From positions 1-39,634 of the forward strand of contig JAUWNN010000002.1 of assembly GCA_030612625.1 (NCBI GenBank): a stretch of DNA of 39,634 bases, given 5' to 3'. A program made the translations under genes and the position numbers. Within the stretch, counting starts at the first letter, position 1. The number at the start of each line of letters is the position of its first letter. The stretch comes from Caldifarciminota bacterium. GTDB lineage: Bacteria; Hydrothermota; Tepidihabitantia; Tepidihabitantales; Tepidihabitantaceae. The notes below the pieces were generated by a model that did no database searches, was not told the DNA's origin, and saw only the letters and a list, made by a program, of their open reading frames with translations. This document shows positions 1 through 39,634 of this stretch, in pieces.

Positions 1-146
1 AGGCCGCAACTCAGGGCTTCTGACCGGGTTAGAGACCGGAATGGCCAAAAACATAACTCCGCGGATAACACGCTGACGAAGCGAGGGTTACAGCGTTATT
101 CCTGCAAATGCCCACTGTCCAGGGGGCAGTGGGCCCCCCCCTCCCC

Positions 147-482
147 GTCGATATGGCCGTTGTGACGGTTACCGACTCGGGCGGCCAGGCCGGTGTCGTC
201 CTGGTGCGTTTGATGGCAGGCGTCACGAAGTCCGACACGGTGTTCGTCACGCCCCTTGCTCTGACTTCGGACGCGGTCGTCGTGCTCTGGCTCGTCATGA
301 CATCCGGCATGAGCACCGGAAAGAAGCTCAGGCTGAGAACGATCATGGCCTTCGCCACGAAGCCCGACATGACACCCATGAACCTGCTCATCACCATCAC
401 CGTCACGACCCTCGACAAGACCGCCGCTACGACGACCCGGCCCTACCTTTGGATGTGGAGTGCAACGACTGCGGCGTTGCGC
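147..482. repeat. Degenerate 12-bp periodic array A, about 28 units, consensus roughly nnCGncanGnnn
   Basis: Cutting from 147 every 12 bp gives gtcgatatggcc/gttgtgacggtt/accgactcgggc/.../ctcgtcatgaca/tccggcatgagc/.../cccgacatgaca/.../accgtcacgacc/ctcgacaagacc; CG at positions 3-4 and G at position 9 recur in most units. Confidence 0.75.
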
Positions 483-764
483 AATGGGAATTAAGGGGAC
501 ACAATATCTAACTCGGGCCGGGCCGGGGTCAGGTCTTGAATCTTGCGATTCGCGGAAGCCAGACGGCCGCACGCCGCCGCTTGACACGCGGGCGAATTGG
601 AGTAGAAGTTGCCCGTGGTGAACGATGACGGCCCGGCAGGAAAACGGGGGTGGTCCCTAATTTTCCCTAATTTTCCCTCGAATTCTAGCCCGAAATGCCC
701 AGCCTGCCCGCGCCGTTCACTCAGCAGTTGACTTGTATTCACCTGCCGCTACGATTCGGCTGAG

Positions 765-3122
765 ATGGCTAAGGTGACCGGCAAGTACGTGTTGTCGCTT
801 CTCATCACTGCAACCTGCCTGGTGGCGGCGCAACGGCTTCCCGTGGAGGCCCACCTCGTCTGGAGCAGGGATTTCTTCCGGGTTGCGCCCGCTGACCTGG
901 ACGGCGACGAGGAAGACGAACTGGTCACGATGCCCACCTGCACGAGACTCAACGTCCAGGACCAGCGCCTGTATCACCTGGCAGGCGGGTGCGCCTTCCC
1001 GCCCGGTACGTTCGAGCAGGGGTATCTCATTGGCGGCTCTGCCATGGCGGGTCTGTGGGTGACGTACGTGCGCGACGATTCGCTCTTCCTGCAGCCGGTT
1101 GGGAGGCGCGCCTACTTTGTCGCAGCCGGCCGTGATACTGCGCGGGACTGGGATGGGCACGCCGTTCAGGTTGACGTGCTCGACCTCGACGCGGATGGCA
1201 GGCTCGAAGCAGTCATTGCGGTCGCCTCCGGGTATGGACTCGCACCGCGGGGCATCGTCGTGCTCGACTGGGAATCGGGAAACAACCTCTGGCACCATTG
1301 GTGTGGCCCCAATCCCCAACGCCTGCTCTGCGCCGACATCGACTCGGACGGCAGGACTGAAATCCTGATGAGCACAAGTGCACCGGGCAACGGCAATTCG
1401 GACAACGGCACGGACGACCTGCACACGCACGTCTCCCTGCTTGGCTGCACAGGACAGGAGGTCTGGCGCACGAGCCTGGGCACGTACTCTTCCTCTGTGG
1501 TGCCCGCCTGGCTCACGCCTACCGAGAGCGAGGGCACCGTGCTGTTTGTCGGCGAAACGGGCAGTCCTGCCGGTGGCCGGAATTGTGACAGCGTCTTCGT
1601 GCTGGACCCCAACACCGGCCGGATTCTCCGTTCCGCCTGCCATCGCGAGTTCAACAGCGATTACGCGGTGCTCCACGACTCGTCCGGACGAAGCTTGGTG
1701 GCGTTCTGGTCATCCGATGAACTCCTGCTCATTGACGCAAACCTGGCGCTGGTCAGGCGCTCCCGTCTGCCGGGAACGCACGACTTGCAGGTTGCCGCCG
1801 GCCAGTTCTCAGGAACCGGTCGAGATGAACTGGCGGTTCTGCCCGGGACCGGCCGGCTGCAAGTCTATGACCTCGGCCTGAGGCAGCTCGTGGACATCCC
1901 GGTCGGGCATTATGCCAACTTGATACCGGTACGAGCAAGCGACCGCACGCGCCTGATGCTGCACAGGTCCTATGAAGACCGTGTCAGTTGCACGCTGTTT
2001 GACTTCCGCCCGGTCCCATTGCTCGACAGGGGAGTCCCTTTGGGATGGTCACTGGCCGCGGGCGCACTGCTGCTGGTCGTGTTCGGCATCGTGCTGGTCG
2101 CAGTACGCCTGCGCCAGACCCGGGACGTGCGCCTGCTTGTCCGCGGCCTGACCGGCCGAGCCGGGGTTATTGAACTGGACCGCAGAGGCCGCGTGACAAG
2201 AACCAATCGCAAGGCCCGGGATATCCTTCCAGGAGGTCATGCTGCCAACGGAAACGAGGCACTTCCGTCGGAGGGTCCGCTCGCCCCGCTCGCCGGGCTG
2301 GTCAGAGCGGTGCTGGCCGAACCGACGGACGTATCATCCCGGGAGATGCCGGTCTCCATCGGTCCGGACCAGACCCTGCTCGCTCGAGCCACCAGGGTGA
2401 AGTCAGGCGTGCTTCTCACCCTGGAAGACATCTCTGCAGTTGAGTACATGCGCCGAGTCAAAGCCTGGCTACCGGTCGCTCAGAAGCTGGCCCACGGCAT
2501 CAAGAACCCGCTCACGACCGTTCTCCTCACCGCCCAGCGCATCGGCAAGCAGGCGGACGACGAAGGCACCCGTGGCTATGCAGCCTCCATCGTGCGAGAA
2601 GTGGGCCGGCTTCGCAGAGTGTCAGACAGCTTCATGAAGCTCACCCGGCTTGAGGCTCCCAACAAGATGCCTGTCAACCTCAACGACATCTTGTCAACCG
2701 CTGTCACCAGGTTCCGAGAAGCACCTGGTGTTGACATCAAGCTCAACCTGGACCAGAACCTGCCCGCTGTTCCGGTTGACCGGGAGCACATTACAGCCGC
2801 ATTCACCAATGTCATCGAGAACGCTGTCTCGGCCATGCCTGTCGGCGGAACCCTGACCGTGACAACGTCCCTGCAGAAGAAGGACGATGGCCATGTGGCC
2901 AGAGTCGTCATAGCCGACACAGGAAAAGGCATTCCTGAACGCTACCTGTCCAAGGTGTTCGACCCCTACTTCACGCTTAAGGAAGGCGGGACTGGACTCG
3001 GCCTGGTGATAGTGAAGAAGATTGTCGAAGACCACGGCGGTGATATTCGCATAGACAGCCAGGAAGATGTTGGCACCTTTGTCACCATCGAGCTTCCTGT
3101 CACCGACAAGCGGCTGGCATAG
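765..3122 (+). CDS. Membrane sensor histidine kinase with extracytoplasmic FG-GAP/VCBS-like beta-propeller
   Basis: Signal peptide, repeated DLDGDxxDE/DIDSDGRTE motifs, TM helix near residue 430, H-box (LAHGIKNPLTTVLL), HATPase motifs (NVIENAVSAM, DTGKGIP, GGTGLGLVIVKKIVEDHGG). Confidence 0.9.
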   Translation: MAKVTGKYVLSLLITATCLVAAQRLPVEAHLVWSRDFFRVAPADLDGDEEDELVTMPTCTRLNVQDQRLYHLAGGCAFPPGTFEQGYLIGGSAMAGLWVTYVRDDSLFLQPVGRRAYFVAAGRDTARDWDGHAVQVDVLDLDADGRLEAVIAVASGYGLAPRGIVVLDWESGNNLWHHWCGPNPQRLLCADIDSDGRTEILMSTSAPGNGNSDNGTDDLHTHVSLLGCTGQEVWRTSLGTYSSSVVPAWLTPTESEGTVLFVGETGSPAGGRNCDSVFVLDPNTGRILRSACHREFNSDYAVLHDSSGRSLVAFWSSDELLLIDANLALVRRSRLPGTHDLQVAAGQFSGTGRDELAVLPGTGRLQVYDLGLRQLVDIPVGHYANLIPVRASDRTRLMLHRSYEDRVSCTLFDFRPVPLLDRGVPLGWSLAAGALLLVVFGIVLVAVRLRQTRDVRLLVRGLTGRAGVIELDRRGRVTRTNRKARDILPGGHAANGNEALPSEGPLAPLAGLVRAVLAEPTDVSSREMPVSIGPDQTLLARATRVKSGVLLTLEDISAVEYMRRVKAWLPVAQKLAHGIKNPLTTVLLTAQRIGKQADDEGTRGYAASIVREVGRLRRVSDSFMKLTRLEAPNKMPVNLNDILSTAVTRFREAPGVDIKLNLDQNLPAVPVDREHITAAFTNVIENAVSAMPVGGTLTVTTSLQKKDDGHVARVVIADTGKGIPERYLSKVFDPYFTLKEGGTGLGLVIVKKIVEDHGGDIRIDSQEDVGTFVTIELPVTDKRLA

Positions 3123-3125
3123 AGA

Positions 3126-4511
3126 ATGCACGGCAAGAAGCAGATGACAAAGCGCATCCTGGTTGTTGATGACGACAAAGGCATCCGGGACATAGTCCGT
3201 GATACCCTGTCCAGCGAAGGGTACGAAGTAGTCGAGGCATTCGACGGAACCGAGGCGGTCAAACGTGTCGAAGAGAACGACCTGAACCTGGTCCTGCTCG
3301 ACTACAAGCTTCCTGACTTCGATGGCATCGAAGTGCTGCGCAAGGTCAGAGCTCTGAGACCGAACCTGCCCATCGTGTTCCTCACCGGCCACGCAACCAT
3401 CGACCTTGCTGTTGAGGCAACAAAGCTCGGAGCCTGGGACTTCCTGGAGAAACCGGTGGACGACGACCGTCTACTGGTAACGGTCAGAAACGCAATCGAA
3501 AGGGACATACTTGCCCGCGAGGTAGAAACCCTTAAGGACGAACTCCTCGGCAGGTATGAGATGGTCGGGGTCTCAGACCCGATGCAACAGGTGTATGAGA
3601 TGATTCGCAAGGTCGCGCCTTCCAAAGCAAACGTCCTTATCCTTGGCGAAAGCGGTGTGGGCAAGGAACTCGTTGCCAGGGCCATCCACTACCAGGGTCC
3701 ACGGTCAGGCAAGCCGTTCGTGAAACTCAACTGCGCCGCCATCCCCAAGGACCTGGTCGAAAGCGAGCTGTTCGGACATGAGAAAGGCGCGTTTACTGGA
3801 GCGGTCGCAGCCAAGCAAGGCAAGGTGGAACTGGCCGATGCGGGCACCCTGCTCCTGGATGAAGTCGGTGACATGAGCCTGCAGGCCCAGGCCAAGTTGC
3901 TCAGATTCCTGCAGGAAGGCGAGTTTGAGCACGTCGGTGGAACCAAGACTCTAAGTGTTGAAGTGCGCGTCATGGCTGCTTCCAACAAAGACCTGAACAA
4001 GGCCATCCGGAATGGCGAGTTCCGCGAGGACCTCTACTACCGTCTGAACGTCGTGACAATTGTCGTCCCGCCACTCCGGGAACGAAAGCAGGACATTCCG
4101 CTCCTTGCTGACCACTTCCTGAGCAAGGCCTGCGACGAAGACGGGTTGCAGCGCAAGGCCCTTACGGACGGGGCAAAGGAACTGCTCGCCAACCAGTCCT
4201 GGAAAGGCAACATCAGGGAACTTGAGAACTTGGTCCACAGAATTGCAGTTCTTAGGGATGAACCCATCCTCACTGCAGACTGCATCATGCCGTTCTTGAA
4301 TGAAGTGTACTTCACGCCCCAGCGCGGCCAGGCTCAGACTCTGCGCGATGCCAGACAGGAGTTTGAGCGAGACCTCATCCTCAGAGTCTTGTCCAAGAAC
4401 CAGTGGAATGTGGCTTCGGCTGCCAACGAACTCGGTGTCGAGCGCACCTACCTGTACCGCAAGCTCAAAGACCTGAACGTCACCCTGCCCGTTTCCAACA
4501 GCAACGAGTAG
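3126..4511 (+). CDS. Sigma54-dependent response regulator, NtrC family (receiver, AAA+, HTH)
   Basis: Receiver ILVVDDDKGIRD/LLDYKLPDFDG, Walker A GESGVGKE, GAFTGA loop, C-terminal Fis-type HTH. Alternative ATG at 3144. Confidence 0.95.
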   Translation: MHGKKQMTKRILVVDDDKGIRDIVRDTLSSEGYEVVEAFDGTEAVKRVEENDLNLVLLDYKLPDFDGIEVLRKVRALRPNLPIVFLTGHATIDLAVEATKLGAWDFLEKPVDDDRLLVTVRNAIERDILAREVETLKDELLGRYEMVGVSDPMQQVYEMIRKVAPSKANVLILGESGVGKELVARAIHYQGPRSGKPFVKLNCAAIPKDLVESELFGHEKGAFTGAVAAKQGKVELADAGTLLLDEVGDMSLQAQAKLLRFLQEGEFEHVGGTKTLSVEVRVMAASNKDLNKAIRNGEFREDLYYRLNVVTIVVPPLRERKQDIPLLADHFLSKACDEDGLQRKALTDGAKELLANQSWKGNIRELENLVHRIAVLRDEPILTADCIMPFLNEVYFTPQRGQAQTLRDARQEFERDLILRVLSKNQWNVASAANELGVERTYLYRKLKDLNVTLPVSNSNE

Positions 4512-4696
4512 CCCGGACGGGGTCCCAAGTCCCCCGGTTCTGTCTGATTCTCACAACAACTCTGTTGTCTGAATCATACAAGAAGGCCTGCATAACTCGC
4601 CTTGTTGAGCCATCTGCTTGAGTCCAGATACCCTAAGAGATTGCTGCATCTCAACATAGAACAGGTTAAGCTCAGTTCTCTGTTGTCCGCCAGACG

Positions 4697-4712
4697 CGGC
4701 ACGCCCGGTGCA
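4697..4712 (+). promoter_or_regulatory. Possible sigma54 (-24/-12) promoter
   Basis: cGGcacgcccggtGCa: GG and GC separated by exactly 10 nt, about 110 bp upstream of the 4822 CDS and downstream of an NtrC-type regulator gene. Imperfect match to TGGCAC-N5-TTGC. Confidence 0.3.
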
Positions 4713-4821
4713 GTCCTACTGAGCGATGAGAGAAATGCAGAACAGGCGGCACCGAGCCTCAGACGAATCTAGGCATCCGAGGTGCGCGGATGCAAACTAT
4801 ACAACAGTGTAGGAGGCTTGC

Positions 4822-6303
4822 ATGAAAAGTCAGTGTAGACAGATGAGGAACTCCCTCTTGTATGGCATTGTGATACTCCTCTGGGCAATGACCGTTTCGG
4901 CCCAACCACCGGGTACCTTATGGGAGAAGACATACGGAGGAACGAGCTTTGACAGAGCCCTCTCCGTGCAACAGACCTCAGATCACGGCTACATCATCAC
5001 AGGATTGACGTATTCGTATGGCCAGGGTGAGTGCGATGTCTTCCTGGTAAAGACAGATGCGAATGGGAATGCCCTCTGGACAAAAACCTACGGAGGTGCA
5101 GATGAAGATGTAGGTTTTTCAGTTCGACAGACCCCAGACAACGGATACATCATCGCAGGATACACAGGGTCATTTGGTGCAACTGTTGATGTTTATCTGA
5201 TAAAGACCGATGAGAATGGCGATACGATCTGGACACGGACATACTTAGGCCCAGGTGGTGGTGAGGATGTCGGCCAGTCGGTTCAGCTGACTCGTGACGG
5301 TGGATACATCATTGCAGGATACTGCGAACAATTCAGTAGCAAATATGTCTACTTTTTGAAAACAGATGCAGCTGGCAATCGCCTTTGGAGAGGGACATGC
5401 GGCGCGACTGAAGATGATTACGGCTTTTCAGTTGACACGACTTCAGATGGGGGATACATCATCGCAGGACGGACGAGTTCATACGGTTCAGGTGATGAAG
5501 ACGTGTACCTTGTCAAGTTGAACGGGAGCGGTAACGTTGTTGGGTTCCAGACATATGGCGGGACTCGCGGAGACAGAGGCTACTCGGTTCAGCAGACTTC
5601 CGACGGAGGGTATATCATCGCGGGGCGTACGTCCTCCTTCGCGGAGGTTGCTGACGTCTACCTCATCAAGACAAACAGGTTCCTGGATACGGTCTGGACA
5701 AGGACCTACGGAGGCGCAAGCGTAGATGAGGGCTATTCAGTCCAACAGACTTCTGACGGCGGATACATTGTCGCAGGAGAGACGTATTCGTTCGGGGCAG
5801 GTGCCATGGACGGGTATCTCATACGGACGGACCCAGGCGGTGATACCTTGTGGACGAAGACATACGGGGGTTCGGGGTGGGATGTATGTTGGTCGGTTCA
5901 GGAATGCCATGATAATGGATACATCGTTGCCGGGTACACTAGGTCATTCGGTCACCCGGATGGGGATTTCTATCTCATCAGGACAGAGCCCTACGTTGGC
6001 ATTTGGGATGAGAGTTTTCCTGAAGTCATACCGGCGATTTCACAGACAGCACCGAATCCCTTCAGCCGACGGACCACGATTCGGTATTCGTTGGCCAAGG
6101 AGACGGATGTTGACCTTGCGGTTCTGGATGTCACCGGAAGGGTCGTGCGGACTCTGGTCCGAGCGAAGCAGAAGGCCGGAGTCTACAAGGCGACCTGGGA
6201 TGTCGGCGGCGTCCCTCAGAAGCGTCTGCCCAAGGGCGTCTACTTCTGTCGTCTCAATGCCGGTGAGTTCACAGCGACCAGGAAGATGGTGAAGCTGGAG
6301 TAG
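4822..6303 (+). CDS. Secreted repeat protein (TSDGGYIIAGxTxSxG repeats) with C-terminal sorting domain
   Basis: Signal peptide, about 8 repeats of ~50 aa (SVQQTSDGGYIIAG...DVYLIKT...WTRTYGG), C-term ISQTAPNPFSRRTTIRYSLA...GVYFCRLNAGEFTATRKMVKLE. Confidence 0.9.
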   Translation: MKSQCRQMRNSLLYGIVILLWAMTVSAQPPGTLWEKTYGGTSFDRALSVQQTSDHGYIITGLTYSYGQGECDVFLVKTDANGNALWTKTYGGADEDVGFSVRQTPDNGYIIAGYTGSFGATVDVYLIKTDENGDTIWTRTYLGPGGGEDVGQSVQLTRDGGYIIAGYCEQFSSKYVYFLKTDAAGNRLWRGTCGATEDDYGFSVDTTSDGGYIIAGRTSSYGSGDEDVYLVKLNGSGNVVGFQTYGGTRGDRGYSVQQTSDGGYIIAGRTSSFAEVADVYLIKTNRFLDTVWTRTYGGASVDEGYSVQQTSDGGYIVAGETYSFGAGAMDGYLIRTDPGGDTLWTKTYGGSGWDVCWSVQECHDNGYIVAGYTRSFGHPDGDFYLIRTEPYVGIWDESFPEVIPAISQTAPNPFSRRTTIRYSLAKETDVDLAVLDVTGRVVRTLVRAKQKAGVYKATWDVGGVPQKRLPKGVYFCRLNAGEFTATRKMVKLE

Positions 6304-6337
6304 TCGCCGGGAGGTGACCGGAAAGGGCCGGCGATGC

Positions 6338-6361
6338 GGCGGGGAGGTTCGGCTCCCCGCC
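6338..6361 (+). terminator. Strong hairpin downstream of 4822..6303 (terminator-like, no clear U-tract)
   Basis: ggcggggag gttcgg ctccccgcc, 9-bp perfect arms. Confidence 0.45.
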
Positions 6362-6469
6362 GATTTCAATCGGCTTGGGTAGGACCGTGGCATTATGCTC
6401 CAAGCCAGTCCAGGCTTCGTTTCCCGTGAGCGTTTGACTTCCTTGCTACTGTGGCTAATCTATGATGAG

Positions 6470-6757
6470 ATGATGGATATCCGGTTTCACACGGACCCGC
6501 AAACAGGCCTTTCGCATGTGCACAAACACGGGGTGACTGAGAGGGAAGTAGAGGAAATCCTGTCCCGGCCAGGCGAAGACCGGCCCGGCCGCGAAGGTTC
6601 ACGAGTTGCTATCGGCCGGACGCAGGCAGGGCGCTATCTCCGCGTCATCTACGTACCTGACCCCGAGCCTGATAGCCTGTTTGTGGTGACAGCATATGAG
6701 CTGCGAGGGAAAGCGTTGTTGGCTTTCAGAAGACGCAGGCAAAGGAGAAGAAAATGA
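6470..6757 (+). CDS. DUF4258-like putative toxin
   Basis: MMDIRFHTDPQTGLSHVHKHGVTEREVEEILSRP...GRYLRVIYVPDPEPDSLFVVTAYELRGKALLAFRRRR; overlaps a small downstream ORF. Confidence 0.65.
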   Translation: MMDIRFHTDPQTGLSHVHKHGVTEREVEEILSRPGEDRPGREGSRVAIGRTQAGRYLRVIYVPDPEPDSLFVVTAYELRGKALLAFRRRRQRRRK

Positions 6758-6957
6758 AGGAGCGGAGATTTCCACCTGGCTGGAATGAAGAGCGAGTTCG
6801 TCGTGTCTTGGATCACTATGAACGTCAGAGCGAAGAGGAAGCAGTTGCTGAAGATGAGGCTGCGTACGACCAAGACGGCCAGAGCATGGTCGAGATTCCC
6901 TGCGAACTCGTTCCCAAAGTCCGGGACTTGATAGCTCAACACCAGCCGCAGAAATAG
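6754..6957 (+). CDS. Small acidic protein, putative antitoxin partner
   Basis: ATGA overlap with the upstream toxin-like ORF; 67 aa, acidic, MKERRFPPGWNEERVRRVLDHYERQSEEEAVAEDEAA. Confidence 0.6.
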   Translation: MKERRFPPGWNEERVRRVLDHYERQSEEEAVAEDEAAYDQDGQSMVEIPCELVPKVRDLIAQHQPQK

Positions 6958-7115
6958 AATTCTCAGAAGCATCGGCGCAGCTTGCAGAGCCACTTGGCGG
7001 GTGGTTCCGGGCCAAGAGCGGCAAGCTGGTTCCGGCTGGCGTCTACTTCTGCACGCTTGAGGCTGAAGGCCGAAGCGTCACGTGCAAAGTGGTGCTGACC
7101 CGGACTGCTGAGTAG
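6957..7115 (+). pseudogene. Orphan 3' remnant of a C-terminal sorting domain
   Basis: Open frame EFSEASAQLAEPLGGWFRAKSGKLVPAGVYFCTLEAEGRSVTCKVVLTRTAE* matches the sorting-domain ends of neighbouring secreted proteins (GVYFCRLNAGEFTATRKMVKLE); no start or upstream domain. Confidence 0.7.
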
Positions 7116-7310
7116 CCAGGTACAGCCTTCAGCAGCGGACGTCCGAGATTGGGAATTCCGGGGACGCAATACCTATCTGTCCTACCCGCATTCGCGGCAG
7201 CCATCGCCTGAATTTAGGCAAAGACAAATGCCTTGCCAAGGAGACGCGGAAGGCATGATAGCTTACGGCTGACAGTCAACGGCTGACGGCTCACAGCCAG
7301 CCGGAAACGG

Positions 7311-7538
7311 CTAGACTGCCACAAACCGGCGGATTTCTACCTGTGTGCCTGAGCGAACCGTTTGCTCGGCAGCCTTGAGCAGTTGGTCTGTTACTTCTTC
7401 GTCAACATAGTCTTCGCCGCAGTTCGGGCAAACCTGGGCCGGCACACCTTTGAACACCAGTGTCACCCCATTCCGCTCCAGAGTGACCGTGGTCGTACCA
7501 GGCTGCGTTTTGGCCTGCCTGCAAATAACACACTTCAT
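7311..7538 (-). CDS. YgiT-type zinc-finger putative antitoxin
   Basis: MKCVICRQAK...GVPAQVCPNCGEDYVDEEVTDQLL; two CxxC motifs; TAATG overlap with upstream DUF4258 ORF. Confidence 0.8.
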   Translation of the reverse strand: MKCVICRQAKTQPGTTTVTLERNGVTLVFKGVPAQVCPNCGEDYVDEEVTDQLLKAAEQTVRSGTQVEIRRFVAV

Positions 7539-7819
7539 TACCTTCTCCTTTTGTACCCGGCATTCCACTGGACAGGGTCGGGTTCATATGCAGTTATTAC
7601 AATAACCTCGTTATCGTCGTAATTGCTCGCTACTACCACATGAATCGGCCGAGCACCGCGCCATCCCAGAACCAGCCTGCTGGGGTATGGCGTGTCATCC
7701 GGGTAATCTTCTACTACCTCGCCGGTGGCGACAATCCGCCGCACATCCTCCATTGTGACCTTGCGCTGAAACATGCGCTGGAGAGCGTGTACCCGGAAAA
7801 CCAACCGTTCAGATGCCAC
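7538..7819 (-). CDS. DUF4258 domain putative toxin
   Basis: MASERLVFRVHALQRMFQRKVTMEDVRRIVATGEVVEDYPDDTPYPSRLVLGW...VVVASNYDDNEVIVITAYEPDPVQW. Confidence 0.8.
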   Translation of the reverse strand: MASERLVFRVHALQRMFQRKVTMEDVRRIVATGEVVEDYPDDTPYPSRLVLGWRGARPIHVVVASNYDDNEVIVITAYEPDPVQWNAGYKRRR

Positions 7820-7921
7820 AGCCCTGCCGATTCATCCATTGCGTGCTGCGCGCAACAACCATCACTTGAATCTAGGGCGAAATGACGGCTTGTCAAGGAG
7901 GCGGAGAGCTAGGACAGCTAT

Positions 7922-7976
7922 CGGCTCACAGCCAGCCGGAAACGGCCGGACTGCCATAAACCGGCGGATTTCGACC
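7922..7976 (-). pseudogene. Remnant copy of the YgiT antitoxin 3' end and downstream sequence
   Basis: 51/55 identity to 7287..7341; reverse strand reads VEIRRFMAVRP versus VEIRRFVAV* of the intact gene. Confidence 0.6.
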
Positions 7977-8146
7977 AGCACGACAGGAAGAACGTTGCGG
8001 ACTGGGGAAGTATGGAACCTGTAAGGCATGAGTGCGTTTGACTCGGCCGGAATCCTGGTTGTTGAACGAACAGCCGGTGGGCGCGGAGTGATGGAGCCCG
8101 GTCGAGCCTGGAACTGCCGCTGAGTTCAGAAGGCGCTACCGAAGGT

Positions 8147-8470
8147 GAGCCGGGTCCTGAACCTGGTTCTGAGCCGGAGGCTGAGCCTGGAACTGAGTTC
8201 GGAGTTGAACTCGGGGCTGAACCGGGTCCTGACTTCGGGACTGGAGCCCGGGCTGAGGCTGGTCTTGAACCCGGTTCTGATTTGGCAATTGACTAAGCAA
8301 CTGAAATTCCAAGTGATATGCCAACTGACATCCGTTCTGACCCGGAAACTGAGCCGGGTCCTGACCTCGGGCCTGACTCTGGAGCTGAACTGTGGGCTGA
8401 ACCAGGAGTTCAAAGGGGGAGTGACCCCCGGGGTGACTTCCCGGAGCACCCTGAGAAGCGAATCCTGAGC
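8147..8470. repeat. Degenerate 12-bp periodic array B, about 27 units, consensus roughly GAnnnnGGnnCT
   Basis: gagccgggtcct/gaacctggttct/gagccggaggct/gagcctggaact/gagttcggagtt/gaactcggggct/gaaccgggtcct/gacttcgggact... constant phase to 8470; one in-frame TAA at 8294. Confidence 0.85.
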
Positions 8471-8699
8471 TAAGTTCCCAAGCCACAAGCAATTAACTTC
8501 CCAGTTACTGAGACATGCAATTTCTTTGGTGGTTTTCAGGTCCAGCGGCAAATAACATTACAGGGGTAGATGAAGAGGGCCTCTGTCCGTGACGGCCGCA
8601 GAGGAACTGCATGGGGTTGGGAAGAGGAGGAACAAAGAGGCCGGTGCATGGTTTCAGCACTGGCATGAGTATAGGCGTCCTCAAACAAAGGAGGAAATC

Positions 8700-9074
8700 A
8701 TGGCAAAGGACGCAGACAAACGAATCAAGACCTGGGAAGCGAAGTTCAACACCCAGCGCGTCAAGGAAACCCTGGACGACCTGCGCGGACAGATGCTCAT
8801 TCGGGTGCATGGAGCCTTTGCTGCCTTGTGCTCGATGGAGGAACAGGTAAGACAGGTACTGAACAGCGCCGCTGTGCCGACGATTCTGTACGTCGCCTAC
8901 CTGGACTATGCCCGGCAGTTGTACAAGCTGTCGATGCAGAAAAACATCTCGGGCGACTCCTTTGCCCGCGAAGCCCAGGTGCTGCTTGAGAAGTGGCAGG
9001 GCCGGAGTCTTGACCCTGAAATCCTCGCGAAAATTCTGCACGATGTGTTTAACGTAGCCTTAACCGGAGGCTGA
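8700..9074 (+). CDS. Hypothetical protein (helical, 124 aa)
   Basis: AGGAGG-type SD (aaaggaggaaatcATG); MAKDADKRIKTWEAKFNTQRVKETLDDLRGQ... Confidence 0.7.
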   Translation: MAKDADKRIKTWEAKFNTQRVKETLDDLRGQMLIRVHGAFAALCSMEEQVRQVLNSAAVPTILYVAYLDYARQLYKLSMQKNISGDSFAREAQVLLEKWQGRSLDPEILAKILHDVFNVALTGG

Positions 9075-9126
9075 GGAAATCAGGTAGACACGCCGCGCCG
9101 GACCATGTTCTGGGCCAAGTCTGGAC

Positions 9127-9747
9127 CTAGACTTCAGGCTCGGGCAGGCTGAGCGCTTCGCGGATGGTGTCGGCAGAGAAGCCGCGGCGGACAAGCAGAG
9201 CGTAGAGTCGTCTTTTGCGCACATCCGGTTCGAGCCGGGCATAGCGAATGCGGTATTTCTTGACCAGTTCCTTTGCCCCTGCCAACTCGTCCGGCGCATC
9301 AGCCAGTGCCCGGTCAATCTGCTGTTTCTCAACCCCAAGCTTGAGGAGTTCGCCCCGCACCTTCCACTTGCCCTTTTTGCCGATGTTCATCCGGTCCTGG
9401 GCGAAGTCGTGAGCGAACTGGGCATCATCAACCAGCTTAAGCTCCAGCAAACGGGCAATCGCAGCCTCAATGATGTCAGGTTCGAACTTCTTGCGTGCGA
9501 GCCGGTCGCGCAGTTCCTTCACAGTCCTTGCCCGGTAGGAAAGCAGGAGCACCGCATACTCCTTGGCTTTGCGCAACTGTTCTTGCCGGGTGATGCGCTC
9601 GACATCCTGCTCGGTAAGCTCCATCCCAGGCTCAAGCCCGAGCTCAATTACCGTCTTCCCGTCCAGAGAAAAGGAATAAGCCCGGTCGAGGAAAACCGAA
9701 TACCGCCGGCTATTCCTTCTTTGGGGCTTGAGCCGGGTGACTTTCAT
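9127..9747 (-). CDS. recX: Regulatory protein RecX
   Basis: [56 protein letters not shown]; overlaps the recA 3' end. Confidence 0.9.
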
Positions 9748-10759
9748 TTGCGGCTAGCTTGGGCCTCGTGATATTCAGCTTCTCATACAGAGTCGCTTCA
9801 GCCTTTTCCGCCTCTTTGGGATTCTCCTTAAGGAATTCAACCGCCGCATCCCGACCCTGGCCGATGCGTTTGTCTCCGTAAGCATACCAGGAACCGGACT
9901 TGGAAAAGATCCCGTGCTCCACGCCAAGGTCCACCAGTTCGCCGTACCGGGAAATGCCTTCGCCGTACATCAGGTCGAATTCGGCAATCCGGAACGGCGG
10001 AGCAGCCTTGTTCTTGACGACCTTCACCCGGCACCGGTTGCCGACAGCCCTGTCACCTTTCTTGATAGTGGCAATACGACGGATATCCAGCCGCATCGTC
10101 GCATAGAACTTCAGGGCCAGACCGCCCGGCGTAGTTTCCGGGCTGCCGAACATCACCCCGATTTTATGCCGAATCTGGTTAGTGAATATCGCGCAGGTCT
10201 TGGACCGGCTCGTAACACCGGAGAGCTTCCGCAGAGCCTGGGACATCAGCCGGGCTTGGAGCCCAACGTGCGCGTCGCCCATCTCGCCTTCGATTTCGGC
10301 CCTGGGCACCAGAGCCGCGACCGAATCAATGACAAACAAATCAAGCCCGCCCGAACGGGTAAGGATTTCGGCAATCTCCAGAGCCTGCTCACCGGAATCA
10401 GGCTGAGAAACCAGCAACTGGTCCACATCAACACCCAGAGCCCCAGCATAAGTCGGGTCCATCGCATGCTCGGCATCAATGAAAGCTGCCTTGCCGCCCA
10501 GCTTCTGGCACTGGGCGATTATCTCGAGCGCCAGCGTGGTCTTGCCTGAAGCTTCAGGCCCGAATATCTCGATGAACCGGCCGCGCGGCACCCCGCCGAC
10601 GCCGACTGCCGCATCAAGCCCGATTGAACCGGTCGGAATCGCCTCAAGCAAAACAGCGGCGTGCTCGTCGCCCAACCGCATAATCGAGCCTTTGCCGAAC
10701 TGCTTTTCAATCTGTCCCAGTGCGATGCCTAAAGCTCTGTCTTTGTCCTCTTTGGCCAT
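9710..10759 (-). CDS. recA: Recombinase RecA
   Basis: Canonical [55 protein letters not shown]. Confidence 0.99.
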
Positions 10760-10835
10760 AGTTCCTCCAGTGTTGCGAACAAGTCACCTGCTTGTGGCAG
10801 TATAGAAACGGCATGGTGAAAGTCAAGCATACGGA

Positions 10836-12215
10836 CTACTCTGCGACCACCACCTTGGCTTGATGAATCCCGTTGCCGGTATCAAGCACCAGGAAGTAGG
10901 CACCGGTCTGCAATCCGGCCCGGCCAAGAGGCACCGAATGGTTGCCGCAGTCAAGATTCGTGTCCACCAATTGCCTGACTTTTCTTCCTGCCGCATCGAA
11001 CAGGGAAATCCGCACCGGCCCGGGCTTGCGTATACTGAACCGGACCATTGCCGTGGAAAACACCGGATTGGGCGAAACCTCAAGCATCGGCATGGACTGT
11101 GGCTTTGGCCTTTCCTCAACCGCCTGACCCGCATCTTGCCTGATATGATAAACGTATTTGGTCTGGTTGCGGCCGTACGTCCCTTGCTCGAATATCACAT
11201 GGGCCCGGTCATGCGAATCTACACAGATTTTCGGCCCGGCGACCCTTATCGGGTCATACTGAATGACTGTGTCAGAAACCAGGGTCAGAACCGAGTCAGG
11301 CACTGGCTGGCCACCGGTATCCAAATCCCCGCGCAGCGCCGTGTAGAAGATATTGTGAGCACCGGTCGCACCATCAATATAAACGATTCTCAGATTGCCT
11401 GAACTGTCCAAAGCCACATTCGGGTCCCAGCGCGCCGAGCCCTGGGCAAACACCGACTGGCCCACCGCGACCGAACCATCAGGCCTGAGTTTAAGATAGC
11501 GTAACTGGTCACCCGTGGTCCAAGTCCGGAAAACGAAGTGAATGCAGGTGTCAGGCGTTGCGACAACTCGGGCATGGGACATGATGAAGATGCTCGCCAG
11601 CGTATCCCAGGCCCAGGTCGCGCCTTTGTCAGTAGAAATACCATAAACCAGATGCTCCCGGTCGTCAGCGTATGTGCAGTGCAGCCAGCCGCGTGGGTCA
11701 ATAGCAAGACTGGTGCGGCCGGACCACGGGTCTCCGGTATGGATGGTCTGCAACCAGACAATACGCTCACCGTTCGGCCCGAGCCGGGTGAACTTGATGT
11801 TGCTTCCCCGGGCATGGGTGGTGCTGACGCAGTTGGAATCATCAGTAACACCCGCGTCCATATGCGGGCTGTCAGCCGGGCCCTGACCCAGCAGCGGTTG
11901 GCCCACGTAGATGTTGTTGCCCTCCGCGTCCTGCACAATCGGCTGGTACTCATACCCGGGCCAGACCATGACCGACCGTATCGTGTCGCCATCATCGTTG
12001 AGCACATACAAGTCATGCTCAGGGTCGGACTGCGAGTAGTTGTACCGACAAACTGCACAATAGACCGTGTCGAACCGGTCAACCCCGATGCGGACATTCA
12101 GCCACCAGTAATCCCAGTTGACACGGGTAGCGACCAGCTTGCGCTCGGTCCAGAAACTCTGGGCCGCAGCAACCGCCACAAGAACCACCAGGCAAACCAG
12201 AACTGTCTTCTTCAT
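10836..12215 (-). CDS. Secreted protein with C-terminal sorting domain
   Basis: Signal peptide MKKTVLVCLVVLVAVAAAQS; C-term MLEVSPNPVFSTAMVRFSIRKPGPVRISLFDAAGRKVRQL...KVVVAE. Confidence 0.85.
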   Translation of the reverse strand: MKKTVLVCLVVLVAVAAAQSFWTERKLVATRVNWDYWWLNVRIGVDRFDTVYCAVCRYNYSQSDPEHDLYVLNDDGDTIRSVMVWPGYEYQPIVQDAEGNNIYVGQPLLGQGPADSPHMDAGVTDDSNCVSTTHARGSNIKFTRLGPNGERIVWLQTIHTGDPWSGRTSLAIDPRGWLHCTYADDREHLVYGISTDKGATWAWDTLASIFIMSHARVVATPDTCIHFVFRTWTTGDQLRYLKLRPDGSVAVGQSVFAQGSARWDPNVALDSSGNLRIVYIDGATGAHNIFYTALRGDLDTGGQPVPDSVLTLVSDTVIQYDPIRVAGPKICVDSHDRAHVIFEQGTYGRNQTKYVYHIRQDAGQAVEERPKPQSMPMLEVSPNPVFSTAMVRFSIRKPGPVRISLFDAAGRKVRQLVDTNLDCGNHSVPLGRAGLQTGAYFLVLDTGNGIHQAKVVVAE

Positions 12216-12667
12216 AATTGCTCCCTTCGGTTTATTGCTTTCACAGCCTGTTTCTCCAAATCATATAACCGGAACCGAATCGCCTTGAGCTTTGCGCTCT
12301 GGCGTGGCTCCTCTATTTTCAACACTTCCTCCAGCACCCGGGCCGCTTCTTCGGCCCGCTTGAAATTAGCCAGCAGCACATCTCCCAGGCTCTTACGCTT
12401 CAAGCGGTCGAATCGGTCACCTCGGCCCAAGTCCTTTTCTGAGTCCCGGCTCAGCACAACCCGCTTCCGCAACGCCCGGGTTTCTTTCCCGACCCGGGTC
12501 CGCAGCGCCCGGATACTGCGCAGCAACCCTTTGCGCTCAAGCCCGAGCCGCACCACATCCTCAACCACCCGCAACCCTTCGGTCAACCGGTTCAGGTTGA
12601 CGTCAATTATCCGGCCGGTCCTTGAGAACACCGCGTTTAGCTTACGCCTGACCGGCCATCTAGTCAA
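12212..12667 (-). CDS. ThiD2-like (ThiE-associated N-terminal domain) stand-alone protein
   Basis: IIDVNLNRLTEGLRVVEDVVRLGL...LRSIRALRTRV...LLANFKRAEEAARVLEEVLKI resembles the ThiD2 domain fused to ThiE in deep-branching bacteria. Confidence 0.65.
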   Translation of the reverse strand: MTRWPVRRKLNAVFSRTGRIIDVNLNRLTEGLRVVEDVVRLGLERKGLLRSIRALRTRVGKETRALRKRVVLSRDSEKDLGRGDRFDRLKRKSLGDVLLANFKRAEEAARVLEEVLKIEEPRQSAKLKAIRFRLYDLEKQAVKAINRREQL

Positions 12668-12688
12668 GGCGACAGCCCTGCAGGCTGA

Positions 12689-13648
12689 TTACGACTTTGA
12701 CCGCAGTGGAAAGATGTAAGCAAAGCTCCTCTTCCCTGCCGGTAGAATGCCCTTCAGATTCTGCTCTACCTGCTCCTGTGTGACGCCGCTCGCAACAATC
12801 GTCCCTTCAAGCGTGGCAAACCACCCTTGAGTCAGACCAATCTCACGTAATCGCCTCCGAAGCGACCGGGCGTGAATCCTGCCCATCTCCTGGTGGTAGA
12901 ATGCAAGCAAAGCTCTATTCTCACTGACCAGACGCTCTATGTCATCCCAGTGCCGCTCCCGGCTGTCCTTGGTTTTCAGATACGCCTTCAGCAATCTGAT
13001 GTCGCTGTCATCTGACGGCTCGGTCCTGAACGGCAGAGAAGTGATAATGCCGAATCTCGCCTTCGCTTCCGCATAGGCATCGGCGAAACTGCGCCGGAGT
13101 CCGGGACCGATGCGCACCCGATAGCTCTGGATGAGACCGTCGTACACGATTCGTCCTTTGAAAGGCAGAAGAACAGCCTCAAGCATCACCGGGGGCTCAA
13201 GCTGGAGAACTTCGTCAAATGGTTGGTTGAGCGCCAGCACCCCATAGGCCCGGTGTGGAGAACCGCTGTCCAGGAAGACCGCATGTTCCCTGAGGTACTT
13301 AAACAGAATAAAGTGGTCTTTGACAGAATGGTTCCAGCCTTGAACAATCTCCAATTCCTCAGCCGGGAATCCGCACGGATTCTCCTGGAGGTAGGAGTTG
13401 ATAAGCCCTCTGTTCCGCCACAGGACGTCTCTGATTCGGACCTTCGCCTCCAGTGGCAGTTTGTAGAATTGCTCCCTGGTCGTAACATTGCTGACCTCAG
13501 GCCTGCCGCCTCGGGCAGGCCTGAAGGATTCCGGATTCCGACCTGATTCCAATGTCAGTCCGACGTCCATCTTGTGCCGGTTGGCATAGACCAGAAGGTC
13601 AGTATGCAGTCTGTAGAACAACCTGACGTCTTCCGGGGATAGTATCAT
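12689..13648 (-). CDS. Conserved-looking hypothetical protein
   Basis: Single long ORF of 319 aa with normal composition. Confidence 0.75.
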   Translation of the reverse strand: MILSPEDVRLFYRLHTDLLVYANRHKMDVGLTLESGRNPESFRPARGGRPEVSNVTTREQFYKLPLEAKVRIRDVLWRNRGLINSYLQENPCGFPAEELEIVQGWNHSVKDHFILFKYLREHAVFLDSGSPHRAYGVLALNQPFDEVLQLEPPVMLEAVLLPFKGRIVYDGLIQSYRVRIGPGLRRSFADAYAEAKARFGIITSLPFRTEPSDDSDIRLLKAYLKTKDSRERHWDDIERLVSENRALLAFYHQEMGRIHARSLRRRLREIGLTQGWFATLEGTIVASGVTQEQVEQNLKGILPAGKRSFAYIFPLRSKS

Positions 13649-13688
13649 GTCCTGCCTTCGTCCGACTGCATTCCCATCAACGGCCTCC

Positions 13689-15380
13689 CTATCGCTTCAC
13701 CAGTTGCAGAACACCGGTGCTTGTATGGCCACCGGCCACGAGCCGGCAGAAATACGTGCCAGCTCCAACCTCTCTGCCGAAATTGCTTCTGCCGTCCCAA
13801 GTCGCAGTGTGCCGGCCGGACTCCTGCATCATGTTCACCAGTGTCCTGACCAGCTTGCCGGTGATGTCGTACACCTTCAGGCTCACGTCGGGCCCGGCTT
13901 TTGACTGATACCTGACCTCGGTCGACCGGGTGAAAGGATTAGGAAGGATCTGCACAAGTCCCGATCCGCCCCCTCGAACCCTGGAACCCTCGAACCCTGG
14001 AACCCTCTCCTCCGCGACCCCGACGTAGGTCCGGGGATTGAAGCCTGTGTTCCACAGGTTGTGCCGGAACGTGCCCCATTCGACGTTGCTCGTGTCATAG
14101 TCTCCAGCCAGGTCCCAGACAAAAAGCGAATCATTCAGTGAGCCGATGAGTATTTCCACGTCCCCATCTAGGTCCAGGTCGGCCAGGCACGGTGAGGACC
14201 TTGACCAGCCGGTGGGGAGCGGGTATCCGGGAAACAGCTCGCCAGTGTGATGCCAGACATAGACCCCGGAGTACGCACCACCGACAATCTCGATGTCGCC
14301 GTCGCCGTCAACGTCCCCAAGCGCCGGCGTGCCCTGCGTGAACGACCCGGTTTCCTGGGGCCAGCCTTCAACCCGCGTACCGTCGTGATGCCAGGCGTGC
14401 ATCTTGCGTCCCGCAGACCCGCATACAATCTCAATGTCACCGTCCCCGTCGATGTCGCCCAGGGCCGGTGACGAACGCTGATTCCCGTACCCCATCGACT
14501 GGGGCCAGCCTTCAACCGCGGTGCCGTCGTGATGGAATGCATACACCCGTTCCGACGTCGTGGCGAGGAATACCTCCAGGTCGTCATCTCCGTCAATGTC
14601 AGCCAGGGTCGGCGATGATTCCACCAGCCCGGATACATGAACCGGCCAGCCCGGAACGATAGTCGCGTCCGCGTTGAACGCCCACAGGCCGTGCGAATCC
14701 CTGCCCCCGACCACGATTTCCAGGTCGCCATCACCATCCAGGTCTCCAATCGCGGGCGTCGAAGCCACGGCAAAATGGTCAACCGAATCAACCGGCCAGC
14801 CTTCGTAGATGGTCCCGTCATGGTGGAAGACATAGAACCGGGCCGGGATATACCCGTTGTTGCCGTTCAGGTCACGGAACGTACCGATGGCAATCTCCAG
14901 GTCCCCATCACCGTCCAAATCAGCCAGGGCCGGCGAACAGGAAGCACCGTCATCGTCGCCCAGGGACTGCGGCCACCCTGTCTCCAGGGAACCATCGGAC
15001 TTGTACACGTACAGTTGCGACCGCTGGCCGGCAATCACGATTTCCATTTCATCGTCCTCGTCAATGTCGGCAATCGCCGCGGTCTGGCTGGCGTACCCGC
15101 CGACCGAAACCGGGAACCCGGTCGCCACGGTTCCGTCGTGGTTGTAGACCCGCAGACTCTGCCCGCCGCCGATCAGCACTTCCATATCACCGTCCCCGTC
15201 GATATCGGCAACCTGGGCCGACGTCTCACTGCTATTCCCGCCGGTGTGCACCGGGAACCCCTGCTGATACGGCGGGGCCGAATCGGTCGCAACACCAGGC
15301 TCACAACCACCTGCCCTGGCCGGCTGAACGAACGCACCGACCAACAACGCACCCAGGACTACAATCATGGTCCTAAACAT
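13689..15380 (-). CDS. Secreted FG-GAP/VCBS repeat protein with C-terminal sorting domain
   Basis: Many DIDGDGDxEI repeats; VQILPNPFTRSTEVRYQS...GTYFCRLVAGGHTSTGVLQLVKR. Confidence 0.93.
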   Translation of the reverse strand: MFRTMIVVLGALLVGAFVQPARAGGCEPGVATDSAPPYQQGFPVHTGGNSSETSAQVADIDGDGDMEVLIGGGQSLRVYNHDGTVATGFPVSVGGYASQTAAIADIDEDDEMEIVIAGQRSQLYVYKSDGSLETGWPQSLGDDDGASCSPALADLDGDGDLEIAIGTFRDLNGNNGYIPARFYVFHHDGTIYEGWPVDSVDHFAVASTPAIGDLDGDGDLEIVVGGRDSHGLWAFNADATIVPGWPVHVSGLVESSPTLADIDGDDDLEVFLATTSERVYAFHHDGTAVEGWPQSMGYGNQRSSPALGDIDGDGDIEIVCGSAGRKMHAWHHDGTRVEGWPQETGSFTQGTPALGDVDGDGDIEIVGGAYSGVYVWHHTGELFPGYPLPTGWSRSSPCLADLDLDGDVEILIGSLNDSLFVWDLAGDYDTSNVEWGTFRHNLWNTGFNPRTYVGVAEERVPGFEGSRVRGGGSGLVQILPNPFTRSTEVRYQSKAGPDVSLKVYDITGKLVRTLVNMMQESGRHTATWDGRSNFGREVGAGTYFCRLVAGGHTSTGVLQLVKR

Positions 15381-15563
15381 CCTGTCTCCTCGTTATGCTG
15401 ACGCTATTCTACCGATTCTACTCGCAGCTCTAACCGTTATCCTGTCGAATACGGAACGCACGCCTGGTCGGAACGACCATCACTCACGCGGACGCGCCTC
15501 CTGAGCCGCCAGCCAGCATAGAGAAGAGATTCAGCCTGTCAAGTGGATTTCGGCCGCGAGCCG

Positions 15564-16496
15564 TCAGGCAGAACCACCAGGCGTTCCGCGATCGGCGGCG
15601 TCCTCAGGCTCGATATGAACCACGATGCTGGCGATGTCCGGAAGCGCCAAGCGGACTTTTTCCTCCACGCGGGTAGCGATGTCGTGACCCTGCTTGACCG
15701 TGAGTTCCGGGTCAACCTGGATGTGGACGTCCATTTCGACGAGCCCGCCCGAACGCCGGGCTCGAAACGCATGGAACCCGGCCACGCCCGGTATGCCGGA
15801 GATGATTCGCTCCACCCGGCGCTGCACCTCAACTGCTGGAGCCCGGTCGGTCAGGTCATGCAGCGCATCGCGGATTATGCGGATACCCACGACAACCAGG
15901 AAAGCCGCGAGCACCACAGCGGTAAGGTGGTCCAGAAATGCCCAGCGCGGGCCGCCGACAAGGGTCCCGGCAATCCCGGCCGCCACCGCAATTGAGGAAA
16001 AGGAGTCGGTCCGGTGGTGCCAGGCATTGGCAACGAGCGCGGGATTGCGGTATTTCCGGCCGACCGACCGCGTCACCCAGAAGAGCGCTTCCTTGAGAAC
16101 AATTGAGCCGACCGCAGCCCAGAACGGGAACCAGTTCGTCGGACCCGGATGGTTCTCGCCGATAGTCACGATACTGTGAATCGCTACGTAGAGCGCAGCC
16201 GCCACGAGCAGAATCCCGACGAACAAAGCAACGATGGTCTCATACCGCGCATGACCGTAATGGTGGTCGGCATCGGCCGGCACCTTGGCCGCGCGGATTC
16301 CCCAGAGCACCGCGAAGTCACTGGCAAGGTCGGAAAAACTGTGCAGGCCGTCGGCGATGAGCGCAGTCGAGTGGCTCGCAAGCCCAATGCCAGCCTTGAC
16401 GACCGCCAAGGCGATGTTTGCAACTAGGCCGGCCAGAGTGACCCGCCGTTCCTCGCGCAGGCGGGTGGGGCCAGCAGATAACTTTCGACTCTGCAC
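15564..16496 (-). CDS. Cation diffusion facilitator family transporter
   Basis: STALIADGLHSFSDLASDFAVLWG, HHYGHARYETIVAL, HHRTDSFSSIAVAAGI. Confidence 0.92.
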   Translation of the reverse strand: MQSRKLSAGPTRLREERRVTLAGLVANIALAVVKAGIGLASHSTALIADGLHSFSDLASDFAVLWGIRAAKVPADADHHYGHARYETIVALFVGILLVAAALYVAIHSIVTIGENHPGPTNWFPFWAAVGSIVLKEALFWVTRSVGRKYRNPALVANAWHHRTDSFSSIAVAAGIAGTLVGGPRWAFLDHLTAVVLAAFLVVVGIRIIRDALHDLTDRAPAVEVQRRVERIISGIPGVAGFHAFRARRSGGLVEMDVHIQVDPELTVKQGHDIATRVEEKVRLALPDIASIVVHIEPEDAADRGTPGGSA

Positions 16497-16621
16497 TGCC
16501 TACCAAGGTATCCTGCTTCGGCTACCTGTCAAGCGTTCCCGTGCTGGCCGGTAGCTATCCTGCGCCTTGTCCGGCGAGCGGGTCGTATCAGGTAGCCGTT
16601 ACCAGTCGGTCCCGGCAGGAG

Positions 16622-16679
16622 TTGACATTGAGATGCATTATTGTATCATTGCACCATGATGCATATATCTAATGATACA
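16622..16679 (+). promoter_or_regulatory. Promoter/operator of the arsR-like gene, likely leaderless
   Basis: TTGACA at 16622-16627, TATCAT at 16644-16649 (16 nt spacer), ATG at 16656; perfect 9-bp inverted repeat tgtatcatt (16642-16650)/aatgataca (16671-16679). Confidence 0.55.
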
Positions 16680-16994
16680 CATCTGACAACACTCCTGGCT
16701 GCTCTCGGGAACGACCACCGGATTGAAATTGTCGAACTGCTACGTTCGGGCGAGCGTTGCGTCTGTGAAATTACACCCCATCTCGGCATTGACGCGTCGG
16801 TGGTTTCCCGCTACCTGGCGATACTGGTGCACACCGGCGTCCTGCGTTCCCGGCGCGAAGGCCGTAGAGTCCTCTATCAGATTGCCGACCACCGGGTGCT
16901 GCGGCTGCTTGATACCGCCCGGAGCATGACCGAGCACCCGGACAAAGGCAGGCCGGTCGGGCCGAAGGTCACCAGAGAAGCCATCAGATGCTGA
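16656..16994 (+). CDS. ArsR/SmtB family transcriptional regulator
   Basis: LLAALGNDHRIEIVELLRSGERCVCEITPHLGIDASVVSRYLAILVHTGVLRSRREGRRVLYQI; CVC metal-binding motif. Confidence 0.9.
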   Translation: MMHISNDTHLTTLLAALGNDHRIEIVELLRSGERCVCEITPHLGIDASVVSRYLAILVHTGVLRSRREGRRVLYQIADHRVLRLLDTARSMTEHPDKGRPVGPKVTREAIRC

Positions 16995-17689
16995 CATCGC
17001 TCCTGGCCAACGCTGAGAAGCTTATCAACACCCAACCGTTGCTTGCGGTGCCGGTCGTGTTCCTGGGCGGGCTGGTAACCGCGCTGAATCCATGTGTGCT
17101 CGCTTCTATCCCTCTGGCAATTGGCTTTGTCGGCGGGTATACCAGAGGCAGGAGCAAGTCCTATGCATTCCTTTTGGCACTGTTCTTGTTCCTTGGATTG
17201 GCCGCGGCGTTCACCCTGCTCGGGATAATTGCCAGCCTGGCCGGCACGCTGTTCGGCACCACAAGCAAGTTCTGGCCCTGGTTGATTGTGGTAGTCTGCC
17301 TAGTCATGGGCATTCAGATACTGTTCTTTCCGAACTTCGAAATCCCGATGCCGCGCGGCCTGACTCCAAAGACCGGTGGAGTCGTCGGCGCCTTCCTACT
17401 CGGTGGCCTGACCGGGCTTATCGCGACGCCGTGCGCGATGCCCATCCTCGCTGTCCTGCTCTCCTACGTCGCCTCCAAGGGCAATGTGGTCTACGGCGGA
17501 CTGCTGCTCCTCACCTACGCGCTGGGTCACTCAGTGCTTGTCCTGGCAGCCGGGACATCAATCGGCCTGGCCGAGGCGATGGTCAACTCAAGAGGCCTGA
17601 AGAAAGCCTCAACTATCATGAAAAAGGCCTCCGGCGTCCTGCTGTTGCTGGTCGCCGCATACTTCCTGTATGAGATACTCAAAAGATAG
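16988..17689 (+). CDS. CcdA/DsbD-like transmembrane electron-transfer protein
   Basis: Multiple TM helices; GGLVTALNPCVLASIPLAIGFVGGY and GLIATPCAMPILAVLLSYVASKG with conserved Pro-Cys pairs. Confidence 0.9.
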   Translation: MLTSLLANAEKLINTQPLLAVPVVFLGGLVTALNPCVLASIPLAIGFVGGYTRGRSKSYAFLLALFLFLGLAAAFTLLGIIASLAGTLFGTTSKFWPWLIVVVCLVMGIQILFFPNFEIPMPRGLTPKTGGVVGAFLLGGLTGLIATPCAMPILAVLLSYVASKGNVVYGGLLLLTYALGHSVLVLAAGTSIGLAEAMVNSRGLKKASTIMKKASGVLLLLVAAYFLYEILKR

Positions 17690-17705
17690 GACAGGAGGAA
17701 TCGAA

Positions 17706-18317
17706 ATGAAGCGTTTCATCATTGTGGTGCTGGCCGGGACCTGGGCTCTGTTGACCCAGCCCGGTTGCGGCGGTGCAGGTCCAGGGCCGGCAGCAAAGCC
17801 GGATTCGTTAGAACCAACCGTGGGCGAAGTGCTCGGCATATCAGCAAAGGCGGATTCCGTGACCCCGTTGGCGGACGACACGGCCGCTACCGATGCGGTC
17901 AATGCAAGCCAGCCTCAGGCTGAACAGCCTCAACCGGCAGGAGGCAACCTGAAACCAGCGGTCGAGAAGCCGAAGGAGCCACCGAAGGAGAACTCCCCTC
18001 CCGAAGTTGAGCAGCCGGCTCAGGTTCCCGAGAAACCGAAGCCGCTCCCACGAATGTGGGACTACGGGGCGGACAACTGTCTGCCCTGCATTCAGATGGA
18101 GCCCATCCTGGATCAGCTTGCCGAGGAGTACGAAGGCAGGATAGACATCAGGGTTATCAACGTGTATCAGCAGGGAGACTTGGCCCGGATGGCCAGGATT
18201 CAGGTTATCCCGACCCAGGTTTTCATCGACTCGGACGGCAAGGAACTGTTCCGTCACGTCGGGTTCTACCCCCGCGACTCTATCGTCGCCAAGTTCCGGG
18301 AGTTCAGCTTCGAGTAG
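17706..18317 (+). CDS. Thioredoxin-fold lipoprotein
   Basis: Lipobox-like LLTQPGCGG, P/E-rich linker, CLPC active site, VIPTQVFIDSDGKELFRHVGF. Confidence 0.87.
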   Translation: MKRFIIVVLAGTWALLTQPGCGGAGPGPAAKPDSLEPTVGEVLGISAKADSVTPLADDTAATDAVNASQPQAEQPQPAGGNLKPAVEKPKEPPKENSPPEVEQPAQVPEKPKPLPRMWDYGADNCLPCIQMEPILDQLAEEYEGRIDIRVINVYQQGDLARMARIQVIPTQVFIDSDGKELFRHVGFYPRDSIVAKFREFSFE

Positions 18318-18324
18318 GCTCAAG

Positions 18325-19497
18325 ATGAAAGAACGAACTAAGCTTGTCCTGCTCATTGCCATATTCCTCGCTGCCTATTTCCTGCCCTTCGAGAGCCTGC
18401 GTTTCAGGGGCGCAATCATGGAAGGGTTCCACCTGCTGCAGGAGTATGCCCGGTTGCACGTACTCTTCTGTCTGGTGCCGGCGTTCTTCATTGCCGGCGC
18501 GATTCAGAACTTCCTGTCCCAGGCAACGGTACTGCGCTATCTCGGACCCAAAGCACCGAAGCCGCTTGCCTACGGAGTCGCATCGGTCTCGGGCGCAATT
18601 CTGGCGGTCTGCTCCTGCACCGTCCTGCCGATGTTCGCCGGCATCTACACTGCCGGAGCCGGCCTGGGTCCGGCAATCGCATTCCTCTATTCGGGCCCGG
18701 CAACCAACGTCCTGGCTATCATCCTGACCGCCCGGGTCCTGGGGTTTGAAATCGGCATCGCCCGGGCTTTGGGCGCGGTCCTTTTCGCCGCGATTGTCGG
18801 CCTGCTCATGGCTTTCTTCTTCCGCCGCGAAGAAACCGCCCGCGCGAACAGCGCGATATTCGAACAGGAAGGCGAAAAGCTCCGACGCAGCCTTGGCCAG
18901 AACATCCTCTACTTCCTTGTCATGATTGGCATCCTCGTGTTTGCGGCCTGGGGCAAGCCTTCCCAACCGGTCGGGTTCTGGAACTTGGTCTACGGCATCA
19001 AGTGGTATCTGGTCATTGGCCTGCTGGTCGTCCTCGGTCTGATGCTCTGGCGCTGGTTCGAGAAGTCCGAACTCAAGGCCTGGGTGATGTCCACCTGGGA
19101 CTTCACCAGGAAGATTCTGCCGCTGCTCTTTGCCGGCGTTTTCGTGGCCGGAATTCTGCTTGGCCGGCCGGGCACGGACAGCGGGTTAATACCATCAGGT
19201 GCGGTTGCGGGTCTGGTCGGCGGCAACTCGATTATCGCCAATTTCTTCGCCTCGATTGCCGGTGCTTTCATGTACTTCGCCACCCTGACCGAAGTGCCCA
19301 TTCTCCAAGGACTACTTGGCAGCGGCATGGGTAAAGGACCAGCCCTGTCCTTGCTTCTCGCCGGCCCGTGTCTTTCGCTACCCTCAATGCTCGTCATCCG
19401 CTCGGTTATCGGCACAAAGAAGACGCTCGTCTACGTCTGCATCGTGGTCGCCATGGCAACCTTGACCGGCATACTGTTCGGGCTTGTCGCCCGCTAG
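18325..19497 (+). CDS. Permease, ArsP/YraQ (DUF318) family
   Basis: AVCSCTVLPMFAGIYTAGAGLGPAIAFLYSGPATN; multiple TMs; LLAGPCLSLPSMLVIRSVIG. Confidence 0.9.
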   Translation: MKERTKLVLLIAIFLAAYFLPFESLRFRGAIMEGFHLLQEYARLHVLFCLVPAFFIAGAIQNFLSQATVLRYLGPKAPKPLAYGVASVSGAILAVCSCTVLPMFAGIYTAGAGLGPAIAFLYSGPATNVLAIILTARVLGFEIGIARALGAVLFAAIVGLLMAFFFRREETARANSAIFEQEGEKLRRSLGQNILYFLVMIGILVFAAWGKPSQPVGFWNLVYGIKWYLVIGLLVVLGLMLWRWFEKSELKAWVMSTWDFTRKILPLLFAGVFVAGILLGRPGTDSGLIPSGAVAGLVGGNSIIANFFASIAGAFMYFATLTEVPILQGLLGSGMGKGPALSLLLAGPCLSLPSMLVIRSVIGTKKTLVYVCIVVAMATLTGILFGLVAR

Positions 19498-19510
19498 AAA
19501 AGAGAACGAC

Positions 19511-19813
19511 ATGTCCTGGCTTGCCGGAATCCCCAGAGACGAAATCCCGTGGTTCCCCATTATCGACGCGGACAGATGCGTCAAGTGCGGCATGTGTATG
19601 AACTGCGGCAGAAGTGTTTATGACTGGACCTCCGACGGAGCTCGGGTAGTCCGACCCTACGACTGTGTCGTCGGCTGCAACACCTGCGCCAATCTGTGCC
19701 TTGGCCAGTGCATCACCTTCCCACCTATTGAGGAAGTCAGGAAGGTCTATCAACAGCACAAGGTCTGGCCCAAGGTGAAGGAAGAACTGAAGAAAGAAGG
19801 CAGAATAACATAG
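19511..19813 (+). CDS. 4Fe-4S ferredoxin-type protein
   Basis: DADRCVKCGMCMNCG ... DCVVGCNTCANLCLGQCITFP. Confidence 0.88.
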   Translation: MSWLAGIPRDEIPWFPIIDADRCVKCGMCMNCGRSVYDWTSDGARVVRPYDCVVGCNTCANLCLGQCITFPPIEEVRKVYQQHKVWPKVKEELKKEGRIT

Positions 19814-19821
19814 GAGGTATC

Positions 19822-20061
19822 ATGGATATCAAAGTCCTCGGCGTAGGTTGCCCGCGCTGCACTGAGACCGAGAAGCGAATTAGAAATGTCCTGGCTGAAA
19901 TGGACATCGCCGCCAACCTGGAAAAGCTTACCGACATCAAGCTCTTCGCCTCAATGGGCGTGCTCCAGACGCCGGGAGTCGTCATTGACGGCGAAGTCAA
20001 GTCCCAAGGCAAGATTCCGAGCAAGGAAGAAATCAGAAACTGGCTTGAAGCCAAAGAGTAA
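19822..20061 (+). CDS. Small redox-active disulfide (thioredoxin-like) protein
   Basis: MDIKVLGVGCPRCTETEKRIRNVL...LFASMGVLQTPGVVIDGEVKSQGKIPS; good SD. Confidence 0.93.
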   Translation: MDIKVLGVGCPRCTETEKRIRNVLAEMDIAANLEKLTDIKLFASMGVLQTPGVVIDGEVKSQGKIPSKEEIRNWLEAKE

Positions 20062-20090
20062 GGAGAGTTTCGCGGTTTTGGAACCATCGC

Positions 20091-21128
20091 TCACACAACC
20101 CGAACCCTGCCCTGCCCTAAGTTAACATGACCAACCGTGACTGCCTGAGAAACTCCGGCTTGGTGCAACCGGGCCAACAGCTCCCCGGCCTTTTGTGCCG
20201 ATACCGCAATCAGCAGTCCGCCTGATGTCTGCGCATCACAGAGCAGCATCTGCAGTTCCTCTGACACCGCAGACGCAAACTCGGCCCTGGTCTTCATGAA
20301 TTGATAGTTCTTCACCGAGCCTTCGGGAAAAAGGCCCTGTCGTGCGAGGTCAAACGCCTCGGGTATGATTGGCACTTGATTTGCTTCAATCACCAGGTCA
20401 ACATTGCTGGCATCAGCCATTTCCCAGGCATGACCCAGAAGTCCGAACCCGGTAATGTCGGTTGCCGCATTCACCCCGACCGTAATCATCGCTTCAGCCG
20501 CAGAACGGTTGAGTTCACTCATGGTACGGTTGGCCTGTTCTACCGCTCGGGCAGAAGCCAGGTCTGCACGCAGCGCGGTCGTGATGATGCCGATGCCAAG
20601 CGGTTTGGTGAGAACCAGAGTGTCGCCGGGCCGGGCACCACTGTTAGCGATGATTCGCTTCGGATGAACCAGACCGGTGACCGCAAGCCCGCACTTCACC
20701 TCCGCATCCTTCATCGTGTGCCCGCCCAAGACCACGGCGTCCGCCTCCCGAACCTTATCCCACATCCCGGCAAGCACAGCACGGACTGTTTCATGCTCAA
20801 TCTCGCCGACCGGGTAGCCGACAATAGCCAGTGCGGCGATAGGTGTACCTCCCATCGCATACACGTCGCTCAAGGAATTGGCGGCTGCTATCTGCCCGAA
20901 TGCGTACGGGTCGTCCGCAATTGGAGTAAGCACATCGACCGTCTGCACAAGGGCCTGGTCTGGGTCTAAAGCATACACTCCGGCATCGTCCGAGGTTTCG
21001 CTGCCAACGAGCAGGCTCGGATGCTCGAATCGAGGAAGCTGATGCAGAACCTGCATCAGGTCTTCCTGGCACACCTTGGAGGCTCAGCCCGCAGCCCGAG
21101 CGTAGTCGATGAACCGTCGCTCTTCCAT
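20091..21128 (-). CDS. selD: Selenide, water dikinase SelD, selenocysteine-containing (in-frame TGA at 21084-21086)
   Basis: Reverse strand from SD aggaggattATG: MEERRFIDYARAAG-U-ASKVCQEDLMQVLHQLPRFEHPSLLVGSETSDDAGVYAL...; the TGA sits at the catalytic Cys/Sec position of SelD. Confidence 0.92.
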
Positions 21129-21137
21129 AATCCTCCT

Positions 21138-21761
21138 CTAGATTCCTATGACCTTGTCACTGTCCATGAGCATCTCGGCCAGCTCATACATGTTGGAAAC
21201 GGTGCCGACTCGCACCTGGTCCTTCAGTCCAAAGAAATCCAGACACGTGCCGCAAACCCTGACCTCCGTGCCCTGATTCTCAAGAGTCTTGAGTGCATCC
21301 AGAACCTCGGACTCGGCCAGGGACAGCTTCACCCCGCTGTTCATCAGCGCCAGGGATGCGGGCCTGGAAGGAAGTTCGACCAGGGTACGCAGGAACAGAC
21401 CCATGAGCAACTTGCCGAGCTTGTCATCACCCCGACCAAGCCGGTCCGAGCTGACGAACACTGCTGTTCCAGTCTTCGCACAGGGAGCCGCGACTTGCGA
21501 ACCTCTGACAATCGTGACCGCATAAACGCCCGGCTCCCGTTCCTTGCAGGAAACCTGACAACCGGCTCGTTCGGCAAATCGGACGATGTTGTCTCTGGAT
21601 GTTGGGCTGTCGGTGAGCACAACGACCTTTCCGCGCGGTGTGGATTCAATCGCCTTCCTGGTCCGGACAACCGGCTCAGGACAAACCAGACCCCTGACAT
21701 CCACCTCGGTTGCGCCGCCCTCATCACTTTGAGGCCCTCTGTCTTTGTCCGCATTCATCAT
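21138..21761 (-). CDS. yedF: Sulfurtransferase-like selenium metabolism protein YedF
   Basis: TusA-like VDVRGLVCPEPVVRTRKAIE plus DsrE-like C-terminal domain; next to selD. Confidence 0.9.
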   Translation of the reverse strand: MMNADKDRGPQSDEGGATEVDVRGLVCPEPVVRTRKAIESTPRGKVVVLTDSPTSRDNIVRFAERAGCQVSCKEREPGVYAVTIVRGSQVAAPCAKTGTAVFVSSDRLGRGDDKLGKLLMGLFLRTLVELPSRPASLALMNSGVKLSLAESEVLDALKTLENQGTEVRVCGTCLDFFGLKDQVRVGTVSNMYELAEMLMDSDKVIGI

Positions 21762-22108
21762 TTACCTCCTGAATCGCTGCCGACAGCATCCTGCTCAGAA
21801 ACTTTGTGTTCGGCACTGCTGTAATTTAGGACTTGTGACGGTCTGATTCCCTGTTCGGCCAGCATCGACAGAACGGCAGCCGCCGATCGCTCCTCAACCA
21901 GCAACAGCACCCCGCAGCCCTGAATTCGACGGGGTGCTACGAGAACATCGAAGCCCTTCTCTTTAAGGAACTCACCGGCCCGGAGCAACTGGTGAACCGA
22001 CCCGAAAGCCAAGGCAGAACAGGAAGCCAAGAAAGGGTGCACCCCGGACACAGGCTGCCCGTGTGCGAAAGTGGTGGAGACTCCACCACCATCATCTCCG
22101 ACAGTCAC
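21758..22108 (-). CDS. DUF3343 putative Se/S carrier-like protein (GTG start)
   Basis: ALAFGSVHQLLRAGEFLKEKGFDVLVAPRRIQGCGVLLLVEERS; overlaps the yedF start. Confidence 0.75.
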   Translation of the reverse strand: MTVGDDGGGVSTTFAHGQPVSGVHPFLASCSALAFGSVHQLLRAGEFLKEKGFDVLVAPRRIQGCGVLLLVEERSAAAVLSMLAEQGIRPSQVLNYSSAEHKVSEQDAVGSDSGGK

Positions 22109-22184
22109 AAACGTGTCCTCACTGCTTGCTTCAGCGTCATCCTGCAGCTCTCCACAAACTTGCTCCGCCAGCTTTCTCCTGAAC

Positions 22185-22967
22185 CTATGGCCTCAACATC
22201 ACCTTGCAGACCGTGGACTCCGAGCCTGCGGTCAGCCGCAGCAAGTAAACACCGCCGGGCAGTTTCTCATCTTGTGACCACTGCAAACGATGCTGTCCGG
22301 CATCGCACCGGCTATCCAGCAGGGTCCTGACCGGCCGGCCGTTGATGTCGTAGAGAGCCATGTTGCACCGCGTCTGTCTGCTGTTCGGCAGCTCGGGCAC
22401 CTCGTAGTTCACCGTGGCCCCGCTTCTCACCGGGTTTGGCACGACCCGCAACCCGATTCTTCGGGACTTCCAAACCGGTTCGTCCTCTCCGATACCAACG
22501 CCTGCGAGGGTGTACGTCGTTATCGAATCTGCAAGGGACGGGTTTCCTATCGAACGGACGTGCAGATTCAGTATCTCTTCGCCGTGCGTAGTGCTTGTGT
22601 ACACCGTGATATGAATCAGTGTATCTTGCTCGCCAACTGCGAGGGTGTCATACAACACCTGTCCTGGCTCTGCTCACCTGAAACCAACACAGTAACTGAC
22701 ATACCAGTCCGGGACACCCTGAAGCACCCGGCAGTCGAACTCGTACACGTCCGGCTCGGTCCCGGTATTGGTCAGGGTGAAATGGAACTCGACAACCTCG
22801 CCCGGCTCGACCTGCTGCACCGTATCACTTCGACTGATGAACTCAAACTGGTAGCCAGCCAGGAGCGGGCTTGCGGCCAAGAGCAGCGCGGCGAGCAGGA
22901 CGGCCATGCCGCGCGCCGGCCGCTTCAGGATTGACTTTTGACTTCTGACTTCTGACTTCTGACTCAT
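22185..22967 (-). CDS. Candidate secreted selenoprotein (in-frame TGA at 22674-22676) with C-terminal sorting domain
   Basis: ORFs 22674..22967 and 22185..22658 are in the same frame, split only by TGA: ...GVPDWYVSYCVGFR-U-AEPGQVLYDTLAVGEQDT...; SD aggaggtaggcaATG; ends in RVVPNPVRSGATVNYEVPEL...GGVYLLRL. Confidence 0.72.
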
Positions 22968-22970
22968 TGC

Positions 22971-23780
22971 CTACCTCCTCTGTTCTTCAAACCTCCTGCA
23001 GAAAGCGGTCTGCAGGATTTTTCTAGTTGTCATGTCCTGGACGAATGCGACCGCGCCCAGCATTGACCGGTTCCAGAACTCCTTGATTGGAAACGTCTCC
23101 TCCACCACCAAGGTATCGCCCTTGAGCAGGCTGACCCGAGTGCCGTTCTCGTCCGGCAACATCTGCCTCATGACGCCATTGAAGACCGAGTCGGTCGCAC
23201 CGGACGGACAGGTCCGAACACTGTCCTCCTGGACTACAATAAACAGCCTGAGACTTTCCACTGGAGTCGAATCCACGCCGGTCGCTCTCACGCGGACCGT
23301 GCCAGTGCCTGTTGCCAAGGTCGCTTCCAGACTCAACTGAGCCTTTGGAGTTACGCTCCGGGCCGCCAGGATGTAGTTACGGAACGTCTCGTAGTTATGT
23401 TCTGGCCCTGAAGTTCGAATCACATCGCCGCCATCGAATACCGTTGCCGGCTCACCGCCCGAGTCATAGTACAGCCGGCGCCGGGTTTCGACATACTCAG
23501 GACAGAGCGTATCTCCTGCCACGCGCCGGTGATAAGCAATAACCACCAGGCTGTCCGCGAACTCCTCGGCCAGGCTGTCGAGAGCATGTGCCGCATAGGG
23601 GCAGTAGACGCAGCGCACAAAAGTGAAGAACTCGACCAGCACCACCCGGTTCGTCGGAATAATCTGCAACTCCGGGGCCTCAGAGCAACCGGCAAGAGCA
23701 ACCAGAGCGGCTGCCAGCAAGCAAAGGAGCCTGCCGGAACGGACGAGACGGCCTAGTCCAGGCCGATGCATGGTAGTCAT
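22971..23780 (-). CDS. Omp28-like thioredoxin-fold secreted protein
   Basis: Lipobox LVALAGC; VVLVEFFTFVRCVYCPYAAHALDSLAEEF. Confidence 0.82.
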   Translation of the reverse strand: MTTMHRPGLGRLVRSGRLLCLLAAALVALAGCSEAPELQIIPTNRVVLVEFFTFVRCVYCPYAAHALDSLAEEFADSLVVIAYHRRVAGDTLCPEYVETRRRLYYDSGGEPATVFDGGDVIRTSGPEHNYETFRNYILAARSVTPKAQLSLEATLATGTGTVRVRATGVDSTPVESLRLFIVVQEDSVRTCPSGATDSVFNGVMRQMLPDENGTRVSLLKGDTLVVEETFPIKEFWNRSMLGAVAFVQDMTTRKILQTAFCRRFEEQRR

Positions 23781-24146
23781 ATCTCTGTACTGAAGTAATG
23801 AATCCGGCCCCAGTCATCCTTCACAGTGCCGATGACCACCGCGGCCAGACCGCAGACGAGAAAAATAGCGAACAACACACGTCTGACCACTACACTCTCT
23901 TGTTCGGGATGAAGGATGGAACTGCCCGACCGAAAGGATGGCCGGACGAAAACGGAGGGGATGCTCTTCCTGGAGACAAACTGTCTCCTATGAGTCGAGG
24001 AGTCATGTGTTCCACCTCCGGCCCATCAGCAGCAGACGCTTGGTAGAACTCATCACATATAGAATAGCTGACCCACTATTCCTGTCGAGCCCGCCCATCT
24101 GCACACGTACATCCGGGAACCTTGCGTCTTACGCCTTGCCGTCTGC

Positions 24147-24323
24147 CTATCCGCAGCAGCGGCTGTCGCCTTCCGGCGGAGCTTCATCTCCCGCCTTCCT
24201 GACCTTCAGCGGCGTGTCGCAGCACTTGATGACGCATCCCTTCTCGCAACTGCAGCTCTTGGTCACAGTCATTTCGAGCCCGCAGTCCGGGCAGTATACT
24301 ACGTCTCCGACCTCGAAAGATAC
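24147..24323 (-). CDS. Small Cys-rich protein, desulfoferrodoxin N-terminal/rubredoxin-like
   Basis: VYCPDCGLEMTVTKSCSCEKGCVIKCCDTPLKVRK. Confidence 0.65.
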   Translation of the reverse strand, partial: VSFEVGDVVYCPDCGLEMTVTKSCSCEKGCVIKCCDTPLKVRKAGDEAPPEGDSRCCG

Positions 24324-24384
24324 CATCTCAACTCTCCCTTCAGATTGCGCCCGCAGTTCTGCTCTGACATACCACAAGCCGGCC

Positions 24385-24789
24385 TTATGCGCTGACCATC
24401 AGCTTTCCGGCATCGGGTCCGCGCGAGGCGTTATACACCTCGGTTACCTTAAACACAACCACGCCTTTGAAGTTCTTGTCCGGCTTTTTCTTGTGCAGGT
24501 TGCCGTTGGCCAGGTCATAGGCCGAGCCTGAGGTCTCGTAGGTTGCGGTCCCCTTCAGCTTGTAGGCTTCACCACCTTCGCTGCAGCCCGAGATACAGAC
24601 CCTGCCGTTGGCTTGAATGTTAGCCTTGGTCGCCTTCATGAACAGGTCGCCAATCACCATGGTATCTTCATCAAACCACCAGTACTGAAGCATCGGCACA
24701 ACATTGGGCACGCAGTTCTCATCAACTGTGGCAAGATAAACCATAAGACCATTGCCGAACATCTCTTTTACCTGCTCCGGAATCCGCAT
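24385..24789 (-). CDS. Pyridoxamine 5'-phosphate oxidase-like (FMN-binding) protein
   Basis: MVYLATVDENCVPNVVPMLQYWWFDEDTMVIGDLFMKATKANIQANGRVCI; TAATG overlap with the upstream gene. Confidence 0.8.
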   Translation of the reverse strand: MRIPEQVKEMFGNGLMVYLATVDENCVPNVVPMLQYWWFDEDTMVIGDLFMKATKANIQANGRVCISGCSEGGEAYKLKGTATYETSGSAYDLANGNLHKKKPDKNFKGVVVFKVTEVYNASRGPDAGKLMVSA

Positions 24790-25061
24790 TACTTCTCCTT
24801 TCTGAAAAACACCCAGCATTCGCAGTGTCCATCCTCGTCCACTTCTTCGTCCATTTCCGGGCATGGACAGAGCGGGTCTTTTTCCGGGTCCAAGGGATGA
24901 TGCTGCTTGCACGGGCAGTAGTACTTTCCGAACTGCTCGAAGTTGTTGACCATCCGTTCGAGCATCTTATTCAGATGCTTCTCATTCGGATTCAGAATAC
25001 ATCCGTGTTCCTCAGCAATCGCCTTGACCCGGTCGAGGTTCTCCTGAAACGCATCAGCCAT
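24789..25061 (-). CDS. Ferredoxin-thioredoxin reductase catalytic subunit-like protein
   Basis: FGKYYCPCKQ...DPLCPCPEMDEEVDEDGHCECWVFFRKE: CPC/CPC/CxC pattern of FTR. Confidence 0.85.
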   Translation of the reverse strand: MADAFQENLDRVKAIAEEHGCILNPNEKHLNKMLERMVNNFEQFGKYYCPCKQHHPLDPEKDPLCPCPEMDEEVDEDGHCECWVFFRKEK

Positions 25062-25078
25062 ATAGCTGCCTCGTTTTC

Positions 25079-25942
25079 CTACGGCAACGTCACCCAGAAA
25101 TCGAGCCCGATATCGAACGGCTGAAGCGAGCCGCCCTTGCACGCAAACTCAAGCGGCACCCCGACTTTGGGCCGAATTGCCAGCTTCGGAATCGGCTTCC
25201 ATATCGCGCCGAACCAGGCTTCATGCCGGTCCTTAGCGCTCTTCGCGTTCGTCACGCCATCGACTTTGGTTTCCGCCAGCATCATGCCGCCGACCGAAAG
25301 GAACACACCCGTTTTCTTGTTGAACTTGTAATCCACCTTCACGACGTACTCAAACATGTTGCCGACATCGTATTCCTTCTCGACTTCTTCCACTGTCTTG
25401 GTGTACTTGCCGTTCAGCCAGTACCCGAGTCGCAGATGGCCGATGAACCCGGCCAGCTTCTGGGTCTGGGCAATAGCGCCGAACCCGAAGTCCAGGGTCC
25501 GGTCGCCCAGCGACGGGTTCGCGTCTTCGGGTGCGGTCGGCAGAATCGCAGCAACCGACAGGGTCAGCTTTACCGGTGTCAGCTTGCCTTTGAGCACCCC
25601 GTATCTCGCCTTGAGCCAGGCATCGCCGAGCCCCAAAGAACTGTGGTCGCCTTTGCTCTTTGAATACAACGGGGCTACGACACCGAGCTCCAGGCCCTTG
25701 AACAGGCCGAGTCCGACCATTGGCAGAAACTTGATGACCGTGGTCTTCTTGTCGTCGGCAAGGTCTTTCCATTCACTGTTGTCCCAGTCGTACCCTCTCG
25801 CGGTCTGCATGTACCCGTTCGGCACCAGGACCATCAACTGCATCGGTTTGAGTGTCGATGCTCCGCGCCATATCAGCGGCGAAGCGGACACGCTGCTAAC
25901 GGCCACAGCAAGAACGGCCGCCAGTATCAGACTTTTCTTCAT
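25079..25942 (-). CDS. Outer-membrane beta-barrel protein (transporter-like)
   Basis: Signal peptide and alternating amphipathic strands (GLELGVVAPLYSKS, LDFGFGAIAQTQ, IGLDFWVTLP). Confidence 0.75.
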   Translation of the reverse strand: MKKSLILAAVLAVAVSSVSASPLIWRGASTLKPMQLMVLVPNGYMQTARGYDWDNSEWKDLADDKKTTVIKFLPMVGLGLFKGLELGVVAPLYSKSKGDHSSLGLGDAWLKARYGVLKGKLTPVKLTLSVAAILPTAPEDANPSLGDRTLDFGFGAIAQTQKLAGFIGHLRLGYWLNGKYTKTVEEVEKEYDVGNMFEYVVKVDYKFNKKTGVFLSVGGMMLAETKVDGVTNAKSAKDRHEAWFGAIWKPIPKLAIRPKVGVPLEFACKGGSLQPFDIGLDFWVTLP

Positions 25943-25943
25943 C

Positions 25944-26879
25944 CTATCCTCCTTTGGTTGTTTCTATCTGCTTACTGCTTTCCTTCATCACTTCTTCCAG
26001 CACGGTCCGGACCCGCAGAAGCGCTTCGACGAATTCCGGTGCCACCCGGTCGCGCGGCCGCCTGATATCAACCGGAAAATCGTCGGCAATCCGCGAGGGC
26101 CGGTCCGCCATCGCCACCACCCGCTGCCCGAGGTAGACCGCTTCGTCGATGTTGTGGGTAACGAACAGGACCGTCTTGCCGGTACGCTCCCAGACCGACA
26201 GCAGTTCATCCTGCAGCCGGTGCCTCGTGCGCTCATCCAGGGCTCCGAACGGCTCATCCATCAACAGCAGGTCCGGGTCGGTCGCCAGGGACCGAGCGAT
26301 TGCCACCCGCTGTTGCATCCCGCCCGAAAGCTCGTACGGCCGGCTCCGGGCAAACCGCGCGAGCCCGACCATACCAAGCAGCTCCTTTGCCCGGGCGTGC
26401 CGCTCGCGCTTCCCGGTCCCGCGCATCTCCAGTCCGAACGCGACGTTGTCGAGCACGTTCCGCCAGGGGAAAAGCGAATACTGCTGGAACACCATCCCGG
26501 TATCCTGCCGCGGACCGGCCACCGGTTCCTCACCGACCATCACGATTCCCGAACTGGACGCGAGCAGCCCGGCCACAATCCGCAACAGCGTGGTCTTGCC
26601 GCACCCGGTCGGCCCGACCAGGCAGGTAAAGCTCCCCGGCTCGATTGCCAGGTCGATGCCGTCGAGTGCGATGACACTTCCGCCGTCCCGGCCCTGGAAC
26701 ACCTTGCTGAGGTTCTCAATCCTGATTCCCGCATTCGGCACTCGCAACTCACCCTGGAACCCTGGGACCCTTGGACCCTTGGACCCTTTCCTCTTGTCAT
26801 TCGTCACTCGAACTTCCCCCGTCACCGCTCCAAGGCCTGCCAGCCGGTGAACGGCCGCCCGAGCAACCCGATGCCCCAT
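25944..26879 (-). CDS. ABC transporter ATPase, nitrate/sulfonate/taurine (SsuB/TauB) type; N-terminal start uncertain
   Basis: GPTGCGKTTLLRIVAG, LSGGMQQRVAIARSL, LLLMDEPFGALDERTR. Confidence 0.93.
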   Translation of the reverse strand: MGHRVARAAVHRLAGLGAVTGEVRVTNDKRKGSKGPRVPGFQGELRVPNAGIRIENLSKVFQGRDGGSVIALDGIDLAIEPGSFTCLVGPTGCGKTTLLRIVAGLLASSSGIVMVGEEPVAGPRQDTGMVFQQYSLFPWRNVLDNVAFGLEMRGTGKRERHARAKELLGMVGLARFARSRPYELSGGMQQRVAIARSLATDPDLLLMDEPFGALDERTRHRLQDELLSVWERTGKTVLFVTHNIDEAVYLGQRVVAMADRPSRIADDFPVDIRRPRDRVAPEFVEALLRVRTVLEEVMKESSKQIETTKGG

Positions 26880-27682
26880 GACAGCAGGGCCCCGACCAGG
26901 CCGATGAGAATCATCCCGGTAATCAGCACGTCCATCTCGGCCAGCTCATACGCGTAGATAATCAGATACCCGATTCCCGAATCACTGCCTGGCAGCATCT
27001 CAGCCGCGACAATCACCATCCACGCTACGCCCAGTCCGACTTTCAGACCAGTGAATATCGAAGGCAGGGCCGCGGGCAGCACCACTTTGCGGAATACCTG
27101 GCCCGGCTTCGCCCCGAGGGTCAGGGCCGACTCGACGTACACGTCCCTGACCCCGAGCACACCGTCCACAGTGTTGAGCAGTATCGGGAAGAACGCACCG
27201 TAGAACAGGATGAACAGCATCCCGACCTGGATTGTGTCGAAGACGGTGTCCGAATACCGCACCCCGAACAGGTTCACTACCGTGTAGGTCTTGAACACCG
27301 CCATCGTGAACGGCAGCCAGGCAATCGGGCACAGGGGCCGGAACATCTCGACAAACGGGCCGACTACCCGGCGCACAAACCTGATGCGGCCCATCAGGAG
27401 CCCGAGCGGCACCGCGACGACTGTCGCCAGGGTGAACCCCATCAATACCCGCACCCCGGAAACCGCGATGTTGTATACCAGGGACCCGGTTTCGAGCACG
27501 TTGTCGAGCGGGTGAATCAGCCGGTCGAATACCGCGCCGACGCGGGGCAGGAGCCACGGGTTGTGAAGCCGGACTGCCAGGAATTCCCAGACCGCAAGCA
27601 GGAGAATCGGCAGCACCACCGCCAGGCCGATGCGGCCCAGCTTCCTGCCCAATCCCTGCCTGCGGTCCGGGTTCTGAGGCAC
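26822..27682 (-). CDS. ABC transporter permease, SsuC/TauC type
   Basis: EAA-loop region ESALTLGAKPGQVFRKVVLPAALPSIFTGLKVGLGVAWMVIVAAEML. Confidence 0.92.
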   Translation of the reverse strand: MPQNPDRRQGLGRKLGRIGLAVVLPILLLAVWEFLAVRLHNPWLLPRVGAVFDRLIHPLDNVLETGSLVYNIAVSGVRVLMGFTLATVVAVPLGLLMGRIRFVRRVVGPFVEMFRPLCPIAWLPFTMAVFKTYTVVNLFGVRYSDTVFDTIQVGMLFILFYGAFFPILLNTVDGVLGVRDVYVESALTLGAKPGQVFRKVVLPAALPSIFTGLKVGLGVAWMVIVAAEMLPGSDSGIGYLIIYAYELAEMDVLITGMILIGLVGALLSWGIGLLGRPFTGWQALER

Positions 27683-27685
27683 GAG

Positions 27686-28810
27686 CTACTTGATTCTTAC
27701 GGCCGCAGCTTCGAGCGCCGGCTCAAGCAGCGAGAAGTCGTAGACCATCTCCTCAAACTCCTCCTGAGTCTTGTCCTTGAGCTTGTCCACAATCTTTCCC
27801 AGGCCCGCCATCTCCTGATACCAGACCCACATTCCGTTAAGGAAGGTCTCGTTCGGCTCAAGCCAATAACCGGAAGTGGCCATCGAAATCGACTCAACCT
27901 CAGGAGTGGTACCAATCCACTTGGCCACATACTCTACGGTCTGCTCCCGTTCCGTGTTGATATAGTGGGTGGAAACCACCATCAACTCCAGGAACTTCTG
28001 AATCACCTTGCCCTGCTTCTCAATCGCCGCTTCGGTCGCCGCAATGCAGCAGCAGGGATGGTTCTGGAAAACACCGGGTGGCAAATCGTGCAGTTCGCAC
28101 ACACAATGGCCCACGCCTTTGGCTTCGGCAAGTGCACACCACGGGTTGTTGGAAACATAGCAGTCAATCTGGTCGCTTGTCAGTCCCGGAATCAGATTCC
28201 TTTCACCTTTCATCAGGACAAACAGCACCTGGGCGTCGGTGTTCGCCTTATCACCGGTATGGGTGATACCCGCCTCGTCAAGGGCCCGCTGGAAGATAAG
28301 CTTGGCCACTGCGACCGGGTTCTTGTATCCGACTCTGACCTGCTGGTCCTGGGCATTGAGCCAAGCGACAAACTCCTCAAAAGAGTTCAGGTCAAGGTCT
28401 GGCTTGACCACCAGCATGTCGCCCTTGAAATGGAGCGGTGCGATAATCCTCATCGGCGCACCTTTATCCACGAAGAACGACACCGCGGCCACACCGCCAA
28501 GACCCACGTCAAACGCGCCCTGGCTCATCATCGTCGGCATCTTTGAACCGCCGCCGGCCTTGTACAGCTCAACTTCGGCAATCAGCTCATCGCCGTCGTA
28601 CAACTCATACAGGTCTTTGTAACGGACCTCCTTGAACCAGATGCCGTACAGCTCCTTGAAACTCTCGCCAGCCAGCGCGGCCACATAAGGTGCGCACTGA
28701 TGGTCATGGCCCACATGGCCCACTTTCAGAATCGGTACCTTGGCCGGCTGAGCATAGCCGATACTGACTATTGCCGCCGCCAGAACGACGGCAGATACTA
28801 TCCTCTGCAT
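27686..28810 (-). CDS. ABC transporter substrate-binding protein (NMT1/SsuA-like)
   Basis: Signal peptide MQRIVSAVVLAAAIVSIGYAQ; first gene of the ABC operon; KVGHVGHDHQCAPYVAALAGESFKELYGIWFKEV. Confidence 0.85.
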   Translation of the reverse strand: MQRIVSAVVLAAAIVSIGYAQPAKVPILKVGHVGHDHQCAPYVAALAGESFKELYGIWFKEVRYKDLYELYDGDELIAEVELYKAGGGSKMPTMMSQGAFDVGLGGVAAVSFFVDKGAPMRIIAPLHFKGDMLVVKPDLDLNSFEEFVAWLNAQDQQVRVGYKNPVAVAKLIFQRALDEAGITHTGDKANTDAQVLFVLMKGERNLIPGLTSDQIDCYVSNNPWCALAEAKGVGHCVCELHDLPPGVFQNHPCCCIAATEAAIEKQGKVIQKFLELMVVSTHYINTEREQTVEYVAKWIGTTPEVESISMATSGYWLEPNETFLNGMWVWYQEMAGLGKIVDKLKDKTQEEFEEMVYDFSLLEPALEAAAVRIK

Positions 28811-28858
28811 GGTTCCTCCTTGGATTCTCCGGTCTGGGCCGGAATTTCTTATGGTATT

Positions 28859-28907
28859 GGGGCGACCGCCCCGGCAAGGCCCGTTCATGTCACGCACCTC
28901 GCCGGGG
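28859..28907 (-). promoter_or_regulatory. 49-bp conserved leader hairpin element, copy 1
   Basis: Reverse strand CCCCGGC-GAGGTGCGTGACATGAACGGGCCTT-GCCGGGG-CGGTCGCCCC; near-identical element at 37688..37736. Confidence 0.6.
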
Positions 28908-29010
28908 TAGGAAGTGAAACACAAAGGCACGAAGTGCACAAAGGAAGAGTCTGTCCGGAGAAATCTACTCCCTTAGTGTCTTCGTGTCTTTGTGGTAAAA
29001 CTCTGCCTGA

Positions 29011-29096
29011 CTTGGCGTTCTTGGCGGTTGTTGGAAAGTCAGCTACGGGCAAACTGCCCGGAAAGTATCGGCTCAAGTCCGACACCTCCCGGTCAG
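29011..29096 (-). repeat. 86-bp dispersed leader repeat, copy 1
   Basis: Two mismatches to 37813..37898. Confidence 0.9.
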
Positions 29097-29234
29097 ATAG
29101 GCTCTTGAGGAAAGCGCCACTAACGGTAGGATACCACAAAAAAGGCTTCAGTCAAGAAGCTCGCCCAATCCTCTGTGCCTTGATGCCCCGCACGTTTTGG
29201 ATGTCAGAGCAGCCAGATTGACTACTAGGCCGCG

Positions 29235-29996
29235 CTAGGAGAGAGCCGCGCCCACGGCTGCCGCGAATAGAGGCATCTTGGCAATGTGGATTCGTTGGCC
29301 CAGGGCTGATTCCATCGCCAGTTGCATCCCTTTGTTCTGCGCGACGCCGCCCGTGAACACGACCTGTGGACGAACATCCAATGGTGCCATCATGTTTGCG
29401 ATGCGTCGCGCGAGTGCTTCGTGGAGTCCGGCAATGATGTCCTCCACCGGGGTGTCCGCCGCAACCAGGGACAATATCTCGGACTCGGCCATCACCACGC
29501 ACAGGCTCGATATCGCCACCGGCTTGCGCGACCTGAGCGCCAGCGGGCCGAACCGCTCGAGCGGCACCTGCAGCTTCTCGGCCAGCACCGCCAGGAAGTT
29601 GCCGGTGCCGGCCGCGCACCGGTCGTTCATCTTGAAATCGCTAACCCGGCCGCTCTCGTCCAGTACCACGACCTTGGAGTCCTGACCTCCGATGTCGATG
29701 ATTGCCCGGCATTCGGGGTGCCAGTGCCGGATCCCGAGCGCAGCCGCTTTGATCTCGGTGATGGATGCGTGGGCGAAGTCGACCGCATGCCGGGCATAGC
29801 CGGTTGCAACAAGCCTCCCGGCCCTGGACCTTTCGATCTCGGCTTCCTGCAAACAGGCTTCGTATGCGGCGTGCGCGGTCGCGCGCGGCTTGTAACCGGT
29901 AGGGCGAACATGGATGGCAACAGTCTCACCGGTATCGGTGTCTCGAATGGCAACCTTGGTGTTTATCGAGCCGACATCGATGCCAACTTTGAACAT
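29235..29996 (-). CDS. BadF/BadG/BcrA/BcrD-type ATPase; 2-hydroxyacyl-CoA dehydratase activator (HgdC)-like
   Basis: MFKVGIDVGSINTKVAI, IIDIGGQDSKVVVLDESGRVSDFKMNDRCAAGTGNFL. Confidence 0.93.
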   Translation of the reverse strand: MFKVGIDVGSINTKVAIRDTDTGETVAIHVRPTGYKPRATAHAAYEACLQEAEIERSRAGRLVATGYARHAVDFAHASITEIKAAALGIRHWHPECRAIIDIGGQDSKVVVLDESGRVSDFKMNDRCAAGTGNFLAVLAEKLQVPLERFGPLALRSRKPVAISSLCVVMAESEILSLVAADTPVEDIIAGLHEALARRIANMMAPLDVRPQVVFTGGVAQNKGMQLAMESALGQRIHIAKMPLFAAAVGAALS

Positions 29997-29997
29997 G

Positions 29998-31080
29998 CTA
30001 CTTCCTCCGTCTTCCGTAGTCGGGATTGGACCCGGCTCTCTGGGCAGCGCGGACGAAAGCGGCAACGTTCTCTGCGGGCGTGGCCAGTGGAACCTCGCAG
30101 CCAGTCGAAGCGACGAATCCCATCGGGCAGTCGCGGTTCTCCATGACCATCCGCTCAGTTTCCCGTTCGATCGCCTCCGGTTCCGAAAGCCAGATTTCCG
30201 AGGTGTCAAAATTCCCGACGATGCGGACCTTTCTACCTACCTTGCTCACGACGTCGCCGAGATCGACGCGGTCGACGCTGATGAGGTCAGCATGAGTCTC
30301 GGGCATAGCCTCAATGATGCCGGCAGTGTCCCCGCAAATGTGGAGGATGACGTCGAGGTCGTAACGATGCCAGTAGTCAATAACTTCCCGTTCATAGGGT
30401 AAGGCAAAACCCTGATACTGGTCGGGTGATATGACGCTGCCGGAAGCGAGCGGGTCAACCAGCATTGGCAGCCCCCCTGCATTGATGACCGCGCGCGAGA
30501 ACGCAATGACTGACTCTGTGGCGTACTGGAGCAGACGGTGGACACGGTCCGGATCGAGCATCAGACCAAGCAGGAAGGTCTCTGTACCCACCAGATGCTG
30601 GGCGGTTGTGAACGGCGCCGGAATGTAGACGAGGACCGGAACCCTGTCCCCGCGAGCCTCGTATGCGTAGCGGATAGCCTCGAGATAGACATGGAGGCGT
30701 CCATCCTTTGACGGGTCAACGACGCGGCTATCAGGTTCCACCAGCTCGCTCCACTTTGGCCGTCTCAGCATCGGCAGGTCGTGCTCCGGGAACTCGAACT
30801 CAGACCCCAGTGCTTCGGCAACGATGCCTACTTCGGAGAAAATCGAGATAAAATCGTGGCCATACCGGTCCTGAGCCACGAGTTGCGCCCGGGCCATCGT
30901 TGCGCCATCGGTCACGTATTCCCGGAGCGGAACGCCCAGCACCTGCGCGGCGTGCGAGGTGATAAACGGGAAGACCGGCACTCTGTCCTGCTTTTCGTCA
31001 ATCACCAGGAGTCCGAACCGTTCGACGGAGGTCAACAGTTCCTTGTGCGGTCCGGAAGCGCCTGTTCCCTGCTCAGTCAC
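29998..31080 (-). CDS. Uroporphyrinogen decarboxylase (URO-D)-family methyltransferase, MtaA/MtbA-like
   Basis: Zn-ligand pattern LHICGDTAG ... STGCEVPLATPAEN; ATGA overlap with the upstream gene. Confidence 0.85.
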   Translation of the reverse strand: MTEQGTGASGPHKELLTSVERFGLLVIDEKQDRVPVFPFITSHAAQVLGVPLREYVTDGATMARAQLVAQDRYGHDFISIFSEVGIVAEALGSEFEFPEHDLPMLRRPKWSELVEPDSRVVDPSKDGRLHVYLEAIRYAYEARGDRVPVLVYIPAPFTTAQHLVGTETFLLGLMLDPDRVHRLLQYATESVIAFSRAVINAGGLPMLVDPLASGSVISPDQYQGFALPYEREVIDYWHRYDLDVILHICGDTAGIIEAMPETHADLISVDRVDLGDVVSKVGRKVRIVGNFDTSEIWLSEPEAIERETERMVMENRDCPMGFVASTGCEVPLATPAENVAAFVRAAQRAGSNPDYGRRRK

Positions 31081-32528
31081 CTTCGCTCCGTCAGCATCTC
31101 CAGAAACGCATCAATTCTGGTACGTATCTGCCGGCTGATTTCCTTTCCGTGCGGCGGCACGTCAAACTCGAGCACGGGCAGGTCGAGTTCCGCCTTGATG
31201 TACTCCGCGATAAGCCGTGATTCCATGGCGCAATGAGAACCACCGAGGATACCGGAGACGATAACCCCTTCAGCGTCATAGCGCCGCGCTTGGTGTATGG
31301 CAGAAGCGACCCGCTGCCGGGTCGAGCCGGTCAGCGACGCGGCCATGAACGATTCTGCGACGGCTTCAAGCGGTGGCTTGTTCTCGTCAAGAATCTCGAG
31401 GGACTGGTTGATGACATACTCGGTACCGACAACCCTCGCTCCCTGGTCTTCCAGGTAGCAGAGGAAAAGCGGGTCAGCGGGTGGTGTTATCCACACAACC
31501 CGCAGCGCATCTTCGGCCACCACGCGTTCCCTCCGTGCAGCCCGCGTTTCCGCGGTCGCGAGCAGGTGCTCAAGCACCTCGGGCCATTCGTCGATGTCCG
31601 AGTAGTGATGCAGGCATCCAAACTCGACCATCATCATCTCTACGGCAGGCAGAACTCCATCTCCGTAGGCAAGCTCGCGCAATAACTTGGTCAGTCTTCT
31701 GACCCGGTTGGCCTTGCGCACCCCGTTCCGCAGTTCCTGCTCGGTAATAGTGTAACCAGCGAACCTTTCGAGTCGGACGAGGACCCGTTCATACTCCTTG
31801 ACCAGGAAGCGAAGCGTGCCCGGGTCGTACTCGGTCTGGGAGTCAAACGTGCGTTCCTTCGCACCGGCGCAATGATAACAGTTAAGCGTCTCTCGGCGCA
31901 TGGGGGACTCTACCCACAGCACCTCAGTGGCGAATCGTTCCGCAAGCTGTTCGACCCCAGAGAAGTCGTCGCAGGAAACGCCGGTTGAAGCGATGGCTAA
32001 CTCGGGGTCTGGGAAGTAGGCGTGCTTGGCAAAGGCACCCAGCGCGGCCCGGGAGAAGCAGGCGGCGTCACCGATGCCCAGCTCAGCCGCGGCATCAAGC
32101 AACACGTTGCTCTCCATGACGAACGGCATCCACCAGATGCAGTCCGGATAGAACGCAACCAGTCCTGGAAACGAGTTGACAATCACCGGCACCGCGCCGA
32201 GGTCACCCATTGTGGCGATGACCTTCCGGCCGAGCTGACGGGCGCGGAAAAGCCGCTCAGTCTCATTCTGGACAAAGCCCCAGAGCCTCAGTGCGGCCAG
32301 CGAGTTGTCGTACTTCAGTCGCATCAGATGCCGGCAGCCGTAGATGGCAAAAGTCTGGGGCGGAAACATGTATGCCGACCACGGCCTCAGCCCATCACGT
32401 TCCTCTTGGTCCCTTCTGTAGTAGTGATAGCGGTCGAGCAGGTCGGTCGGGACTCGCTCGAACAGTCTGGCCCACTCGTCAAAGGTGATACGTTGGGCCG
32501 GAGGGTCTTGCCAGACACCTGCTATCAC
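31077..32528 (-). CDS. 2-hydroxyacyl-CoA dehydratase subunit (HgdB/double-cubane)-like protein (GTG start)
   Basis: GTGA overlap with the upstream HgdB-like gene; VIVSGILGGSHCAMESRLIAEYIKAELDLPVLEFDVPPHGKEISRQIRTRIDAFLEML. Confidence 0.78.
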   Translation of the reverse strand: MIAGVWQDPPAQRITFDEWARLFERVPTDLLDRYHYYRRDQEERDGLRPWSAYMFPPQTFAIYGCRHLMRLKYDNSLAALRLWGFVQNETERLFRARQLGRKVIATMGDLGAVPVIVNSFPGLVAFYPDCIWWMPFVMESNVLLDAAAELGIGDAACFSRAALGAFAKHAYFPDPELAIASTGVSCDDFSGVEQLAERFATEVLWVESPMRRETLNCYHCAGAKERTFDSQTEYDPGTLRFLVKEYERVLVRLERFAGYTITEQELRNGVRKANRVRRLTKLLRELAYGDGVLPAVEMMMVEFGCLHHYSDIDEWPEVLEHLLATAETRAARRERVVAEDALRVVWITPPADPLFLCYLEDQGARVVGTEYVINQSLEILDENKPPLEAVAESFMAASLTGSTRQRVASAIHQARRYDAEGVIVSGILGGSHCAMESRLIAEYIKAELDLPVLEFDVPPHGKEISRQIRTRIDAFLEMLTERR

Positions 32529-33658
32529 AGGTTCTCCAGGAATGCCTCGACCCGGGTACGGAGTTGCTCCCGGTTCTCGGTCGAGTAGTTGCCGTCGATA
32601 TGAAGCATCGGGATACCGATTTCCTTGCGCAGCCGGACCGCCTCGAAGTTCCAAGGGTCACAGTAAAGCAGAGTCTTGTAGACCAGACCATGGACCCTGA
32701 ATTCCTCGACCCGGCGCTGGGCATTGGCATACACCTCATCATTGGGCCTCCGTGTCATGCACGGACTTCGCGTGAAGTAGAAGTTCGTGAGGTTGTCCAT
32801 CGCGTCACCCTCGGTGTTGCAATCGTCTGCGAACCAGCGGGTACCTTCACTCAAGAGGTCGGTGACGATGTCGGCCTTCTGCTCAATGGTTTCGACAAGC
32901 CACCGGTCCTGCTCAGCAACTTCACTGCCCCCGAGCATCAGTCTGGAGCGGTTGCTGCTTCGCGGCCTGCTTCCTGCTTTCAACTCCACATCTGCCGCGA
33001 ACTGCGCGAAGCGTTTGCCGTCCAGAATCGTTGCTAGTGTCACGAGGTTCAGGACATCGGATTCGGTGAGGGCAGGGCCGTCGTGCTTGCGCCGGTCGTC
33101 AAGTGTGCGCAGCAAACCCCGGACATGGTTGCTGCTTCTGACCTCCGGGGTGAGTCGTTCCCGCTCGAACTCCTGCCCGGTGAATGCCGCCAGTTCTGCT
33201 GCCAGCCACTCGAGCTGGCGCTTGAACTCAGTCAGCCGGTGCGGCAACGGCTCCGACGTGCGGGGCATGTATAGCTCGAACACCGGCAGATTGAAATAAC
33301 GATGGATCGATTCGGGCAGCCGGTGCAGCAGGTCGCAGGTATTCACCCCGACGATCGCATCCACCAGTGCGTACAACGAGTCAGCCGCACGCTCAGAGCG
33401 AGCCATGTCGAAGTTGCCCATTGTGCTCAGGCAGACCGGACAGGCGTCAGAACGCAGATAGCGCTCACCTCTGACCTCGGCATCGTACCCGCCTCGCATC
33501 AGGCGCACCGGAATCGCACCCGCGACCCGGATGATTTCCACTGGAGCATAGTATGAGAAGTAGCCGATAACCTTTATGCCGGCACGGCGGAAGTCTTGCA
33601 GTTCCGCGATCCGCTCGACACGGAATTCCTCTACCCGTTCTCTGGGAATCAGCGCCAT
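32525..33658 (-). CDS. 2-hydroxyacyl-CoA dehydratase subunit (HgdB)-like protein
   Basis: GIKVIGYFSYYAPVEIIRVAGAIPVRL, RSDACPVCLSTMG, LLYCDPWNFEAVRLRKEIGIPMLHIDGNYSTENREQLRTRVEAFLENL. Confidence 0.88.
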   Translation of the reverse strand: MALIPRERVEEFRVERIAELQDFRRAGIKVIGYFSYYAPVEIIRVAGAIPVRLMRGGYDAEVRGERYLRSDACPVCLSTMGNFDMARSERAADSLYALVDAIVGVNTCDLLHRLPESIHRYFNLPVFELYMPRTSEPLPHRLTEFKRQLEWLAAELAAFTGQEFERERLTPEVRSSNHVRGLLRTLDDRRKHDGPALTESDVLNLVTLATILDGKRFAQFAADVELKAGSRPRSSNRSRLMLGGSEVAEQDRWLVETIEQKADIVTDLLSEGTRWFADDCNTEGDAMDNLTNFYFTRSPCMTRRPNDEVYANAQRRVEEFRVHGLVYKTLLYCDPWNFEAVRLRKEIGIPMLHIDGNYSTENREQLRTRVEAFLENL

Positions 33659-35058
33659 TCAGCCAGTCTCATGGATTCAACGAATGCGTCCTCGAAGTCA
33701 CTGTGACTGCTCAGTACAACCTCGCGGCAAATGCCGGCGACCTGCTCGGCTTCAATCCTCTTGCTGCGGTCAAGACTGGCAAGGACTGCGCCACGCAGGG
33801 CAAGGTTGGAATGCCGGCGGACTGAGTTCAGCGGAACTTCAGGCAGGAGCCCGATCCGGACAGCGGCCTGTGGGTCAATCGCAGCTCCGAACTTACCGGT
33901 CAGGTAGACCCTTCCAATGTCTGCCGGCCGCTTCCCGGCAGAAACGAGCAGGAGTTTGATACCGGAGGCAAGAGCGGCCTTGGCGAGCTGGACCTCACGG
34001 ATGTCAGCCTGGGACAGGTAGACTTCCCGTGCAGAGCTGTGAGCGAGGACCAGCCTTTCCCCGCTGCTGATGCGGCCGTCAGGCCGCAGCCGTCCCGATT
34101 CAAGAGCAGCCGACACTGCGGACAGAACTCCTGAGCCGCATATCGATTGGGCCGGCCTATTCCCGATTGTCTCCACCTGAAATCCGTTTCGGGCAGGTCG
34201 GACGGTGCGCACTGCGCCCGGGCAGGCAAGGGAACCGCATTCCAATGTCGCGCCCTCGAACGCCGGCCCGGCCGCCGTCGAACAGACGAGAATCCTCTCG
34301 CGGTTCCCAAACACCACCTCGCCGTTGGTACCGGCATCGACCAGCAGGCCCAGACCGCGGGCCCGGTGGATGCCCGATGCCAGGATTGCAGCGGTGCAGT
34401 CCGCTCCCACGAAACTGCCGAGCAGAGGCGGCACCCGGACTCGGAGCGAAGGCTGCAGCGCGGTCCGGCCCGACACCGCCCGGCCCAGCGGGACCCGTGA
34501 GCGGTATGGGTACCTCCCGAGCCCGGCCGGGCTCAGACCGAGCAGGAAGTGAACCATGGTCGTGTTGCCGACCACGACAGCGGCGCGGCGGCGCGAAACC
34601 CCGGCGCGACGCATGAACTCGAGTACCGGTTCGAGCGCCCGGACCCGCCGCACCTGCCGGGCTCGGGAAATCCTCGTCATCACGTCGGAGCCGAACACCA
34701 CCTGCGGGTTAAGTACATCGCGGCGGCTTCGCACCCGACGCCGTTTGAGATCGACCGCAGCCATCGAGATGGTCGTCGTGCCGAAATCAACCGCCAGGAC
34801 CAGGTCGGGGTCGACCCTGCGGGGTTCGATGCTCGGTCGTCTGGTAGCCGGGGATTCTCCAAGCTCGACCCGCACGGCTCCTTCGGGAATGAACTGACAG
34901 GCAAGCACGTACCGGGACCCGGACCCATCACGCACCCTGACCCGGCATTTGCCGCACATCCCATGCCCGCCGCAGTCGGACCGGACCGCTACCCCCTGCT
35001 GCCGCAGCAACGCAAGCAGGCTGCGCCTGCCGTGGGGCTTGACCTCGTTCGTTGTCAT
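33649..35058 (-). CDS. RamA-like corrinoid activation protein (2Fe-2S N-terminus, ASKHA/DUF4445)
   Basis: SDCGGHGMCGKCRVRV ferredoxin motif; VLAVDFGTTTISMAAVDL; VGADCTAAILASGIH; LLVDAGTNGEVVFGN. Confidence 0.9.
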   Translation of the reverse strand: MTTNEVKPHGRRSLLALLRQQGVAVRSDCGGHGMCGKCRVRVRDGSGSRYVLACQFIPEGAVRVELGESPATRRPSIEPRRVDPDLVLAVDFGTTTISMAAVDLKRRRVRSRRDVLNPQVVFGSDVMTRISRARQVRRVRALEPVLEFMRRAGVSRRRAAVVVGNTTMVHFLLGLSPAGLGRYPYRSRVPLGRAVSGRTALQPSLRVRVPPLLGSFVGADCTAAILASGIHRARGLGLLVDAGTNGEVVFGNRERILVCSTAAGPAFEGATLECGSLACPGAVRTVRPARNGFQVETIGNRPAQSICGSGVLSAVSAALESGRLRPDGRISSGERLVLAHSSAREVYLSQADIREVQLAKAALASGIKLLLVSAGKRPADIGRVYLTGKFGAAIDPQAAVRIGLLPEVPLNSVRRHSNLALRGAVLASLDRSKRIEAEQVAGICREVVLSSHSDFEDAFVESMRLAEWR

Positions 35059-35065
35059 CCGGGAA

Positions 35066-36058
35066 TCAACTTCGGGCGGCATCGACGATCGCCTGAACGT
35101 TCTCGGGCGGTGAGCCGGCCGGGACATCGCAGGCGGTAGACAGGATGAACCTCGGTCCGGCGTCGGCCAGGCACTGCCGCGCCGCCTCCCCGACCTCGCC
35201 AGGTGTGCCGCCTTGCACGAGTTGCGTCGAGACATTCCCCATCAGGATGACTTCCGGACCCAGCCTCCGGCGGGCCTCGGCGAGGTCGATATCGTCCACG
35301 CTCAGTACATCCGCGCCGGTAGCGGCCATGTCGGTGATGATGTCCATCGCGTCGCCGCAGATGTGAAGACCGGCCCAGCACCCGTGGGCGTGAATCTCAT
35401 CCACCAGCCTGGCCAGGTACGGAAGGGCAAGGTCACGGAAAACCTGCGGACTGATGAGCGATCCCGACGCCACCGGGTCGCCGATGAACGGGATGCCCCC
35501 GGCCCGGACGATTGCCGCGATGTATCGGGTCTGGTTCGCGTGCGCCAGGTCGAGATACCGACGAACTGTACCAGGTTCATCCAGGACCGCGCCCAGGAAT
35601 CGTTCCATGCCGGCCAGAAAGGAGGCGAGCGTGAACGTACCCTTGATCGACGTCACGAGCGGCACCCTGTCGCCGAGCAACTCCTTGAGCATCCGCGTCG
35701 CCGCCAGCATCATCGGCAGCCGTCCGTCGCATTCGGGGTCAGCCGACTGCAGGCCGGCGTCGTCCGGCGGCTCGACCAGGAACGCGTTGTCGTTCTCCTG
35801 GAACTCGACCACGGCCCCCATCGCCTCGGCCTCGACCACGGTATCGGCAAAAACCATAACCATGTCGTACCGATATCGCTGCCAGGCGGCATGCAGAACC
35901 CGGGCCAGCGTTTCCGCATCGGTCGCCGCCTCGCCCACTTTGACTCTCGCCAGCCGGGCCGCGTGGTCCGCGACAACCATCGGGAACACAACCCGGTCTT
36001 CAGGCGGATTTCCGGCCAGGAGTGCGGCCACTCTGGCTGAAGCCGGTTCCACGGTCAA
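35066..36058 (-). CDS. URO-D-family methyltransferase, MtaA/MtbA-like
   Basis: LHICGDAMDIITDM ... STACDVPAGSPPENVQAI (H-x-C ... C Zn pattern); overlaps the corrinoid protein gene. Confidence 0.88.
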   Translation of the reverse strand: MTVEPASARVAALLAGNPPEDRVVFPMVVADHAARLARVKVGEAATDAETLARVLHAAWQRYRYDMVMVFADTVVEAEAMGAVVEFQENDNAFLVEPPDDAGLQSADPECDGRLPMMLAATRMLKELLGDRVPLVTSIKGTFTLASFLAGMERFLGAVLDEPGTVRRYLDLAHANQTRYIAAIVRAGGIPFIGDPVASGSLISPQVFRDLALPYLARLVDEIHAHGCWAGLHICGDAMDIITDMAATGADVLSVDDIDLAEARRRLGPEVILMGNVSTQLVQGGTPGEVGEAARQCLADAGPRFILSTACDVPAGSPPENVQAIVDAARS

Positions 36059-36699
36059 CTCGCGCTGAGCAGTTCTTCAATTGCCTGGACCGCAGAATGT
36101 GCGTTTGGAGCCCAGGTATCGGCACCGATTCTCTCGGCAAACATGGCGTTGACCGGCGCGCCGCCGATCACCACCCTTGTCTGCGGTCTCAACCCCCTGC
36201 GGTCAAGCGCCTTCACCACATCGGCCATTCTCGGCATGGTGGTGGTCATCAGCGAAGAGATGCCCACCAGCTCCACTCCCTGGTCAGCCGCGCGCACAAA
36301 CTCCGCAACCGGCACATTCCTGCCCAGATCCACAACCTCAAAGCCTGCCGCCTCCACCATCACCTTCACGATATTCTTACCAATGTCATGGATGTCACCC
36401 CTGACTACACCCAGGGCAACCCTGCCCTTTCGCTTCGGCTCATCTCCCAGCGCCTGGCGCAGGATGTCGAACCCGGCATACATCGCCTTTGAAGCCAGAA
36501 GCACTTCGGGCACGAAGTATACCTTGGAAGCGTATTTCTCACCAACCAGCCTCATCCCCGCAGCCAGACCCTCGGTGATGGCCTTGTCCGGAGACAGCTT
36601 GCGCTCAAGCACCTGCCGGGCCAGGTTCGCTACCCGGTCCGGTTTCATGGCTGCAACCGCTTCGGCCAGCAATGCGAACAGGTCTCCGGGGTCAGTCAT
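36055..36699 (-). CDS. Cobalamin-binding corrinoid protein (MtaC/MtbC/MttC family)
   Basis: ALGVVRGDIHDIGKNIVKVMVEAAGFEVVDLGRNVP (DxHxxG), GISSLMTTTMPRM, VVIGGAPVN. Confidence 0.96.
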   Translation of the reverse strand: MTDPGDLFALLAEAVAAMKPDRVANLARQVLERKLSPDKAITEGLAAGMRLVGEKYASKVYFVPEVLLASKAMYAGFDILRQALGDEPKRKGRVALGVVRGDIHDIGKNIVKVMVEAAGFEVVDLGRNVPVAEFVRAADQGVELVGISSLMTTTMPRMADVVKALDRRGLRPQTRVVIGGAPVNAMFAERIGADTWAPNAHSAVQAIEELLSAS

Positions 36700-36780
36700 G
36701 TCTCCCGTTCCGTGCGGGTGCGCGATACCGGGACCGGAAGGCGGGCGCAGTCGAAGAGCGCCCGCCTTCTACGGCTCGGC

Positions 36781-37572
36781 TTACTTCTGGGCGATGTAGA
36801 ATCCGCGTCCGACCTTGTGAGCATGGGCTGCGTCGCGCCACATGTTGACCAGGTTGGTAGCAAACCCGAACAACTCCTCGCCGAAGTTCTCGATGATGGT
36901 CGGTTTCAGTTCAACCTCGACCTTCTGCTTGTAAGCGTCGAAGCACTTCGCGTAGTCCTCGGTCTGGTCCTTGGCGTCCAGTATCTTGAATCCCGCCTTC
37001 TTGAGCGCCTCCTGCCAGCCTTGGAAAGTCTCCATGTGTGGGAAAGACATCGACTCGTACAGCTTGGCGAGCAGGTCCTCCTCGACCTCGCCGGTGATGA
37101 TCCAGTCCGTGAACCCGAGCTTGCCGCCCGGCTTCAGGACCCGGAAGCACTCACGGGCCAGAAGGTACTTGTCGGTGACATAGCACCAGGCGTCCTGGCC
37201 CCAGACGATGTCGAAGGTGTCCTTCTTGAAGGGCATGTCCATCGCGTTGCCTTCGACAAAGGTGATGAGGTTGTCGAGGCCCGCATCCTTGGTGCGCTGG
37301 ATTGCCTTTTCGAGCATCGTCTTGGTGAAGTCAAGGCCAGTGACTTTGACCCTGTACTTCTTGGCGATGTGACGGGCCGGCGCGCCCAGGGCGCTGCACA
37401 CATCAAGCACGTGCATGCCGGGTTTGAGGCCGACCGCCATTGCCAGCGCGTCGGTTGCTTCCTCGCGGCCGGAGTGAATCTGCTCGGACATCACCGCTTC
37501 CCAGAGCAGTCCGCCGGGTCCGTCGTACACCTCCTGGACGTCCTTCATCGTATAGTCGTACCGCTTTGGCAT
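36781..37572 (-). CDS. SAM-dependent methyltransferase (sarcosine/dimethylglycine N-methyltransferase-like)
   Basis: HVLDVCSALGAPARHIAKKYRVKVTGLDFT; FDIVWGQDAWCYVTDK; FRVLKPGGKLGFTDW. Confidence 0.88.
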   Translation of the reverse strand: MPKRYDYTMKDVQEVYDGPGGLLWEAVMSEQIHSGREEATDALAMAVGLKPGMHVLDVCSALGAPARHIAKKYRVKVTGLDFTKTMLEKAIQRTKDAGLDNLITFVEGNAMDMPFKKDTFDIVWGQDAWCYVTDKYLLARECFRVLKPGGKLGFTDWIITGEVEEDLLAKLYESMSFPHMETFQGWQEALKKAGFKILDAKDQTEDYAKCFDAYKQKVEVELKPTIIENFGEELFGFATNLVNMWRDAAHAHKVGRGFYIAQK

Positions 37573-37687
37573 TCTACCTCCTGTGTTTTGGGTTTTGTGT
37601 TGGCAGGCCGGCAGCGCCCCCGCGGGACCGACCATCCTTGTCCGTGGCGAGCATCCGCCCGCCGGTTGTTCTTACTGAGAAAGGATC

Positions 37688-37736
37688 GGGGCGACCGCCC
37701 CGGCACAAGGCGCTCATGTCACGCACCTCGCCGGGG
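37688..37736 (-). promoter_or_regulatory. 49-bp conserved leader hairpin element, copy 2
   Basis: Reverse strand CCCCGGC-GAGGTGCGTGACATGAGCGCCTTGT-GCCGGGG-CGGTCGCCCC; compare 28859..28907. Confidence 0.6.
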
Positions 37737-37771
37737 ACATGAAACCGCCAAGGCCGCCAAGTACGGACAGA

Positions 37772-37799
37772 CAAAAACCGGGCCCTGATTTCAGGCCCG
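37772..37799 (-). terminator. Intrinsic terminator/attenuator in the leader of the methyltransferase operon
   Basis: Reverse strand CGGGCCTGAAATCAGGGCCCGGTTTTTG: GC-rich stem with U-tract between the two leader elements. Confidence 0.6.
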
Positions 37800-37812
37800 A
37801 CAATCTTCTCTT

Positions 37813-37898
37813 CTTGGCGCTCTTGGCGGTTGTTGGAAGGTCAGCTACGGGCAAACTGCCCGGAAAGTATCGGCTCAAGTCCGACACCTCCCGGTCAG
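37813..37898 (-). repeat. 86-bp dispersed leader repeat, copy 2
   Basis: Two mismatches to 29011..29096. Confidence 0.9.
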
Positions 37899-38068
37899 GC
37901 AGACCGCATATGTTCTCAGCACTATGCCGAGTCTAGTCGAGAAAGAGCTAGAGTCAAGCGTGTCAGTGCAATTCTTTATTCACCCCTGACAACTGACAAC
38001 GGTGTCAGACTTGAATTGACTGTCCTTGCCCCGGGCCGAGACTGACAACAACCATCGAATGTAGCCCT

Positions 38069-38440
38069 GGGTAAAGCACCTTGTCAAATACCGAACCGGA
38101 CGCCTGGGCAAGTAACCAGCAAAGCGCATCCGCGGTCTGATTGGCAAACGCCTTGATAGGCCGCGGCGCAAACAGCAGAAGGAACTGCAAGGCAGGCAGC
38201 AGGGAAAACGGCATGGCAAACGGCCCTGAAAACAGCCTGGCAAACTGCGGGGAAAGCCGCAGAATGGGCAGCAGACGAAGCGGCCGGTGAAGCGGCAAAG
38301 CAAGCAACTCAAGCAACCCCTGAACGAACAACCGATGAAACGGGATGCAGAACTGCCTGGATTGCGGCTTTCACGACGGTCAGGAAAGCGACTCAGAAAG
38401 CCATTCTACAAACGATTTGAGGGACTATCCAGGAGACGAC
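38069..38440. repeat. Degenerate 12-bp periodic array C, 31 units, consensus roughly nnngnaAacngC
   Basis: ttggcaaacgcc/ttgataggccgc/ggcgcaaacagc/agaaggaactgc/aaggcaggcagc/agggaaaacggc/atggcaaacggc/cctgaaaacagc/ctggcaaactgc/ggggaaagccgc/...; 372 bp = 31 x 12 without phase change. Confidence 0.85.
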
Positions 38441-38910
38441 CCCTATGTGTTGGTTCTGAGCCCCCATTTCTTCAGCTAAGTCCATAAATACCAGGACTTT
38501 CCGCCTGTTAGAAGGACATACCAGAAACCCAGAACCAGGGTTGATTCCAATCTACAGTATTGTAGACTGAAACATAAGGGAGCAAACAGGGTAGCGACTG
38601 TTTCACGCCTTGGTGCCGCTTGCCAGAAAACCCTTTGTTTGTTCTAATTACCCATGCGTATGAAAACGATGCGGCTTGAGAAACCAGCACTGGGCGCGCG
38701 GTCGACCGGCCCGGAGCCGCAGTTGGCGGTCCTGGGGATGGCCAGACAGCGGTCACCGGATAGGCCCGGATTTCTTATCATCGGATGTCCGCCGTATCGA
38801 CGATATGGCGTGAGGCCAGCTGGGCCGCAGACACCTCGGGCCAAACCGGGTATTCAGCCTAACCAACGTTGCTACGCTACTTAACCCAGCAAGACCACTT
38901 GAAGGGGGGC

Positions 38911-39138
38911 CATCCGGGGGGCAGCCCCGGGGATAACCCCGGGTATGCCCCTGGGTATGGCGATCCTGGCGGCCAGGATGACGGTTACCCAGGTCATTAT
39001 CCAGGTAACCAGGGCAGTGATTATCCGGGTGACCAGGCTGGCGGCTATCCAGGTGGTACGGGTAGCTATACAGGTGGTTATCCCGGTGGCGGCTGCCTTG
39101 GCCGCCATCCCAGCCACCCTCCGGGCCACTCAGGGAAG
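38911..39138. repeat. Degenerate 12-bp periodic array D, 19 units, encodes xYPG/xPGx tetrapeptides on +
   Basis: aaccccgggtat/gcccctgggtat/.../ggttacccaggt/cattatccaggt/.../gattatccgggt/.../ggctatccaggt; 228 bp = 19 x 12; ORF 38869..39384 reads HPGG SPGD NPGY APGY ... GYPG HYPG. Confidence 0.8.
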
Positions 39139-39478
39139 CCGGTACCCCCCTGGGGTGCGGGAGTCCGGAAGGTAGTCGGCCTGTTCTTCACACTGACCTT
39201 TGGCCCGGCCAAGTCCCCGGCCGCATCACCCCGCCGCCGACCCGGCATTGAAGGAGTCAAGAAAGCAGAGCAGGAGAAGCTGAATGTGCAGGAGATAAGT
39301 AATGTGTCGCCGAAACTCCCCGTCCGGCTTCGACCTGAATTCTGTCCCATTGAATCGCTGGGGGTAGTAAGACGACGCTGTTGAAAGAGACCGGTGACCG
39401 ACGCTACCCAACTGTGCGGTACCGCAGAATGAAACCAACTAGGTGATGAACCAGAACCCTTCCGTCAGTATGCAGTAA

Positions 39479-39634
39479 TCATTCTGTGGGTTTCCAAACA
39501 TACCTGCCCATCTTGTCGATATAGCCCCACTTGTCGCCGACCTTTACGGCTGCCAGCCCTCCTCAGGAAAAGCCATAGGCCTCACCGAACTGAGGCTTGC
39601 AAACGTAATAAACTGTGCTGTCGATATATCTCAA
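39479..39634 (-). pseudogene. C-terminal fragment of a WG-repeat protein with in-frame TGA (truncated by window edge)
   Basis: Reverse strand YIDSTVYYVCKPQFGEAYGFS*GGLAAVKVGDKWGYIDKMGRYVWKPTE*. Confidence 0.65.

Follow-up and report, generated by a model that had tools for sequence, protein, structure and literature searches.

Phased 12-bp arrays in a bacterial chromosome as candidate binding tracks for cellular homologues of the Adnaviria coat proteins

The window analyzed here, the whole 39,634-nucleotide stretch of contig JAUWNN010000002.1 from a Caldifarciminota bacterium of the WOR-3 group, contains four arrays of 12-bp units and a single detected gene of a family that resembles the coat proteins of Adnaviria (referred to below as coat-like). 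The cores of arrays A, B, and D differ from that of array C. The relevant features are as follows.

145 to 432, no strand assigned: array A, 24 units with a palindromic core.
8137 to 8436, plus strand: array B, 25 units with a core of about CCNGGNNCTGA; the coat-like gene at 8700 to 9074 lies downstream of it.
8700 to 9074, plus strand: coat-like gene, 124 amino acids, member of the adnavirus-coat-like family and partner of array B.
38069 to 38440, no strand assigned: array C, 31 units with a core of about GGCAAACNGC; a solo array, with no coat-like gene nearby.
38440 to 38447, plus strand: edge of array C, CCCCTATG; elsewhere arrays close with CCCCTATG or CCCCTGGGTA.
38441 to 38610, plus strand: flank of array C, similar to the sequence beside the solo arrays L051, L164, L192, and L198.
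38905 to 39132, no strand assigned: array D, 19 units with a strongly palindromic core; a solo array.

Array C, the locus of the finding, consists of 31 in-register units of 12 bp, and the coordinates and number of perfectly phased units given for it in a preliminary description were correct. Its period signal also stands against composition: z was 17.4 for period 12, compared to at most 5.6 for other periods, multiples of 12 excepted, and to a best value of 4.0 in 3,000 Markov simulations covering ten periods (6 to 15). Leave-one-out scores were above zero for 28 of the 31 units, compared to 7% of the 12-mers in the window, and the array ends sharply at 38440, the following unit (38441) scoring -18.4. 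The unit consensus is approximately NNGGCAAACNGC, with column 9 being C in 94% of the units, whereas some columns are near random, and conservation is more uneven than uniform decay permits. Some adjoining units show a 24-bp likeness. An inverted repeat, TCTACAGTATTGTAGA, lies downstream of the array at 38551 to 38566, within its flank, and the related sequence AGTATTGTATACT occurs in flanking DNA at L192, L193, and L198. The sequence CCCAGGGG was found 10 times in array flanks, compared to 0.33 expected, but is not universal. A universal boundary sequence, CCCCTGGG, was considered and rejected; it is enriched near arrays, yet it is present at just 5 of 41 gene-linked arrays.

Further analysis showed that such arrays are a general feature of this genome. 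In 567 kb, 27 period-12 arrays with many different cores were found (about 5 per 100 kb), and among periods from 5 to 40, 12 was the commonest. Other genomes of the same family likewise carry 12-bp arrays; most of the genomes analyzed are metagenome assemblies. For comparison, 941 kb from other phyla gave six weak cases (z of 7.0 to 8.2, versus up to 35 here), and 80 kb from more distant WOR-3 genomes that lack the coat-like gene gave none. Array length was about 14 to 31 units, with a median of 23 and a strict register: 310 of 314 five-unit blocks were in phase (76 arrays, 20.6 kb), and indels were almost absent. Because the arrays were detected by their phase, their edges were examined separately, and at 156 edges no out-of-phase resumption of the same core was seen within 150 bp. 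In the full contigs of one genome (G000), 12 of 18 arrays had an edge within 500 bp of a contig end, a region that makes up 12% of the sequence; arrays A, C, and D of the window are also at contig ends. The assembly was probably broken by near-identical array copies. The near-identical copies L057:1-180, L157:1-180, and L146:4057-4224 diverge at a common edge, and two of them are near a dispersed TTAAGGGGRCATAATACCTAACTCGG. Arrays may be copied or moved as units.

The consistent neighbor of the arrays is the coat-like gene. Among the genomes searched, this gene family was present in all 28 from one order but in just 1 of the other 119 from the phylum, and a profile built from 25 of its members (profile A1) had 32 matches in this genome, 35 in G004, and 48 in G017. 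Five genomes gave 105 matches to coat-like genes, and counting arrays out to 1.5 kb from these matches placed 55 upstream and one downstream; some arrays lie about 100 to 450 bp upstream of the gene. In a tree of 82 family proteins the array label was clustered, with one supported clade carrying arrays at 23 of its 25 genes; 46 of the 82 members had no detectable array, and the order-level members mostly lack one upstream. Few promoter-like sites in the interval between array and gene matched the pattern used. In two wider-order genomes (L222:817-1032 and L232:1297-1440) an array lies downstream of, or overlaps, the end of a coat-like gene.

Array B and the gene at 8700 to 9074 form a complete cassette. 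This cassette adjoins recX and recA. No coat-like gene was found beside recX in relatives, and therefore the cassette is not shared at that site; a conserved insertion site was rejected for the same reason. Near array B, at 7311 to 7819 on the minus strand, two small overlapping genes resemble a toxin-antitoxin pair, by eye a zinc-finger/HTH-like antitoxin and a DUF4258-like toxin.

When profile A1 was compared to all PDB sequences, the first five matches were adnavirus coats, with E values from 1.8e-5 to 0.07 (SSRV1, 1.8e-5; SIRV2, 4.5e-5; SFV1, 7e-5; AFV1, 0.07). An independent profile, made from ten more distant family members, ranked SIRV2 first (2.1e-4), and an hhalign comparison of the family with the SIRV2 coat gave an E value of 1.6e-6 over 109 columns. 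The Pfam family PF12193 was matched by 16 of the 25 members (best E value, 1.7e-6), two members scoring 22.9 and 20 bits, below the Pfam cutoff of 25.2. Judged from these alignments, which span about 110 residues, the coat-like family is homologous to the major coat proteins of Adnaviria. A profile of the array clade alone had no match in PDB, so that for this clade the homology rests on its position within the broader family and on individual matches such as L142 (E value of 8e-4 to PF12193). The window protein, searched alone, likewise gave no match. A single-sequence model was all-helical and poor (pLDDT of 49.9), and a fold search with it returned no matches.

This homology bears on the period of the arrays. 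In SIRV2 and AFV1, one coat dimer covers 12 bp of A-form DNA (PMC5517147), and the coat dimer repeat of PFV2 is likewise 12 bp of A-form DNA (PMC7189273), a step equal to the array period. The coat-like gene had no match in viral contigs and phage records. A virus or provirus identity was rejected, as these viral and phage records gave no match, every one of the 28 genomes of one order has the genes, and the array B cassette lies beside recX and recA. Neither SIRV2 nor the 15 kb of AFV1 examined contained a 12-bp array, and SIRV2 DNA showed no 12-bp signal. In AFV1 DNA (L358, positions 1 to 15000), matches at lag 12 exceeded those at lags 9 and 15 by 0.018 ± 0.005 (29 windows); this excess was not seen in SIRV2, so that a single genome shows it.

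The cores themselves follow the protein. In a comparison of 40 gene-linked arrays, the more identical the proteins, the more alike were the cores (Mantel P = 0.001), mean core similarity being 0.33 at less than 30% identity and 0.87 at 80 to 90%. Pairs from different genera, such as L265/L298 and L296/L246, have a common core despite near-saturated variable columns. The cores are also quasi-palindromic: palindromy was 0.588 in the 40 arrays compared to 0.446 in column-permuted controls (P = 1.5e-6), and 0.41 in array C compared to 0.22 expected (P = 0.002). Individually, it was significant for arrays A, C, and D but not for array B. Cores of this kind match what a symmetric dimer needs.

The explanation that we favor, with reasonable though far from full confidence, is that the 12-bp arrays act as tracks along the DNA on which cellular homologues of the Adnaviria coats would place one dimer per unit and seed a filament. 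One protein dimer would bind each 12-bp unit by reading a quasi-palindromic core of a few base pairs, and the roughly 14 to 31 strictly registered units would allow a short filament to form from dimers lined up side by side; within it the DNA would probably be turned to the A form, as with viral coats. Each protein lineage would have its own core, which implies many separate protein-array pairs per genome. Binding by the coat-like proteins, the dimer footprint, the filament, and its A form are what we infer from sequence. Arrays about 100 to 450 bp upstream of a coat-like gene may control that gene. As for the role, autoregulation or local DNA silencing would be our guess as the likeliest of several options, which include a selfish cassette. 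That the clade runs dozens of such sequence-specific filament systems with adnavirus-type coats, forming A-form filaments at set chromosomal places, we hold to be an even bet.

Alternatively, the arrays could be operators for some other DNA-binding protein, such as an Xre-type regulator, with the coat-like genes being just regulated neighbors. Helix-turn-helix genes do lie beside arrays in L152, L176, and L199. However, the neighbor found consistently is the coat-like gene, variation in the cores tracks that in the coat-like protein, and a step of 12 bp is what coats are known to take, which makes this reading unlikely. Less credible still is that the arrays are ordinary decayed minisatellites that arose by tandem duplication and then drifted, free of protein. 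The 24-bp likeness of some adjoining units fits such an origin, as does the fact that several arrays per genome are old duplicates of one another. However, neither even decay of the columns nor an accumulation of indels was found, and the uneven decay and near absence of indels argue against it. So do palindromic cores that are kept across genera and the 55:1 upstream bias, and it leaves unexplained why one period, 12, is common to unrelated cores.

It is very improbable that array C encodes a protein of tetrapeptide repeats or gives rise to a repeat RNA. Individual arrays have several open frames, and the tetrads, stop codons, and open reverse frames noted in the preliminary description are real; however, they are uninformative, since six-frame stop counts across the arrays are close to the column-shuffled expectation. 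Because of this, the arrays are taken as noncoding. A tetrapeptide-coding role was rejected, as no frame protected from stops was found in the same comparison over all arrays, and a structured RNA was rejected, as the window had no match to any Rfam family. The palindromic cores, in turn, fit double-stranded DNA. Finally, we give almost no credence to the tie first proposed between array C and the corrinoid/methyltransferase operon, whose first gene lies about 0.5 kb away with the array upstream: the adjoining methyltransferase gene is present in 59 of 61 searched genomes (ten same-family copies at 75 to 83% identity), yet a 12-bp array stands upstream of its orthologues in 0 of 10 same-family genomes and in none of the more distant ones, and 12-bp arrays are scattered over the whole genome. 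A conserved position linked to the operon, as expected of a regulatory element, was thus not found for array C in relatives. The accompanying suggestion that a phased array binds protein has fared better, although by another route than the operon.

We therefore return to the arrays as tracks for coat-like proteins. Since adnavirus coats wrap DNA in exact 12-bp steps and arrays lie upstream of coat-like genes, array C is probably a landing track for a coat-like protein rather than a switch of the neighboring operon. Its vicinity yielded neither a coat-like gene nor a remnant of one; the cores most like its own are those of solo arrays of another genus (similarity of 0.81), and none of the gene-linked arrays exceeded a similarity of 0.69. 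Solo arrays such as this one may be bound in trans or may be relics left after gene loss. By analogy, we infer that array C is a solo array of the same system and that its reader would be a coat-like protein. Some other solo arrays have the same core as a gene-linked array of their own genome, and these are mostly old duplicates. For instance, the core of array A has a similarity of 0.95 to that of an array on contig C285, in this genome, that precedes a fragment of a coat-like gene; array A is an old duplicate of that array. An exception among the same-core pairs was L136 and its partner, between which unit homology is absent.

No earlier description of such arrays, or of such a system, was found in the open-access literature, and the known systems that they resemble differ in several ways. 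Operator arrays and partition-site repeats are phased, are bound by dimers, and often lie by the gene of the binder, with few, longer repeats. The arrays share the phasing, whereas here there are 14 to 31 contiguous 12-bp units, one core per lineage, and many pairs. Like bacterial minisatellites (VNTRs), the arrays have short tandem units and some local 24-bp duplication; unlike these, they show uneven decay, a strict register, palindromic cores, and a fixed place upstream of a single gene family. Guide arrays of the CRISPR and TIGR types (PMC12045711) are also made of short units, in which some positions are constant and others vary; in comparison, the unit here is just 12 bp, the palindromic core is array specific, and the neighbor is coat-like.

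The closest likeness is to the Adnaviria coats (SIRV2, 3J9X; SSRV1, 6WQ0; SFV1, 6D5F; AFV1, 5W7G; PF12193), with which the coat-like family has sequence homology and whose dimer step equals the array period (PMC5517147, PMC7189273); an all-helical structure, as in the viral coats, is predicted for the coat-like protein by a poor model. Unlike the viral coats, the coat-like genes are found in bacterial chromosomes, singly or paired, with many paralogues per genome, and are linked to arrays, for which the viral coats have no known need. Adnaviruses have been described as unconnected to bacterial viruses (PMC10848233). If our explanation is true, an adnavirus coat family fixed in a bacterial order, and paired there with arrays whose period is exactly the coat step, would tie the A-form filaments of viruses to DNA-binding proteins of cells, in either direction. 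It would also mean that sequence-specific DNA filaments of a new kind exist, whose many natural protein-core pairs are amenable to bench tests. Some coat-like genes form tandem pairs or encode double-domain proteins of about 250 amino acids (L199:6410-7581 and contigs C125, C165, C161, C153, and C174 of G000), those in L199 sitting behind an Xre-type gene. These pairs and double domains recall the heterodimers formed by the two coat proteins of AFV1 and PFV2.
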